From Streptococcus constellatus subsp. constellatus (GTDB taxonomy: Bacteria; Bacillota; Bacilli; Lactobacillales; Streptococcaceae), in the NCBI RefSeq assembly GCF_023167545.1, contig NZ_AP014647.1, forward strand, positions 868,001-932,000: a DNA stretch of 64,000 nt, read 5' to 3'. The position numbers and the translations under genes are program-made. Below are positions 1 to 64,000 of the stretch, piece by piece. The number at the start of each line of letters is the position of its first letter. The stretch's first letter is position 1. A model generated the notes under the pieces. That model saw nothing but the letters and a program-made list of their open reading frames with translations. It searched no databases and was not told the DNA's origin.

Positions 1-1452
1 CCAAGGAATTTTAGCAAAATCTGCAGTCATTCCGTCAATAGAAGTAATAGCACGAATTGCAATAGTGTAGTCATAAGTTCGACCATCTCCCATGACACCT
101 ACCGAACGAACACCAGTATTCACAGTGAAGTATTGCCAAATATCACGATCGAGTCCAGCTTTCACGATTTCTTCGCGAAGAATGGCATCAGATTCACGAA
201 CAGTTGTGAGTTTTTCTTCGGTAATCTCGCCCATAATACGAATGGCAAGTCCTGGACCTGGGAATGGCTGACGCCAAACAATTTCATCTGGCATACCAAG
301 TTCTGTACCAAGCGCACGAACTTCGTCTTTATAAAGTGTATTGAGAGGTTCAATCAGTTTGAACTGCATGTCTTCGGGAAGTCCACCGACGTTGTGGTGC
401 GATTTGATTGTTTGGGCAGTATCAGTACCAGATTCAATCACATCTGTGTATAGTGTTCCTTGTGCGAGGAATTTTACATCTTTTAACTTGCTAGCTTCAT
501 CGTCAAAAACATAAACAAACTCATTACCAATGATTTTACGCTTTTGTTCTGGATCAGATACACCAGCTAATTTATCAAGGAAACGCTTGGCAGCATCTGC
601 TTTGATGATATTCAGACCAAATTTCCCGCCAAGAGAATCCATAACTTGCTCCGCCTCTCCCTTACGGAGCAATCCATGATCTACAAAGATGCAGATAAGC
701 TGGTCTCCGATAGCTTTTTGAAGGAGAACACCAACAACTGATGAATCGACACCACCCGATAGACCAAGAAGAACGCGTTTATCTCCAACAGTTTTTCGAA
801 TTTGCTTAATTTGCATATCAATAAAATTATCCATTGACCAATCACCTTTAGCGCCACAAATATCAAGAGCAAAGTTGCGAAGAATATCGTAGCCAAACTC
901 AGAATGACGAACTTCAGGGTGGAATTGGATGCCATAGATTTTCTTGGATGTATTTTCAATAGCTGCAAATGGACAATCGGCAGAAGTTCCGGTTCGTACA
1001 AACCCTTGAGGAATTTCTGTAACAGCGTCTCCATGACTCATAAGAACAATTTGTTGTTCAGGAGTGCTTGCAAACAGTTGCGAATCCGTATGAATGAGTT
1101 CTGACTGACCGTACTCACGATTTCCAGCGTTTCCTGCGGGTACAACTTTTCCACCTAATTTGTGAGTTAAAAGCTGCATTCCATAACAAATTCCTAAAAT
1201 CGGAATGCCCAATTCCAAAATTTCAGGGTCAAGATCAAATGAACCTTCTTCATAAACAGAATTTGGCCCACCAGACAGGATAATTCCGACTGGATTTATT
1301 TCACGAACTTCAGCAGCTGTAATTTTATTACTTTTTAGTTCAGAAAAAACACCAATCTCGCGTATACGGCGTGAGATGAGCTGATTATATTGACTGCCAT
1401 AGTCCAATACAATGATTCTTTCAACATCTTGCAATTCAGTTGTAATTGTCAT
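1..1452 (-). CDS. guaA: GMP synthase (glutamine-hydrolysing), 3' end outside window
   Basis: Converts XMP to GMP using ATP and glutamine-derived ammonia, the last step of GMP synthesis in the cytosol. The minus-strand reading is open from the ATG at 1452 to the window edge (484 codons); about 36 codons are missing compared with the usual 520 or so. The N-terminal class-I glutamine amidotransferase domain shows the nucleophile motif GICYGMQ and the partner FHPEVRHSE. The ATP pyrophosphatase domain shows the P-loop [12 protein letters not shown], and the C-terminal dimerisation part begins near the edge. An AAAGGGAAG ribosome site precedes the ATG. It is divergent from the GntR gene. Identity is certain from the motif order; only the C-terminus is unseen. 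Confidence 0.97.
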
Positions 1453-1485
1453 TTCTTCCCTTTCTCAAATGAAATTTCTTTGTTT

Positions 1486-1515
1486 ATTCTAACACAAAAT
1501 AGAGACTTTTTCCAA
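1486..1515 (-). promoter_or_regulatory. Predicted guaA promoter
   Basis: On the minus strand a -35 TTGGAA (1510-1515) and a -10 TAGAAT (1486-1491) are 18 bp apart, with a TG upstream of the -10. A short inverted repeat TCTCA/TGAGA (1516-1530) lies between this promoter and the divergent gntR promoter and could be an operator. Confidence 0.6.
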
Positions 1516-1531
1516 TCTCATTGAGTGAGAA

Positions 1532-1560
1532 TTGACTTTTATTTCAATTGATAATACAAT
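1532..1560 (+). promoter_or_regulatory. Predicted promoter of the GntR regulator gene
   Basis: TTGACT (1532-1537) and TACAAT (1555-1560) are separated by 17 bp, close to the sigma-A consensus and suitably placed ahead of the start at 1594. Confidence 0.65.
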
Positions 1561-1593
1561 AAAAAGAGGAAATTTGTCTTGAAAGAGGTTACT

Positions 1594-2292
1594 ATGCTTC
1601 CAGCTTATATGAAAATTCACGATCAAATAAAAAAAGAAATCGACGAAGAAATTTGGAAAATCGGACAACGCTTGCCAAGTGAGCGTGATTTAGCCGAACA
1701 ATTTGAGGTTAGCCGCATGACACTTCGTCAGGCCATCACTCTTTTAGTAGAAGAAGGAGTACTGGAACGTCGTATGGGAAGTGGTACATTTGTAGCTAGT
1801 ACACGGGTTCAGGAAAAGATGCGTGGCACAACTAGCTTTACTGAAATTATCAAAGCCCAAGGAAAGACACCTTCGAGTCAGCTTATTTCTTATCGTCGAA
1901 CATTACCAAGTAAAGAAGAAGTCGAAAAATTAGAAATCGAAAAGACTGAAAACGTCATTCGTATGGAACGAGTACGATATGCTAATCACATTCCTGTAGT
2001 TTATGAAGTCGCTTCAATTCCAGAAAAATTTATTAAAAATTTTAACAAAGAAGAAATTACTAGGCATTTTTTCCAAACATTACAAAAACACGGCTATAAA
2101 ATTGGGAAATCCCAACAAACCATTTATGCACGTCTTGCCAAAGAAAGGATTGCGCATTACCTGGAAATTCCTAAAGGTCATGCGATTCTTGGTTTGACAC
2201 AGATTTCTTATTTTGACAATGGAACGGCTTTTGAATATGTCAAAAGTCAATATGTCGGCGAACGATTTGAATTTTATTTAGAAAACAATTAA
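1594..2292 (+). CDS. GntR/HutC-family transcriptional regulator (UTRA domain)
   Basis: DNA-binding regulator of about 232 residues. The N-terminal winged helix carries the family signature (GQRLPSERDLAEQFEVSRMT at residues ~25-45), followed by an RMGSGTFVA wing. The rest is a UTRA-type ligand-binding domain typical of the HutC/FarR subfamily. I chose the ATG at 1594, with GAGG five bases upstream, over the in-frame TTG at 1579, which adds only five residues. It sits divergently from guaA, but the effector and target cannot be read from the sequence. Regulation of its own promoter or of guaA is possible. Confidence 0.9.
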   Translation: MLPAYMKIHDQIKKEIDEEIWKIGQRLPSERDLAEQFEVSRMTLRQAITLLVEEGVLERRMGSGTFVASTRVQEKMRGTTSFTEIIKAQGKTPSSQLISYRRTLPSKEEVEKLEIEKTENVIRMERVRYANHIPVVYEVASIPEKFIKNFNKEEITRHFFQTLQKHGYKIGKSQQTIYARLAKERIAHYLEIPKGHAILGLTQISYFDNGTAFEYVKSQYVGERFEFYLENN

Positions 2293-2300
2293 TTTATATT

Positions 2301-2356
2301 ACCTAATTTAAGATATGTAAACACTGTCGCTGATGTGGGAGTGTTTTTAGTTAGGT
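2301..2356 (+). terminator. Nested inverted repeat after the GntR gene, likely terminator
   Basis: An outer pair ACCTAA (2301-2306)/TTAGGT (2351-2356) encloses an inner pair AACACT (2320-2325)/AGTGTT (2340-2345) followed by Ts. It separates gntR from ylxM. The loop is long, so the strength is uncertain. Confidence 0.45.
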
Positions 2357-2394
2357 AAATCTCTTCGCTAGTAGTAGAGTTTTACTGTATTTTT

Positions 2395-2403
2395 TGGTAT
2401 AAT
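2395..2403 (+). promoter_or_regulatory. Extended -10 promoter of ylxM-ffh
   Basis: TGG followed by TATAAT (2398-2403) forms an extended -10 element. No good -35 is present at the usual distance. The ATG of ylxM begins 8 nt after the box, so the transcript probably starts at or next to the start codon. Confidence 0.65.
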
Positions 2404-2410
2404 AAATCTT

Positions 2411-2743
2411 ATGGAAATTGAAAAAACCAATCGAATGAATGCTCTATTTGAATTTTATGCAGCACTTCTAACAGATAAACAAATGAATTATATTGAACTT
2501 TATTATGCAGATGATTACAGTCTCGCTGAGATTGCTGAAGAGTTTCAAGTTAGCCGTCAAGCTGTTTATGATAACATCAAACGGACTGAGAAGATTTTAG
2601 AAGACTATGAAATGAAACTTCACATGTATTCAGATTATATCGTTAGAAGTCAAATTTTCGATCAAATAATAGAGAAATATGCTGACGATACCTATTTGCA
2701 AAAGCAAATTGCAACCTTATCTAGTATTGACAATCGAGAATAG
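2411..2743 (+). CDS. ylxM: YlxM/p13-like helix-turn-helix protein
   Basis: Small (110 aa) UPF0122-family protein always found before ffh in Gram-positives; it is thought to act with the signal recognition particle. The central helix-turn-helix resembles sigma-70 region 4 ([20 protein letters not shown], about residues 36-55). It is followed 60 bp later by ffh in the same orientation, so the pair is probably one operon. There is no Shine-Dalgarno before the ATG, and the -10 box ends 7 nt upstream, which suggests leaderless translation. The alternative start at Met9 has no ribosome site either. Confidence 0.93.
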
Positions 2744-2803
2744 TGAATTGTCAGTAAAAAAATACGCACAAATCAATATCATTAACTAGGAGAAATACAT
2801 TTT

Positions 2804-4378
2804 ATGGCATTTGAAAGTTTAACCGAACGTTTACAAAACGTCTTTAAAAATCTACGAAGAAAAGGAAAAATTTCAGAGAGTGATGTCCAAGAAGCGACCA
2901 AAGAAATTCGTATGGCACTCTTGGAAGCCGATGTAGCTTTACCAGTTGTCAAAGACTTTATCAAAAAAGTTCGCGAGCGCGCTGTCGGACACGAAGTTAT
3001 TGATACGTTAAATCCTGCTCAACAAATTATCAAGATTGTTGACGAAGAATTGACCACTGTATTGGGTTCTGATACAGCAGAAATTATCAAATCCCCTAAA
3101 ATTCCGACCATTATCATGATGGTCGGTCTCCAAGGGGCTGGTAAAACTACATTTGCAGGAAAATTAGCCAATAAACTTAAGAAAGAAGAAGCTGCTCGGC
3201 CTTTGATGATTGCTGCTGATATTTATCGTCCGGCAGCCATTGACCAGCTCAAAACTCTTGGTCAGCAAATTGATGTACCAGTATTTTCGTTAGGAACAGA
3301 AGTACCAGCAGTCGAGATTGTCCGTCAAGGTCTGGAGCAGGCCAAGGCTAATCACAATGACTATGTGCTGATTGATACAGCTGGTCGTCTGCAAATCGAT
3401 GAGAAACTCATGAATGAGCTGCGTGATGTCAAAGTACTTGCTCAACCAAATGAAATTCTCTTGGTTGTCGATGCCATGATTGGGCAAGAAGCTGCCAATG
3501 TAGCTCGTGAATTTAATGCTCAGTTAGAAGTAACTGGGGTTATTCTGACTAAGATTGATGGCGATACACGTGGTGGTGCCGCTTTATCCGTCCGCCAAAT
3601 TACTGGTAAACCGATTAAGTTTACTGGTACTGGGGAAAAAATTACAGACATTGAAACTTTCCACCCAGATCGAATGTCTAGTCGGATTTTAGGCATGGGA
3701 GACATGCTGACTCTGATTGAAAAAGCCTCTCAAGAATACGATGAGCAAAAATCACTTGAGATGGCTGAAAAAATGCGAGAAAATACCTTTGATTTTAATG
3801 ATTTCATTGACCAACTAGATCAGGTTCAAAATATGGGTTCAATGGAGGATCTACTAAAGATGATTCCTGGTATGGCCAATAATCCTGCCATGAAGAATTT
3901 TAAGGTAGATGAAAATGAAATTGCTCGCAAACGTGCCATTGTATCATCCATGACACCAGCTGAACGAGAAAATCCCAATCTTCTCAACCCAAGTCGCCGC
4001 CGTCGGATTGCTGCAGGTTCTGGTAATAGCTTCGTCGAAGTTAATAAATTTATCAAGGACTTTAATCAGGCTAAATCTGTCATGCAGGGTGTCATGTCTG
4101 GTGATATGAATAAGATGATGAAGCAAATGGGACTAAACCCCAACAATATGCCTAAGAACATGCCTGGCGGAGGAGGAATACCAGATATGACAGCTCTAGA
4201 AGGTATGATGGGGCAAGGTGGCATGCCAGATATGTCAAGTTTAGGAGGGGCCGGCATGCCGGATATGAGCCAAATGTTTGGTGGTGGACTTAAAGGAAAA
4301 ATTGGTGAATTTGCAACTAAACAAGCTATGAAACGCATGGCAAATAAAATGAAAAAAGCAAAGAAAAAGCGGAAATAA
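2804..4378 (+). CDS. ffh: Signal recognition particle protein Ffh
   Basis: SRP54 homologue that binds signal sequences of nascent membrane proteins together with 4.5S RNA and hands them to FtsY. It has 524 aa. N-terminal four-helix N domain, then the GTPase with G1 GLQGAGKTT (~107-115), DTAGR, and TKIDGD. The C-terminal M domain contains the RNA-binding SRRRR segment and a Met/Gly-rich tail with repeated GMPDMS-like units before a Lys-rich end. Start ATG is preceded by AGGAGA. It follows ylxM and ends at a strong terminator. Confidence 0.98.
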   Translation: MAFESLTERLQNVFKNLRRKGKISESDVQEATKEIRMALLEADVALPVVKDFIKKVRERAVGHEVIDTLNPAQQIIKIVDEELTTVLGSDTAEIIKSPKIPTIIMMVGLQGAGKTTFAGKLANKLKKEEAARPLMIAADIYRPAAIDQLKTLGQQIDVPVFSLGTEVPAVEIVRQGLEQAKANHNDYVLIDTAGRLQIDEKLMNELRDVKVLAQPNEILLVVDAMIGQEAANVAREFNAQLEVTGVILTKIDGDTRGGAALSVRQITGKPIKFTGTGEKITDIETFHPDRMSSRILGMGDMLTLIEKASQEYDEQKSLEMAEKMRENTFDFNDFIDQLDQVQNMGSMEDLLKMIPGMANNPAMKNFKVDENEIARKRAIVSSMTPAERENPNLLNPSRRRRIAAGSGNSFVEVNKFIKDFNQAKSVMQGVMSGDMNKMMKQMGLNPNNMPKNMPGGGGIPDMTALEGMMGQGGMPDMSSLGGAGMPDMSQMFGGGLKGKIGEFATKQAMKRMANKMKKAKKKRK

Positions 4379-4390
4379 TCAAATATAAAA

Positions 4391-4430
4391 AATAAGCCGT
4401 TCAATAAATCGCGCACCGGCTTATTTTTTA
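4391..4430 (+). terminator. Rho-independent terminator of ylxM-ffh
   Basis: AATAAGCCG (4391-4399) pairs perfectly with CGGCTTATT (4417-4425), followed by a T run. Confidence 0.85.
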
Positions 4431-4482
4431 TATATTCTAGCAACAATTTTGGAATGATTGTTTTCTATGCAATCCCCCTAAT

Positions 4483-4513
4483 ATCTTTCCGAAAAACTAT
4501 AATTTTCTTGAAA
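4483..4513. other. dif(SL)-like chromosome dimer resolution site
   Basis: This 31-bp stretch begins ATCTTTCCG and ends TTTTCTTGAAA. From memory it matches the streptococcal/lactococcal dif(SL) site used by XerS, and it lies directly upstream of xerS as in other streptococci. Such sites mark the replication terminus. Gene orientation supports this: most genes to the left are on plus and nearly all to the right are on minus. Its last six bases are also the -35 box of the xerS promoter. Confidence 0.88.
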
Positions 4514-4536
4514 AAAATATAGAGCTATGCTATACT
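4508..4536 (+). promoter_or_regulatory. xerS promoter overlapping dif
   Basis: TTGAAA (4508-4513), 17-bp spacer, TATACT (4531-4536) with an upstream TGC (extended -10). The -35 lies inside the dif arm, so recombinase bound at dif should compete with RNA polymerase. Confidence 0.8.
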
Positions 4537-4573
4537 TCTTATAGAGAATAAAATAAAATAATGGAGATCCTTT

Positions 4574-5644
4574 ATGAAGCGTGAACTACTTTTAGAAAGA
4601 ATTGAAAAACTAAAGACTATTCTACCCTGGTATGTTTTGGAATATTATCAATCTAAATTAACTGTTCCATACAGTTTTACAACCTTATATGAATATCTTA
4701 AAGAATACAATCGTTTTTTTCAGTGGATTTTAGACTCTGGAATTGCTGATGTCTCACAAATTGCAGAAATTCCTTTATCGGTGTTGGAAAATATGACTAA
4801 AAAAGATATGGAATCATTTATCCTTTACCTACGGGAACGACCGTTGCTTAATGCTAATACCACGCAAAATGGAGTATCTCAAACAACTATTAACCGCACT
4901 CTTTCAGCTCTCTCTAGCCTTTATAAATATTTAACTGAAGAGGTGGAAAATGAGAATGGAGAGCCTTATTTTTATCGTAATGTTATGAAAAAAGTGTCCA
5001 CTAAGAAAAAGAAAGAAACTTTAGCTGCACGAGCTGAAAATATTAAACAAAAGCTCTTTTTAGGCACGGAAACTGAACAATTTTTGAATTATATTGATGA
5101 AGAATATCCTAAAAGTTTATCTAATCGCGCCCTCTCCTCTTTCGACAAAAATAAAGAGCGAGATTTGGCAATTATAGCATTGCTTCTTGCATCTGGTATT
5201 CGCCTATCCGAGGCGGTCAATCTTGATTTGAAGGACCTTAACCTAAAAATGATGGTCATTGAAGTGACTCGTAAGGGCGGAAAAAGAGATTCTGTCAATG
5301 TTGCAGCTTTTGCCAAACCCTACTTGGAAGCCTATCTTGAGATTCGGGCCAAACGCTATAAAGCTGAAAAATCAGACACTGCCCTATTTTTGACAGAATA
5401 TAGAGGTGTTCCTAACCGGATTGATGCTTCTAGTGTAGAAAAGATGGTTGCTAAGTATTCTGAAGATTTCAAAGTTCGAGTGACACCTCACAAACTCCGC
5501 CATACGCTGGCTACTCGACTTTATGATGCTACTAAATCTCAAGTTTTGGTCAGTCATCAGCTAGGACATGCCAGTACTCAAGTTACAGACCTCTACACCC
5601 ATATTGTTAATGACGAACAAAAAAATGCATTGGATAATTTATAA
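4574..5644 (+). CDS. xerS: Tyrosine recombinase XerS
   Basis: Single tyrosine recombinase that resolves chromosome dimers at dif(SL), working with FtsK at the division septum. Its length is 356 aa, the usual XerS size. N-terminal SAM-like core-binding domain; C-terminal catalytic domain with Arg in SGIRLSEAV, the HKLRHT box, a His in LGHAS and the nucleophile Tyr in DLYTHI near the end. GGAG precedes the ATG. Its neighbour is the cognate dif site. The promoter layout suggests autoregulation by DNA binding. Converges with the SDR gene across a shared terminator. Confidence 0.97.
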
Positions 5645-5687
5645 AATAAAAAGTTTGCATAATTTAAGGTATGCAAACTTTTTATTT
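5644..5687. terminator. Bidirectional terminator between xerS and the SDR gene
   Basis: Perfect 17-bp inverted repeat (arms 5644-5660 and 5671-5687, 10-nt loop) with A/T-rich ends giving T runs on both strands. Confidence 0.88.
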
Positions 5688-5705
5688 GAATTGAGCTAAA
5701 TGCTG

Positions 5706-6503
5706 CTAGTTTGTGCCCATGCTCATAGTTTCTGGTAGGGTACTACCGCCGTCAATGACAATTTGAGATCCTGTAAGATAGGAGGATTCGTCACTACCTA
5801 AAAAGGCAAAGAGTTCCCCTACTTCTTGCGGTTTAGCTAATCTTTTCATTGGGACAGCGGCCGCAATATCTTGAATAGGAACTTCTGGATGTTCTGGGTT
5901 GGATTCCAGGGCCATTTTTTCGACCATCGGTGTCCGAGCATAGCCTAGCTGGCTGCAGTTAACTCGGATATTGCGATCGGCATATTCTACTGCCAAGGCC
6001 TTGGTTAAGCCGACCAGAGCTGCCTTGGTCATCGCATAAGCTGCTTCTCCAGCATCAGCAACAAAATCGCCTGTCACAGATGATGCGATGACGATAGCGC
6101 CTGCTCTCTGTTTCAACATGGGCTTGATGGTTGCCTGACAAGTGTTCCAAACGCCCTTGATATTGACATTAATATGTTGATCCCGTATCTGGTCTGTCAT
6201 TTCTTCAAAGGGCGCCAGCTTGCAGATACCAGCATTACAGCAGGCAATATCAAGATGCCCAAAGGCTTGGATAGTCTGAGAGACGGCCGCTTCCAAATCT
6301 TCTAGACGACTGACATCACCGATATAGCTGATAATATCTATTTGGTAGCTGTCACGAAGTTCTTGAGCAGTTGCTTCTACTTGAGGGTCTTGATCGAAAA
6401 GGCAGAGCTTGGCGCCATATTTGGCATAGACTGAGGCAATGCCCTGACCCAGACCGACAGCAGCTCCAGTAATCAAAGCAACTTTTCCATCTAATTTAGC
6501 CAT
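5706..6503 (-). CDS. Short-chain dehydrogenase/reductase, UcpA-like
   Basis: NAD(P)-dependent oxidoreductase of the classical SDR family, about 265 aa. Shows the cofactor motif TGAAVGLGQG near the N-terminus, an NAG motif, a catalytic Ser in ASSVTG, Tyr and Lys as YAMTK, and the C-terminal SYLTGSQIVIDGGST. The closing LPETMSMG and the sequence as a whole strongly recall E. coli UcpA. The substrate is unknown. I start at 6503: AAGGA lies 8 bases upstream of that ATG, whereas the earlier ATG at 6512 touches the ribosome site. The gene looks richer in GC than its neighbours, so an acquired copy is possible. Confidence 0.88.
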   Translation of the reverse strand: MAKLDGKVALITGAAVGLGQGIASVYAKYGAKLCLFDQDPQVEATAQELRDSYQIDIISYIGDVSRLEDLEAAVSQTIQAFGHLDIACCNAGICKLAPFEEMTDQIRDQHINVNIKGVWNTCQATIKPMLKQRAGAIVIASSVTGDFVADAGEAAYAMTKAALVGLTKALAVEYADRNIRVNCSQLGYARTPMVEKMALESNPEHPEVPIQDIAAAVPMKRLAKPQEVGELFAFLGSDESSYLTGSQIVIDGGSTLPETMSMGTN

Positions 6504-6574
6504 AGTAACCATCCTTTCTAAAACGAAGAAGTTTGACAGATTTTTGTGACATTTTATGATATATTTCTAACTTT

Positions 6575-6603
6575 AGTCTAGTACTTTTCTAGTTGCTTGT
6601 CAA
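6575..6603 (-). promoter_or_regulatory. Predicted promoter of the SDR gene
   Basis: Minus strand: TTGACA (6598-6603), 17-bp spacer, TAGACT (6575-6580). Confidence 0.65.
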
Positions 6604-6662
6604 TATAATAATGAAGGAAAACCTCGCATTTGCTATGATGTTTCGTCCTCTTTATAAAAATT

Positions 6663-6803
6663 CTATCCAATAATTTCTGTAGGGTTCGATAATAAGGAAC
6701 TTGCTCCAAAGCGGATATTCTCCAAGCGATTATTGGCTGTGGTGTATCCCAGAAGCATCTGAACATCCTGATAACCAGCTTCTTCAAACAATAGAGAAAA
6801 CAT
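6663..6803 (-). pseudogene. 46-codon ORF, possible gene remnant
   Basis: An ATG-started reading frame of 46 codons with protein-like composition (for example GYTTANNRLENIRF) between the aco terminator and the SDR promoter. Its first codons overlap the terminator stem of lplA. I do not recognise the family; it may be the tail of a decayed gene or chance. The 340-bp gap otherwise holds only the SDR promoter and the terminator. Confidence 0.25.
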
Positions 6804-6842
6804 CCTTAGTTAAATAAACGTAAGGATGTTTTCTCTATTGTT
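6787..6842 (-). terminator. Strong terminator of the aco-lplA operon
   Basis: Perfect 22-bp stem (6787-6808 with 6821-6842) and a 12-nt loop, directly downstream of lplA. It lacks a long T run but is the longest perfect stem in this part of the window. Confidence 0.75.
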
Positions 6843-6855
6843 ATAGTCTTGTGAT

Positions 6856-7845
6856 TTAGCCGACCACTGCTTCTGTAATTTCTTCTTGGCTAATTCCAGC
6901 GAAATAGCGAGAAATATCCAGGTTTTCAAGAGCATTTAAAACATCTTCTCTTTCATATTTAACACCCTTGAGGACTTCTTCTACTGCTGCTACATCTTCG
7001 ATTCCAAAGAAATCTCCGTAAATTTTGATGTTTTCGATTTTTGACTGAACAACATTGGCAAAGATTTCGACTTTACCACTAGTAAACTTGGTACCACGAC
7101 GAACATTGTATGCTGGCGATTTGCCATAGTTCCAATCCCAAGTAGCAAATTTAGTTTCCTTGATATGGTTGATTTCAGCTAGTTCATCATTAGAAAAGGC
7201 ATATTCTGTCATTTCTGGATGTTCTTTCTTCATATAGTCTAGCAGGAGGTCGCGAAATTGCTCGACAGTAATTTTTTCAGGCAATTCATCAACGATATTG
7301 GTTACACGAGCTCGAACAGATTTGACTCCTTTGGACTCAAACTTATCTTTGGAAACTTTTAAGGCATTCGCTAAGACGGATAATTCTACGTCAAAAAGCA
7401 GGCAGCCGTGGTGCATAATTCGACCATTGATGTAGGCTTGTGCATTGCCACAGAATTTTTTCCCGTCAATTTCCAGATCGTTGCGTCCTGTAAATTCTGC
7501 TTTTACACCTAATTCTTCCAAAGTCTTGATGACTGGGATAGAGAAACTCTTAAAATCAAAGGCTTTGTTTTCAGATTCTTTGGAAATGATGGTATAGTTG
7601 AGATTGTTATAGTCATGATAAACAGCTCCACCTCCACTGATACGACGAACAACCTCAATGCCATGCTCTCGGACATAGTCACGATTGATTTCTTCAATAG
7701 TATTCTGATGACGTCCGACAATGATAGAGGGTTTATTGATCCAAAGCAAGAAAATCATATCTTCATCAAGGAGATGCTTGAAAGCATATTCCTCAAGTGC
7801 GATATTAAAAGCTGTATCATTACTGTTGTTAATAATGTATTTCAT
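6856..7845 (-). CDS. lplA: Lipoate-protein ligase A
   Basis: Activates lipoate with ATP and transfers it to the lysine of lipoyl domains. 329 aa, with the RRISGGGAVYHD box (~70-81), the G-R-N-D motif at TGRNDLEIDGKKFCGNA, and the MHHGCLLFD segment typical of LplA, followed by a small C-terminal accessory domain. It is the last gene of the aco operon, 14 bp after acoL, so it very likely lipoylates the domain fused to AcoL. An AAGG ribosome site is present. Confidence 0.95.
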   Translation of the reverse strand: MKYIINNSNDTAFNIALEEYAFKHLLDEDMIFLLWINKPSIIVGRHQNTIEEINRDYVREHGIEVVRRISGGGAVYHDYNNLNYTIISKESENKAFDFKSFSIPVIKTLEELGVKAEFTGRNDLEIDGKKFCGNAQAYINGRIMHHGCLLFDVELSVLANALKVSKDKFESKGVKSVRARVTNIVDELPEKITVEQFRDLLLDYMKKEHPEMTEYAFSNDELAEINHIKETKFATWDWNYGKSPAYNVRRGTKFTSGKVEIFANVVQSKIENIKIYGDFFGIEDVAAVEEVLKGVKYEREDVLNALENLDISRYFAGISQEEITEAVVG

Positions 7846-7859
7846 CTCAATAGTGCCTT

Positions 7860-9563
7860 TTATTTTTTCTTTGGAGCATGAATAGCCATGCCGAGTACGT
7901 CTGCAAATGCTTCGTACATAACTTCTGAGAATGTCGGATGACCGTGAATGGTCTTGAGCATCTCTTCCACCGTGATTTCCATTTCGATGATAGTAGAGGC
8001 TTCATTGATTAACTCGGCTGCAGCGGGACCGATGATGTGAACACCGAGAACTTCTCCGTATTTCTTATCAGCAATTACTTTGACAAATCCTTGAGCAGCA
8101 TCAGATGCAATTGCTCGTCCGTTTGCTGCGAAGTTGAATTCGCCGATAGCTATATCATATTTTTCTCGAGCTTGTTCTTCTGTCAGACCGACTGCCGCAA
8201 CTTCTGGCAAAGTGTAGATGGCTGCTGGAGTTAGATTTAATTTAGCAACTACGTGATTGCCTTTGAGAGCATTCTCTGCAGCTACTTCTCCCATACGAAA
8301 GGCTGCATGCGCCAACATCTTGGTACCGTTAATATCTCCAGGCGCGTAAATTCCTGAAACAGAAGTTTCCATATATTCATTGACCTTGATACGACCTCGG
8401 TCTAGTTCAAAGTCAACCTCGCCAATTCCCTCCAAATCAGGCACTCGTCCGATAGAAAGCAAAGCTTTATCAGCTATGATATCTTCCTTTCCTGCAACTT
8501 TGATGCGGAGCTTGCCATTTTCTTCGACAATTTCTTCCAACTTGGTCTTTGTCAAAATGGTCATGCCCTTGCGGTCAAGAATGAGTCGAAGGTTTTTAGA
8601 GACTTCTGCATCCATAGCTGGAACAATCCGATTCATCATTTCAACAACCGTCACCTTGCTACCAAAGGTCATGAAAGCCTGTCCTAGCTCAATACCAACA
8701 ACGCCACCACCGATGATTACTAAACTTTCTGGAACTTCCTTCATATCCAGAATATCATCGCTAGTCATAACAAGTGATGATTCCATGCCTGGAACGTTAA
8801 TCTTGCTGACTTTTGATCCACCAGCTAAGATAATCTTCTTGGTCTCAAGAAGTTCAGCACCATTCACCAAGACATTCTTATCTTTGGTAATGGTACCAAT
8901 TCCTTTGTAAACATCAACGCCGTAGCTGCGAAGCAGACCTGCAACGCCTCCGACAAGTGTATTGACAACCTTGTTTTTGGTTTCCAAAACTTTATCCATA
9001 TTGACAGTAAAGTTTGGATTTTCAATGATAATACCACGGTTTGCTGCATGGGCTAGACTTTCAATAATTTCCGCATTGTGAAGATAGGTCTTAGTCGGGA
9101 TACAGCCACGGTTGAGGCAGGTTCCACCTAGTTCAGATTTTTCAACAAGGGCAATCTTGCCTCCTAATTGAGCTGCTTTAATCGCTGCCACATAGCCAGC
9201 TGGTCCGCCACCAATAACCACAATATCATAAGCATCATCACTCTTATTATCATCGTTAGAAGTTGTGGTTGCAGTTGGTGTTGAACTAGCATCTGAAGCA
9301 GCCACAGTAGTCGGAATATTTTCTCCTTCTTCGCCCAGATAACCGATAACTTCCGTTACAGGAACAGTCTCACCGTCTCCTTTCAAGATAGCAATCAAGT
9401 AGCCATCTTCCTCTGCTTCTAACTCCATGCTGACTTTATCTGTCATGATTTCCAGAAGGATTTCTCCTTCTTTTACAAATTCGCCAACTTTTTTATTCCA
9501 TTGAACAATCTGTCCTTCTGTCATATCAACGCCGGCTTTTGGCATAATTACTTCTAAGGCCAT
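7860..9563 (-). CDS. acoL: Dihydrolipoamide dehydrogenase (E3) with N-terminal lipoyl domain
   Basis: FAD enzyme that reoxidises dihydrolipoamide with NAD+ in the 2-oxoacid/acetoin dehydrogenase complex. 567 aa, about 100 longer than plain E3 because residues 1-80 form a lipoyl domain with the acceptor Lys43 in the TDKVSME hairpin. A Thr/Ser-rich linker follows (~88-108). The E3 core has the FAD motif GGGPAGYVAA, the redox disulfide GGTCLNRGCIPTK, the NAD motif GGGVVGIELGQ, and the C-terminal His-Glu pair in HGHPTFSEV. The downstream lplA supplies lipoylation. This architecture matches the pneumococcal enzyme. Confidence 0.96.
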   Translation of the reverse strand: MALEVIMPKAGVDMTEGQIVQWNKKVGEFVKEGEILLEIMTDKVSMELEAEEDGYLIAILKGDGETVPVTEVIGYLGEEGENIPTTVAASDASSTPTATTTSNDDNKSDDAYDIVVIGGGPAGYVAAIKAAQLGGKIALVEKSELGGTCLNRGCIPTKTYLHNAEIIESLAHAANRGIIIENPNFTVNMDKVLETKNKVVNTLVGGVAGLLRSYGVDVYKGIGTITKDKNVLVNGAELLETKKIILAGGSKVSKINVPGMESSLVMTSDDILDMKEVPESLVIIGGGVVGIELGQAFMTFGSKVTVVEMMNRIVPAMDAEVSKNLRLILDRKGMTILTKTKLEEIVEENGKLRIKVAGKEDIIADKALLSIGRVPDLEGIGEVDFELDRGRIKVNEYMETSVSGIYAPGDINGTKMLAHAAFRMGEVAAENALKGNHVVAKLNLTPAAIYTLPEVAAVGLTEEQAREKYDIAIGEFNFAANGRAIASDAAQGFVKVIADKKYGEVLGVHIIGPAAAELINEASTIIEMEITVEEMLKTIHGHPTFSEVMYEAFADVLGMAIHAPKKK

Positions 9564-9594
9564 GTTTTTATTTTCCTCTCATTTAAACTTTCTC

Positions 9595-10638
9595 TTATAC
9601 CAACATTGAAATTGGGTCTTCAATCAGTTCTTTTAGGTCTTTCATGAATTTAGCACCTGCCATACCGTCCACGACTCGGTGGTCAATGGTTAATCCAAGA
9701 CTCATAATTGGTCGAATCACAATTTCTCCGTTTACTACGACTGGTTTTTCAATGGTTGAGCTAACTCCCAAAATCGCAGAGTTAGGCTGATTGATAATCG
9801 GGCCAAAGGATTGGACACCAAACATGCCCAGATTGCTGATGGTGAAGGTAGAATTTTGCAGCTCGCTCGGTGCCAGCTTGCCATCCAGGGTCCGGCCGAT
9901 GATATCCTTGAAGGCCACAACTAGCTCAGACAGACTCATCTTCTCAGCGTTGTAGACTACAGGTGTCATGAGACCATTATCCATACCGACAGCCATGGCC
10001 AGATTGACATAGTTGTGGGTGATGATGGTCTTGCCGTCCTCGGTCAGGGAGGAATTGAGATAAGGGTGCTTCATCAGGGTCTTAACCACAGCCAACGACA
10101 GCAAATCTGTGACCGTCACCTTCTTGCCGGTCGCTTCCATGATTGGATCTATAACCTTCTTGCGTAGGGCCAGCATTTCCGTCATATCCACATCATAGTT
10201 GAGGGTAAAGGTCGGCGCCGTCAGATAGGAATCCACCATCCGTTGGGCGATAACCTTGCGCATCGGTGTCATTGGAATACGCTCAATCTCACCGTAAGGC
10301 GTGATATTATCTGGTACTTCTTCAACCTTTTCAATAACAGCCGGCGACTTGATGCTGTCACTTTCGACATTTTCAGGCAGGAAGGCCAGGACATCCTTCT
10401 TCATAATCTTGCCGCGGTGCCCAGTTCCCTGAATCTCATTCCAGGCGATATTGTGCTCCTCGGCAATGCGCTTGGCCAGCGGTGAAATCCGAACCGCATG
10501 GGTATCTTGATAGGTTTCCACGTCTTCCTTGTGGACGCGACCGTTTGAGCCTGAACCGGAAACATCGTAAAGATTGATTCCCAGATCGTCTGCCAGCTTT
10601 CTAGCTGCAGGGGTCGCTCTTAATTTTTTGTCATCCAT
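9595..10638 (-). CDS. acoC: Dihydrolipoamide acyltransferase (E2) lacking a lipoyl domain
   Basis: Core acyltransferase of the complex. The protein starts directly with two peripheral subunit-binding modules (about residues 5-42 and 52-90, each ending in G-T/S-G...G-R-V/I-x-K-x-D-V), followed by the catalytic domain with the IDHRVVDGM active-site motif near the C-terminus. No lipoyl domain is present; it is carried by AcoL instead. I start at Met 10638 (MDDKKLRATP), which matches related proteins; an upstream in-frame Met at 10680 gives 14 extra residues and a poor match. The central part of the gene is visibly GC-richer than acoL and acoB. Confidence 0.93.
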   Translation of the reverse strand: MDDKKLRATPAARKLADDLGINLYDVSGSGSNGRVHKEDVETYQDTHAVRISPLAKRIAEEHNIAWNEIQGTGHRGKIMKKDVLAFLPENVESDSIKSPAVIEKVEEVPDNITPYGEIERIPMTPMRKVIAQRMVDSYLTAPTFTLNYDVDMTEMLALRKKVIDPIMEATGKKVTVTDLLSLAVVKTLMKHPYLNSSLTEDGKTIITHNYVNLAMAVGMDNGLMTPVVYNAEKMSLSELVVAFKDIIGRTLDGKLAPSELQNSTFTISNLGMFGVQSFGPIINQPNSAILGVSSTIEKPVVVNGEIVIRPIMSLGLTIDHRVVDGMAGAKFMKDLKELIEDPISMLV

Positions 10639-10793
10639 GATCTCTCTCATTCTTAAATAATTCATTGGTCGAGGCAACATTTGCCCTTATTTTTGTTTTT
10701 ATTCTAGTAATATTAGCAAAAATCAGATTTTTATTCTCAGTTATTTATACATAATTTAAATTACGTAAATGTTAATCATTGTTTATCTACACC

Positions 10794-11786
10794 TTACTCT
10801 TTATGATAAGTCTTACGGATAGTGTCTTTGATGGATTCTACTGTCGGAATCATGGCATTTTCAAGATTTTGAGCATAAGGCATCGGCACGTCTTCTCCAG
10901 CACAGCGACGAATCGGTGCATCCAGATAGTCAAAGGCTTCAGACTCAGATATAATAGCCGAAATTTCTCCGATATAGCCGCTGGTCTTATGGGCATCGTT
11001 GACCAGAACGACTTTTCCTGTTTTTTTAACTGAGTTAATAATAATATCTTTATCAAGTGGTACCAAGGTACGAGGATCGACTACTTCTACTGAAATGCCT
11101 TCTTCTGTCAATTCTTCAGCTGCTTGCATAACTCTGCGGAGCATTTTTCCATAAGTCACAACTGTTACGTCCATTCCTTCTTTTTTGATGTCACCAACAC
11201 CGAGAGGGATTGTATAATCAGGGTCAAGTGGAACTTCGCCTTTTTGGTTGAATTCTGATTTATACTCAAGGATAATAACAGGATTGTTGTCGCGAATTGA
11301 AGATTTCAACAATCCCTTCATATCTGCGGGAGTTCCAGGTGCTACGACTTTGAGACCGGGAATATGGGTAAACCAAGATTCTAAAGATTGCGAGTGTTGA
11401 GCAGCTGATCCGACACCATTTCCAGCTGCGCAACGAATTGTTAGCGGAACTTGTCCTTTACCACCAAACATATAACGTGTTTTAGCAGCCTGGTTGACAA
11501 TCGCATCCATGGCAATGACAGAAAAGTCCATGAAAGTCATATCTACAATAGGACGAAGGCCTGTCATGGCAGCTCCTGCTGCAGCTCCTGAAATAGCTGC
11601 TTCAGAAATTGGACAATCACGTACTCGTTCTGGACCGAATTCTTCTAACATTCCGACGGATGTTCCGAAATCTCCTCCGAAAATGCCGACATCTTCTCCC
11701 ATTAACAACACATTTTCATCAAGACGCATTTCCTCAGACATGGCAAGGATAATGGTGTCACGGAAAGACATTGTTTTTGTTTCCAT
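10794..11786 (-). CDS. acoB: Pyruvate/acetoin dehydrogenase E1 beta subunit
   Basis: Beta chain of the thiamine-diphosphate dependent decarboxylase E1. 330 aa with the transketolase pyrimidine-binding domain (MGEDVGIFGG near residue 28, ISEAAISGAAAGAA) and the C-terminal transketolase domain with DPRTLVPLD. GGAG precedes the ATG. It lies 20 bp after acoA and about 155 bp before acoC; no terminator is visible in that gap. It pairs with acoA to form the alpha2beta2 E1. Confidence 0.96.
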   Translation of the reverse strand: METKTMSFRDTIILAMSEEMRLDENVLLMGEDVGIFGGDFGTSVGMLEEFGPERVRDCPISEAAISGAAAGAAMTGLRPIVDMTFMDFSVIAMDAIVNQAAKTRYMFGGKGQVPLTIRCAAGNGVGSAAQHSQSLESWFTHIPGLKVVAPGTPADMKGLLKSSIRDNNPVIILEYKSEFNQKGEVPLDPDYTIPLGVGDIKKEGMDVTVVTYGKMLRRVMQAAEELTEEGISVEVVDPRTLVPLDKDIIINSVKKTGKVVLVNDAHKTSGYIGEISAIISESEAFDYLDAPIRRCAGEDVPMPYAQNLENAMIPTVESIKDTIRKTYHKE

Positions 11787-11806
11787 TATTGTTCAATCTC
11801 CTCTCT

Positions 11807-12775
11807 TTAATCTGCATAAATATCTTCAAAAGCTGATTCAAGCGGTGGGAATGGACTTTCTGCCGCGAATTTTACAGATGCTTCTACTGCTTCTTTAACC
11901 TCTGCTTGAATAGCCTCTAACTCTTCATCGCTTGCAATCTGATTTGCGAGTAAATATTTACGAAGATTTTCGATTGGATCTTTTTTCTTCCATTCTTCTA
12001 CTTCTTCACGAGTACGGTATTTACCTGGGTCAGAAGATGAATGTCCCAACCAACGATAGGTCACACTCTCAATTAAGACAGGTCCTTTACCACTGCGAAC
12101 ATGCTCTACAGCTTTTTGGAAACCTTCATAGACATCCAAAACATTATTGCCATCTTCGATGAACATACCTGGAACGCCATAAGCTGCGCTGCGCTCGTGA
12201 ATATGCTCTATATTGGTCATTTTCTTAATATCCGCAGAAATACCATAGCCATTATTGATACAATAGAAAATCACTGGCAAATTCCAAATAGAGGCCATAT
12301 TAACCGCTTCATGAAAAACACCTTCGTTCGTTGCTCCGTCACCAAAGAAACAGACAACGATCTTTCCTGTATGATGCATTTGCTGAGTAAGGGCTGCACC
12401 GACTGCGATTCCTATACCTCCGCCAACAATACCATTTGCTCCTAAATTTCCAGCATCCAAATCAGCAATGTGCATGGAGCCACCTTTTCCTTTGCAGGTT
12501 CCATTGTATTTGCCCATGATTTCTGCCATCATGCCATTCAGGTCAATTCCTTTAGCAATCGCCTGACCATGCCCACGATGGTTAGATGTAATCAAATCAT
12601 CAGGATTGAGGGCCAACATAGCTCCAACGCTTGCTGCTTCTTCTCCAACTGAAAAGTGAGTCATACCTGGAACTTTCCCCTTTTTCACGAGTTGAGCAAT
12701 TTTTAGGTCCATCCGACGAATTTCTTCCATCTTCCGAAACATCTCTAACAAGAGATTTTTATCTAACATTGCCAT
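11807..12775 (-). CDS. acoA: Pyruvate/acetoin dehydrogenase E1 alpha subunit
   Basis: Alpha chain of E1 that binds thiamine diphosphate. About 322 aa, with HRGHGQAIAKG and the ThDP/Mg motif GDGATNEGVFHEAVN...INNGYGIS. The start at 12775 is set by AGAAAGG eight bases upstream; the longer frame to 12811 runs into the promoter. First gene of acoA-acoB-acoC-acoL-lplA. By homology in streptococci the operon may serve as pyruvate dehydrogenase rather than for acetoin; the sequence alone does not decide between the two. Confidence 0.95.
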   Translation of the reverse strand: MAMLDKNLLLEMFRKMEEIRRMDLKIAQLVKKGKVPGMTHFSVGEEAASVGAMLALNPDDLITSNHRGHGQAIAKGIDLNGMMAEIMGKYNGTCKGKGGSMHIADLDAGNLGANGIVGGGIGIAVGAALTQQMHHTGKIVVCFFGDGATNEGVFHEAVNMASIWNLPVIFYCINNGYGISADIKKMTNIEHIHERSAAYGVPGMFIEDGNNVLDVYEGFQKAVEHVRSGKGPVLIESVTYRWLGHSSSDPGKYRTREEVEEWKKKDPIENLRKYLLANQIASDEELEAIQAEVKEAVEASVKFAAESPFPPLESAFEDIYAD

Positions 12776-12811
12776 ATTTTTTACCTTTCTAAACTTGGTT
12801 TCTACAATCAC

Positions 12812-12840
12812 ATTCTAACCAATCCTAAAAAAACTGTCAA
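12812..12840 (-). promoter_or_regulatory. Promoter of the aco operon
   Basis: Minus strand: TTGACA (12835-12840), exactly 17 bp, TAGAAT (12812-12817), about 35 bp before the acoA start. Confidence 0.8.
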
Positions 12841-12869
12841 AATTTATGCTTGCAGAATTTCACAAAGAA

Positions 12870-12900
12870 AAATCAGCTAACCTTGCTGGCAAGCTGATTT
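12870..12900 (-). terminator. Terminator downstream of the ATP-grasp gene
   Basis: AAATCAGCT (12870-12878) pairs with AGCTGATTT (12892-12900); it separates the esterase/ATP-grasp operon from the aco promoter. Confidence 0.75.
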
Positions 12901-12936
12901 GAATTGACAAAATAAAAATTTCACAAATAGATTTTT

Positions 12937-14097
12937 CTACTTTTTTCCAAAATCTTCTATCATTTGATTGATTTCTGAACGATTTGGTGTTGTTAAGATA
13001 TAATGAATATCTCCTTGTAAATCAGCAAAAGCCTGTGGCATAATTTTTACTGCTTTTAACTTATCACCGTATTTTTCACGCAACTCTTCTTCTGAATATA
13101 CATAATTTGAGGTTGAACGACGAGCAGTCACCAAGCCATATTGTGTTTCTACTTGAGACTGTGGGAAAGGTTCACCGTTTACAACAGCTGCATATCCACG
13201 ATAAAGGTCAATGGAATGAGCAAAGTTATACAAATCAATAGTGAAAGCGCCCGCTGGACGATTATTGTATTCTATGGCGATATAATCATCTCCATTATGG
13301 AAAAATTCAATATGGAAGAAACGTTCTTTCATGCCGAACGTTTTAATGATAGCTTCCCCATATTGACGTAATTTAGGATCCATATCTTTTATAATATAGT
13401 ATGAGTTTTCGTAATGATTTAATATTAAATCTAAAGGAGTATAAGCATAGTCGAAAGTTGTTGAAAACACAATATTTCCCTTTGAATCTAGTAGCCCGTC
13501 AAATGTACAAATTTGTCCAGAATCAACAAATTTTTCAAAGAAATAAACGGTTTGCTTATCCCATTCTTGCCTAAACTGTTCAACATCTTCACTGCTTTCA
13601 AGTTTATAAGTTCCCGCTGCGCCAACTCCATTATCTGGTTTCACAATCAATGGAAGACCAATTTTACTTACCGCCATGTCAACTGCCTGCAAGGTTTTTA
13701 CAATTTGACCAGGAACGACAGGAACTCCGGCCTTTTTAAAAAGTTTCTTCATTTCAGATTTGAATTTTGTCTTTTTCAAGTCTTTTGGTTTTGGTCCTAC
13801 AACATTGAACTGTTCACGCAATTTTGCATCTTGATCTAACCAATATTCATTGTGTGACTCAATGCGGTCAATTGGTCCGTGCTTGTAAAAAAGGAAGGCT
13901 ACAGCACGTTTCACTTCATCAAGATTTTCTAAATTTTCCACACGAAAATATTCTGTTAAAGCATTTTTCAACGGTTGATCTAGTTGATCATAAGGTTCCT
14001 GCCCGATGCCCAAAACAGTAATTCCTTTATTTGCAAGTTCAACAGTAAATTGTTGAAAATTTTGCGGATAATAAGGTGAAATAACGATATAGTTCAT
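12937..14097 (-). CDS. ATP-grasp domain protein, function unknown
   Basis: 386 aa, with a carbamoyl-phosphate-synthase-like pre-ATP-grasp domain followed by an ATP-grasp fold: the ATP-binding stretch PLIVKPDNGVGAAGTYKL (~150-168) and the metal-binding end IAIEYNNRPAG (~280). Such enzymes join a carboxylate to an amine or similar nucleophile through an acyl phosphate. The substrate cannot be inferred. It is co-oriented with and only 19 bp after the first of two esterase genes, so the three likely act on one metabolite. It is soluble, with no signal peptide. Confidence 0.8.
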   Translation of the reverse strand: MNYIVISPYYPQNFQQFTVELANKGITVLGIGQEPYDQLDQPLKNALTEYFRVENLENLDEVKRAVAFLFYKHGPIDRIESHNEYWLDQDAKLREQFNVVGPKPKDLKKTKFKSEMKKLFKKAGVPVVPGQIVKTLQAVDMAVSKIGLPLIVKPDNGVGAAGTYKLESSEDVEQFRQEWDKQTVYFFEKFVDSGQICTFDGLLDSKGNIVFSTTFDYAYTPLDLILNHYENSYYIIKDMDPKLRQYGEAIIKTFGMKERFFHIEFFHNGDDYIAIEYNNRPAGAFTIDLYNFAHSIDLYRGYAAVVNGEPFPQSQVETQYGLVTARRSTSNYVYSEEELREKYGDKLKAVKIMPQAFADLQGDIHYILTTPNRSEINQMIEDFGKK

Positions 14098-14116
14098 AAT
14101 AGTGTTTCCTTTCTAA

Positions 14117-14857
14117 TCATAGGTTTAATTGATTGAGAAAATAAGGCATTTGCTTGCGCCACCAAATCCAGTCATGCGAAACATCATATCCCCATTCAGC
14201 AAACCATGCCGGAATGTTCTTATGTTCAAAGGCTTCTTTTAAGGTGTAGAAAGAAGGTAGTCCGTCCTGTTCCCATGCACCAAGTCCTGTACAGACAATA
14301 ATATCAGCATTGCGACAGCGATCAATAAACCAGCCATCATTTTGATTCCAAATATAATCTGCCGGTGAATTTTGATAAATTATTTCATCCTCTAAACAAT
14401 CACCAACAAAATAGCGCGCATCATAAACTCCGCTCAGTGCAATGACTTTATTGAAGACATCGGGGTGCTGGAGAAAGAAATTAACAGCGTGATAGGCTCC
14501 CATGGAACAACCTGTCGTCATCATTGGATCAAACCAACCTGTTTTATGCTTGATAAAAGGAATGGCTTCCTCAATGACATAGCGCTCATAGGCTCGGTGC
14601 ATTTCTGCTCGGTCGTGAGGAGATTTCCAATCAGCCAGCCAGCTTTCACTATCTACACTACTCAAAGTGAAAAATTGGATTTTTCCTGTTTCGATAAACC
14701 ATGAGCAAGCCTCAATCATACTAAAATCTGCATATTCATTATGACTGCCTCCTGATGAAGCAAAAACGATTACAGGCATTCCAGCGTGTCCATAACGATT
14801 CACACACATTTCACGGCTTAAATTACCGCTCCAATGACTTAAAAATTCAACATGCAT
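14117..14857 (-). CDS. Putative esterase, alpha/beta hydrolase fold
   Basis: 246 aa, cytosolic. The nucleophile elbow is GCSMGAYHA (~115), and a plausible acid/His pair is contributed by the C-terminal WGYDVSHDW. The family is the putative-esterase group (enterochelin esterase/esterase D-like). It lies between a second esterase gene (34 bp upstream) and the ATP-grasp gene (19 bp downstream). The natural substrate is unknown. Confidence 0.8.
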   Translation of the reverse strand: MHVEFLSHWSGNLSREMCVNRYGHAGMPVIVFASSGGSHNEYADFSMIEACSWFIETGKIQFFTLSSVDSESWLADWKSPHDRAEMHRAYERYVIEEAIPFIKHKTGWFDPMMTTGCSMGAYHAVNFFLQHPDVFNKVIALSGVYDARYFVGDCLEDEIIYQNSPADYIWNQNDGWFIDRCRNADIIVCTGLGAWEQDGLPSFYTLKEAFEHKNIPAWFAEWGYDVSHDWIWWRKQMPYFLNQLNL

Positions 14858-14891
14858 ATAAATTCTCTTCTCATATTCTTAATTGATTTAT

Positions 14892-15716
14892 TTACCATTT
14901 TTCACTAAAGAAGCGAAGGCAATCAGGTAAATGCTCAGCCCAAGCCATTTCATTGTGTTCTGCACCGGCTTGGATATAAAACAATAGATTTTCCAAATCT
15001 AAACCACCTGCAATTAACTGACGAAAGTAGGTTAATGACGAATCAATATAAGCTTGCTTGATATTGCCAGCCATCAAGGTTTTATCTGTATCATCTGCTT
15101 CTTCTGTTCCAACATAAATATAAATATGCTGATCTGCTAATAAGTTATGACGTTCTATATAACGATTGAATGCTTCTTGGTGCAGCCAGTTCGCAGATGA
15201 GAAAACCCCCAAGCAACCGATTTGCTCTTGGTATTCAATTCCCATAAACTGCGTAATATTTCCACCCAAAGAAGAACCAACCATGCCCGTGTGTGCTCGG
15301 TCTGACTTAGTACGATAATGCTCGTCAACAAAGGGTTTGACAACTTCCATGACAAACTCAGCATACTCTGTCCCTTTGCCTCCAAATTCTATACCTGGAA
15401 TAGTTGACTCTTGGTATTTCCAAGCAGAATACTCATTCATTCGATTAAAACCGTCGTTGTCAATAGCTACCACAATCATTTTTTCAATGTCCGGATTTCG
15501 CTTAATTGTTGGAATAATCTTCCAAGAATGACCGCTAAAAGACTCCTTACTATAAAGGACATTTTGACCGTCATGAAAATAAACTACAGGATAAGATTTC
15601 TTAGTATTTTGCTCATAATTTCTAGGAAGGAGCACCCGAACACGACGCTTTTGTTTAGTATAAGGTACTTCTAATTCATGTGTTCTAACTTCAAGGTAAA
15701 AATAGGAATGGTTCAT
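14892..15716 (-). CDS. Putative esterase, esterase D/IroE-like
   Basis: About 274 aa alpha/beta hydrolase with the nucleophile motif GSSLGGN (~150), the oxyanion segment VVYFHDGQN and a C-terminal AGAEHNEMAWAEHL carrying the likely catalytic His. Start taken at ATG 15716 (MNHSYFYLE); a TTG at 15740 is the only upstream in-frame alternative. First gene of the three-gene operon, and a paralogue of its neighbour in fold though not close in sequence. Confidence 0.8.
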   Translation of the reverse strand: MNHSYFYLEVRTHELEVPYTKQKRRVRVLLPRNYEQNTKKSYPVVYFHDGQNVLYSKESFSGHSWKIIPTIKRNPDIEKMIVVAIDNDGFNRMNEYSAWKYQESTIPGIEFGGKGTEYAEFVMEVVKPFVDEHYRTKSDRAHTGMVGSSLGGNITQFMGIEYQEQIGCLGVFSSANWLHQEAFNRYIERHNLLADQHIYIYVGTEEADDTDKTLMAGNIKQAYIDSSLTYFRQLIAGGLDLENLLFYIQAGAEHNEMAWAEHLPDCLRFFSEKW

Positions 15717-15751
15717 TATCAGAAAACTTTCTATTTTCAAAATTTTTATCT

Positions 15752-15760
15752 ATTATATCA
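15752..15760 (-). promoter_or_regulatory. Extended -10 promoter of the esterase/ATP-grasp operon
   Basis: Minus strand TGA-TATAAT (TATAAT at 15752-15757); the -35 is poor. Confidence 0.55.
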
Positions 15761-15770
15761 TAAAATATGC

Positions 15771-15798
15771 AAAAAAGTTAGGAATTCCTAACTTTTTT
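15771..15798. terminator. Palindromic bidirectional terminator after trmFO
   Basis: A 28-bp perfect palindrome with A6/T6 ends, six or more bases on each side, between trmFO and the esterase promoter. Confidence 0.8.
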
Positions 15799-15847
15799 AA
15801 TACTTTTACAACTTATCGTCATTATTTCCATTTTTTCAGAAAGAAAA

Positions 15848-17182
15848 TTAGAGATTTTGATAGCTTTCGATAGCTTGTAGAGCTCGTTTTGCTATTTTTT
15901 CATAGCGTTCTTTCTTGTCTCGAATTCGAGGACCGTCCAATTCTTTGATAATTCCAAAGTTGATATTCATCGGCTGGAAATGTTTGCTGTCAGCGTGCGT
16001 GATATAATGAGGTAAGCTTCCAATAGCAGTTGTTTCTGGAAAGATCACAGCTTCTGCTCTATTGAAAAGACGAACTGCATTGATACTAGCTACGAGTCCA
16101 GATGCAGCGGATTCCACATATCCCTCTACACCAGTCATCTGACCCGCAAAGAAGATATTCTGTTGTTTTTTAGACTGAAAAGTTTGAGTCAGAAGATTCG
16201 GTGAATCCATGTAAGAATTACGGTGCATCACGCCATAGCGAACAAACTCTGCATTTTCCAAACCTGGAATCATCCGAAAAACGCGCTTCTGTTCGCCCCA
16301 TTTAAGATGTGTCTGAAATCCAACGATATTATAAAGGCTCCCAGCTGCATTGTCTTGACGAAGCTGAACGACTGCGTATGGCGTCTTAAATTCTCCATCA
16401 CGAGGACCTTGATAGTCATCTGGGTATTCCAAGCCGACCGGTTTCATAGGACCGTAGAGCATGGTTTTTATCCCTCTCTTAGCCATCACCTCAATCGGCA
16501 TGCAGCCTTCAAAATATTTTTCTTTTTCAAAAGCATTGAGAGGCGCTTCCTCAGCATTGATTAAAGCATCGTGAAAAGCTATAAATTCACTTTTAGTCAT
16601 GGGAGCATTTAGATAAGCAGCTTCTCCCTTGTCATAGCGAGACTTGAGATAAACTTTTTCCATATCAATCGTATTGACATCTACAATTGGTGCTGCAGCA
16701 TCATAAAAGTAAAATCCAATTCCACCATTTAGCGCATGGATTTTTTTGGCAAGTGCATCACTTGTCAAAGGACCTGTCGCAATAACAGTAATCGTATCGT
16801 CAGGGATTTCTGTTATTTCCTCACGAATAACCTCAATGAAAGGATGATTATTTAGCTCATCGGTGACTGATTTTGAAAAGCTCTCTCTATCAACCGCTAA
16901 CGCTCCTCCGGCCGGTACACGCGTAGCTTCTGCTGCTCGCATAATGATTGAATCCAAACGGCGCATTTCTTCTTTTAGCAGACCAACTGCGTTTGTCAGT
17001 GAATCTCCCCGCAGAGAATTAGAACAGACTAGTTCTGCAAAATCACTAGTCTTATGCTGAGGAGTGGATTTCATTCCGCGCATTTCGTACAGTTTAACAG
17101 GAATACCGCGTTTAGCAATCTGATAAGCTGCTTCGCTGCCAGCCAGACCAGCTCCTATGACATTGATGTAAGATTGAGACAT
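15848..17182 (-). CDS. trmFO: Methylenetetrahydrofolate-tRNA (uracil-5-)-methyltransferase TrmFO
   Basis: Folate/FAD-dependent enzyme that makes m5U54 in tRNA. 444 aa. N-terminal FAD motif [12 protein letters not shown], the [17 protein letters not shown] signature, and the C-terminal [26 protein letters not shown] precedes the ATG. A small GGGAG/CTCCC hairpin lies just upstream of the ribosome site, and the promoter begins inside the terminator of the upstream gene. Confidence 0.97.
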
Positions 17183-17240
17183 ACAACGAATACCTCTTTG
17201 GGAGGGTTACTCCCACAAATCTTTCTAATTATTCTTTATC

Positions 17241-17249
17241 ATTATAACA
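17241..17249 (-). promoter_or_regulatory. Extended -10 promoter of trmFO
   Basis: Minus strand TGT-TATAAT; it follows directly on the T run of the preceding terminator. Confidence 0.6.
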
Positions 17250-17277
17250 AAAAAAGCCTCTACTGACGAGTGAGACT
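17250..17277 (-). terminator. Terminator of the nucleotidyltransferase-like gene
   Basis: Minus-strand RNA AGUCUC (17272-17277) pairs with GAGGCU (17255-17260, one G-U), followed by seven Us. Confidence 0.7.
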
Positions 17278-17316
17278 TTCTAGAGAAAATTAATAAAAAA
17301 ATGATTGGTCATGTAT

Positions 17317-17814
17317 CTATTTCTTTAACATTTTTTCCAGATAAGCAATTTTAACAAAATCCTTATCATTATTTTGGTCATTTCGATAGGAATCTTGCGA
17401 AGATGCTGTGTAAATCCTAAGATATTGTTCAGCATCAGGAAGAAAATAAATTACCCCTGCTGTTTCATGTTTTACCAATTCATCTAAAGGAATCCCAGCA
17501 AAGTTTTCCAAAGTATTCATGCTACCAAACTCAACCGATAGATTTCCTTTTTGAAATTCGTGCTCGTGCAAATCTACTAATTGGTAGCCAAGCCGGTTCA
17601 TAATCGTTTCAATCTTTTTAAAATCATAAATTCGTACCTCATCAGGTGCGTCCCATCCCCTAGGATCTCCTGGAACATGGATATCAATATCTCGTGCTTG
17701 CCAGTCTTGACCAGTTACCTGTTCAAGACCTAGCGAGCCCATAAGAAAAGGAATAATTCCGATTTTATTTAATTCCTCGGAAATTTTTAAAAACTCATGA
17801 AACTTCTCTTTCAT
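17317..17814 (-). CDS. Nucleotidyltransferase-fold protein, function unknown
   Basis: 165 aa. The segment FLMGSLGLEQ...ARDIDIHV (~20-45) fits the GS...DxD core of a minimal polymerase-beta nucleotidyltransferase, which could bind Mg-NTP. No regulatory or transmembrane part is seen. The start at 17814 is fixed by AAAGGAGAT; the longer frame is not supported. It is downstream of topA (about 60 bp) and has its own terminator. The role is unknown, and the annotation rests on this motif only. Confidence 0.6.
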   Translation of the reverse strand: MKEKFHEFLKISEELNKIGIIPFLMGSLGLEQVTGQDWQARDIDIHVPGDPRGWDAPDEVRIYDFKKIETIMNRLGYQLVDLHEHEFQKGNLSVEFGSMNTLENFAGIPLDELVKHETAGVIYFLPDAEQYLRIYTASSQDSYRNDQNNDKDFVKIAYLEKMLKK

Positions 17815-17875
17815 ATAATCTCCTTTTGTGGATGCGAAAATTATTTGCATAAGTTAAATTATGTAAAATATTGAA

Positions 17876-19960
17876 TTATTTTACTTTTTCTTCTTCGTAA
17901 TCCCCGTTGCTGCAGACAACTTGTTTGCCACCACCGCGAACTTTCTTTTCTACAAGATACTGACCGCATTTCGGACAAGAGCGACCAACCGGTTTATCCC
18001 AAGAGGTGAAGTCACAATCTGGATAGCGATTGCAACCATAAAAAAGCCGATTGCGCTTGGTTTTGCGCTCAATGATTTGTCCTTGATGACATTTAGGACA
18101 CTCTACGCCTATTTCTTTGACAATTGCTTGGGTGTGACGACAATCGGGGAAGTTGCTACAAGCATAGAATTTACCATAACGTCCTAACTTGATAACCATA
18201 GGACTTCCACAAACTTCACAATCAAAACCAGCCGGTTCGTCTTTAATTTGAATTTTCTCCATTTCAGTTTCTGCTTTAGAAACTTCTTTTTCAAATGGTT
18301 TATAAAATTCGTCAATGACCTTTTTCCACTGCTCTTTTCCGACTTCTACATCATCCAATTTGGCTTCCATATCAGCGGTAAACTTCACATTGACAATATC
18401 TGGGAAGAATTCAACAATCAATGAATTCACAATTTCTCCCAATTCGGTTGGTTCAAAGCGTTTGGAAACTAATTTTACATAGTAGCGTTTTTGAATAGTT
18501 TCAATCGTTGGTGCATAAGTTGATGGACGCCCAACGCCATTCTCCTCCAAGGTCTTAATTAAAGTTGCTTCTGAATAACGTGCTGGTGGTTGAGTAAAAT
18601 GCTGCTCAGGATTGGTGTTGATACACTTAACCAAATCACCTTTTTTCATGTCTGGCAGCATTTTGTTTTTATCAGAGTCGTTATAAATAGCTAGATAACC
18701 ATCAAATTTAACCTGACTACCATTTGCAGCAAATTGAACACCATTTTGCTCTAACTTCACACTCATCGTGTCAAATACCGCAGCAGTCATTTGACTCGCC
18801 ACGAAACGATTCCAAATCAACGTATACAATTTCAATTGATCTTTATCTAGATATTTTGCGATATTGTCAGGTGTATTAAATACACTTGACGGACGAATCG
18901 CTTCATGAGCATCTTGTGCGCCAGAAGTATTTCGGACTCTACTGCCATGTTTAGAATATTTTTCGCCAAAACGATCTGTAATGAAAGTTGCAGCTTCGTT
19001 TTGAGCTACTGGGCTAATACGAGTAGAATCTGTACGCATATAGGTAATCAAACCTTGCACACCAGAACCGATATTGATTCCTTCGTAGAGTTGTTGAGCG
19101 ACCATCATAGTTTTGCGAGTTCGGAAATTGATTTTATTAGCAGCGTCTTGCTGCATAGATGATGTAGTATAAGGTAACGGAGCATGACGCTTGCGTTCCT
19201 TTTTCTCAACACTTTCCACGGTAAATTCATCATTCTTGATTTGAGAAAGAACATTTTTGACATCATCGTTGATAGCAAGTTTCATTTTCTTGCCATTTAT
19301 ACCATAAAAGCTTGCTTGAAATTGCCGAGCACCTTTCTTGAACGTTCCATCAATCGTCCAATATTCTTCTGGCTTAAAAGCATTAATTTCGTTTTCACGA
19401 TCAATGATGAGCTTCAAAGCAACAGATTGCACACGTCCAGCAGATAATCCTTTTTTGACCTTTTTCCAGAGAATTGGAGAGATAGAGTACCCCACAATAC
19501 GGTCAAGGACACGACGCGCTTGTTGAGCATCTACCAAATCCATGTCAATCTGGCGCGGTTCTTTAAAAGCATTTTTTACTGCATCTTTCGTGATTTCGTT
19601 GAAAACAACACGATTTTTATCTGTCTCGTCTAGATTTAAGATATGAGCCAAATGCCAAGAAATAGCTTCTCCTTCACGGTCCGGGTCACTTGCAAGATAA
19701 ACTTGTTTAGCCTTTTTAGCTTCTTTTTTCAAATCATTGATAAGAGGCCCTTTCCCGCGAATATTGATATATTCTGGCTCATAGTTGTTTTCAAAATCAA
19801 CGGACATCGTAGACTTTTTCAAATCTCGAATATGACCTACGCTGGCTAAAACCTTGTAGTTCCGTCCTAAATATTTTTCAATTGTTTTTGCCTTAGCTGG
19901 CGACTCTACAATCACCAGATTTTTTTTAGCTGTTATTTTTTTCTTTGTTTTTGTTGCCAA
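17876..19960 (-). CDS. topA: DNA topoisomerase I
   Basis: Type IA topoisomerase that relaxes negative supercoils. About 694 aa. Toprim domain with [17 protein letters not shown] and the acidic [11 protein letters not shown]; the active-site Tyr lies in [10 protein letters not shown]. There are three C-terminal zinc-finger-like segments; the first two have four cysteines (CEVCG...CSNFPDC and CPKCHQG...CNRYPDC), and the third (CPKCG...CSNGD) keeps only three. The best start is TTG at 19960: AAGG is 8 bases upstream and the protein then begins MATKTKKK. The GTG at 19969 overlaps the ribosome site. Confidence 0.96.
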
Positions 19961-19994
19961 TCTAAACACCTTCTAAAAGTAATAAACCTCATAG

Positions 19995-20023
19995 AGTTTA
20001 AACTATTTTTTTCAAGATGTCAA
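19995..20023 (-). promoter_or_regulatory. topA promoter
   Basis: Minus strand: TTGACA (20018-20023), 17 bp, TAAACT (19995-20000). Confidence 0.7.
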
Positions 20024-20054
20024 CTAGTAGCATTCTCTTATAGGAGAACTTGTT

Positions 20055-20897
20055 TTAAAATTGGAATTCAGAAAGTACGTCAGCCCCTGATGCGATGCAT
20101 TTTGCTCCTTCCTGAATCAAATGATGACAGCCATCACTTCTTCCATCTAAAATTGACCCTGGAATAGCAAATACATCTCGCCCTTCTTCCATTGCTCGCT
20201 CACAAGTAATAAGGCTGCCTGAGCGCATTTTGGCTTCAGCAACAATAACCCCTCTACACAATCCTGCTATAATCCGATTACGCTCTGGAAAATGAAATTT
20301 TAATGGCTCTGCTTCAGGACCATATTCACTAAGTACTAGATGATGTTCTCCCAAATACGATTGGAGTTTTTTATTCGCCCTTGGATAAAAAACGTCTAGA
20401 CCCGTTCCGATAACTGCAATTGTTCGACCACCATTTTGCAATGCTGCCATGTGAGCTGAGGTATCAATTCCGCGTGCTAAACCACTCACGATAACCAATT
20501 CATTGTTTAGCTCTTTAATAATCTTTTGAACGGATTGACTGCCTACTCGGCTACTATTCCGACTTCCTACAACAGCTACTTTAGGTAATTTTAGTAAATC
20601 CAAATTACCTTTATAAAAAAGAAGAACGGGTGGATTATAAATTTCACTCAAATCCCAAGGATATACATCTTCCAAGATAGAAAAAGATGGGAATTTCTCA
20701 AATTCTTGACGTAATAAATCATCATCTAATTGTAAATATTTTTCAATAAAAAGAGCAGGATTACGACATTCGGAGACAACTGCCATATCTTTGACTGACA
20801 ATTCTTTTTCGCGAATTTCTGCGTATTCCAATACATTGATGACTTGTTGGTTGGTCAAACCAGCTGTTTTTAGTTTATAAATATCAAAATTATCCAT
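20055..20897 (-). CDS. dprA: DNA processing protein DprA
   Basis: Competence protein that protects incoming single-stranded DNA, loads RecA and shuts off competence through ComE. About 280 aa. N-terminal SAM-like part, then the extended Rossmann fold with VAVVGSRNSSRVG, VSGLARGIDTSAH, GTGLDVFYP and FAIPGS. Start at 20897 from AAAGGA eight bases upstream. A com-box lies 43 bp before the ATG, so expression should be switched on by ComX. Confidence 0.97.
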   Translation of the reverse strand: MDNFDIYKLKTAGLTNQQVINVLEYAEIREKELSVKDMAVVSECRNPALFIEKYLQLDDDLLRQEFEKFPSFSILEDVYPWDLSEIYNPPVLLFYKGNLDLLKLPKVAVVGSRNSSRVGSQSVQKIIKELNNELVIVSGLARGIDTSAHMAALQNGGRTIAVIGTGLDVFYPRANKKLQSYLGEHHLVLSEYGPEAEPLKFHFPERNRIIAGLCRGVIVAEAKMRSGSLITCERAMEEGRDVFAIPGSILDGRSDGCHHLIQEGAKCIASGADVLSEFQF

Positions 20898-20939
20898 TTT
20901 ATCATTCCTTTTACTTTCATTAATATCTTTCAAAGATAC

Positions 20940-20947
20940 TATTCGTA
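20940..20947 (-). promoter_or_regulatory. Com-box (ComX/sigma-X recognition site) of dprA
   Basis: The minus strand reads TACGAATA, the exact streptococcal com-box core, with a T-rich stretch just upstream, 43 bp before the dprA start codon. Confidence 0.9.
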
Positions 20948-20956
20948 AAAGAAATG

Positions 20957-20981
20957 AAAAAACGAGAAATTCCCGTTTTTT
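20957..20981 (-). terminator. Terminator overlapping the acetyltransferase stop codon
   Basis: AAAAACG (20958-20964) pairs with CGTTTTT (20974-20980); it overlaps the last codon and ends ten bases before the com-box. Confidence 0.55.
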
Positions 20982-21537
20982 ACATTTTATCTAATTCTTT
21001 AATAATCCGAGCTGGGTTTCCTGCTAAAACAACATTATCACCATAAGATTTAGTGACAACTGATCCCGCACCAACGACAACATTGTTACCTAATGTTACT
21101 CCTGGTAAAATCGTTACACCACCACCTGCCCAGAAATTATCCCCAATAGTTATCGGTGCACCATACTCTACACCTGATATGCGTTCTTGTGCATCTAAGG
21201 GATGGATAGGAGTCAGAAGTTGACAATTCGGCCCAAACAATGCATTTTTTCCAATTGTAATCGGGCAGACATCAAGCATGGTCATGTTCCAATTAGAGTA
21301 GAAATTCTCACCTAAATGTATATTGATACCATAATCGCAAACAAAATTTGGCTTCATAGAAATACTTTCACCAGTAGAACCAAGCCATTCTTTTACTAAA
21401 TCACTTCTTCTTTTGTCATCTCGTTCTGCGTTAAATGTGTATTGAAATTTGCGAGAACGAGATACAAGCTTGCGTAATTCTGGATCTTGAGGATTGTATA
21501 ATTGTCCCGCTATCATTTTTTCATATTCAGTTTCCAT
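20980..21537 (-). CDS. maa: Sugar O-acetyltransferase, maltose acetyltransferase family
   Basis: Acetyl-CoA dependent acetyltransferase with a left-handed beta-helix built from hexapeptide repeats (PITIGKNALFGPNCQL to VVVGAGSVVTKSYG). 185 aa, the normal length. N-terminal MAC domain (EYEKMIAGQLYNPQDPEL). The catalytic His is in LLTPIHPLD. It resembles LacA/Maa proteins; the in vivo acceptor sugar is unclear. It lies downstream of a broken antiterminator gene and ends in a terminator before dprA. Confidence 0.92.
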   Translation of the reverse strand: METEYEKMIAGQLYNPQDPELRKLVSRSRKFQYTFNAERDDKRRSDLVKEWLGSTGESISMKPNFVCDYGINIHLGENFYSNWNMTMLDVCPITIGKNALFGPNCQLLTPIHPLDAQERISGVEYGAPITIGDNFWAGGGVTILPGVTLGNNVVVGAGSVVTKSYGDNVVLAGNPARIIKELDKM

Positions 21538-21584
21538 TGATTTTCCTTTTCATTCTTGATAAATAAATGGTTAAATACATTTGT

Positions 21585-21816
21585 TCATCTATGCGCATAA
21601 CTAATTTCATCAGCCATTTCAATGATATTAGAAGGCAATTCCAATAACAGGTCACGCTTGTTTTTCTGATAAAACATATTTTTTCTCAATTAGGTTGTCC
21701 TGAATGTCATCTCCCGCCTTACAACCAAAGGCTAACCCACGTCCCATTAGAACTACTTCTTGGTGATTTTCTTCAGAAATGACTACATTATTGTTTAAAA
21801 CCTTGCTAATAATCAT
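21585..21816 (-). pseudogene. Remnant of a BglG/LicT-family antiterminator
   Basis: From an ATG overlapping the rnhB stop codon, the frame reads the typical RNA-binding CAT domain (SKVLNNNVV, VVLMGRGLAFG, GDDIQDN, IEKKYVLSE, about 52 codons) and then hits TGA. In the next frame the start of a PRD domain continues (RDLLLELPSNIIEMADEISYAH) before another stop. A full LicT is about 280 aa, so this is frameshifted and largely deleted. It fills most of the gap between rnhB and maa. The target beta-glucoside operon is not in the window. Confidence 0.85.
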
Positions 21817-22595
21817 TTTTGATCCTCTGCCTTTTTAATCATAGATTTAATTGGTTCAAAGGTTTTCCGGTGGATAGGAGTAATTCCTCTACGTTTCAAT
21901 CCTTCTAAATGATGCTGAGTTCCATAACCAACATTGTGTGCAAAGTCATAACCTGGATAAGTTAAGTCATAATCTGTCATCATGCGATCCCTAGTCACTT
22001 TTGCTACGATTGAAGCAGCCGCAATGGAGAGTGAATTAGCATCTCCTTTGATGATAGATGTCTGTGGTATTTGAAGATCTAGCTTCATGGCATCAATCAG
22101 AAGATGTTGTGGAGTAATTTTAAGATTTCTAACTGCTTCTATCATAGCCAACTTCGTTGCTTCATAGATATTCACTTCATCAATAACTTGATTATCCTTG
22201 ATACCAATACCAATTGCAACCGCTTGCTTTAGCACTTCTTGATAGATTGTTTCATGTTTTTTCTTAGAAATTTTCTTGCTATCGTTGAGACCTTTTATTT
22301 TAGAGTCTTTAGGTAAAATAACTGCCGCAGCCACAACAGGACCGGCCAAAGGACCACGACCAACTTCATCAATGCCGGCAATCCATTCTATACCCTGTGC
22401 ATAAAAATCTTTTTCATAGCATAGCATTTTTTCCAATCGAGCGTCTTCTTCATACTCGTCTTGAATTGCTTTGCGACGCTTAACAACCAATTTCTTTACC
22501 CCAGTCCGCTCATCATGAGCCAGCGCTTTAAAAAATGGATCATCCAAACCAGTAACTTGTTCCAACTGTTTCTGAATTTCTTTAATCGTTGCCAT
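21813..22595 (-). CDS. rnhB: Ribonuclease HII
   Basis: Removes RNA from RNA-DNA hybrids, including single ribonucleotides. 260 aa. An N-terminal extension (~70 aa) precedes the catalytic core starting [17 protein letters not shown] with the acidic D-E pair; further catalytic Asp in LIDAMKL and the later D-R-M segment. It overlaps the upstream rbgA by 14 bp, so translation is coupled. Confidence 0.97.
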
Positions 22596-23433
22596 TCAAG
22601 TCTCCCAGCATATCCAATGTATATCGCCCTACTTTTCCGTCACGAATCTCTTTGATAAAAAGCTGATAAAACCGGTCATAATTATCGCGAAATCCTAATT
22701 TCTGTGTCATATCCATAATTATTTCCGGTGCTTCTTCTTTCAAGTCTATTTGCTTGAACCGTTCTCGAAGCTCTTTTGGATAATGTTCTTTAAAATAATT
22801 GATTCCGAAAATAGTAACTTCATCCATTGGGAGCAAATCGTCTTTAATTGCTCCTGTTAAAGCGAGTTTTAAAGCTACTTTTTCATCCTCAAACTTAGGC
22901 CAGAGAATCCCTGGAGTATCTAAAATTTCCAAGTCCTTATTAGACTTGAGCCACTGCTGCCCCTTGGTAACACCTGGTTTATTTCCAGTCACAGCGATTT
23001 TTTTCCCAGCTAAACGGTTCATCAGGGTTGATTTACCAGCGTTCGGGATGCCGATAATCATAGTCCGCAATGTTTCAATTTGGATCCCACGTTCTTTTTG
23101 CCGAGCAATTTTTTCTTTCATTAATGACTTAGCTGCTTCTGTGACTTTTTTAACAGTTGATTGTTCTTTAGAATTGATTGCCAAGGTCTTGATACCTTGA
23201 CTTTCAAAATATCTTCGCCACTCTTTCGTCACATCAGAATCAGCTAAATCCGCCTTATTTAAAATAAGAAGCTTGGGCTTATCACTCACGATTTTAGTTA
23301 GCATAGGATTTTGACTAGATAATGGCAAACGCGCATCTACTAAAATTGTCACAAAATCCACAAATTTGATATTTTCTTGTACTTGTCTCCGAGCTTTTGA
23401 CATGTGTCCTGGAAACCATTGAATTGTTACCAT
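22582..23433 (-). CDS. rbgA: Ribosome biogenesis GTPase RbgA (YlqF)
   Basis: Circularly permuted GTPase for late assembly of the 50S subunit. 283 aa. The motif order is permuted: G4 NKADL (~60), then G1 GIPNAGKST (~128), then G3 DTPGILWP. The N-terminal [12 protein letters not shown] is diagnostic. AAAGAGGG precedes the ATG. First gene of rbgA-rnhB. Confidence 0.97.
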
Positions 23434-23468
23434 GAAAACCCTCTTTCTTACAGTATTCTAACATTTTC

Positions 23469-23477
23469 ATTATATCA
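23469..23477 (-). promoter_or_regulatory. Extended -10 promoter of rbgA-rnhB
   Basis: Minus strand TGA-TATAAT (TATAAT at 23469-23474), 36 bp before the start. Confidence 0.6.
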
Positions 23478-23512
23478 GAATTTTAAATAATCCGCATTGA
23501 TAAATAGAGTCA

Positions 23513-23540
23513 TAAAAAAAGCCTTTCAAAAATAAAAGGC
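23513..23540 (-). terminator. Terminator of the acyl-CoA cluster's downstream unit
   Basis: GCCTTT (23521-23526) pairs with AAAGGC (23535-23540), with a T run on the minus strand. It sits just after the metallo-hydrolase gene. Confidence 0.8.
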
Positions 23541-23552
23541 GATTTTTAAATT

Positions 23553-24470
23553 TTAATGATATAAAGCAGGTTTTCTATCTTGCTTATCGGTAAATAGAAG
23601 TCTTGGTTCACGAATCCGCTTTACATAATCAACAATTTCTTTTCCTTCATGGTCAAATTCTGCAACAGCAAAAAATTGATCATGATAAAAGAAAAATTTA
23701 TAATGATTTTCAAATGCTTCCTTGAGCCATTTTTCTTTTGCAATAATAGAACGCATAGGATAGTCATCTACAGCAGCAACCCAAACAGGCTTACGATGCG
23801 CGTGGGTTAAGAGCAAATCTGCCATATGGATCATCGTTTCCTTTCCCTGTTTCAGTAAAATAATACTATGACCATTGCTATGCCCGCCAGTATGAACTAG
23901 TTGAATTTCTGGAATGATATTTAAATATTCAGTGAATGTCTCGACTTGATGCTGAATCGGCTCCCAATTTTCTCTGAGATAGGTTCCTCGCGTTCGATTG
24001 TTTGGATTCATCATTTCATACCATTCAATATCATTGACAAAAATCTTAGCCTTGGGAAAGGTTGAAACCAATTGATTGTTTTCATCTAATTTCGTTAAAC
24101 CGCCAGAGTGATCGTGGTGCATGTGAGTCATCAACACATGAGAAATATCTTTTGGTGTCAACCCTAAGGTTTCTAAGCTTTCCTCAATTCTGCTTTCGGA
24201 TAAAATTCCTAGATTTCGTCTCTGTTTATCCGAAAGTTTAGCAGTATTAAAACTTGCATCAATTAAATAGTTTTTGTCCTTGTATTGAATCAATATGGGA
24301 TCTGTCAATTCAACCATCATATTTTCTTTAGTTGTTGGATAATAGCGTGACCAAACAACTTTTGGTACAGGGCCAAAGAGAGTGCCTGCATCCGTCATTT
24401 TATCAGCACCACGTAACCAAATTAGTTTCATGTCTCCAAATTGATATTCTTGTAGAGTGAGTTTTGCCAT
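23553..24470 (-). CDS. Metallo-beta-lactamase fold hydrolase (YtnP/lactonase-like)
   Basis: 305 aa. Zinc ligands are clear: THMHHDHSGG (~115-124), the later His in HTGGHSNGHS (~194) and Asp in HMADLLLTHAH. The long N-terminal part before the HxHxDH box is typical of the YtnP/AHL-lactonase branch. The substrate is not known; a lactone or thioester would fit the position beside acyl-CoA genes (inference). It is only 3 bp after the acyl-CoA dehydrogenase-like gene, so the two are co-transcribed. Confidence 0.83.
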   Translation of the reverse strand: MAKLTLQEYQFGDMKLIWLRGADKMTDAGTLFGPVPKVVWSRYYPTTKENMMVELTDPILIQYKDKNYLIDASFNTAKLSDKQRRNLGILSESRIEESLETLGLTPKDISHVLMTHMHHDHSGGLTKLDENNQLVSTFPKAKIFVNDIEWYEMMNPNNRTRGTYLRENWEPIQHQVETFTEYLNIIPEIQLVHTGGHSNGHSIILLKQGKETMIHMADLLLTHAHRKPVWVAAVDDYPMRSIIAKEKWLKEAFENHYKFFFYHDQFFAVAEFDHEGKEIVDYVKRIREPRLLFTDKQDRKPALYH

Positions 24471-24473
24471 TTC

Positions 24474-25586
24474 TTACTCCTTTAGCCATCTTTCAGCAAT
24501 TTCTCGTCTAATAGAATTTCCAGACCTACCATAATTTTCAATAATCTCAGCATCCTTTAAGTAACGTCTGATATTAATTTTATCAAATTTTTGAAAAGGC
24601 CCGATAAGTCTAATAATTTCATCGGATATTTCAATTGCAACTTTAGTTGTGTATAATTTTATGCGAGAAACAAATTTTGCGTCTTCTTCTATCTGACTAG
24701 GATAGGAGTCAAAATAAGCTTCTGCCGAGCATAGTTTATTATACAAATCAGCAAACTTATGTTGGTGAACCTCGACATCAATCAAGCGCTTACCAAATTC
24801 TCTTTTCACTTTTGCAAATTCAAGTCCTTTCTTAAAAGCTCCCTCAGCAATCCCTAACGCAATAGCACTTAAACCAAGTTGCATATTCTTGATAATGTTA
24901 GCAAATTGTACATCTCCAAGCAATTCACCTCCCAGTAAAGCATGTTTTGGGAGTAAGACATTTTCTAAAGTAACTGAACTCAAAGGGAGACCGATTAACC
25001 CTGGCTTTTCAATTTGTTCACCAATCAGAACATCTGAATCATTCGGATCGACAATAAAGAGTCCGTACGTCTCTTCCTTACTTTGTTCTTTTACTTTTGC
25101 CAAAATTAATAATATATCTGCAACACTGCTATTAGAAATCATGGCTTTTTTCCCTGATAGATACCAGCCCTGCTCAGTTTTTGTTGCATAGGTTTCTAGG
25201 TCTTCCAGTCCATTTAAGTGCTTATATTCACAAAATCCCAGCCCTGCTATGCAGTTGCCTTTCAGTAATTTTTCAAGATATAACTCCTTTTGCTCTGCTG
25301 TCCCAAAATTTAAAATAGAATAGATGCCATAGCAGCCTTGGGTTAATAAAATAGCTGAAAGAGCAGCAAATTCATTAGCAATTTTTCGGATAAATGTGAT
25401 GAAATCAGAGCTCAATGTATGATTTTTTTCAGATAAAATGGGCGAAAATATCTTCATATCATTCGCTAAATTATCCCATATCTCTCTTGGGAAATCATTT
25501 GACTCATCATATTCTCTTACATAGTTTCTAATTGCTGTATTTACATATGAATCAAGCATTGTTGCTGTAGTGCTATTTTTTGACAT
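24474..25586 (-). CDS. Acyl-CoA dehydrogenase-like protein without the usual catalytic Glu
   Basis: 370 aa with the all-alpha/beta/all-alpha layout of the family: the flavin-binding region around GLGFCEYKHLNG (~117), WYLSGKKAMISNSSVADI, and the C-terminal KREFGKRLIDVEVHQHKFADL. In normal enzymes a segment like YEGTSEI carries or sits near the base; here the same place reads ENYGRSGNSIRREIA. The catalytic Glu therefore appears to be missing or displaced, so the reaction may be non-standard or the protein non-catalytic. It lies between the LysR regulator and the metallo-hydrolase. Confidence 0.78.
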   Translation of the reverse strand: MSKNSTTATMLDSYVNTAIRNYVREYDESNDFPREIWDNLANDMKIFSPILSEKNHTLSSDFITFIRKIANEFAALSAILLTQGCYGIYSILNFGTAEQKELYLEKLLKGNCIAGLGFCEYKHLNGLEDLETYATKTEQGWYLSGKKAMISNSSVADILLILAKVKEQSKEETYGLFIVDPNDSDVLIGEQIEKPGLIGLPLSSVTLENVLLPKHALLGGELLGDVQFANIIKNMQLGLSAIALGIAEGAFKKGLEFAKVKREFGKRLIDVEVHQHKFADLYNKLCSAEAYFDSYPSQIEEDAKFVSRIKLYTTKVAIEISDEIIRLIGPFQKFDKINIRRYLKDAEIIENYGRSGNSIRREIAERWLKE

Positions 25587-25608
25587 TGATTCTCTCCTTT
25601 ATTAAGTA

Positions 25609-26517
25609 TCAAGGCTCTGAAATAGGCTGATAATAATCTTTTAAAAGTTCTTCATAAACATATGCTTCAACTTCGTTATAATTTGTTTTATAAGGTCTGC
25701 AGAACCAAATATTAAATGGTATCGGATCTTTAAAACGGACAACTTTAAATTTATCTTTATCTACAAAGTACTCTACTGGACGAGGTAAAATAGCAATCAT
25801 ATCGTTCTCATACGTGGACTCTGTTAAAAAGTCCCACGTTGATGATAAATAGGTAAAATTCGTTTTTATTTTTTTGTTTTTTAATTTCTCTGTTATCAAT
25901 TCATAAGTGGTAAATGATTTATTAAAGGTTGCCAAATCATAAGCAGCGATGTCTTTCCATTCTAAAAATTCTTTATCCGCTAAAGGATGATTTTTGTCCA
26001 TGTAAGCCGCATATTCATCGACTTGGATAATATATTGCTCATATTTTTTTGTATCCAAACTAGTTGGTTCAATCAATAAAACAAAATTCAAATCGCCTTC
26101 GATAAATTTTTGACGTAAATCCTTGCTTCCACCTTCTACAACTTGAATATTGATGTGTGGATTATCCTTTAAAAATTTGGGGAGCACACTGGCAAAGTAA
26201 ACGCGTAAAATCAAAGAAGGAATACCTAAACTAATGGTACCTTTTTGTTTCTGGGCTTCTCTATGAATCATGGACTGCATTTCTTCGTAACGATTAACAA
26301 TTTCAGTTGCAAAACGATAAATTTTCCCACCAGCTTCTGTCAGACTTTCTAGCCTTCCGTTTCTACGATTAAAAAGCTGAAGTCCTTCAGCGGTTTCGAA
26401 ATTTGTGACAAATTGACTCAAAGCAGATTGACTAATATGAATTTTTTTAGCAGCAATTGAAAGATTACATCCACATTCAACGATATTAATAAAATACGTC
26501 ATTTGAATAATATCCAT
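25609..26517 (-). CDS. LysR-family transcriptional regulator
   Basis: 302 aa. N-terminal winged helix with LSIAAKKIHISQSALSQF (~18-35), then a periplasmic-binding-like effector domain. Upstream on the minus strand are a TTGACA at 26558-26563 and a weak -10. It is 22 bp before the dehydrogenase-like gene and so probably co-transcribed with it and the hydrolase. By position it is the natural candidate regulator of the acyl-CoA cluster, responding to a small acid or CoA ester (inference). Confidence 0.9.
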   Translation of the reverse strand: MDIIQMTYFINIVECGCNLSIAAKKIHISQSALSQFVTNFETAEGLQLFNRRNGRLESLTEAGGKIYRFATEIVNRYEEMQSMIHREAQKQKGTISLGIPSLILRVYFASVLPKFLKDNPHINIQVVEGGSKDLRQKFIEGDLNFVLLIEPTSLDTKKYEQYIIQVDEYAAYMDKNHPLADKEFLEWKDIAAYDLATFNKSFTTYELITEKLKNKKIKTNFTYLSSTWDFLTESTYENDMIAILPRPVEYFVDKDKFKVVRFKDPIPFNIWFCRPYKTNYNEVEAYVYEELLKDYYQPISEP

Positions 26518-26571
26518 GTTCGTCGTCTCCTATCTTCAATATTTTTGTGATGTAATTTGTCAAGAATAAAA

Positions 26572-26610
26572 TAGCAACCAATCATTTTGAATACAGATGA
26601 TTAGTTGCTA
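26572..26610 (-). terminator. Terminator after the CoA-transferase genes
   Basis: 14-bp arms (26572-26585 and 26597-26610) with one mismatch, between the CoA-transferase beta gene and lysR. Confidence 0.75.
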
Positions 26611-26707
26611 ATAGTTCGATTAAAAACTTATCATCGATAAAGTTCTTTATAAGCATATAGTAACACATTTTATAGCAAACAGTAGTTCTATTTGCTTGAT
26701 ATTTTAA

Positions 26708-27361
26708 CTAGATAGACATTGTTTTTAAATCTTCCGACACAATTACGTCACCAGCTGTTTTTTCAAGGACTTCTTCCAGAGTGACGCCGGGTGCTAATTC
26801 TTTTAGCAGGAATTTACCATCTTGAAAGCCAAATACCGCTAGTTCTGTGATGACTAAATCCAAAACTCCTTTAGCTGATAGAGGCAATGTGCACTCTTTC
26901 AGCAATTTTGACTGTCCATCAACAGTTGTATGTTGGATGGCAGCGATAACTTTTTTAGCACCAACGAGAAGATCCATAGCCCCTCCCATTCCTGGCGCGA
27001 ATTTGTCAGGAATAATCCAGTTTGCAATACTGCCATCTTGGCTGACTTCTAGCGCTCCTAAAACTGTCGCATCAACATGACCTCCACGAATAATAGCGAA
27101 AGAAGTTTGAAGATCAAATAAAGACGCTCCTGGTAAAAGAGTAATGGGGGCTCCACCAGAGTTGGCCAGATTCGCATTGTAGTTTTCTTTTGTCGGTGTC
27201 TCACCAAAACGAAGTGCCCCATTTTCTGCTTGAAGAATCACATTCACACCTTCAGGAATGTAATCAGCAGAAGCGTTCGGAATCCCAAAACCAAGGTTGA
27301 TGACATCTCCATCCTTAAATTCAAGTGCGATACGTCTTGCAATAATTTCTTTTGGTTTCAT
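26708..27361 (-). CDS. 3-oxoacid/butyrate-acetoacetate CoA-transferase, subunit B
   Basis: 217 aa beta subunit of a family I CoA-transferase (AtoA/ScoB type), moving CoA between short acyl-CoAs and free acids. The catalytic Glu is in LQAENGALRFGE (~51), and GGHVDATVLGALEV and KFAPGMGGAMDLV-like segments follow. One base separates it from the alpha gene, as in classic two-subunit enzymes. Substrate preference (acetate, butyrate, acetoacetate) cannot be read. Confidence 0.92.
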   Translation of the reverse strand: MKPKEIIARRIALEFKDGDVINLGFGIPNASADYIPEGVNVILQAENGALRFGETPTKENYNANLANSGGAPITLLPGASLFDLQTSFAIIRGGHVDATVLGALEVSQDGSIANWIIPDKFAPGMGGAMDLLVGAKKVIAAIQHTTVDGQSKLLKECTLPLSAKGVLDLVITELAVFGFQDGKFLLKELAPGVTLEEVLEKTAGDVIVSEDLKTMSI

Positions 27362-27362
27362 A

Positions 27363-28085
27363 TTACACTACCCCTGCAAATTTTTTTGTCTCCGTCCAGA
27401 GGTCCCCCATCATTTCATGATGTTCTTCAGCAGTCAAACTTTTAACAACATAATCTACAAGGATTCCTGGAATGTATATATCGTTGGGATCGATTTCACC
27501 AACTTCAACAATGTCATTAGTTTCGACAATGACTGTATCAGCTGCAAGCGCTAGCTGCAATGAAATATTTTTAGTTGTACCGTCAATATATAAATTACCA
27601 TATTTGTCTGACTTGGTAGCTTTAATCAAAGCAACATCGATTTTCAAAGGATCATAAACCAGATATTCTCTGCCATTACGGACTACTTTTTCATAGTCAT
27701 TTTCCAAAATAGTACCTACACCAGTAGGAGTCAAGACAGCTCCTAAACCGGCTCCAGCAGCGTGAAGTCGTTCCACCACAGTTCCCATTGGTGTGAACTC
27801 AACTTCCATATCACCGCTAAAATATTCATGTTGCACTGCTGCAGAAGTTCCCACATGAGCAGCGATGTATTTTTTTACTTGGTGGTTTTCGCATAAACGA
27901 CCAACACCAACTTCTTTACCGGGTTGTGAAGTCACCACCGATACTATTGTTAAGTTTTGTTGATTTTGTCGAATCAGCTCTTCAATGAGTTCAAATGGTT
28001 CACCTACCCCAAGAAAGCCTGAGATGCCAACCATATCGCCAGATTTAATCTTAGAAATTGCTTCTGGTAATGTTACAATGTGCAT
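27363..28085 (-). CDS. 3-oxoacid/butyrate-acetoacetate CoA-transferase, subunit A
   Basis: 240 aa alpha subunit (AtoD/ScoA-like). The N-terminal SGDMVGISGFLGVGEP is the CoA-binding glycine-rich loop; SDKYGNLYIDG and EVGEIDPNDIYIPG are family signatures. It sits between the crotonase gene (17 bp) and the beta subunit, in one operon. Confidence 0.9.
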   Translation of the reverse strand: MHIVTLPEAISKIKSGDMVGISGFLGVGEPFELIEELIRQNQQNLTIVSVVTSQPGKEVGVGRLCENHQVKKYIAAHVGTSAAVQHEYFSGDMEVEFTPMGTVVERLHAAGAGLGAVLTPTGVGTILENDYEKVVRNGREYLVYDPLKIDVALIKATKSDKYGNLYIDGTTKNISLQLALAADTVIVETNDIVEVGEIDPNDIYIPGILVDYVVKSLTAEEHHEMMGDLWTETKKFAGVV

Positions 28086-28102
28086 ACCACTACCTCCACC
28101 TA

Positions 28103-28882
28103 CTATTTGCGATTAAAAACAGCTTTGCGCTTTTCTACAAAAGCATGCATCCCTTCTACTTTATCCTCTGTAGAGAACAACAATGCTTCTGCTTCAGTTT
28201 CGAGCCTAATAGCATTTTTAAGTGGAAGTTCTGAGCCAACCTGAATAACATGTTTAGCTTTCTCTACTGCTAACGGTGCATTCTTCATAATTGCAGCAGC
28301 CAATTCTTCAGCTGAAGTTAACAGTTCTTCAGCTGAAACCAACTTGTTAAGAATTCCTAGTTCGTAGGCTTCTTGACCTTTCACTGTACGAGCAGTGAAA
28401 ATCAATTCTTTCGTACGGCTTGTTCCAATCAAACGAGACATACGTTGAGTACCAGCGAATCCCGGAATAATGCCCAAGCCAACTTCTGGAAAGCCAACAA
28501 CTGTCTTTTCAAATCCAATACGGATATCTGTCGAAAGTGCTAATTCCATTCCTCCTCCAAGTGCATACCCATTGAGCACTGCAATTGTTGGTTGACGTAA
28601 GTCAGAAAGTCGAGTAAAAGTATTGTTTGCAAATGTCATATATTCAAAAGCTTGAATTGGCGACATCACGTCCATTTCTTTAATATCAGCTCCAGCTACA
28701 AATGCCTTTTCTCCTACCCCTGTTACAATCACAACACGGATTTCTTCACTTTGTTCAACTTGATCAAGAACATCATTCAGATCAGTTAATACTTGAGAAC
28801 TCAAAGCATTTAATGCTTCAGGACGATTAATCGTAATGTAGCCGATGCTGTTTTTTACTTCTAGTAAAACAGTTTTACTCAT
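28103..28882 (-). CDS. Enoyl-CoA hydratase (crotonase family)
   Basis: 259 aa, hydrates trans-2-enoyl-CoA such as crotonyl-CoA. The oxyanion-hole segments are AFVAGADIKEM (~61-71) and ALGGGMELALSTD (~104-116); the acidic residue pair is in GFPEVGLGIIPGFAGTQRM. The length and motifs fit short-chain crotonase. It heads the hydratase/CoA-transferase unit, separated by a terminator from the thiolase unit upstream. Confidence 0.93.
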   Translation of the reverse strand: MSKTVLLEVKNSIGYITINRPEALNALSSQVLTDLNDVLDQVEQSEEIRVVIVTGVGEKAFVAGADIKEMDVMSPIQAFEYMTFANNTFTRLSDLRQPTIAVLNGYALGGGMELALSTDIRIGFEKTVVGFPEVGLGIIPGFAGTQRMSRLIGTSRTKELIFTARTVKGQEAYELGILNKLVSAEELLTSAEELAAAIMKNAPLAVEKAKHVIQVGSELPLKNAIRLETEAEALLFSTEDKVEGMHAFVEKRKAVFNRK

Positions 28883-28924
28883 TTTAATGCTCCTACTTAT
28901 AAAATTTGAAATATTAAGTACAGT

Positions 28925-28937
28925 GTCAACAAATACT
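28925..28937. promoter_or_regulatory. 13-bp motif shared with the acyl-CoA dehydrogenase promoter
   Basis: GTCAACAAATACT occurs here on the plus strand and on the minus strand at 32579-32591, with further similarity (GA.CC) beyond one end. Both sites lie upstream of acyl-CoA operons, so this is an operator candidate. The minus strand here also reads TTGACA, which may be the -35 of the hydratase operon. Confidence 0.45.
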
Positions 28938-29007
28938 TGAACCCAAAATGTAAGAGCTTACAATGCTATGATATCCCATTTTTCCATTCTCGTCTACTTA
29001 ATCTTAA

Positions 29008-29044
29008 TTTATAACTCTATAAGTTTAACTTATAGAGTTATAAA
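29008..29044. promoter_or_regulatory. 37-bp perfect palindrome upstream of the hydratase operon
   Basis: The sequence is perfectly symmetrical around 29026 (arms TTTATAACTCTATAAG.. in both directions). It lies 126 bp upstream of the hydratase start and downstream of the thiolase terminator. There is no T run on the minus strand, so it looks more like an operator or cruciform than a terminator. Confidence 0.6.
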
Positions 29045-29073
29045 AAATACTAAGACTTTTTGATTTTCAAAAT

Positions 29074-29131
29074 AAAAAAACAAATTCTACTAAGAATCAT
29101 TTAACATAAACGTCTTAGATGGAATTTGTTT
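29074..29131 (-). terminator. Terminator of the dehydrogenase-HBD-thiolase operon
   Basis: AAACAAATTC (29078-29087) pairs with GAATTTGTTT (29122-29131) and CTAAGA with TCTTAG inside it; seven Ts follow on the minus strand. Confidence 0.82.
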
Positions 29132-29181
29132 TACAGAGTAAAAAAATCAAATGGTAAATTAAATTTAGTAGGTAATTATTT

Positions 29182-30360
29182 TTAACGTTCTACAATAACT
29201 GCTGTGCCCATTCCTCCTCCGATACAAAGAGTTGCAAGACCACGTTTAGCATCGCGTTTTTCCATTTCATGCAACAAAGTAACTAGAATACGGCAGCCTG
29301 ATGCTCCAATTGGATGACCAAGTGCAATGGCACCACCGTTTACGTTTACTTTTTCCGGATCAAGATTTAACTCCTTACCAACAGCACATGCTTGCGATGC
29401 AAATGCTTCATTGGATTCAATCAAATCAAGATCTTCAGTTGTAAAGCCACCTTTTTCAAGTGCTTTACGAGAAGCATAAATTGGTCCGCAACCCATGATT
29501 TTCGGATCTAATCCTGCACTTGCATAGGATTTTATGGTTGCTAAAACAGGAATGCCTAGCTCTTTCGCTTTTTCTGAACTCATGACAACAACTGCTGCCG
29601 CTCCATCGTTGATACCAGAAGCATTACCAGCTGTGACCGTTCCGCCTTCTTTAAAGACAGGGCGTAATTTAGCCAAACCTTCTAGTGAGGCATCTTTTCT
29701 TGGAAATTCATCCGTATCAAAAACAATTGGCTCACCTTTTCTCTGTGGAATAATCACTGGAACGATTTCTTCTTTGAAACGTCCAGCTTCAATAGCTGCC
29801 ACAGCACGTTGTTGTGACTGAACAGCAAAAGCATCTTGGACTTCACGAGAAATATCATACTGTTCAGCAACATTTTCAGCTGTGATTCCCATATGGAAAT
29901 CACCAAAAGCGTCAGTCAGACCGTCGCGTAACATAGTGTCAATCACTTTTGTATCTCCCATACGAGAGCCCCAACGCTGACCTTGAAGAACGTATGGTGC
30001 CTGACTCATATTTTCTGCACCACCTGCTACAATAATATCTGCATCTCCACATAAAATTGCTTGGGCAGCTAATTGAACTGTTTTCAGTCCTGAACCACAT
30101 ACCTTATTCACTGTAAAGGCTGGAGAAGAGACTGGAATACCCGCATTGACACTCATTTGACGTGCTACATTTTGCCCTAGTCCTGCTGCCAACACATTTC
30201 CCATAATCACTTCATCAATTTGTTCTGCTTTCAAATGTGCTCGTTCAATCGCACTTTTAATAACCAAACTTCCCAAATCAACAGCTGAAATATTTTTCAA
30301 ACTTCCACCAAAAGAACCTAATGGTGTACGAACTGCTGATACAATCACTGCTTCTTTCAT
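29182..30360 (-). CDS. Acetyl-CoA C-acetyltransferase (thiolase)
   Basis: 392 aa biosynthetic-type thiolase that interconverts two acetyl-CoA and acetoacetyl-CoA. The acyl-carrying Cys88 is in [11 protein letters not shown], His in [14 protein letters not shown], and the second Cys in [11 protein letters not shown]. The start is preceded by AAGGAGCAAG. It is 17 bp after the 3-hydroxyacyl-CoA dehydrogenase gene. Confidence 0.96.
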
Positions 30361-30377
30361 TTCTTGCTCCTTATATC

Positions 30378-31226
30378 TTAATATTTAAAGAAACCTTCCT
30401 TTGTCTTACGACCCAGTTTACCAGCTTCAACCATTTTTTTCAACAATGGAGCAGGACGATATTTTGGATCACCAAATCCATTATTCAATACACCCATAAT
30501 AGCTAAGCAAACATCCAAACCAATCAAATCAGCTAAAGCCAATGGTCCAATAGGATGGTTAGCACCGAGTTTCATAGCTTCATCAATTTCTTCAGCTGTT
30601 GCAACCCCTTCTCCGAGAATGAAAATCGCTTCATTAATCATCGGAATCAACACACGGTTCACCACAAAACCATAAGAATCTTTAACACCAACTGCTGTTT
30701 TACCGATTTTTTCAGTTAATTCACGAACAGCTTTAACGACTTCTTCTGACGTTTGAAGTGCTTTGATTACTTCGACCAATTTCATAACAGGAGCAGGATT
30801 AAAGAAGTGCATTCCAATGACTCGTTCTTGATGTACTGTTGCTGCAGCAATATCTGTGATAGACAAAGATGAGGTATTTGAAGCTAAAATAGTTTCTGGA
30901 GATGTCAATTCATCTAATTGTTTAAAAATACTCAACTTAATATCTCTATTTTCAGTAGCTGCTTCAATAACTAACTGAACATTTTTAGCATCCTCATATG
31001 AAGTTGATGGAATCAGCTTACTCAAAATACTATTTTTATCATCTTCTGAAAGACGACCTTTTTCAACGGAGCGTGTTAGTTGCTTAGTGATATTTCCGAT
31101 GCCTCTTTCAACGAATTCTTCTTTAATATCATTCAAATACACCGTAAAGCCTGATTGCGCAAAAACTTGAGCAATACCACTTCCCATTTGACCTGATCCA
31201 ATGATCATTACGTTTGAAATATTCAA
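30378..31226 (-). CDS. 3-hydroxybutyryl-CoA dehydrogenase
   Basis: 282 aa, NAD(P)-dependent, interconverts acetoacetyl-CoA and 3-hydroxybutyryl-CoA. N-terminal Rossmann motif [14 protein letters not shown], catalytic His/Glu context in [16 protein letters not shown] and the C-terminal [19 protein letters not shown]. The length is that of the short single-function enzyme. Middle gene of the three-gene operon. Confidence 0.95.
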
Positions 31227-31272
31227 TTTTTTCTCCTATCTAGTACGTTACAAAATTTAAAGCGAAAGAATA

Positions 31273-31308
31273 GGAACGATTGAATGATATACACCCCTCA
31301 ATCGCTCC
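31273..31308 (-). other. Stem-loop between the dehydrogenase and HBD genes
   Basis: In the minus-strand RNA an 11-bp stem (GGAGCGAUUGA with UCAAUCGUUCC, one G-U) lies in the 91-bp gap. There is no U run after it. Processing signal, partial terminator or mRNA stabiliser are possible. Confidence 0.4.
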
Positions 31309-31317
31309 TTTTCGTCA

Positions 31318-32526
31318 TTATACAAATGCACCTAAGCCAGTGATTTCACGACCAACAATCAAAGCGTTGACTTCATGAGAACCTTCATAAGTGTAAACTG
31401 CCTCAGCGTCTGCAAAGAAGCGTGCAACGTCTGTTTCAAGAGTAATTCCATCGCCTCCACATGTTTCACGAGCAAGAGCCACCGTTTCACGCATGACAAG
31501 TGAATTGTGCATTTTAGCAAGAGCAGAATTTAACATCAATTCATTACCCGCTTCTTGCATTTCAGCGATACGAACTGAATAAGCGATTGCTGCCACAGCG
31601 TTTGCTTGCATTCTAGCCAATTTTTCTTGAATAATTTGGAATTTAGCAATAGGACGTTTGAATTGTTGACGATTTGTAGCGTATTTCAAGGCTGCATTAA
31701 ATGATCCGCAAGTTATCCCCATAGCGATATGAGCCACATCAGCACGAGTAAATGTAAGAATACGAGCTACATCTGCAAATCCATTGATATTTACTAAACG
31801 GTCTGAATCTGGAACTTCAACATTTGTCATGGTAATATGACCATTTCGAACACACCGAAGTGCAATTTTATGTTGGATGACTTCTACATCGTAACCAGGA
31901 GCTCCCTTACGAACGATAAAGCATTTAACCTTACCATCCGCAACATCGCGAGCAAATACTGGGATAATATCTGCTGTATCTGAACCACCAATCCAACGTT
32001 TTTCACCATTAAGAATCCATTTATCTCCAACACGTTCAGCAGTTGTTGCGAGTCCACCTGCAATGTCTGAACCCGAAAGTGGCTCTGTCAAAGCAAAACA
32101 TCCTTGCCAATCAAATGCTGCTAATTTAGGAAGAAATTCTTTTTGTTGGCGTTCATCACCACCGAGCAAGATTGTATTATAGCAAAGTCCGCCATGAACA
32201 GTATAGAATGTAGCCATTGATGTATCAAAACGAGCCAATTCCAAGTAAAGGAATGCGATATAAAGTTCTGATGGTTTGTAGCTGCCTTCACGTCCCTCAA
32301 ACAATTTAGGATTGTTCATAATTTGTGCACCCTTGGCAACTGTGTAAAATTGTTCAAATGGAAAATCAGGTTTTTCCCAATGTTCATTGATAACAGGACG
32401 AAGATGTTTTTCAATCAAACGACGAGTTTCTTGCAAAACTTCTGCTTCTCCTAATGTCAAACCATCTGCATAATGGAAAAGATCTTCAGGATATAGTTCA
32501 CGTAAAATTTCTTCTTTGGTTGCCAT
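31318..32526 (-). CDS. Acyl-CoA dehydrogenase (glutaryl-CoA dehydrogenase-like)
   Basis: FAD flavoprotein of about 402 aa. FAD-binding motif FALTEPLSGSDIAGG, WIGGSDTADI, and catalytic Glu in TYEGSHEVNALIVGREITG, a C-terminus typical of the glutaryl-CoA/ACOX4-like branch rather than butyryl-CoA dehydrogenase. AGGAG eight bases upstream sets the start at 32526; the longer frame to 32568 begins inside a cre-like site. First gene of the dehydrogenase-HBD-thiolase operon. No electron-transfer flavoprotein genes are nearby. Confidence 0.9.
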   Translation of the reverse strand: MATKEEILRELYPEDLFHYADGLTLGEAEVLQETRRLIEKHLRPVINEHWEKPDFPFEQFYTVAKGAQIMNNPKLFEGREGSYKPSELYIAFLYLELARFDTSMATFYTVHGGLCYNTILLGGDERQQKEFLPKLAAFDWQGCFALTEPLSGSDIAGGLATTAERVGDKWILNGEKRWIGGSDTADIIPVFARDVADGKVKCFIVRKGAPGYDVEVIQHKIALRCVRNGHITMTNVEVPDSDRLVNINGFADVARILTFTRADVAHIAMGITCGSFNAALKYATNRQQFKRPIAKFQIIQEKLARMQANAVAAIAYSVRIAEMQEAGNELMLNSALAKMHNSLVMRETVALARETCGGDGITLETDVARFFADAEAVYTYEGSHEVNALIVGREITGLGAFV

Positions 32527-32553
32527 AGTATGGACTCCTTTGTAATAGTATGA

Positions 32554-32568
32554 TAAGAGCGCTTTCAT
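32554..32568 (-). promoter_or_regulatory. cre-like site 1 (CcpA)
   Basis: Minus strand ATGAAAGCGCTCTTA, 14 of 15 with the cre consensus WTGNAANCGNWNNCW. It is 28 bp upstream of the dehydrogenase start, where it would block transcription. Confidence 0.65.
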
Positions 32569-32578
32569 TTTAAGGCTC

Positions 32579-32591
32579 AGTATTTGTTGAC
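32579..32591 (-). promoter_or_regulatory. Second copy of the shared 13-bp motif
   Basis: The minus strand reads GTCAACAAATACT, identical to 28925-28937 but in the opposite orientation relative to the genes. It overlaps cre-like site 2. Confidence 0.45.
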
Positions 32592-32599
32592 GCTTTCAT
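32585..32599 (-). promoter_or_regulatory. cre-like site 2 (CcpA)
   Basis: Minus strand ATGAAAGCGTCAACA, 14 of 15 with the cre consensus, 31 bp (about three helical turns) from site 1. Confidence 0.6.
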
Positions 32600-32740
32600 T
32601 TTATATCGAACACGCTATAATGTCTACTTAAGATAAATTAAACTTCCCATAAGCTAGTGTTATACATGCTGATTTTAGTGGATTTTCAAAGGTTAAAATC
32701 TAAATTTTCCAAATAAAAAAATTTTCAGATTCTAAAAATT

Positions 32741-32776
32741 TCTTTATAAAATTCAAGAATTTTATAAAGATTTTTT
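32741..32776 (+). terminator. Terminator-like hairpin upstream of the flavoenzyme gene
   Basis: 14-bp arms (32741-32754 and 32757-32770) with only two bases between, then TTTTTT in the plus direction. No gene ends here on plus, so it may be an attenuator or a simple palindrome. It falls in the 346-bp divergent gap, which also contains the palindrome CTACATGTAG and the cre-like pair. Confidence 0.45.
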
Positions 32777-32842
32777 CCACTACATGTAGCGGCCAGATCA
32801 ATTTTACGGAGCAAAATACAGGCAATTTCAGAATAGATGTGC

Positions 32843-32848
32843 TACAAT
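32843..32848 (+). promoter_or_regulatory. Extended -10 of the flavoenzyme gene
   Basis: TGC-TACAAT 25 bp before the start; the -35 is weak. Confidence 0.5.
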
Positions 32849-32872
32849 ATTTGTAAAAAACGGAGGAAAATC

Positions 32873-34189
32873 ATGTTAATATATGATCTAATTGTCATTG
32901 GTTTTGGTAAAGCTGGAAAAACATTAGCAGCCAAAATGGCAATGCAAGGAAAAAAGGTTGCTTTGATTGAACGCAGTAAAGCTATGTACGGCGGAACTTG
33001 CATCAATATCGCTTGTATTCCAACCAAAACCTTACTAGTAGCTGCAGAAAAAGGATTATCTTTTGAAGAAGTAATGACTGAGAAAAATGCGGTTACTAGC
33101 AGACTCAATGGGAAAAATTACGCAACTATTAGTGGTGCTGGAGTCGATATTATTGATGCAGAAGCTCATTTTCTATCCAATAAGGTAATTGAAATTGTCT
33201 CAGGTAACCAAAAACAAGAATTAACAGCTGAAAATATCGTCATCAATACAGGTGCTATCTCTAACATTCTACCAATCCCAGGACTTACTACATCAAAAAA
33301 TGTTTATGATTCAACAGGTATTCAAAACCTTGATAGACTACCTAAAAGTCTTGGAATTCTTGGCGGTGGGAATATCGGTCTTGAATTTGCTGGTTTGTTC
33401 AATAAATTAGGAAGCAAGGTCACTGTTCTTGATGCTGCCGATACCTTTCTACCACGTGTAGAACCTTCTATCGCTGCCATGGCCAAACAATACATGGAAG
33501 AAGATGGCATTGAAATTCTTCAAAATGTCTTTACTCAAGAAGTTAAAAATGATGGTGACGAGGTGATTGTCGTTACTAAAAATAAAAGTTTTCATTTTGA
33601 TGCGTTGCTTTATGCTACCGGTCGCAAGCCAAATATTGAACCATTAAAGCTAGAAAATACAGATATTCAAATAACAGATCGTGGTGCTATCCAAGTTGAT
33701 AAGCATTGTCAAACTAGTGTTTCTGGCGTTTTTGCTGTTGGAGATGTCAACGGTGGATTGCAATTCACCTATGTCTCATTAGATGATTTCCGTATAGTTT
33801 TTAGTTATTTAGCAGGTGACGGCTCATACACACTTGATGATCGTAAAAATGTACCGACTACCATGTTCATCGCTCCACCACTCGCTCAAATTGGTCTAAC
33901 TGAAGCACAAGCTAAAGAACAAGGATTGCCTTATGCAACTAAAGAAATTCCAGTTTCAGCTATGCCACGTGGACATGTCAATGCTGACCTCAGAGGAGCA
34001 TTCAAAGCAGTTGTAAACACAGAAACTAAAGAAATTCTTGGCGCTACTATCTTCTCACAAGGAGCTCAAGAAATTATTAACATTCTAACTGTAGCTATGG
34101 ACAACAACATACCATATACTTATTTCACAAAACAAATCTTTACTCATCCAACCCTAGCTGAAAACCTTAACGACTTGTTTGCGATTTAG
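32873..34189 (+). CDS. RclA/Har-type flavin disulfide reductase (probable hypothiocyanous acid reductase)
   Basis: About 438 aa pyridine nucleotide-disulfide oxidoreductase. FAD motif IVIGFGKAGKTLA, redox pair C43/C48 in GGTCINIACIPTK, NAD(P) motif LGGGNIGLEFAG, FAD-binding AVGDVNGG and the C-terminal dimer domain with IFTHPTLAENL. The overall pattern is the RclA group, whose streptococcal member Har detoxifies hypothiocyanous acid; that function here is an inference. CGGAGG fixes the ATG at 32873. The residue between the two active-site cysteines is Ala where I would expect Gly. Confidence 0.85.
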   Translation: MLIYDLIVIGFGKAGKTLAAKMAMQGKKVALIERSKAMYGGTCINIACIPTKTLLVAAEKGLSFEEVMTEKNAVTSRLNGKNYATISGAGVDIIDAEAHFLSNKVIEIVSGNQKQELTAENIVINTGAISNILPIPGLTTSKNVYDSTGIQNLDRLPKSLGILGGGNIGLEFAGLFNKLGSKVTVLDAADTFLPRVEPSIAAMAKQYMEEDGIEILQNVFTQEVKNDGDEVIVVTKNKSFHFDALLYATGRKPNIEPLKLENTDIQITDRGAIQVDKHCQTSVSGVFAVGDVNGGLQFTYVSLDDFRIVFSYLAGDGSYTLDDRKNVPTTMFIAPPLAQIGLTEAQAKEQGLPYATKEIPVSAMPRGHVNADLRGAFKAVVNTETKEILGATIFSQGAQEIINILTVAMDNNIPYTYFTKQIFTHPTLAENLNDLFAI

Positions 34190-34281
34190 TGATGGTAATT
34201 GAGTTGTCATCAAAATTTAACACGAGTCGTTTTACTTTCAGCTAACGAAAAAGGTTAAGCAAAAACTTCCTGAATAATGAA

Positions 34282-34326
34282 AAAAGCTTAAAATCAACGT
34301 TTTTAATAACTTGATTTTAAGCTTTT
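34282..34326. terminator. Bidirectional terminator between the flavoenzyme gene and srtA
   Basis: 16-bp perfect arms (34282-34297/34311-34326), with A/T-rich flanks on both sides. Confidence 0.8.
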
Positions 34327-34384
34327 CTATTGTTAGCTACTTAATTTTGACTAAAAACGGAATCTTTGCCCAGCTTCTTTTATT

Positions 34385-35128
34385 TTATAGTTGCATTTGA
34401 TTATATGTTTTACTAAATGCATTCAAAATTTCTTTTGGAGCATCCTCGTAAGAAGTTTCTCCTTCTAGTGTTCCTTTAACAATCGTTCGCGAAGTAGCTG
34501 CAGCATCTTCGCAAGTCACTAGCGTTACCTCATTGACTCCTTCACGATCATTAATCACATCTACTCTGTCAGGTGAAACATTTTCAACAGAAGTAATGGA
34601 ATAAGTATATATCTTCTCTTTATCTGTTAGGTAAATCTTCATTCCGGCTTTTGCACGATCTAACGGAGAAAATAGCATATTACTTGCACCTGTAATTCCA
34701 AACACATGGTGACTCGCCAATGCATAATTCCCTTTCCCCATTTGTTGCGTTTCTTTCATAGTACCTGCACCATAATAAAGCCCTACATTATCCAAGCCTT
34801 TAAAGATTGGTAGATTCATTGAAAGTTCTGGGATAGCAATTCCTCCAATAACTGGTAATTGCTGAGCTCGCCATTGAGCATTAATCACATCTTCAGTTGA
34901 CAATGATTTTACTTTGTCAAAGTTAAAGCTGGTTTTGGCTTTTTTATTTTTATTAATCTTATCTTTTGAAACATTGCTCACTTGATACCTATTGGTATGC
35001 CAGACCATAATCATATTACGAATAGAAGAGTTGAAAATAAGTGCAAGCGCTACAATAATTAGCAATGTCGCAACAATATTAATCAGAATATTTTTTCTTT
35101 TATTATGTTTTTTTCTTCTTGATGACAT
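34385..35128 (-). CDS. srtA: Sortase A
   Basis: Class A transpeptidase that anchors LPXTG proteins to peptidoglycan, membrane-bound and facing outward. 247 aa: basic N-terminus, one transmembrane segment (~14-33), then the sortase barrel with His in ALASHHVFG, catalytic Cys in TLVTCED and Arg in TSRTIVKG. It is 23 bp downstream of gyrA, the usual streptococcal arrangement. Confidence 0.97.
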   Translation of the reverse strand: MSSRRKKHNKRKNILINIVATLLIIVALALIFNSSIRNMIMVWHTNRYQVSNVSKDKINKNKKAKTSFNFDKVKSLSTEDVINAQWRAQQLPVIGGIAIPELSMNLPIFKGLDNVGLYYGAGTMKETQQMGKGNYALASHHVFGITGASNMLFSPLDRAKAGMKIYLTDKEKIYTYSITSVENVSPDRVDVINDREGVNEVTLVTCEDAAATSRTIVKGTLEGETSYEDAPKEILNAFSKTYNQMQL

Positions 35129-35151
35129 AACATTTCCTTTTATCTAGTTTA

Positions 35152-37596
35152 TTATTCATCCACTTCTTTTTCATTTTCTGCTTCAACACTTGTAAAAGTA
35201 ACAATTTGCGCTCCCTTATCTAGTCGCATTACTTTAACACCCAAAGTTGCACGTCCTGTTTGAGAAATGTTAGCAACATTTGTTCGGATAATGACACCTG
35301 TATTTGTGATAATCATTAAATCTTCATCACCGTTCACGGCCATAAGCCCCGCTAATGGACCGTTCTTTTCAGTGATATTCGCTGTTTTCATCCCTTTTCC
35401 GCCACGTCCTTTCGTAGCGTATTCACTAGCCAAAGTTCGCTTACCATAACCTTTTTCAGTAATGACTAACACTTCTTGATTATCCGAAATAACGCTAGCT
35501 CCCACAACATGATCATCTGGGCGCAAATTTACACCACGTACACCAGTTGCAGCTCGTCCCATGTTGCGAACCTGATTTTCATTAAATCGTACAGCATAGC
35601 CCATTTTTGTTCCGATAATGATGTCTGTTTGCCCATCTGTCAGAAAGACATTGATTAGCTCATCTTCATCTTTTAAATTCAAAGCTTTTAGCCCATTTTG
35701 ACGAATGTTAGCAAATTCTGTTACGCTAGTTCGTTTTACCACACCATAGCGCGTGGTGAAGAAAAGGTAAGAATGATCATTATGTTCAGCTTGAACATTG
35801 ATGATTGTCTGAATTGTTTCACCTTCGTCCAATTTCAACAAATTGACAATTGGAAGTCCTTTAGCTGTACGACCATATTCAGGAATTTCATAACCTTTCA
35901 AACGATAAACACGGCCTTTATTGGTGAAGAAGAGCAAGCGTTCATGTGTACTAGTAGAAACTAATTCACGAACAAAGTCATCATCCTTAACACCTGTCCC
36001 TTGAACCCCTCGACCACCACGTTTTTGAGCTGTAAATTCATCTTGATTTAGCCGTTTGATGTAACCTTTATTGGAAAGCGTGATTAAAACATCAGCCTCT
36101 TCAATTAAATCTTCATCTTCAAGAGATAAAACTTCCCCGACCATTAGTTCCGTACGGCGCTTATCAGAAAATTTACGTTTGACTTCTTCCAACTCTTCTT
36201 TGATAATCGCAACAACTCGTTCTGGTTTTGCCAATATATCTGTCAAATCCGCAATTAATTTCATTAAATCATCGTATTCAGACTGAATCTTATCGCGCTC
36301 CAATCCTGTCAAACGACGAAGACGCATATCCAGAATTGCTTGACTTTGACGTTCGGACAATTCATACTGCGACATCAATTCTGCTTGTGCTTCCGCATCA
36401 GTTTCACTATTTCGGATGATGCGAATCACTTCATCGATATGATCAAGAGCAATTAGTAAACCGGCTAAAATATGTGCACGAGCTTCTGCCTTTTCCTTAT
36501 CAAAAATCGTCCGACGAGTTACCACTTCTTTTTGATGTTCAATATAAGCAAGCAGAATTTCACGCAAGGAGAGAATTTTAGGAACTCCATTTTGAATCGC
36601 TAGCATATTGAAACTGAAATTCGTCTGCATTTGCGTGAGTTTAAATAAGTTATTTAAAATAACATGCGCACTTGCATCACGCTTCACTTCAATGATAAAG
36701 CGAACACCTTCTCGGTTAGATTCATCACGGACTGCCGTAATTCCATCAATCCGTTTTTCTTGAACAAGCCGGACAATATGTTCATGGACTTTTGTCTTGT
36801 TGACCATATACGGAAATTCGGTAACAACAATCCGTTCTCGACCAGATTTAGTTTCTTCGATTTCTGTCCGAGCACGTAAAACGATAGAACCTTTTCCAGT
36901 TTCATAAGCATGGTGAATTCCTGACCTTCCCATGACTAAAGCTCCCGTTGGAAAATCTGGACCAGGCAATACTTCCATAAGATCGCGCGTTGTCACATCT
37001 GGATTGTCCATGACTAATTTTACAGCATCGATGGTTTCACCAAGATTATGGGGAGGAATATTGGTAGCCATCCCCACAGCAATCCCAGTTGCTCCATTAA
37101 CCAATAAATTAGGAAAACGTGACGGTAAGACTAATGGCTCACGTTCGCTGCTATCATAGTTATCCGCAAAATCAACTGTATTTTTGTTAATATCGCGCAA
37201 CATCTCAAGCGAAATTTTACTCATACGAGCTTCTGTATACCGTTGTGCTGCGGGACCATCTCCATCCATAGAACCAAAGTTTCCGTGACCATCAACCAGC
37301 ATATGACGGTAAGACCACCATTGCGCCATCCGCACCATCGCTTCATAGATAGAGGAATCTCCGTGTGGGTGATATTTACCCATAACATCACCCGTAATAC
37401 GAGCAGATTTCTTATGCGGTTTATCAGGGGTAACACCTAGTTCATTCATTCCATACAATATTCTTCGATGAACAGGCTTTAAACCATCTCGAACATCAGG
37501 AAGGGCACGAGCCACAATGACACTCATGGCGTAATCGATAAAACTCGTCTTCATTTCGCTCGTTAAGTTCACATTGACTAAATTATTATCCTGCAT
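35152..37596 (-). CDS. gyrA: DNA gyrase subunit A
   Basis: Breakage-reunion subunit of gyrase. 814 aa. The quinolone region reads [13 protein letters not shown], with Ser81 and Glu85 as in susceptible streptococci; the active-site Tyr is in [10 protein letters not shown]. The C-terminal domain has beta-pinwheel repeats including the GyrA box QKRGGRGV. Co-transcribed with srtA. Confidence 0.98.
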
Positions 37597-37632
37597 TAAA
37601 AAATGCCTCTCTTCAATTTATATGACCATATC

Positions 37633-37661
37633 ATTATAACATAAATCATGATTTTTTTCAG
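37633..37661 (-). promoter_or_regulatory. gyrA promoter
   Basis: Minus strand: CTGAAA (37656-37661), 17 bp, TATAAT (37633-37638) with TGT upstream. Confidence 0.7.
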
Positions 37662-37713
37662 TAAACACCCCTTATCATAAAAACGTTTACATAAGATGAT
37701 ATGTATTATATCC

Positions 37714-37742
37714 GTGACAAAATGTTACAAAAGTGATAGAAT
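37714..37742 (+). promoter_or_regulatory. ldh promoter
   Basis: GTGACA (37714-37719), 17 bp, TAGAAT (37737-37742) with a preceding TGA. Confidence 0.65.
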
Positions 37743-37744
37743 GA

Positions 37745-38779
<1,035 letters not shown>

Positions 38780-38794
38780 AGAATTTCCTTTCTT

Positions 38795-38823
38795 ACTCCT
38801 TGTTTTATCAAGGAGTTTTTTCA
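38795..38823 (+). terminator. ldh terminator
   Basis: ACTCCTTG (38795-38802) pairs with CAAGGAGT (38809-38816), T run to 38821. The next ~190 bp (to 39016) show no gene or clear signal. Confidence 0.88.
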
Positions 38824-39016
38824 TTTTAAAACAGGAATAAAATTTGAACTTTTTTAGTTTGCGGTTTTAGCTTCGTTACCTAACATTCCTTTAGAATCTT
38901 GAAGTATGAATGAAAAAAATTGTTCTTTCGAGTTTGAAAAGCGAATGTTATTGGAACTGTTTCATAAGTCCTATCTATTCTTTCAACTATATTAATAGCT
39001 TTTACTACTTTATAAC

Positions 39017-39424
39017 TTATTTGAATAGATCGTTTAAATATGGAACAATTGTTTCTTCTTTCATATCCGATAAGGTCTGAATCCAGCGAAATGCTGTATG
39101 CTCTTCCGGATCAAGTTTTATCTCTCTATTATATTCTAGCAATTTCGCCTTATACACTAGACGCGTAAAAACGATGCCTTTTGTATCATCGTAACAGCTA
39201 TCCTCATGAAGTATCTCACTTAATTGTATCTTTTGGTTGACTTCTTCCATCGCTTCTCGTACAGCACCTTCTCGCGGCAATTCGTCTTCTTCCACACTAC
39301 CTCCTGGAATATCCCAATATTCTGGATACATGTTTGGAGAACCACGTTTTATTTTACTTCGTTTAATAAGCAAATATTTTCCATCTTTTTCAATTAGAGC
39401 ATGAGCAATCAATTTTATAGGCAT
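39017..39424 (-). CDS. Nudix hydrolase
   Basis: 135 aa. The Nudix box is GGSVEEDELPREGAVREAMEEVN (about residues 37-59), with Asn in place of the last consensus Gly. Family members cleave nucleoside diphosphates linked to another group; the substrate here is unknown. Start from AAAGGAGAT before 39424. Confidence 0.88.
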   Translation of the reverse strand: MPIKLIAHALIEKDGKYLLIKRSKIKRGSPNMYPEYWDIPGGSVEEDELPREGAVREAMEEVNQKIQLSEILHEDSCYDDTKGIVFTRLVYKAKLLEYNREIKLDPEEHTAFRWIQTLSDMKEETIVPYLNDLFK

Positions 39425-39442
39425 TCGCAATCTCCTTTGTAG

Positions 39443-39472
39443 AAATAAAAAATCTTGCATAAAACAAGACTT
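39443..39472 (-). terminator. Terminator between tRNA-Arg and nudix
   Basis: CAAGACTT (39465-39472) pairs with AATCTTG (39451-39457); T run on the minus strand, just before the nudix ribosome site. Confidence 0.65.
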
Positions 39473-39489
39473 TCAAGTAATAAACACAA

Positions 39490-39561
39490 TCCACCCTGAG
39501 AGAATCGAACTCCCATCTCAAGAACCGGAATCTTACGTGATATCCATTACACTAAGGGTGG
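39490..39561 (-). tRNA. tRNA-Arg (CCG)
   Basis: 72-nt cloverleaf without encoded CCA. Acceptor CCACCCT/AGGGTGG, anticodon loop TTCCGGT (anticodon CCG, codon CGG), and the TTCGATT T-loop. Discriminator A. Confidence 0.93.
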
Positions 39562-39604
39562 CAACTATTTTATTATATAAAAATTTTATAAAAATAACAA
39601 GTAA

Positions 39605-39637
39605 AAAAGGACTGAAATGATAAATTCCAATCCTTTT
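39605..39637 (-). terminator. rpsA terminator
   Basis: 14-bp RNA stem (39624-39637 with 39605-39618, two G-U pairs) and a U run. Confidence 0.82.
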
Positions 39638-39643
39638 ATTTGA

Positions 39644-40843
39644 TTATAATTCAATATCACCAAATAAGTCAGCCATTGAAAATCCAGTTTGAGTTTCTGG
39701 AAGTTCAAAGTCACGTTTTTCTTGACGTTTTTGACGACGAGGACGTGATTGACGTTTTTCTTTTTGGTCATCTTCTTGTGCTGGACGTTCTTCAAGAGCC
39801 TTGATAGAAAGTGATACACGTTCTGCATCAGCGTTTACATCAAGAACTTTCACGGTTACTTCCTGACCGACTTTAAGCACATCTTTGGGATTTTCAACAC
39901 GTTTATGTGAAATTTGTGAAATATGGACAAGTCCATCAATACCTGGTAATACTTCTACAAAAGCACCGAAATCTGTTAAACGTTTAACTGTACCTTCGAT
40001 AACATCACCGGCAGCAAGTTTTTGTTCGACACCGTCCCATGGTCCAGGGGTTGTAGCTTTAAGAGAAAGCGATACACGACCTTCTTCTTCATTCAAATCA
40101 AGAACTTTTACTTCGATTTCATCGCCAACTGATACAACAGATTTTGGTGAAACATTGCGCTCATGTGACAATTCAGTTAAATGAACAAGTCCGTCAACAC
40201 CACCAAGATCAATAAAAGCGCCAAAGCTTGTGATACGTGCAACTTTCCCAATCACGATGTCACCAACAGCCAATTTACCAAACACTTCAGCACGTGCTGC
40301 TGCTGCTTGAGCTTCTACAACTTCACGACGTGAAAGGATAAAGCGATTTTCTTTTGGATCCACTTCTTTAATTTTTGCTTCAAATTCTTGACCTACAAAA
40401 CGTTCAGTGTTACGAACGAAACGAGTATCTAGCATTGAAGCAGGAATAAATCCACGAAGTCCTTCAAATTCTACCGAAAGTCCGCCTTTAACAGCACGAG
40501 TCCCTTTTACAGTAACAACTTCTTCTTCACGTCCAACCAACTTGTCCCATGCCTTGCGAGCTTCTAAACGTTTTTTAGATACTAGGTAAGTAACTGTATC
40601 CGTATCTTTACCCACTACTTGACGAAGAACAAGCAATTCAAGTGTTTCACCTGGTTTTACAAGGTCGTTAATGTCAGCATCACGATCGTTTGTCAATTCA
40701 CGAAGGGTCAAAACACCTTCCACACCAGTTCCAGCGATTGCAACATTAGCTTGGTTCGCATCAACAGTCAATACTTCAGCAGTAACGACGTCGCCTGGCT
40801 CAACTTGGCTAACACTATTTAGCAAATCTTCAAATTCATTCAT
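39644..40843 (-). CDS. rpsA: Ribosomal protein S1 homologue
   Basis: 399 aa, four S1/OB RNA-binding repeats (about residues 14-90, 105-170, 190-260, 275-345), the last two strongest ([19 protein letters not shown] and [20 protein letters not shown]). A basic tail ([11 protein letters not shown]) follows. It acts at translation initiation with 30S. Gram-positive length, shorter than E. coli S1. Confidence 0.97.
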
Positions 40844-41005
40844 CTAAAAAAATCCTCCAACAATCAAGCATTTCTCGCTTGACATACTTATAATATTTTT
40901 CCTAAGCACCGCAATGACATTGAACTATCTTTAACGTTTCTCACCCTATAAAGAAATAAAATACCCTAAGATATTTTACCATTTATCTGATATATTACCT
41001 AAGAA

Positions 41006-41077
41006 CTGGGGTAGCTGGATTCGAACCAACGCATGAGGGAGTCAAAGTCCCTTGCCTTACCGCTTGGCTATACCCCA
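41006..41077 (-). tRNA. tRNA-Gln (TTG)
   Basis: 72 nt, acceptor TGGGGTA/TACCCCA with discriminator G, anticodon loop CTTTGAC (TTG). Confidence 0.94.
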
Positions 41078-41118
41078 AAAAAGAACGTGGTCATACCATT
41101 AAAAATTAAGTACGCTCA

Positions 41119-41199
41119 TGGAGAGGGAGGGATTCGAACCCCCGAACCCGAAGGAGCGGATTTACAGTCCGCCGCGTTTAGCCTCTTCGCTACCTCTCC
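41119..41199 (-). tRNA. tRNA-Tyr (GTA)
   Basis: 81 nt with the long variable arm of class II, acceptor GGAGAGG/CCTCTCC, anticodon loop CTGTAAA (GTA). Confidence 0.94.
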
Positions 41200-41251
41200 T
41201 GTATAATCAACAGTATTCATTATACCATTGATGAAAAGAAAATACAAGCAT

Positions 41252-41482
41252 TTATTTACTCAAATTATAGGTTTCAATCAATTTTTCCACAGCATTTTCA
41301 AGTTTTTTATAAAAACTATCAACATTTTCATTTTTTATGATAGCAAATTGCCCGTTAAACTCAGCAATTTGACCAATGACTTTTTTTCCAATTGATAGAA
41401 CATAACCTTCGTACTGGTCAGTTCCTACTTTGACTTGGCTATCTGCCAATTGGATTTCAATCTTTTTATCTTTTTTACTCAT
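41252..41482 (-). CDS. DUF2969 family protein
   Basis: 76 aa streptococcal small protein beginning MSKKDKKIEIQLAD. Basic N-terminus, then a mixed beta/alpha body. An ATG one codon earlier is possible; AGAGG precedes both. It is part of the conserved DUF2969-ilvE-parC neighbourhood. Function unknown. Confidence 0.82.
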   Translation of the reverse strand: MSKKDKKIEIQLADSQVKVGTDQYEGYVLSIGKKVIGQIAEFNGQFAIIKNENVDSFYKKLENAVEKLIETYNLSK

Positions 41483-41550
41483 CATATACCTCTTTCAAGT
41501 CTCTATTTTACAAAAAAATAGGAAAACTAGCAAGTGATATGTGACAATAA

Positions 41551-41576
41551 AAGCTACCTCAACCGAGAGATAGCTT
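41551..41576 (-). terminator. ilvE terminator
   Basis: AAGCTATCTC (41567-41576 on minus) pairs with GAGGTAGCTT (41551-41560), one G-U. Confidence 0.75.
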
Positions 41577-41585
41577 CAAACATTT

Positions 41586-42605
41586 TTAAACTTTTACGAT
41601 CCAGCCTTCTGGTGCTTTAACATCGCCAAATTGGATACCGGTTAATTCATCATAAAGTTTTCGAGTAACAGGTCCAACTTCTGTTTCACTATAAAAAACA
41701 TGAAACTCATCACCGTGCTGAACACCACCAATTGGAGAGATAACCGCTGCTGTGCCGCAAGCCCCTGCTTCGACAAATTTATCTAGATCATCTATGAAAA
41801 TATCCTCCTCAATAGCTTTCATGCCCAAACGATGCTCTGCTAAGTATAGAAGAGAGTATTTTGTGATAGAAGGCAGGATAGATGGGCTAAGTGGTGTGAT
41901 AAATTCATTATCTACGGTAATACCAAAGAAATTGGCAGAACCCACCTCTTCAATTTTGGTATGAGTTGCAGGATCTAAATAGATTACATCTGAAAATCCG
42001 TTTGTTTTCGCATATTGACCAGGAACAAAACTTCCTGCATAGTTTCCCCCTACCTTAGCTGCACCTGTTCCATGTGGAGCCGCACGATCGTATTCCTCTT
42101 GAATGAGAAAATTAGTTGGTTGCAAGCCTCCTTTAAAGTAATTTCCAACAGGCATAGCAAATACAGTAAAAATGTATTCATCGGCTGGTTTTACGCCAAT
42201 GATGTCACCGATACCTAGCAACAGCGGACGAATATAAAGAGTCCCTCCTGTTCCATACGGTGGAACGTATTCTTCATTTGCACGAACAACCTGCTTAACT
42301 GCATCAACAAACATATCAGTCGGAACTTGTGGCATTAAGAGCCGGTCTGAGGTACGTTGTAGACGTTTTGCATTTTGATCCGGGCGAAATAGTTGAACGC
42401 TACCATCTTTTGTGCGATATGCTTTCATTCCTTCAAAAGCCTGTTGTCCATAATGAAGGCAGGGAGAAGATTCAGACATATGCAAAGTAGCATCTTCAGT
42501 TAATTCTCCTTTTTCCCATTGACCGTTTTTATAATAAGCGAGATAACGATAAGGTAATTTCATATAGGAAAAGCCTAGGTTTCCCCAATCAAGATTTACT
42601 GACAT
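41586..42605 (-). CDS. ilvE: Branched-chain amino acid aminotransferase
   Basis: PLP enzyme, last step in Val/Leu/Ile synthesis and first in their breakdown. 339 aa, fold type IV: AFEGMKAYRT, RPLLLGIG, PLP Lys in GAAKVGGNYAGS, and GACGTAAVISPIGG. AGGAG precedes the ATG. It lies between parC (137 bp upstream) and DUF2969; a CodY-like box lies in its promoter region. Confidence 0.97.
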   Translation of the reverse strand: MSVNLDWGNLGFSYMKLPYRYLAYYKNGQWEKGELTEDATLHMSESSPCLHYGQQAFEGMKAYRTKDGSVQLFRPDQNAKRLQRTSDRLLMPQVPTDMFVDAVKQVVRANEEYVPPYGTGGTLYIRPLLLGIGDIIGVKPADEYIFTVFAMPVGNYFKGGLQPTNFLIQEEYDRAAPHGTGAAKVGGNYAGSFVPGQYAKTNGFSDVIYLDPATHTKIEEVGSANFFGITVDNEFITPLSPSILPSITKYSLLYLAEHRLGMKAIEEDIFIDDLDKFVEAGACGTAAVISPIGGVQHGDEFHVFYSETEVGPVTRKLYDELTGIQFGDVKAPEGWIVKV

Positions 42606-42635
42606 AACATTCTCCTTTTTGAACTTATGTTTTTA

Positions 42636-42663
42636 ATTTTACACTATTTTTAGATATTTTCAA
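42636..42663 (-). promoter_or_regulatory. ilvE promoter
   Basis: Minus strand: TTGAAA (42658-42663), 16 bp, TAAAAT (42636-42641). Confidence 0.55.
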
Positions 42664-42674
42664 TGGCTTTTTGC

Positions 42675-42689
42675 AAAATTCTGAAAATT
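42675..42689 (-). promoter_or_regulatory. CodY box upstream of ilvE
   Basis: Minus strand AATTTTCAGAATTTT, 13 of 15 with the CodY consensus AATTTTCWGAAAATT, 12 bp upstream of the -35. It fits repression by CodY when branched-chain amino acids are plentiful. Confidence 0.65.
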
Positions 42690-42717
42690 TTTTAATTTCA
42701 GTTTATAACGACAATAA

Positions 42718-42742
42718 AAAATCAGCCACTTGGACTGATTTT
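42718..42742 (-). terminator. parC terminator
   Basis: AAAATCAG/CTGATTTT stem (42718-42725/42735-42742), T run on minus. Confidence 0.78.
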
Positions 42743-42745
42743 CAA

Positions 42746-45202
42746 TTATTTAAGATTCGCAGAAAACACTTCTTCATCAGAAATGGTATCTGAGATAAAA
42801 CTACCATTGCTGGTTCTTTCAGATAAACCAAGATCAGCTAGATTCACCTCGTAAGTCGTTCCTTTGCTGGATACAATAGAAAGGATCTGCTCTTCTTCTG
42901 CTGCTGGATTGTCTGAACTGAAGAGATCTAGTTCTGCAGGCTGCTCCCCAAAGACAGAACCTGCTTGAAAGACACGATGTGGCTTGGACTTCAGATCGCG
43001 CAACACTTGCAAGCCACGATTCGCTCGACTAGTCACAGGAATGTCTGCAACTGCCATTCGCTTGAGCGCTCCTCTCTGAGTCAAGATATAAAGTGAATCA
43101 GTATTGGCAATAAAAGCAGTAGCTAGGACATCATCTTTTTTGAGATTGATAGCTTTGACACCCGCTGCCTTGGCACCCACAATTGGTACTTCTTCGATAT
43201 TGAACCGAAGAGCATAACCGTTCTTAGTCACTAACATGACATCGTCCAGCTTGATTGGAGAGAGGGTGATAATTTGATCGTCTTCATTTTTTAGTTTAGC
43301 AAACTTGATAGACTTGGACTTATAGGTTCGCCAAGGACTAAATTCTCTTCGCTCTACGCGCTTGATTTGCCCTAGTTTTGTTACCGCAAAATAAGTTCCT
43401 TCGTCAAAATTATCAACCAATTCTGTATAGATGACTTCTTCATTCGTCTCAAAATTAGTAATAGTCTGACTGAGGTGTTCCCCGATTTCTTTCCAGCGAA
43501 TGTCTGCCAGTTCATGAATCGGTCGATAGATGACATTGCCAAGGTTGGTAAAAATCAAAAGATGCTGAGTAGTTTTCGCCGAGCTGACAAAAACCAGACG
43601 ATCATCATCCCGCTTACCGACCTCATCAACTGTTGATGAATTGAAAGAGCGCGGACTAGTGCGTTTGAGGTAACCGCCACGAGTGACGCTAACAAAAGTT
43701 TCTTCTTCCACAATCAGACTTGCTGTATCAATCTCGATGGCATTTGCCGTATCTTGCAATTCACTAAGACGAGGATTACCAAATTTCTTTTTGACATCGC
43801 GGAGCTCACGCTTCATGAGGTTATACATGGTGCGCTCATCGCCGATAATAGCAGAAAGCATCGCAATTTTATCGCGCAGTTCTGCTTCTTCCTCCTCCAG
43901 AACGACTACGTCAGTATTGGTTAAGCGATAAAGTTGGAGGGTGACAATGGCTTCAGCCTGCTCCTCGGTAAAATCATAGCTGACTTTGAGATTTTCCTTC
44001 GCATCTGATTTATTTTCCGATGCACGAATGAGCGCAATCACTTCATCCAAGATAGAAATCACTCGAATCAAACCTTCTACGATATGCAAGCGCTTCTCAG
44101 CCTTGGTCTTGTCAAAACGGCTGCGAGCCAGAATAATCTCCTTGCGGTGAGCAATGTAGCTGGTCAAGATTGGTACAATTCCTACCAAACGTGGCGTGAA
44201 ATGATCAATGGCCACCATGTTGAAATTGTAATTAACTTGCAAATCAGTGTACTTGAAAAGATAGTTGAGAATCAGCTCGGTATTGGCATCCTTTTTCAGC
44301 TCAATGGCAATACGAAGCCCATCGCGGTCAGACTCATCCCGCACTTCTGCAATACCAGCTACCTTGCTATTGACCCGCACATCGTCAATTTTCTTGACCA
44401 AGACCGCCTTGTTAATCTCATAGGGAATCTCTGTCACAACGATCTGCTCTTTGCCACCTTTGAGCTTTTCAATTTCCGTCCGAGAACGCACGACGACGCG
44501 ACCCTTTCCAGTCTCATAGGCTTTCTTAATCTCATCTCGCCCTTGTACAATGGCTCCCGTTGGGAAGTCAGGACCTGGCAGAAATTCCATGAGTTTGTCC
44601 ACCTTGGCTTTGGGATGATCAATCATGTAGACCACTGCATCGATGACTTCAGCCAGATTGTGAGGCGGAATGTCTGTCGCATAACCAGCAGAAATTCCCG
44701 TCGCACCATTAACCAAAAGATTTGGAAAAGTAGCAGGCAATACAGTTGGTTCTTTCTCCGTATCGTCAAAGTTCCAAGCAAAAGGTACGGTGTCCTTTTC
44801 GATGTCTTGCAAAAGGTAGCCGGCAATCTCAGACAAGCGAGCCTCAGTGTACCGCATAGCGGCTGGCGGATCACCGTCCATAGAACCATTATTTCCGTGC
44901 ATTTCCACTAAAATCTCGCGGTTCTTCCAATCCTGAGACATGCGGACCATGGCGTCGTAAATGGAGCTGTCACCATGCGGGTGAAAATTCCCCATAATGT
45001 TTCCGACAGACTTTGCAGACTTGCGGTAGCCCTTGTCAAAGGTATTGCCGTCCTTATTCATAGAATAAAGAATACGACGCTGCACGGGCTTCAGTCCGTC
45101 ACGAATGTCGGGCAAAGCCCGCTCCTGAATGATATATTTGGAGTAGCGCCCAAAACGCTCTCCCATAATGTCTTCTAAAGACATGTTTTGAATATTAGAC
45201 AT
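42746..45202 (-). CDS. parC: DNA topoisomerase IV subunit A
   Basis: Decatenating topoisomerase subunit. About 818 aa. [13 protein letters not shown] with Ser79 and Asp83, the quinolone-susceptible form, and the active-site Tyr in AAMRYTEARL. C-terminal beta-pinwheel domain. I start at MSNIQNMSL (45202), as in pneumococcus, although no good ribosome site is visible; a TTTCGG/CCGAAA hairpin lies 17-32 bases upstream. In this window parE and parC are not adjacent: three genes lie between them. Confidence 0.97.
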   Translation of the reverse strand: MSNIQNMSLEDIMGERFGRYSKYIIQERALPDIRDGLKPVQRRILYSMNKDGNTFDKGYRKSAKSVGNIMGNFHPHGDSSIYDAMVRMSQDWKNREILVEMHGNNGSMDGDPPAAMRYTEARLSEIAGYLLQDIEKDTVPFAWNFDDTEKEPTVLPATFPNLLVNGATGISAGYATDIPPHNLAEVIDAVVYMIDHPKAKVDKLMEFLPGPDFPTGAIVQGRDEIKKAYETGKGRVVVRSRTEIEKLKGGKEQIVVTEIPYEINKAVLVKKIDDVRVNSKVAGIAEVRDESDRDGLRIAIELKKDANTELILNYLFKYTDLQVNYNFNMVAIDHFTPRLVGIVPILTSYIAHRKEIILARSRFDKTKAEKRLHIVEGLIRVISILDEVIALIRASENKSDAKENLKVSYDFTEEQAEAIVTLQLYRLTNTDVVVLEEEEAELRDKIAMLSAIIGDERTMYNLMKRELRDVKKKFGNPRLSELQDTANAIEIDTASLIVEEETFVSVTRGGYLKRTSPRSFNSSTVDEVGKRDDDRLVFVSSAKTTQHLLIFTNLGNVIYRPIHELADIRWKEIGEHLSQTITNFETNEEVIYTELVDNFDEGTYFAVTKLGQIKRVERREFSPWRTYKSKSIKFAKLKNEDDQIITLSPIKLDDVMLVTKNGYALRFNIEEVPIVGAKAAGVKAINLKKDDVLATAFIANTDSLYILTQRGALKRMAVADIPVTSRANRGLQVLRDLKSKPHRVFQAGSVFGEQPAELDLFSSDNPAAEEEQILSIVSSKGTTYEVNLADLGLSERTSNGSFISDTISDEEVFSANLK

Positions 45203-45414
45203 AAGATACAAAGGGACGTTTCGGCTTGCCGAAAATTTCTGTAGAAAAATAGGAAATCAATGCAGGGTTCGATGAACTCCAACCGATTTATCTTTTTTTC
45301 TAAGTCTTAGTCCCGTGTTCAGTTGCTATACAACCAAACTATCCTTTCTGTAATTTTCTTTTTTAATGCTTCCTGATGTAAGAGGCATCTCTTATGAATG
45401 AGCAAAGTGGATTA

Positions 45415-46236
45415 TCACTTTCTTAGATTCAGTTTTTCTTTAGTGTACTGAATCATTTTTTCTGCAGTTTCTTTATCATAAGGAAAACCAGTCTTGAGAG
45501 AGAAAGCCTGAGCTTCTCTGTGGAAAAATTGCTGCGTAGACAGTAAAGACTGGATGAGGCATTCTTTGCTGGAAAAATCAAGCAAAGCGGCAAATTCTTC
45601 CTCCTTCTCAGCGTGCAAATACTGAAACAGATACTTATAGTTTTTGCCGACATCAATGACTCCTCTATCCGCTGCCACTTGCCAAGCCAATAATTTCAGC
45701 AATTCTTTCTGACAGATACCATAGAGATGATCCACCGCATACACAAATTGCTGACGCTGAATACCCTTGACAACATAGGCTAAAACCCACCAGAATTCAT
45801 TGCACGATTTTGCAAAATCATCTGCACTCGCTGGTTTTGTCCAATAACGTTTGGGAGTAGGTGTATAGGGCTGAAAGAGTCCCTTAGGGTCATCCAGCAC
45901 TGTGAAATCTGCTTCGCTATCCACCCATTCTTTGATGTGTTTCTTGGGGCAGAGAGTCAGATCTATCCGATTGCCATCTTCAAAGAGCATCAGATAGAGA
46001 CGGCGATGATTAAGTACGTTATGCTGCTCGATGATGCGCTTGCCAAACGCTTCCAACCAAGCAAGGTCGGTTACCATAGCAGCCAAATCATCCACAATGT
46101 AGACCACATCATAATCTTGAAACTCGTCCTTTGGAGCATTCGGATTTGCCCGCGAGCCAGATAGAGCGACTGCATCCGCTTGTATGACTTTTGCAATTTG
46201 TAAAATCAAATCCAACATTTCACTTTCAGTTCTCAT
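45415..46236 (-). CDS. ANT(6)-family nucleotidyltransferase (aminoglycoside 6-adenylyltransferase-like)
   Basis: 273 aa. Pol-beta-type motif ALSGSRANPNAPKDEFQDYDVVYIV with the GSxAN...DYD core and a third acid in NRIDLTL. This is the AadK/AadE streptomycin adenylyltransferase family, but distant chromosomal members need not confer resistance. Start at 46236 from AGGTAGG; the longer frame overlaps the preceding gene. It lies 19 bp after the DUF6261 gene. The 210-bp gap to parC holds small hairpins at 45219-45234 and 45379-45394 only. Confidence 0.85.
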   Translation of the reverse strand: MRTESEMLDLILQIAKVIQADAVALSGSRANPNAPKDEFQDYDVVYIVDDLAAMVTDLAWLEAFGKRIIEQHNVLNHRRLYLMLFEDGNRIDLTLCPKKHIKEWVDSEADFTVLDDPKGLFQPYTPTPKRYWTKPASADDFAKSCNEFWWVLAYVVKGIQRQQFVYAVDHLYGICQKELLKLLAWQVAADRGVIDVGKNYKYLFQYLHAEKEEEFAALLDFSSKECLIQSLLSTQQFFHREAQAFSLKTGFPYDKETAEKMIQYTKEKLNLRK

Positions 46237-46255
46237 GGAGGTACCTACCTTTTTG

Positions 46256-46990
46256 CTAGATCGCTTCTTTCGCTTTCTTAACCGCTTTGCGTTTTTTGTA
46301 GCGGCTGCGAATAGTATTGAGGTGATCGCGAAGATCCGCATAGTGGCTTCTTTCTGGGTAGGCATAGGTCATAATAGCGGTAAAATCCAGCAGGAAATCG
46401 TAGATTTCTTGTAGCTGCATGCGGAGTTGTTTGCTTTGGCTAGGCACTTTGCCTTTCAATTCGGTCAAGCGCTCCTTGTATGCTTCTTCAAATTGCTTTT
46501 GCGCAGTCACCAAGCTTTCCACATGAGCTTCCAAGTGCAGTTTTGCCAGCGCCGTTTGATAGGTTGATTTCTTCAACTCTTGGAGCAGGTGGTTGATGCC
46601 CTCTGTCTCTTTTTCATAGTTGGCAGCCGCAATCCCTGCGTAATTTTTTAGCAAGCCCGCCAAGGTGTCATAGGCTTCTTTGGTCGCAGTCTCCTTGACC
46701 CGTGAAAATGCCCGCACCAAAGCAGTCAGCGTCCCCAAAGCATCGTCTCGCTCGCGGTCGGCTTGGTCTAAACTAGTCACCAAGCGACTAGCTTTCGTCT
46801 GATGAAGCCCCTCCTGAAACTTAGCCAAATGCTGGCTCATCTCTTCCAGTTTACTCGTATAAATACTTTCAACCTTATGCGCCTTGTTAAAAGCAGCAAT
46901 TGCCTCTTTCGACTCGGTCATGAGCTGGGAAAATTCATTGTTTTCCAAATTGCGCACGGTTAAACTAATGACTCCGTATTCTTTTGTCAT
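46256..46990 (-). CDS. DUF6261-like helical protein
   Basis: 244 aa, almost entirely alpha-helical and rich in Glu/Lys/Ala, ending in a basic tail (YKKRKAVKKAKEAI). No enzyme motif and no signal peptide. It resembles the DUF6261 family, whose function I do not know. AGAGGAG fixes the start at 46990. Probably co-transcribed with the ANT(6)-like gene. Confidence 0.65.
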   Translation of the reverse strand: MTKEYGVISLTVRNLENNEFSQLMTESKEAIAAFNKAHKVESIYTSKLEEMSQHLAKFQEGLHQTKASRLVTSLDQADRERDDALGTLTALVRAFSRVKETATKEAYDTLAGLLKNYAGIAAANYEKETEGINHLLQELKKSTYQTALAKLHLEAHVESLVTAQKQFEEAYKERLTELKGKVPSQSKQLRMQLQEIYDFLLDFTAIMTYAYPERSHYADLRDHLNTIRSRYKKRKAVKKAKEAI

Positions 46991-47078
46991 AAACTCCTCT
47001 TTCTTCGTGTATGTTTTAGTTTTTTGCTTCAAAATCGCTCAGAACACATGCAAATGTTCGTCTTTTGCTCTAAAAATT

Positions 47079-47100
47079 CAAATCACACATGTGTGATTTG
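47079..47100. promoter_or_regulatory. 22-bp perfect palindrome
   Basis: CAAATCACAC and its complement meet at a central ATGT-type dyad, in the 190-bp gap between the HEPN-like gene and DUF6261. It could be an operator for the DUF6261 unit or the terminator of the gene before it. Confidence 0.5.
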
Positions 47101-47115
47101 GTTTTTTACTCCTAG

Positions 47116-47145
47116 ACAAGAAATTCTTCATGTGAAATTTCTTGT
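47116..47145. repeat. Inverted repeat, 10-bp arms
   Basis: ACAAGAAATT (47116-47125) and AATTTCTTGT (47136-47145). A third partial copy, ATTTCTTGTGG, occurs at 47165-47175. Confidence 0.45.
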
Positions 47146-47184
47146 TTTAAGGGTGGGGAAGGCGATTTCTTGTGGGGGATTAAC

Positions 47185-48012
47185 TTATCCATTTCTCAAA
47201 GTTTTCAATTTCGATAAAATTCTAGCTTCATCTAAGCTAAGAATAACAAATAAAGTTGAAGCATAAATATCATCATACCACTGTTCTAATTCTTCTTCTG
47301 TAATTTCCAGATGATATTGCTTACTATTATTATGTCTCAATCCTAGATTATTATACATATTGAAGAGCTGTTCAACCGCAATAATTTTCTTATTATTATT
47401 TACTTTCATAACTTCTTTTAACTCTTCAGAATCATTTAATTCATCTCTAAATGGTTCAAGATAAGTAGCCAAAGAAATAAGTATCTCTTTCTTACGCTCA
47501 ATATTACCTTTATTGGCAAAATGATTATATTCTAAAACCTTTATTGCATCTTGAATACTTGTTTCTGATACAATTTGAGAAACTTCTGAGGCATAAACAT
47601 TCTTTTCAACAATAATTCGGTTTCCGTTATCTAAGGTAATCAATTCATGATTTGACAACTCTAAAAATCTATTGATATTATCAAATATGACTTGAATGAA
47701 TTCACACTCTTCTGTTGTAAACTTTTCTAAAAGACTATAAAAAATATCAACTAATAACTCAGAAAAAACAAATAATTCCTCGGTGGCATCATAGAAGTTT
47801 GCACTAATAACTTCTATGATTTGTGAATAACTGGTAAATGTTGAACGATTAGGATAATCTAAAAAATTCTTAGAAATAGCACTATTTATAGTTGTATAAT
47901 AGACATGTCCAAAATTCTTCTCCATTTCAAGTAAATCTATTAAATTTTTCGATTCTCTATCTGGATCAAACTCCATCTGATTCAAAATTTCAAAATAATT
48001 TTGTCTAGCCAT
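47185..48012 (-). CDS. Unknown protein, possibly HEPN/abortive-infection-like
   Basis: 275 aa, acidic, AT-rich gene beginning 9 bp after parE. No recognised catalytic domain. The C-terminal stretch LFNMYNNLGLRHNNSKQYH (~215-233), followed by a helix, resembles the RxxxxH-type end of HEPN or abortive-infection proteins; this is only a resemblance. Base composition differs from parE and parC, so the gene looks inserted between them. Confidence 0.5.
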   Translation of the reverse strand: MARQNYFEILNQMEFDPDRESKNLIDLLEMEKNFGHVYYTTINSAISKNFLDYPNRSTFTSYSQIIEVISANFYDATEELFVFSELLVDIFYSLLEKFTTEECEFIQVIFDNINRFLELSNHELITLDNGNRIIVEKNVYASEVSQIVSETSIQDAIKVLEYNHFANKGNIERKKEILISLATYLEPFRDELNDSEELKEVMKVNNNKKIIAVEQLFNMYNNLGLRHNNSKQYHLEITEEELEQWYDDIYASTLFVILSLDEARILSKLKTLRNG

Positions 48013-48021
48013 TTCCCTCTC

Positions 48022-49965
48022 CTAAAACACTCCACTCTCCTCCAGCGTAAACTTGACATTATCTTCAATCCATTTACGGCGGGGCGGGACTTTGTCTCCC
48101 ATGAGGACATTGACGCGGCGTTCGGCACGGGCAAGGTCTTCGATAGTGACACGGATAAGGGTACGATTTTCAGGATTCATGGTGGTTTCCCAGAGTTGGT
48201 CGGCGTTCATTTCCCCCAGACCTTTGTAGCGCTGCAGCGTGGCACCTTTGCCAAATTTCTTGCGCAAATCTTCTAACTCACCGTCTGTCCAAGCATATTC
48301 GACAACTTCATTTTTGCCTTTGCCTTTAGACATCTTATAAAGCGGCGGCAGAGCGATATAGACATGACCTGCTTCAACCAGCGGACGCATATAGCGGTAA
48401 AAGAAGGTCAACAAGAGCGTCTGGATATGGGCTCCGTCCGTATCAGCATCGGTCATGATGATAATCTTGTCATAGTTGGCGTCTTCTAGAGAGAAGTCCG
48501 AGCCAACACCTGCACCAATGGTGTAAATCATGGTGTTAATTTCTTCATTTTTGAGAATATCTGCCATTTTGGCTTTTGCAGTATTGATAACCTTACCGCG
48601 GAGAGGCAGAATCGCCTGAAACTTGCGGTCACGACCCTGTTTGGCAGACCCACCCGCAGAATCTCCTTCGACCAGATAGAGTTCGTTTTTAGCTGGATTT
48701 TTGGATTGGGCTGGCGTTAATTTCCCAGACAGCAATCCCTTGTCTTTCTTGTTTTTCTTGCCATTCCGGCTTTCATCTCTCGCCTTGCGGGCTGCCTCGC
48801 GTGCATCTCTTGCCTTGATTGCCTTGCGGATCAGATTAGACGCCAATTCGCCATTTTCCAGCAAGAAGAAGGTCAATTTGTCAGACACAATCGAATCCAC
48901 TGCAGGTCGAGCCAGTGAGCTTCCTAACTTGTCCTTAGTCTGTCCCTCAAACTGCAAATGCTCTTCCGGCACTAAGATCGAAAGGACAGCTGCTAGACCC
49001 TCACGATAGTCAGAGCCTTCCAGATTTTTATCCTTTTCTTTCAGCAAACCGGTCTTTCTCGCATAGTCATTCATGACCTTGGTAATGGCTGACTTGAGCC
49101 CCGTCTCGTGCGTTCCGCCGTCCTTGGTGCGGACGTTATTGACAAAAGAAAGGATATTATCAGAATAACCATCATTGTACTGGAGAGCCACCTCTACCTG
49201 AAAACCGCCCTCTTCTCCTTCGAAATAAAGAACTGGTGTCAATGTTTCCTTATCTTCATTCAGATAACTGACAAAATCTTGCACCCCATTTTCATAATGA
49301 AAATCAACAGACTCGCCCGTTCGCTCATCTGTCAGAGAAAGGTGAACGTTTTTGAGCAAAAAGGCCGATTCATTAAGCCGCTCTGCGATTGTATTATATT
49401 TAAAATCAATCGTTGAGAAAATCGTGTCATCTGGCATGAAAGTCACTTTCGTACCAGATTTGGACTTAGCTGCTGTTCCAATTTTCTTCAAAGTTGTTGC
49501 TGGCTTTCCACCATTTTCAAAACGTTGTTTATAAATTGTACCGTCACGTGTGATTTCAACTTCTAACCAACTAGACAGCGCATTGACCACAGAAGAACCA
49601 ACCCCGTGTAAGCCTCCCGATGTCTTGTAACCGCCCTGACCGAATTTTCCGCCTGCATGCAGTACCGTAAAAATAACCTCAACAGTTGGGATTCCCATAG
49701 CGTGCATACCGACTGGCATTCCCCGACCGTGGTCTGCTACAGTCAAACTCCCGTCTTTATGAATGGTCACGTCAATCTTATCACCAAAGCCAGACAGAGC
49801 CTCGTCAACTGCATTGTCAACAATTTCCCAGACCAAATGGTGAAGCCCAGTTGCATCTGTTGATCCGATATACATACCAGGACGTTTACGAACCGCGTCC
49901 AATCCTTCTAATACTTGAATGGCATCATCATTGTAATTGTTAATATTGATTTCCTTTTTTGCCAC
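48022..49965 (-). CDS. parE: DNA topoisomerase IV subunit B
   Basis: ATPase subunit of topoisomerase IV. 647 aa. GHKL ATP site with EIVDNAVDEALSG and GRGMPVG, Toprim EGDSAGGSAKQGRD, PLRGKVINTAKAK and DADTDGAHIQ. It starts with GTG (AGGAGGT five bases before). Divergent from plsY as in other streptococci. Confidence 0.98.
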   Translation of the reverse strand: MAKKEININNYNDDAIQVLEGLDAVRKRPGMYIGSTDATGLHHLVWEIVDNAVDEALSGFGDKIDVTIHKDGSLTVADHGRGMPVGMHAMGIPTVEVIFTVLHAGGKFGQGGYKTSGGLHGVGSSVVNALSSWLEVEITRDGTIYKQRFENGGKPATTLKKIGTAAKSKSGTKVTFMPDDTIFSTIDFKYNTIAERLNESAFLLKNVHLSLTDERTGESVDFHYENGVQDFVSYLNEDKETLTPVLYFEGEEGGFQVEVALQYNDGYSDNILSFVNNVRTKDGGTHETGLKSAITKVMNDYARKTGLLKEKDKNLEGSDYREGLAAVLSILVPEEHLQFEGQTKDKLGSSLARPAVDSIVSDKLTFFLLENGELASNLIRKAIKARDAREAARKARDESRNGKKNKKDKGLLSGKLTPAQSKNPAKNELYLVEGDSAGGSAKQGRDRKFQAILPLRGKVINTAKAKMADILKNEEINTMIYTIGAGVGSDFSLEDANYDKIIIMTDADTDGAHIQTLLLTFFYRYMRPLVEAGHVYIALPPLYKMSKGKGKNEVVEYAWTDGELEDLRKKFGKGATLQRYKGLGEMNADQLWETTMNPENRTLIRVTIEDLARAERRVNVLMGDKVPPRRKWIEDNVKFTLEESGVF

Positions 49966-50131
49966 AAGGAACCTCCTGAATCATTCATCCTTTCTATCTT
50001 ACAAGTTTTTAGCAAATTTTGCAAAGATTTTTAGAAATAGTGTATTCTTTCTGCTTCTCACCACCATTTTTTCAGCCTAGACAAATTTTATAAAATATTT
50101 CTGGTCGTTCAACTATCAAAATCAAAATTCA

Positions 50132-50140
50132 TGGTATAAT
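50132..50140 (+). promoter_or_regulatory. Extended -10 promoter of plsY, leaderless layout
   Basis: TGG-TATAAT (TATAAT 50135-50140) ends six bases before the ATG. Confidence 0.7.
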
Positions 50141-50146
50141 AAAAGC

Positions 50147-50794
50147 ATGATAAAGATAGTTTTTACATTGATAGCAGCTTATTTGATTGGTTCAATCCCT
50201 GCCGGGCTTTGGATTGGACAAGTATTTTACAAGAAAAATCTCCGCGAATACGGCAGCGGAAATACAGGGACGACCAATACCTTTCGTGTCCTTGGAAAAA
50301 AAGCAGGCATCATCACCTTTATTTTTGACTTTTTTAAAGGGACATTTGCGACACTATTGCCATTTTTCCTTCATATCAACGGTATTTCTCCTCTCGTTTT
50401 TGGACTTTTAGCCGTTCTTGGGCATACCTTCCCCATTTTTGCTGAATTTAAAGGCGGTAAAGCCGTGGCAACCAGTGCAGGTGTCATTCTGGGCTTCTCA
50501 CCGACTTTCTTCACTTATTTAGCTGTCATCTTTTTCAGCTGCTTGTATCTGACTAGTATGATTTCCTTTTCAAGTGTGACAGCTGCTGCCTCCGCTATTC
50601 TGGGAGCCTTAATTTTCCCACTATTTGGCTTTCTTTTACCACGTTATGATGTACTCTTTACCGTAATTGTACTCGCATTAGCGCTCATCATTATCGTCCG
50701 ACACAAAGATAATATCCAGCGAATTCGGATGAAACAAGAAAACCTCATTCCCTTCGGATTGAATATCACAAAACAACAACCCAAACAGAAATAA
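50147..50794 (+). CDS. plsY: Glycerol-3-phosphate acyltransferase PlsY
   Basis: Integral membrane enzyme that acylates glycerol-3-phosphate with acyl-phosphate, the first step of phospholipid synthesis. 215 aa, five predicted transmembrane segments. Motifs [28 protein letters not shown] and [13 protein letters not shown] are diagnostic. No Shine-Dalgarno; the -10 box is six bases upstream of the ATG. Confidence 0.96.
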
Positions 50795-50908
50795 AGGGAA
50801 CTCTATATAGCGGTTTACGCCAACTGCAATAAGCAGCATTTTAAAACAAGATTTTTGTAAATTTGATAATAATAATTTATTTCTGTGTAAACAAGTATGT
50901 AATTTTAA

Positions 50909-50948
50909 AAATAAAAACGGAAGAAGTAATATTCTTCCATTTTTATTT
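50909..50948. terminator. Bidirectional terminator downstream of plsY
   Basis: Stem of 7 plus 9 bp with one mismatch (50909-50925/50932-50948), T runs both ways. Confidence 0.8.
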
Positions 50949-51147
50949 AGCCTTGACTTTATTGATTTCTGAAATTGAATCTTTAAACGTAACACCTTGA
51001 ATATTATGTGAGTGTCTTTTTTGTAGTTTCTGGCGATGTCATATCAATAACCACAAATTCATCACCTTCAAGATTCTTGTCTTTATCAACAATCGTAGAA
51101 ACTTGGAAAAGACATGCGCCATTGACATAATGCACTAAGACTTTGAT
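50947..51147 (-). pseudogene. Remnant of an unknown small protein gene
   Basis: One frame reads KVLVHYVNGACLFQVSTIV and DEFVVIDMTSPETTKKTLT then stops; a second frame goes on as VTFKDSISEINKVKAK to a stop inside the terminator. This looks like a frameshifted tail of a gene I cannot name. The rest of the 495-bp gap (50795-51288) is very AT-rich with two TATAAT-like boxes near 51150 and no other gene. Confidence 0.45.
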
Positions 51148-51288
51148 TATATTATATAAGATTTTTTGATAAACTAAAACCTTATTTAGTAAATTTCAGT
51201 TCATCGTTCGTTAAAATGGATATAAAAATACTCTAATTTTTATATTAGAATTCCTTTATTTTACAAACATTATGAAATTTTCATCTTA

Positions 51289-51906
51289 TTACTTTATCTG
51301 TGCCATCAAACCCTTCAGCTCTGTCGCTCCAACGCCATCACCTGCTTTTTCAAAACACGCCAGTGCTTTTTGTGCATGAAGCTTAGCTCTTTTTATATCT
51401 CTCTTAGCTAACATTACCTCAGCCAAGGCGCGATAAGCACAAGCATGGTTGACTAAATCATCTGTCTGCAATGCTAAATTTAGTGTTTCTTGCAAAAGCT
51501 CTTCTGCAAGATGAATATTTTCAAGTTTGAACTGTAAATATCCTTGTTCGTATAAATTGACTGATTTCTTTAGGACATCATCAGGGAAATGCTCTGTAAT
51601 AATTGTAGCTTCTGTCATTATCAAATCATAAGCCTTTTGAAAATGTTCTTCTTCTCGTTCGACCATAGCTAGTTGATGTAAGCCTATGTGCTGTTCTTCT
51701 AGGTTCTTTTCAGACACAGCTTGAGCATAATAGTCTTTTAAAAATTGACGGGCTAACGCAAAATCTTTTTCTTCTAAAGCAATATATGCTTTTAAATTCA
51801 GTGTACTATAATTGTCTTGTTCTATTTGATAAACTAATTGCTTCGCAAGATGATATTGCCCATCAAACAATGCTTGCCAGGCTTTTTGAAGTTGTTCTTC
51901 TGTCAT
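51289..51906 (-). CDS. TPR-repeat protein
   Basis: About 205 aa composed of paired helices in roughly four tetratricopeptide-like repeats (for example EEDFQKAYDLI-type and LAEELLQETLNLA...ACAYRALAEVMLAK). No signal peptide. It probably acts in protein-protein binding. AAGGAAAG sets the start at 51906. It is last in tetR-comEB-TPR. Function unknown. Confidence 0.75.
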   Translation of the reverse strand: MTEEQLQKAWQALFDGQYHLAKQLVYQIEQDNYSTLNLKAYIALEEKDFALARQFLKDYYAQAVSEKNLEEQHIGLHQLAMVEREEEHFQKAYDLIMTEATIITEHFPDDVLKKSVNLYEQGYLQFKLENIHLAEELLQETLNLALQTDDLVNHACAYRALAEVMLAKRDIKRAKLHAQKALACFEKAGDGVGATELKGLMAQIK

Positions 51907-51953
51907 ATTTTCTTTCCTTGTATTCATAGAAAACAAATGTTACACTCTAAAAG

Positions 51954-52421
51954 TTATATTAAATCAATCTCCGAAATTGCTTCTTTTACTTTTTCAATTG
52001 GCAAATGTACTAGCTCGACTTTCTTTTCGCTATATAAATAACGCGCATAATCATCCATACGGTATTGATTGATATACACCACTCGCTTGCAACCAACTTG
52101 TAAAAGCTGCTTAGTACAATTGAGGCAAGGGAAATGCGTGACATAAACAGTAAAACCTTTCGGGATTCCACGCTCTGCACCTTGTAAAATCGCATTCACT
52201 TCTGCATGTAAGGTTCTCACACAATGCCCATCAACCATCAAACATTCATGATCAATACAGTGCTCCGTTCCTGAAACAGAACCATTATATCCTGTTGAAA
52301 TAACTTTGTTCTCCTTTACAATAACCGCTCCTACACTTGCTCGCTTGCAGGTTGAGCGATTAGCAATCAAGAGAGCTTGCGCTGCAAAATATTCATCCCA
52401 AGCCAATCTTTTTTTAACCAT
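51954..52421 (-). CDS. comEB: dCMP/cytidine deaminase family protein ComEB
   Basis: Zinc enzyme of about 155 aa that turns dCMP into dUMP. Zn/catalytic motifs LHAEVNAIL and PCLNCTKQL, with an N-terminal SxRSTCKRASVGAVIV-like segment. AGGTG before 52421 defines the start; the longer frame overlaps tetR. Named after the B. subtilis comE operon gene, though it is not needed for competence in all species. Confidence 0.93.
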   Translation of the reverse strand: MVKKRLAWDEYFAAQALLIANRSTCKRASVGAVIVKENKVISTGYNGSVSGTEHCIDHECLMVDGHCVRTLHAEVNAILQGAERGIPKGFTVYVTHFPCLNCTKQLLQVGCKRVVYINQYRMDDYARYLYSEKKVELVHLPIEKVKEAISEIDLI

Positions 52422-52437
52422 GTTACACCTCATTGTC

Positions 52438-53022
52438 TTATTCATCGCTCGATTTACCATTCTTTCGCTGCGGAAAAAGCGGAAGTCCGAGCGATGCAAT
52501 CTTCTCTGCTGGAACCCTCATACCGTCTTTTATCCATTTAATCAAAACAGAAACCACCGCCGAACTCCAAAAAGAATTCATGTACGTTGAAGCCTCTTTT
52601 CTGGAATAATTTTGTTGCTCTAACATATCAAACACAGCACTTGTCAACAGTTTTTCTAAATTGTAGTCTATCGCTAGACTAACAATTCGAGCTTCTTTTT
52701 TGACTTCTTTAAACAAGAACAGCCACACTTGATAAAGCTCGGTTCTCATATTGAATTGTTCCAATTTATCGGTAATCTTTTGTACTGTTCGTTGGAAAAT
52801 CTCTTGTAAAATTTCTTCTTTTGAATCATAATTTCGATAAAAAGCTGCTCGCGAGACACCCGCTCTCTCTACTAATTCAGAAATGGTAATTTTGGTCAAC
52901 TCTTTCTTTTCTAACAATTGCAATAGCGAGATTTCTAAGGATTCTTTTGTAATTCGGTTAGATTCCCGATTTGATATTTTTAGATTTTCTAAAGATTTTT
53001 TCGATATTTTACGTTCCGACAT
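52438..53022 (-). CDS. TetR-family transcriptional regulator
   Basis: 194 aa. Helix-turn-helix ITISELVERAGVSRAAFYRNYDSKEE (written here in part, ~45-70), then a ligand domain without obvious identity. The N-terminus is unusually basic and Asn/Ser-rich. It is 17 bp before comEB and divergent from degV; the gap has TACATGTAAC and a weak dyad that may be its operator. It likely regulates itself and degV (inference). Confidence 0.88.
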   Translation of the reverse strand: MSERKISKKSLENLKISNRESNRITKESLEISLLQLLEKKELTKITISELVERAGVSRAAFYRNYDSKEEILQEIFQRTVQKITDKLEQFNMRTELYQVWLFLFKEVKKEARIVSLAIDYNLEKLLTSAVFDMLEQQNYSRKEASTYMNSFWSSAVVSVLIKWIKDGMRVPAEKIASLGLPLFPQRKNGKSSDE

Positions 53023-53081
53023 AACATTTTCTTTCTACATGTAACAACCGACTGTAAAGGCTTTCTAAAGCGGTGTTTTCA

Positions 53082-53090
53082 TGATATAAT
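53082..53090 (+). promoter_or_regulatory. Extended -10 promoter of degV
   Basis: TGA-TATAAT (53085-53090) about 67 bp before the start; weak -35 TTTCTA at 53062. Confidence 0.55.
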
Positions 53091-53156
53091 TGTAAAAAAA
53101 GGCAAACCTTTTGTCAATGTCTAATTAAGGGATCATCCCACTAAAGGAGAAATTGA

Positions 53157-54002
53157 ATGACTTGGAAAATTGTAGCTGATTCAGGCTGTGATTATAGAAC
53201 TATCGAAAACCTTGCTGTTGACACCTTATTTGAAAGTGTTCCTCTGACCATTCAAGTGGGCAATGAAATCTTTATAGATAATGCACAACTCAATATTGAT
53301 GATATGATGAAAAAAATGTATGCCACTTCTTCTGCTTCAAAATCAGCCTGCCCTAGTCCAGATGACTACATGAAGGCTTTTGATGGCGCTTCAAATATTT
53401 TTGTGGTTACTATTACAGGAACCTTATCAGGAAGTCACAATAGCGCGCAAGTTGCTAAAAAACTCTATCTCGAAGAACACCCCGATGTGAATATTCATAT
53501 TATTGATACTCTTTCTGCAGGCGGCGAGAATGACTTGATTATCAAAAAACTGAATTTTCTTATTGGTCAAGGTTTGAGTTATGAAGAAGTCGTGACAGAA
53601 ATTACAGCCTATCAAACCAAGACAAAATTACTTTTCGTTCTTGCCAAAGTTGACAATCTCGTTAAAAATGGTCGACTAAGCAAATTAGTCGGAGCCGTTG
53701 TAGGATTACTTAACATCCGTATGGTAGGCGAAGCTAGCCAAGACGGGAAGTTAGAGTTACTTCAAAAGGCACGTGGTGCAAAAAAATCACTCATTGCAGC
53801 TTTTGATGAACTCATAAAAGCGGGCTATGCAGGTGGGCAAATCATTATTGCTCATCGAAATAATCTTAAGTTTTGCCAGCAATTTTCCGAAATGGTGCGA
53901 GAAAAATTTCCTCAAGCTGTTATTGAAGTTATTCCAACTTCTGGCCTGTGCAGTTTTTACGCCGAAGAAAATGGTCTCCTCATAGGTTATGAAATTCAAT
54001 AA
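53157..54002 (+). CDS. DegV family fatty-acid-binding protein
   Basis: 281 aa, FakB-like lipid-binding fold. N-terminal IVADSGCDYR, central TGTLSGSHNSAQVAK, and DTLSAGGENDLI. FakB proteins present fatty acids to the FakA kinase; whether this paralogue does so is unknown. AAAGGAGAA precedes the ATG. Divergent from the TetR regulator. Confidence 0.93.
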   Translation: MTWKIVADSGCDYRTIENLAVDTLFESVPLTIQVGNEIFIDNAQLNIDDMMKKMYATSSASKSACPSPDDYMKAFDGASNIFVVTITGTLSGSHNSAQVAKKLYLEEHPDVNIHIIDTLSAGGENDLIIKKLNFLIGQGLSYEEVVTEITAYQTKTKLLFVLAKVDNLVKNGRLSKLVGAVVGLLNIRMVGEASQDGKLELLQKARGAKKSLIAAFDELIKAGYAGGQIIIAHRNNLKFCQQFSEMVREKFPQAVIEVIPTSGLCSFYAEENGLLIGYEIQ

Positions 54003-54166
54003 TGTAACAAAAGGAATTAGACAGGTGACTATGAAACGAATATAATCTGAGAAGATTACGTATACGACGGAATAAAATTGAAAATTTTTAGCTCCTAGTT
54101 TCACTCCTGCAAAGGTTGAACCGTCTGAACGGATTAGCTCAGTAACCTCTATTACAAATACTTTGA

Positions 54167-54235
54167 GCAATAAACCACTGCGTCCTTGGTTTATTGCATC
54201 ATATACTTTGAAACTGGGAATTTTCGTCCCAGTTT
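54167..54235 (+). terminator. Two consecutive hairpins after degV
   Basis: First GCAATAAACCA/TGGTTTATTGC (54167-54177/54187-54197), second AAACTGGGA/TCCCAGTTT (54211-54219/54227-54235) with a T run to 54239. The second is a typical terminator. The stretch 54003-54166 shows no gene on plus. Confidence 0.7.
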
Positions 54236-54243
54236 TTTTATAA

Positions 54244-55297
54244 GATAAATTGCAAAAAAAAGTGCAACAAATCTAAAATTCATCCATAAGAGCCTCAAAT
54301 GCTGTTTTGTAACCTAAGCATTTTCTTGGACGGTGATTTATAGCAAGTAAAGCATTTACTAACGATTCATCAGTAATGTCGGTTAGATTAGTCCTCTTAG
54401 GAAAATATTCTCTAAGCAATCCATTTGAATTTTCATTACTTCCTCTTTGCCAAGATGAATAAGCGTCCGCAAAGTAAAAGTCTATTCCTAAAGCTTCCAC
54501 TTGAGGATAACAAGCAAATTCTTTTCCTCTGTCTGATGTAAATGTTTTTAAAAAGTTCTTAGGAAAAATCTTCTGAAGTGTTTCTATGACTGAAAACATT
54601 GACCTAGCTGATCGGTCAGGTATTTTAAATGCCAGATAAAAACGTGTTTTTCGCTCTACAAATGTAGCCAAGCATCCTTTGCTTTTCCCTCTGGAAGAAA
54701 CCATGGTATCTAATTCCCAATGACCGAAACTTTGCCTCCTCTTCACTTCTTTAGGTCGTTTGGAAATAGGTTTACCAATAATGAATTTCCCTCTCGTCTC
54801 ATGGGGTTCACGTATTTTACCTTTTCGTCTTAACGTCTCTACACTAACTTCGAGTTGGCCATTATATATCCAATTATAAATCGTTTTAAACGATACGATT
54901 GGCTTATTTTCGTACTGATAACGCCCAAGAATCTGCTCGGGTGACCAGGATGCTTTTAAATGACGTTCTATATCTTTCTTCATCAGTGAAGTACATGCAG
55001 TTTTCCTTCCCTTAAGTCTAGATAATTCCTCATATTGCCTTTGTGCTTCTTCGGCAGAATATTTATTTGGACACCGTTTGATTTCTCGGCTAATTGATGA
55101 ACGGTGAAAACCTAACTTAGTTGCAATATAGGACTGATTAAAACCTGCTTCAAGATATGCTTCTATCTTTAGCCGATCAATTATGGTAATATGTAAGTAG
55201 CTCATAGGATCTCCTCGTGTCTGTTTGTGTGCTTACTTACAGTTTACACGATTTGAGAACCTATGGGTTTTTGTTGCACTATATTTTACAATTTATC
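54244..55297. mobile_element. IS30-family insertion sequence, intact
   Basis: Imperfect terminal inverted repeats, about 27 bp with three mismatches (GATAAATTGyAAAAwAwAGTG-type left end 54244-54270, right end 55271-55297), flanked on both sides by ATAA (54240-54243, 55298-55301), a possible target duplication. It encloses one full transposase. It lies next to the stop codon of the DUF3307 gene. Confidence 0.85.
54273..55205 (-). CDS. IS30-family transposase
   Basis: 310 aa, apparently complete. N-terminal helix-turn-helix YIATKLGFHRSSISREIKR (~26-44); DDE catalytic residues in HWELDTMV, TSDRGKEF and NENSNGLLREYFPK. It moves the element; it has no passenger genes. Confidence 0.95.
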   Translation of the reverse strand: MSYLHITIIDRLKIEAYLEAGFNQSYIATKLGFHRSSISREIKRCPNKYSAEEAQRQYEELSRLKGRKTACTSLMKKDIERHLKASWSPEQILGRYQYENKPIVSFKTIYNWIYNGQLEVSVETLRRKGKIREPHETRGKFIIGKPISKRPKEVKRRQSFGHWELDTMVSSRGKSKGCLATFVERKTRFYLAFKIPDRSARSMFSVIETLQKIFPKNFLKTFTSDRGKEFACYPQVEALGIDFYFADAYSSWQRGSNENSNGLLREYFPKRTNLTDITDESLVNALLAINHRPRKCLGYKTAFEALMDEF

Positions 55298-56027
55298 ATA
55301 AATAAAGCAAACTAAAAACAATGAGCACACTAATCATGCTAAAAAGTGAGCCAATGAGGTAATATTCCGCAAAGGACTGGCTTTCAGAAATTTTATTATA
55401 GCGAGCAATTGACTTGGCGGTAAAAACTAAACCAATCGAGGCAAATTGTCCAAATACGAGGGACAAAGCCATAATATAACGCTCTAAAATCCCAATCATC
55501 GCACCTGCACCTGCTATGGTATCTTGATCATTTCCATTTGACTGATATTTGCTAAAGAAAAACTTAAATAAAATATTAACAGGTTTTCCAACGATAGCCA
55601 AAAGTAGAAACATCTGAGCTACTAGAACACTATTTTTAAGCCAAAGTGGATAGGTTTTACTCGCCAATACGGTATAAAATAGGAAAATGCAAATGAGATG
55701 AAGTAGTTGGTCAACGATAAAAGCTTGTTTGGTACATTTCTTTTTCTCTATAAAAATATTGAGCTTGTACTTCAAAAAGTCAATAACTACATGACTAAGC
55801 CAAACCGCAGCAAAATATAGGCTATTTTTGGGGAAAAAGACACTCAAAATCAGTAATGGAAGAAAAACGATGATCAAATGTAATATTAAATATGGGAATT
55901 TCCGACTTTTTAAGTCGGCTATTTTTTGACTCTGCCATTGAAAATCAGCTAAAACATGAGCTATCAACGTTAATAATAAGATTGGATTTTGCAGGAAGAA
56001 ATCTGAAAACCCCCACAACTTAGACAT
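55296..56027 (-). CDS. DUF3307 membrane protein
   Basis: 243 aa with about six transmembrane segments; the N-terminal LIAHVLADFQWQSQ is the DUF3307 signature. It overlaps satD by 8 bp, so the two are translationally coupled. The stop codon lies exactly at the IS30 junction. Function unknown; with SatD it forms a conserved pair in streptococci and other Firmicutes. Confidence 0.82.
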   Translation of the reverse strand: MSKLWGFSDFFLQNPILLLTLIAHVLADFQWQSQKIADLKSRKFPYLILHLIIVFLPLLILSVFFPKNSLYFAAVWLSHVVIDFLKYKLNIFIEKKKCTKQAFIVDQLLHLICIFLFYTVLASKTYPLWLKNSVLVAQMFLLLAIVGKPVNILFKFFFSKYQSNGNDQDTIAGAGAMIGILERYIMALSLVFGQFASIGLVFTAKSIARYNKISESQSFAEYYLIGSLFSMISVLIVFSLLYL

Positions 56028-56697
56028 ACCTACTCTCCTCCTTTGCTATCTCTTTTAATATCTGATTCATAGCAACTCGTTTATTTCTGAGATAAATTTT
56101 TAGACCACTTGCCTTGATACGTTTATTAAAAGCACTTGGAGTAATACCGAGCAATCTTGCTATTTCTTTATGCGAAAATGTTTCATCGTATATATTTTCA
56201 GCCAGTAATTGTTTGAGTACATCATATTGAACTTCTGTCCACTTAGACTGAATAAAAGAACACGCAGCTAACATAGCATTGACAGTCCAACTAACTTCTT
56301 CATTTGCCAAAAAAACTGAAATGTGATTGATGCCATAATCATTCTTATCGTGGATATGGTTAATGGCTTCTCTCGCCAACCAATATGCAGGACCATCAGA
56401 ACCTATACTTTGTTCTTTATTGATCTCTGTAATCATATCTCCAACACCAATACCGAATCGAATTTCATAAGGAGCAAATGCAACAGAAAGCTGATCTATG
56501 ATTTGAAATATATAAGAATTTGGTGAAAATAAGGCTTGAAATTCATCTCCAGTTGTGACTGTAAAGGGAGAAACTAAATAATTTTGATATTGCTGATTCA
56601 ACTCTTTCATCAATTGTAATAAGTGCTGTTGCACCTGTGCTCGATCTTGTATTTTTTTTGATTCAATAATATCGCCAATAAGAGCAATGTACATCAT
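56020..56697 (-). CDS. satD: SatD-family protein with C-terminal HTH
   Basis: 225 aa. The N-terminal half has LIGDIIESKK (Asp9) and VTTGDEFQALF (Asp51), spaced like the two metal-binding Asp of class III cyclase/GGDEF folds. The C-terminus has a helix-turn-helix FSHKEIARLLGITPSAFNKR (~177-196). It may be a nucleotide-binding sensor that controls its own promoter through the repeat boxes upstream (inference). AGAGGTGAG precedes the ATG. Confidence 0.8.
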   Translation of the reverse strand: MMYIALIGDIIESKKIQDRAQVQQHLLQLMKELNQQYQNYLVSPFTVTTGDEFQALFSPNSYIFQIIDQLSVAFAPYEIRFGIGVGDMITEINKEQSIGSDGPAYWLAREAINHIHDKNDYGINHISVFLANEEVSWTVNAMLAACSFIQSKWTEVQYDVLKQLLAENIYDETFSHKEIARLLGITPSAFNKRIKASGLKIYLRNKRVAMNQILKEIAKEESRYV

Positions 56698-56717
56698 TTT
56701 CTCACCTCTTTTTATCT

Positions 56718-56790
56718 ATTATAACGGAAATTTTTAAAAATTTCCATTACAAAGGACATTTTATAAAATTTCCGTTATAAAGGACATTTT
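56718..56790 (-). promoter_or_regulatory. satD promoter with three operator boxes
   Basis: The box TTTCCRTTAYAA occurs on plus at 56741 and 56769, as a direct repeat of 22 bp with a 28-bp period, and inverted at 56719-56730. The inverted copy contains the minus-strand -10 TATAAT (56718-56723). A regulator bound there would cover the promoter; SatD itself is the best candidate. Confidence 0.65.
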
Positions 56791-56848
56791 TAAAATTTTA
56801 CTTTTTTAAAAAATACAGTTAAATGCCATACATTCACTGATTTTCGAA

Positions 56849-57597
56849 TTAATTATCCGTTAATTTCCATACCTTACTTAGCACTTCTCCAATCTTGCCC
56901 TTGATGACTAAATCAGCTTGATTATCTTGTACCGTATTACTTTTATTGATAAGGACTAGCTGCCGTCCTTGAAAATAATGAACTAAATTCGCCGCTGGAT
57001 AAACAACTAGCGAGGTTCCACCAATGATGAGTAAATCAGCTCGACTAATAGCTTGAATAGCTTGAGAAAAGACGTCCATATTTAGCGATTCCTCATAAAG
57101 AGTCACATCTGGCTTAACTATGTAACCGCAAGTCTCACAATAAGGAATGGTTCCAGATAATCTCAAAAAATCCTCTAAGTCATAAAAACGATGACAGTTG
57201 GTGCAATAATTTCGGTCAACACTACCATGAATTTTCAATACATTTTTGCTTCCCGCTATCTCATCTCGTGTAAACTATCAATATTTTGCGTGACAATCGC
57301 TTTTAATTTCCCTGTCTTTTCTAGATGAACTAAATAATCATGGGCTACATTTGGTCTGGCATCCGGATAAATGAGATATTTTTTGTAAAAGTCAAAAAAC
57401 TGTTCTGGATAGCGTTCAAACATCGTATGGGAAACTAGTTGCTCTGCTGTAAAATGCTGGTTTAACTCAATATTGTAAATACCATTTGAGCTGCGAAAAT
57501 CCGGAATACCAGATTCAGTTGAAACGCCTGCACCACCAAAGAATACAATATTTTGACTACTTTGAATAATATAAGCCAGTTCTTCAATTTTATCCAT
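56849..57597 (-). pseudogene. NAD-dependent deacetylase (sirtuin), frameshifted by a 5-bp duplication
   Basis: The first part (57256-57597) shows GGAGVSTESGIPDFRS and TQNIDSLHE; the second (56849-57238) shows IHGSVDRNYCTNC, the second zinc pair CETCG and LIIGTSLVVYPA-type NAD motifs (here LIIGGTSLVVYPA). Both are normal Sir2 halves. Between them ATCTC is duplicated in tandem (57258-57267); removing one copy restores one reading frame (HE-IAGSKNV-LKIHGS). The gene is therefore broken, or switched by slippage. Confidence 0.92.
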
Positions 57598-57627
57598 ATT
57601 ATCCTCCTAAAATTTATCGATACAATA

Positions 57628-57659
57628 AAGAAAAAATCGACTAGTTTCACTAGCCGATT
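57628..57659 (-). terminator. eno terminator
   Basis: AATCGGCTAG pairs with CTAGTCGATT on the minus RNA (57650-57659/57635-57644), with a U run. Confidence 0.82.
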
Positions 57660-57674
57660 CGTATTCTAACTGAA

Positions 57675-58982
<1,308 letters not shown>

Positions 58983-59016
58983 TTACTCTCCTTTGAGTTA
59001 TTTTATTTACATTCCT

Positions 59017-59045
59017 ATCATACCTTAAAAATCGGTTTTTTTCAA
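59017..59045 (-). promoter_or_regulatory. eno promoter
   Basis: Minus strand: TTGAAA (59040-59045), 17 bp, TATGAT (59017-59022). Confidence 0.7.
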
Positions 59046-59138
59046 GGAAAAATCGTGTCTTTCTATGAAATTTACGATAATTTTCTGTGTAAGCGTTTTA
59101 TATTTCCGAATGTTTCTTGGATAAATTTCAAAAAAGTA

Positions 59139-59147
59139 TGTTATACT
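59139..59147 (+). promoter_or_regulatory. Extended -10 promoter of the yueI-like gene, leaderless layout
   Basis: TGT-TATACT (59142-59147) ends six bases before the ATG. Confidence 0.68.
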
Positions 59148-59153
59148 AACTTT

Positions 59154-59606
59154 ATGACAGATATAAACAAAGCAATAATCGAAAAAGCTCAAGGGGGATT
59201 AAAATTAAATCCTGATGAGCAAAGAAAATTTTTAGAAACATTTGAAGAACGGGTCATAGCAGAATGTAGCATTGATGAGGCTAATAGTGCTCCTATCTAC
59301 GATCACTTTAAAGAAATGTTGCAAAAGATTATCTTGGACTATCAGCCTGTAACTGTGAAAATATCTCCTGCGGTCACCAGTCAATATCAAATTTTTTACT
59401 TAAAAATAGCAAAAGATCTCGGTTGCAAAGCAACAATCGTGTCTAGTAACTGCAAAAATTCTCCATTTGGATTGGTTATTCATAGCGATCATCCAGTAGA
59501 GATTACCGAAAAAGAAATCCTTATCCAATTTTCTGAACTTTTCCAATCAGATTTATCCCAACAAGCAGAAAAGAAACTTTCTTTTTGGAAAAGGTTGTTT
59601 CATTAA
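59154..59606 (+). CDS. YueI-like (DUF1694) protein
   Basis: 150 aa. Begins MTDINKAIIEKAQGG and contains RKFLETFEERVIAEC and a C-terminal basic end (SFWKRLFH). It matches the YueI/DUF1694 family, function unknown. The ORF can be extended upstream to 59055, but that runs through the promoter; ATG 59154 is better. There is no ribosome site, so leaderless translation is likely. Confidence 0.85.
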   Translation: MTDINKAIIEKAQGGLKLNPDEQRKFLETFEERVIAECSIDEANSAPIYDHFKEMLQKIILDYQPVTVKISPAVTSQYQIFYLKIAKDLGCKATIVSSNCKNSPFGLVIHSDHPVEITEKEILIQFSELFQSDLSQQAEKKLSFWKRLFH

Positions 59607-59617
59607 GGAAGTCGCTA

Positions 59618-59941
59618 ATGACAAATTTAGAAACATTAACCTTGTTCTTTCAAGCGGAAAATCAAAGAGATTAGAAAACTTACCAAAAATTTTTACATAC
59701 TAAAATCATCTGGGAATTGCATGAGCAAAAGGTTTCTATTATTCATGGAGTAGAAGATTACCTTTATAAGATTCAGCAAGCCTATCGTCATAACACTGTT
59801 CAATTTTCCCGTTTACATACTTTTTCAACAGATGAAAATCAGATTGTTACTATTCTCAAAAATGATTTCGGTCAACTATCCTGTGATATTTTTGAATTTG
59901 AAAATGGTTTAATTGTCAGAGAATATAAATATTTGCTATGA
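59618..59941 (+). pseudogene. SnoaL/NTF2-like small protein gene with an in-frame stop
   Basis: From ATG 59618 (AAGGAAG upstream) the frame reads 107 codons to the TGA at 59939 with one TAG at codon 19 (59672-59674), probably from TGG (NQRD-W-KTYQKF). The rest (IIWELHEQKVSIIHG...FEFENGLIVREYKYLL) looks like a nuclear-transport-factor-2-type fold. The family name is tentative. It follows the yueI-like gene by 11 bp. Confidence 0.7.
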
Positions 59942-59962
59942 TCATTTTTGAGAAACAAACGT

Positions 59963-59999
59963 ATAAGGCTAGGGAATAATATCCTAGCCTTATTTTTTA
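59963..59999. terminator. Bidirectional terminator
   Basis: ATAAGGCTAGG (59963-59973) pairs with CCTAGCCTTAT (59983-59993), then TTTTTT; it overlaps the last codon of the PHP gene. Confidence 0.85.
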
Positions 60000-60746
60000 T
60001 AACAACTCTGCTTCGCCTATACCAAATGCCGTCAGGATTTGCTTGATTTGGTCGAAATTCAAGCGAAAATGTTCTAACGTATGGGCGTCAGAGCCAACAG
60101 AATACTTTGTTCCGCCCAATTCTTTCACCAAAGATAGAGCATAGATATAAATATCTTCGTGATTATAGAGATACATAGACTTGCAATTCAGTTCAAAAGC
60201 CAAGTTGTGCTCTATCATTTTCTGAAAAAGGGCACGAAGTTGAGGTTCAAAGTTTTTTAGTTCTTCAACTGTCACATTAAACTTGCGAAAACCATAGTCA
60301 AAATGAGCCAAAACATGAGCCGGAATACTTTCAATGGCTTCTTCTAATTCTTTTAAATAATCTGGAATCCATTGCATTTTTTCCAATTGCAAAACAGGAG
60401 CTTCTAAGTAATCGAATTTCCCATTGTGATGAACAGATAAAAGTTTCAAATCATAATCTTTATCTTCTAAAAAAGCCAAAGTATCTTTCTTACGTGGTCC
60501 ATAATAGCCTATTTCAATTCCTTTTTTGATTCGATTTCCATATTTCTTATTGAGAAAAGCTATTTTTCTAGAATAAGACTTATAATCAGGAATATCATCG
60601 TGAGGAGAGCCTGCATTATACGGATAGGGATTAGATAAATCCAGATGTTCAGTCGTCACAATTTCTCCATCATAATGTTCCAAGTAATCTCTAAAATCAG
60701 TATCTGAATCGTAAGAAAAGTAAGTATGAAGATGATTGTCACGCAT
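59997..60746 (-). CDS. PHP-domain phosphatase, histidinol-phosphatase family
   Basis: 249 aa. Metal-binding motifs DNHLHTYFS at the N-terminus, TTEHLD, GIEIGYYG, LLSVHHN, HFDYG and C-terminal GSDAHTLEHF. It fits HisJ-like phosphoesterases; without his genes nearby the substrate is open. The 213-bp gap upstream shows no clear signal. Confidence 0.88.
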   Translation of the reverse strand: MRDNHLHTYFSYDSDTDFRDYLEHYDGEIVTTEHLDLSNPYPYNAGSPHDDIPDYKSYSRKIAFLNKKYGNRIKKGIEIGYYGPRKKDTLAFLEDKDYDLKLLSVHHNGKFDYLEAPVLQLEKMQWIPDYLKELEEAIESIPAHVLAHFDYGFRKFNVTVEELKNFEPQLRALFQKMIEHNLAFELNCKSMYLYNHEDIYIYALSLVKELGGTKYSVGSDAHTLEHFRLNFDQIKQILTAFGIGEAELL

Positions 60747-60959
60747 AATATTTTTCCTCCTATCGTTCCATTAAATTATACCGGAAACTTAAAAAATATC
60801 GTTTCTAGTTCCATTATCTCTTTCTATGGTCTATGAATAGTAATACCGTCATTTACAATTCCTTACCACAAAGATTGATTAAGTAACAAACCAATCTGTC
60901 CATGAAATTTAGCTCATAAAACTTATATTTTATCAATAAATATAGCCTAAGGTAAAAAA

Positions 60960-62159
60960 TTAATTTTCGATTGTTTTCAGCTGTTTACGAATCCTTTGTA
61001 AAACGATAATTAAAGGTAGTACTAACACTATCAGTACCGTTCCCAAACCAATAAAAGTCGAATTGAAGCCAAAACTGTCAATCAGCCAACCAACAATCGG
61101 AAAAATGATAATCATGCTTAAACTGAACATCATTGAAGTAACGCTTAACATGGTCGCTCTGACTGAGTTTGGTAAATACTGTTGCAAATCATTGTAAAAA
61201 ATCGGTTGATACATGGCATACAAAGCATTTGTCGCTAAATAAACAAGGATATACATAAATGGAGTTTCCAAAAACGACAGAATATAAGCTCCCCCTGTTA
61301 AACTGACAACTACTGGAAAAATCCGAAAAGAATGCCATGTTTTCCCAATCTTACTGGCGATAGAAACTGCCAAAATATTTAAGACGCTGCCAATTAACAT
61401 AACTGTCGAAATTTGCCATCCAGCTAAATCTGGTAATTGTTTTTGATAGTAAAAATAAAACATACACATCATTGTTCCAACGAATTGGAAAATCATCATC
61501 CACGCAAAAAGACTCGGACTACTTTTCATTTCTTCTTTTACCGTCAGGATTATTTTCTTCATCGTAACCACTTTATCTGTTTGCCTTTTCATATCTGGTT
61601 CCTTTATTAACCAAATCAAGATTAAAACAACAATCGAAACTGCAATCATAATATAATAAGTGACATACAAATATCCATGTACAAACAATCCAGCTAATAC
61701 TGTTCCTAAAGAAATCGCTGCTTCTGAAACACCTGATATCAAGCTTGATAGTTTCAAATAACAATCTTTTAAGTCCGCTTCTACTGCAGAATCATATAAA
61801 AGTGCAGAGCTCGTTCCTGAATCAAAATTATAGGACAAAGCATTGAAAATCATTGCCAGAGCATAAATCCAAAAGTTTCCCTGCCCTATCAACATCAAAA
61901 TAGATGACAAAATACTTGTTAAACGGCTGATATACAGATTAGCCTTATAAGAAAACCTGTCTGCTAACATACCTGACGGAATTTCAAAAATGATCCCAGT
62001 TGCATGAAAAATACTCTCTAACAGACCAATTTGCAGTAAAGACATCCTGTTTTGGCTGAGAAATAAAATCCAAAAACTTGTAATACCTAAAAATCCTAGA
62101 AACTCCACTCCAGCCATGAGAGGAATATTTCTTTTGTAACTTCTCCTAAACATAAACAT
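60960..62159 (-). CDS. MFS transporter
   Basis: 399 aa with 12 hydrophobic segments; the loop motif GIIFEIPSGMLADRFSYK between TM2 and TM3 is the MFS signature. It is probably a drug or small-solute exporter; the substrate is unknown. AAGGA before the ATG at 62159 fixes the start; the frame remains open back into asnS by chance. Confidence 0.88.
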   Translation of the reverse strand: MFMFRRSYKRNIPLMAGVEFLGFLGITSFWILFLSQNRMSLLQIGLLESIFHATGIIFEIPSGMLADRFSYKANLYISRLTSILSSILMLIGQGNFWIYALAMIFNALSYNFDSGTSSALLYDSAVEADLKDCYLKLSSLISGVSEAAISLGTVLAGLFVHGYLYVTYYIMIAVSIVVLILIWLIKEPDMKRQTDKVVTMKKIILTVKEEMKSSPSLFAWMMIFQFVGTMMCMFYFYYQKQLPDLAGWQISTVMLIGSVLNILAVSIASKIGKTWHSFRIFPVVVSLTGGAYILSFLETPFMYILVYLATNALYAMYQPIFYNDLQQYLPNSVRATMLSVTSMMFSLSMIIIFPIVGWLIDSFGFNSTFIGLGTVLIVLVLPLIIVLQRIRKQLKTIEN

Positions 62160-62240
62160 ATTTTTTCCTTGAATAAGAACAAACTGAACATTTCGTCTCA
62201 TTTTCTTACTTAGTCGTTTTCCATATATTTTATTTCTAAA

Positions 62241-62260
62241 AAAACGCCAACAGGCGTTTT
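62241..62260 (-). terminator. asnS terminator
   Basis: AAAACGCC/GGCGTTTT with a 4-nt loop. Confidence 0.82.
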
Positions 62261-62268
62261 TACATTTC

Positions 62269-63615
62269 TTAAGGTTCAATTCTGTGAAGCATGCGTGGAA
62301 ACGGAATGGCTTCACGAATGTGTTTCGTTCCTGCAACAAATGTCACCATTCTCTCCAAACCAAGTCCAAATCCAGCATGAGGAACCGAACCATATTTACG
62401 CAAATCAAGGTAAAAGGCATAATCATCAGGATTGAGACCGTTTTCCTTAATCTTCATTAGTAGTTTTTCATAATTTTCTTCACGGGCTGAACCACCAATA
62501 ATTTCACCATAACCTTCTGGCGCCAAAAGGTCTGCACAAAGCACGCGGTCCTCATTTTCAGGCACAGGCTTCATGTAGAAAGCCTTAAAACTAGCAGGGT
62601 AGTTCACAACGAAAGTTGGAAGACCGAAATAGTTTGAAATCCACGTTTCATGTGGTGACCCAAAATCATCTCCACGTTCGATGTGTTCATACTCTGCATC
62701 TTCATCATTTTCATGTTCTTGCAAAAGGTCAATTACTTCATCGTAAGAAATGCGTTTGAATGGTTCAGTTGCATATTTTTTAAGCAAATCTGTATCGCGT
62801 TCCAACATTTCAAGTGCATGTGGTGCACGATCCAAAACCCCTTGAATCAGAGCCTTCACATAAGCCTCTTGAAGATCAAGCGATTCTTCATGTGTAACAA
62901 ATGGATATTCTGCATCCATCATCCAGAATTCTGTCAAATGGCGACGTGTTTTGGATTTTTCAGCACGGAAAACCGGACCAAAGTCAAATACACGACCAAG
63001 TGCCATAGCACCAGCTTCTAAGTAAAGCTGTCCAGATTGACTTAAAAAGGCAGGAGTTCCAAAATAATCTGTTTCAAAAAGCTCTGTTGAATCTTCCGCT
63101 GCATTCCCTGATAAAATCGGACTATCAAATTTGATAAAGCCGTTCCGGTCAAAGAACTCATAGGAAGCATAGATAATCGCGTTGCGAATCTGCATAATTG
63201 CCATTTGCTTGCGCGACCGAAGCCATAAATGACGGTGATCCATCAAAAAGTCTGTTCCGTGTTCTTTCGGTGTAATTGGGTAATCAACCGATGTAGCAAT
63301 AATTTCAAGGTCAGTAACATCAAGTTCATAACCAAATTTTGAACGTTCATCTTCTTTGACAATACCAGTCACATAGACTGAAGTCTCTTGACTGATATGC
63401 TTAATTGTATTGAATTTTTCAAGCCCAGCTTCTTCACCAAATTTTTCAAGAAAGTTCGGTTTAAAAGCTACACCTTGGAAAAAGGCAGAGCCATCACGCA
63501 ATTGGAGAAAGGCAATCTTTCCTTTTCCTGATTTGTTGGCAACCCAAGCACCGATAGTGACTTCTTCACCAATATGCTTTGGGACGTCAATAATGCTTAC
63601 TAATTCTCTAGACAT
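62269..63615 (-). CDS. asnS: Asparaginyl-tRNA synthetase
   Basis: Class IIb aminoacyl-tRNA synthetase, 448 aa. N-terminal OB-fold anticodon domain ([20 protein letters not shown]), motif 2 [19 protein letters not shown], motif 3 [10 protein letters not shown] near the end. The ribosome site is poor. Its start lies one base-step after the stop of the broken VOC gene. Confidence 0.97.
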
Positions 63616-64000
63616 TCATTCATTTCTCTTTTCTTTTATTTTTTTATGATAAACAGTCTCAATATTGTTTCCATCTGGATTAATGATATAAGCTTAAGCT
63701 GCATAATAGCCAGGATGATAGTGGCTACGTTCACCAGGAGCACCATTATCCTTGCCACCAGCCGCCAAGGCTGCTTGATAGAAGTTATCAATTTCCTGAG
63801 GATTTTGAGCACTGAAGACAAAATGCTCAAGCTCTTGCTGACCAATATTCAACCAAAAATCACCTCTAGGACCGTGTTCCTAGGCTCAGCAAAACTTACT
63901 ACTTGAGGAATGTCAAAGGTAAGCTTGTAGCCCAAAGGCGCTAGGGCTTCCTGATAAAAGAGTTTGCTAGCTTCTACATCCTTTCCTTTGATACCAAAAT
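63616..64000 (-). pseudogene. VOC/glyoxalase-family gene, broken, 5' end outside window
   Basis: The minus strand first reads FGIKGKDVEASKLFYQEALAP and FDIPQVVSFAEPR, then shifts frame near 63885 to GDFWLNIGQQELEHFVFSAQ...GERSHYHPGYYAA, hits TAA (AGCTTA duplicated in tandem, 63694-63705), and continues in the same frame as AYIINPDGNNIETVYH to 63616. At least two defects are present. It is a VOC metal-binding fold with a typical NPDGNNIE end. Confidence 0.88.

Follow-up and report, generated by a model that had tools for sequence, protein, structure and literature searches.

Fatty-acid breakdown is not generally credited to fermentative streptococci. A locus of Streptococcus constellatus subsp. 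constellatus, lying in a stretch of 64,000 nucleotides of contig NZ_AP014647.1 that was analysed as a whole (the window), carries genes predicted to cover the steps of a short-chain acyl-CoA cycle, and so raises the question of which way such a cycle would run, what would enter it and where its electrons would go. A preliminary description had called the cycle complete, able to make butyryl-CoA or to break down short acids, and had left direction and substrate open. We propose, with a probability of roughly 0.6, that the locus serves the CoA-transferase-primed oxidation of short acids with O2 as the electron acceptor, yielding H2O2, NADH and acetyl-CoA.

A nine-gene operon in Streptococcus

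Nine intact genes lie between positions 23553 and 32526, all on the minus strand and all full-length open reading frames with strong family matches, so that the gene set first described is present in full. The first is FadE, of the acyl-CoA dehydrogenase/oxidase family (31318..32526, 402 amino acids). It is followed by 3-hydroxybutyryl-CoA dehydrogenase (Hbd; 30378..31226; over the cut-off of NF004474, with PDB 4r1n and similar structures as matches), a thiolase of the acetyl-CoA C-acetyltransferase type (29182..30360; over the cut-off of TIGR01930 and matching PDB 4n44 over the full length) and a crotonase, or short-chain enoyl-CoA hydratase (28103..28882; over the cut-off of PF00378 and matching PDB 5z7r, its best model NF004475 scoring 302, below the cut-off of 394). 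Two CoA-transferase subunits come next, A (AtoD/ScoA-like; 27363..28085; over the cut-off of TIGR02429) and B (AtoA/ScoB-like; 26708..27361; over the cut-off of TIGR02428, and matching the acetate CoA-transferase PDB 5dbn), and then a LysR-type regulator (25609..26517; PF00126 and PF03466 over cut-off), a second protein of acyl-CoA dehydrogenase (ACAD) fold that we call ACAD2 (24474..25586) and a YtnP-like hydrolase of metallo-beta-lactamase fold (23553..24470). Alignments with solved enzymes cover the active-site blocks of thiolase, crotonase, Hbd and CoA-transferase B.

The start of FadE had been placed at 32568. That ATG falls within a cre-like site described below, and the longer frame is broken by a TAA in S. 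anginosus; the ATG at 32526 is preceded by AAAGGAG, lines up across all 19 Streptococcus loci compared, and is the start used here.

FadE was found in 42 of 284 Streptococcus genomes, which bears out the earlier remark that the pathway is no standard one for streptococci. A "lactic streptococcus" in the dairy sense is not supported as its carrier here, the closest named match to the host genes being S. anginosus (97% for FadE). The search for the gene set across the genus that had been proposed was run, and it recovered the nine-gene order intact in 18 of 19 loci; the remaining locus, L005, retains the first three genes and has lost the other six. Hbd is split into two BLAST pieces in L005 and L019, as is the thiolase in L015. 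Five related streptococcal loci hold an extra gene of 396–433 amino acids within the operon; the three copies examined apparently belong to one MFS family, and that of locus L064 scores over the NCBIfam cut-off for an L-lactate MFS transporter, a point in favour of acid oxidation. Searches of the literature for streptococcal beta-oxidation with these genes, judged by titles and abstract openings, turned up no paper on the operon.

Probable activation of the acid and possible substrates

On the proposed reading the operon would be a beta-oxidation module for short-chain monocarboxylic acids, repressed by glucose and inducible by acid. The AtoDA-like CoA-transferase would prime the acid with acetyl-CoA as the CoA donor, and FadE, as a flavoenzyme of the ACX4 type, would convert acyl-CoA to enoyl-CoA and pass the electrons directly to O2, with formation of H2O2. 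Crotonase, Hbd and thiolase would complete the round to acetyl-CoA and NADH, and the acetyl-CoA could then be turned into acetate and ATP in the manner usual for streptococci. At the search thresholds used, no acyl-CoA synthetase (FadD) was found in the genome, where DltA is the sole AMP-binding protein, which makes the CoA-transferase the plausible activator of the acid.

The last two genes bear on what that acid might be. ACAD2, noted earlier as a degenerate dehydrogenase, matches the family in Pfam and has Gly in place of the catalytic Glu in an alignment of 26 sequences; its model has a pLDDT of 82.6, with ACADs as the top structural matches, and it might conceivably form a heteromer with FadE. 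It diverges fastest (50–55% identity to loci L004, L008–L010, L012, L013, L017, L019, L020 and L024), with a dN/dS of 0.070 against S. anginosus J4206 (L003) and 0.240 against the more distant L017. The hydrolase, described before as lactonase-like, matches PDB 3esh and has as its best NCBIfam model that of the YtnP quorum-quenching lactonases, but its score against NF047919, 362.4 bits, lies below the equivalog cut-off of 425. Both genes are retained within the operon in 18 of 19 Streptococcus loci and are under selection, and this, together with the AtoDA-like character of the transferase, lends some weight to a different substrate: acetoacetate or 3-hydroxybutyrate, or else a hydroxy acid that the hydrolase would form by opening a lactone and that ACAD2 would process, the rest of the chain being left to the core cycle. 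We regard this as possible but rather doubtful, since FadE leads the operon yet would be idle for ketone bodies, and since an ACAD without its base has no role known to us in an operon of this kind. Such a substrate is compatible with FadE acting as an oxidase.

Oxidase-type residues in FadE

FadE scores 664 bits against the NCBIfam equivalog for staphylococcal FadE (cut-off 600). Its best match in the PDB is Arabidopsis ACX4 (2ix5), at 289 bits against 228 for glutaryl-CoA dehydrogenases, and the same structure ranks first in a Foldseek search with the AlphaFold model (pLDDT 88.8). ACX4 is thus its closest solved relative in both sequence and fold, and equivalents of its catalytic Glu, WIG and Asn255 are found in FadE, although FadE is bacterial, operon-borne and only 37% identical, and its oxidase activity is predicted from sequence. 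Identity with glutaryl-CoA dehydrogenase, considered on grounds of family kinship, was set aside because FadE is without the Thr pair of 2eba and 3sf6. A literature search for acyl-CoA oxidases in Firmicutes gave no paper.

Counted from the corrected start, the residues of interest are the catalytic Glu381, Gly180 and Asn228. The Glu occurs in every FadE-family row, as TYEGS, TYEGT or SYEGT. The Gly, at the position of the flavin N5 gatekeeper, and the Asn, at the position of ACX4 N255, occur together in 77 of 77 FadE-family rows, which form 29 groups at 95% identity. None of 43 ACAD frames taken from Bacilli genomes with ETF has the pair, these frames being drawn from 30 loci among the matches listed. 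A T-to-G change alone gave a dehydrogenase oxidase activity and T-to-G, E-to-N and W-to-F together gave more, and an N-terminal loop was reported to block other acceptors (PMC6017585). FadE keeps the W that was changed to F in the engineered enzyme.

Outside the Bacilli, where the search covered plasmid records (34 matched; 19 loci were read, 17 of them outside Bacilli, two Burkholderia matches being among the rest), the pair was present in 14 of 17 relatives, from Rhizobium, Bradyrhizobium, Streptomyces, Deinococcus and others, and in 16 of the 19 plasmid-record loci examined. Genera of this kind generally possess ETF. The pair belongs to a wider clade and is no mark of ETF-less cells, a point against the proposed reading. 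The named S. aureus FadE (plasmid record NZ_CP077891.1) has the same pair, which speaks for an oxidase reading across the clade. We consider it somewhat better than an even bet that streptococci, staphylococci and their relatives have a peroxisome-like, ETF-free beta-oxidation, and that the whole FadE clade, including S. aureus FadE and many relatives in other phyla, consists of ACX4-type oxidases annotated as dehydrogenases.

The electron acceptor

The ETF domain (PF01012) was not found in the genome in a search in which 10 of 14 controls were positive. Across the genus, ETF was present in only two of 147 Streptococcus genomes (a subset of the 284 searched for FadE), neither of them one of the 18 FadE genomes compared. 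Among 348 Bacilli genomes FadE occurs in 20 and ETF in 249 with an overlap of zero, the two lists being matched by eye by genome handle (Fisher p 2.7e-12, uncorrected for kinship). The FadE-bearing genomes fall in five families, and ETF absence tracks family lines, so that the zero overlap represents few independent events. According to one report, FadE of E. coli may likewise function without ETF, and quinone reduction has been suggested for it (PMC11495604). That route was set aside here, as no prenyltransferase of the UbiA (menaquinone) family was matched in the genome, with 14 of 14 controls positive; quinones acquired from outside may nevertheless take the electrons. The search for PF07055, the Ter-type alternative enoyl-CoA reductase, gave no positive among the controls.

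An oxidative cycle could also run with FadE handing its electrons to some other acceptor, a protein or small molecule not yet recognised, Gly and Asn being an inherited trait of the clade. Ancestry alone could account for a pair that is invariant in the Bacilli family and common in other phyla, and the genome may hold a further flavoprotein that accepts the electrons. We hold this unlikely, though worth keeping in mind, because the genome yielded neither ETF nor UbiA family and because ACX4, the closest match of solved structure, is an oxidase. With O2 as the acceptor, H2O2 would be released in cells that, to our knowledge, are without catalase and would have to bear it.

Regulatory sites and the direction of the pathway

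Upstream of fadE, a promoter-like TAGACA-17-TAAAAT lies at 32598..32626 on the minus strand, found by a consensus scan that returned 46 sites overall against 37 in shuffles. Its -35 element is overlapped by a putative LysR operator, CTTAT-N17-TTAAGTAGA (32623..32653, minus strand), also seen in relatives. An exact copy with the same spacing stands upstream of the crotonase gene (28993..29023, minus strand). No further exact copy occurs in the 1.9-Mb genome, and through these two the LysR protein probably controls two transcription units. The end of the -10 is overlapped by a first cre-like site, a copy of ATGAAAGCG (32584..32599, minus strand), present at the equivalent place in some loci only, and a second contains the miscalled start ATG (32553..32568, minus strand); compared by hand, each departs from the strict cre pattern at a single position, and that pattern itself has no match at the fadE promoter and one elsewhere in the window. 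Past the last gene, a terminator-like stem-loop with a T run lies at 23521..23540 (minus strand), from a consensus scan that found 6 against 7.0 in shuffles. The cre-like sites and the two-copy operator suggest a catabolic regulon, presumably one under glucose repression.

With ETF, the UbiA family and any synthetase-like protein but DltA missing from the searches, and with an oxidase-type FadE, the direction left open before can now be argued, and breakdown is much more likely than butyrate synthesis; the substrate is still assigned by inference. Synthesis as in clostridia, from acetyl-CoA through butyryl-CoA to butyrate, finds some support in the scores of thiolase, Hbd and crotonase. These are highest for short-chain models and for acetyl-CoA acetyltransferase or 3-hydroxybutyryl-CoA dehydrogenase structures of the types used there, which come from clostridia. 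The clostridial cluster is thl-crt-bcd-etfBA-hbd, whose thiolase, crotonase and Hbd resemble those found here, and its crotonyl/butyryl step requires ETF. In contrast, the present genome is without a detected ETF domain and FadE departs from ETF-linked ACADs at the Gly and Asn positions; these differences and the cre-like sites led us to set synthesis aside as improbable, and with it the synthetic half of the cycle as first described. A decaying, functionless relic is more improbable still: the lost Glu of ACAD2, its fast divergence and its higher dN/dS against L017, and the six genes lost in L005, would fit it, but dN/dS is 0.030–0.082 across all nine genes against L003, and the promoter elements are conserved.

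The nearest described system is fadXDEBA of Staphylococcus (PMC12369327, PMC13170264), whose FadE falls over the cut-off of the same NCBIfam family and for which CcpA repression has been reported in S. aureus, a likeness to the streptococcal cre-like sites. The streptococcal operon differs in being without FadD, in having Hbd and crotonase as separate proteins and a two-subunit CoA-transferase, and in carrying its own LysR gene, ACAD2 and hydrolase.

Implications

If FadE is an oxidase, these streptococci would depend on O2 to obtain acetyl-CoA from short acids and would release H2O2 in doing so, which would matter for oral and abscess communities. A full beta-oxidation cycle in S. aureus was reported only recently, and only for a strain from which two intergenic regions had been deleted (PMC13170264). 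If the present reading is true, it would name an electron acceptor for S. aureus beta-oxidation, and one simple assay would be decisive for a whole clade of enzymes annotated as dehydrogenases.

Operon content, distribution and conservation

Nine genes are transcribed from the minus strand of the window (G000:C1:868001-932000, in a 1.90-Mb genome of one contig) in the order fadE, hbd, thl, cro, ctfA, ctfB, lysR, the gene for a second acyl-CoA dehydrogenase-like protein (ACAD2) and a YtnP-like hydrolase gene. The short-chain acyl-CoA gene set claimed in the preliminary description is borne out, as family scans named every one of the nine, and alignments to solved enzymes were made for the thiolase, crotonase, Hbd and CoA-transferase B. 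The true start of fadE is the ATG at 32526, since AAAGGAG precedes it, the position is aligned in 19/19 Streptococcus loci of the first FadE relative search, and a longer frame is interrupted by TAA in S. anginosus. A terminator-like stem-loop lies 3' of the last gene, of a kind no commoner overall in our scan than in shuffled sequence. A divergent flavoprotein gene (32837-34189) adjoins fadE; it is a relative of hypothiocyanous-acid reductase, below that model's cut-off, and was found elsewhere only in the S. anginosus J4206 locus (L003) among 22 loci.

The closest named relative of FadE is that of S. anginosus J4206 (97%), and at a threshold of E 1e-60 the protein is present in 18/147 and 42/284 Streptococcus genomes, this one counted in. 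All nine genes keep their order in 18 of the 19 Streptococcus loci, L005 retains three of the nine, BLAST matches fall in two pieces for Hbd (L005 and L019) and thiolase (L015), and downstream rbgA-rnhB neighbours are common to 8/19. In five further loci (L064, L065, L068, L071, L072) the order is again the same, except that a gene of 396-433 aa separates thl from cro; the copies examined (L064, L065, L072) resemble one MFS family, that of L064 passing the NCBIfam cut-off for an L-lactate MFS transporter. In L064, ACAD2 is divided over two frames. Against L003, dN/dS is 0.030-0.082 for the nine operon genes and 0.070 for flanking rbgA; against L017 it reaches 0.240 for ACAD2. The cluster is a maintained unit, patchily distributed.

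The crotonase gene (28103-28882) has probably recombined recently, because its dS against S. anginosus J4206 is 0.08, as compared with 0.35-0.90 for the remaining operon genes. Upstream of fadE, L064 encodes an enoyl reductase resembling FabK (419 bits against a cut-off of 453) together with a MaoC/PhaJ-like hydratase (10413-11858), and L065 and L068 have similar-sized genes in the same place. A different FadE cluster occurs in L066, L067 and L070 (Streptococcus) and in L074, from another family of the order: L067 has a FadD passing the staphylococcal FadD cut-off, L066 and L070 have AMP-ligase-like genes, and the best model for the L066 CoA-transferase is butyryl-CoA:acetate CoA-transferase, at a score far under the cut-off.

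Regulation and direction

Two exact copies of CTTAT-N17-TTAAGTAGA, most likely the operator recognised by the LysR protein that the operon encodes, are the only ones in the genome: one upstream of fadE, overlapping the -35 (32623-32653), and one upstream of cro (28993-29023). There are no matches with one mismatch and 29 with two, while the reversed control pattern gives 62 matches within two mismatches genome-wide. Both copies are found in 14/19 Streptococcus loci and one in 5/19 (L005, L013, L017, L019, L020); the five further loci have two copies in three cases and one in two. The thl-cro gap (28883-29181, ~300 bp), which contains the second operator along with a perfect inverted repeat of 18 nt (29008-29044), is the position of the extra gene, MFS-like where examined, in the five related streptococci.

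Of two cre-like sites, both ATGAAAGCG, one (32584-32599) overlaps the end of the fadE -10 and the other is at 32553-32568; each is one base off the strict cre pattern, as assessed partly by hand. A loose cre pattern, whose chance rate was not computed, stands upstream of fadE in 30/38 sequences (the window and 37 loci) and is absent from eight (L021-L023, L067, L069, L073-L075). The S. aureus fadXDEBA operon is reportedly repressed by CcpA (PMC12369327). For an operon under glucose repression, as is predicted here, breakdown is a better fit than fermentation to butyrate.

Electron acceptors and acyl activation

The crotonyl/butyryl step of the clostridial route relies on EtfAB. The present genome yielded no ETF domain, and ETF absence shows that this host needs some other acceptor. 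Only two of 147 Streptococcus genomes (G026, G036) have an ETF domain, both outside the 18 with FadE; in these two a distant ACAD (27-30% identity to FadE) lies immediately beside the ETF genes (contig 21 and contig 2, respectively). Among the 348 genomes surveyed from the class, assumed to be Bacilli, FadE (E 1e-70) occurs in 20, ETF in 249 and both, with lists matched by handle, in none (Fisher p = 2.7e-12, to be read as few independent events since the FadE genomes are confined to five families). Home-made menaquinone is argued against as the recipient of the electrons, as the UbiA family had no match in this genome, with 14/14 controls positive. The sole AMP-binding protein found is DltA, and therefore no FadD is available.

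FadE resembles a short-chain acyl-CoA oxidase

Among PDB sequences, FadE matches Arabidopsis ACX4 best; this peroxisomal short-chain acyl-CoA oxidase scores 289 bits, with a putative glutaryl-CoA dehydrogenase from Thermus lower at 228 bits. ACX4 is also the top Foldseek match of the FadE AlphaFold model (pLDDT 88.8; 37% identity). In methylsuccinyl-CoA dehydrogenase, as described in PMC6017585, T317G alone confers significant oxidase activity and W315F/T317G/E377N more, N377 being compared to N255 of ACX4. FadE Gly180 falls in K-R-W-I-G and Asn228 aligns with ACX4 N255, but the Trp changed in the engineered oxidase is retained. In an alignment of 137 ACAD-like frames, Gly and Asn occupy these positions in 77/77 FadE-family rows (49 after collapsing identical rows; 29 groups at 95% identity). 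Thr or Ser is found at both in 45 rows (43 distinct frames, drawn from 30 loci of a longer match list) from loci of 21 ETF-bearing genomes, and the 15 remaining, ACAD2-like rows have Ser or Ala at one position and Leu, Val or Ile at the other.

A search of plasmid records returned 34 with a FadE relative, and 19 loci were examined. Gly and Asn occur in 16/19, Gly and Gln in two (Brevibacterium, Kocuria), and Thr and Ser in one (Halalkalicoccus). Among the 16 are S. aureus and Aerococcus tenax; the remaining 14 come from Rhizobium, Bradyrhizobium, Paraburkholderia, Streptomyces, Deinococcus, Arthrobacter and others, which are ETF-bearing genera, so that the pair, on these alignments, is the mark of a wide ACX4-like clade without a tie to ETF loss. 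This result cuts both ways for FadE as an oxidase, a prediction drawn from residues and ancestry by which the FadE clade may be oxidases.

ACAD2 and the hydrolase

ACAD2 is modelled with the ACAD fold, and its catalytic Glu is Gly in 26/26 sequences, from the window and 25 loci; of the 28 loci scanned, L005, L022 and L023 gave no ACAD2. None of the 26 has a Glu in the 16-residue stretch where isovaleryl-CoA dehydrogenase has its alternative base. ACAD2 is constrained, yet evolves more quickly than the neighbouring genes. It might serve FadE as a structural partner or perform other chemistry. The hydrolase scores under the YtnP model's cut-off, with 3esh as best PDB match; a link to lactones is possible.

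Relation to staphylococcal fad genes and proposed pathway

By NCBIfam, FadE falls in the family of staphylococcal FadE, and the gene family is therefore already known. Six more FadE proteins of the class pass the cut-off of this NCBIfam model (L051, L066, L073, L076-L078), as does the S. aureus protein alone among five plasmid-record proteins scanned. Its record (L110, NZ_CP077891.1, 16712-27908) holds a five-gene cluster in fadXDEBA order; this linear record of 39.9 kb carries the label plasmid and could be a chromosomal fragment. Unlike fadXDEBA, the streptococcal operon is without FadD and has another enzyme set. A full S. aureus beta-oxidation cycle was demonstrated recently in a strain lacking two intergenic regions (PMC13170264). 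Neither 'oxidase' nor 'electron transfer' appears in the main text of either of two S. aureus papers searched; others may use these terms.

Assigning reactions by enzyme family, a short acid would enter the cell via some transporter, CtfAB would swap CoA between acetyl-CoA and the acid, and FadE would form the enoyl-CoA with reduction of O2 to H2O2; we infer both that O2 is the acceptor and which acid is used. Crotonase and Hbd would then yield the 3-keto ester and NADH, and thiolase acetyl-CoA, so that butyrate would give a net two acetyl-CoA, one repaying the priming.
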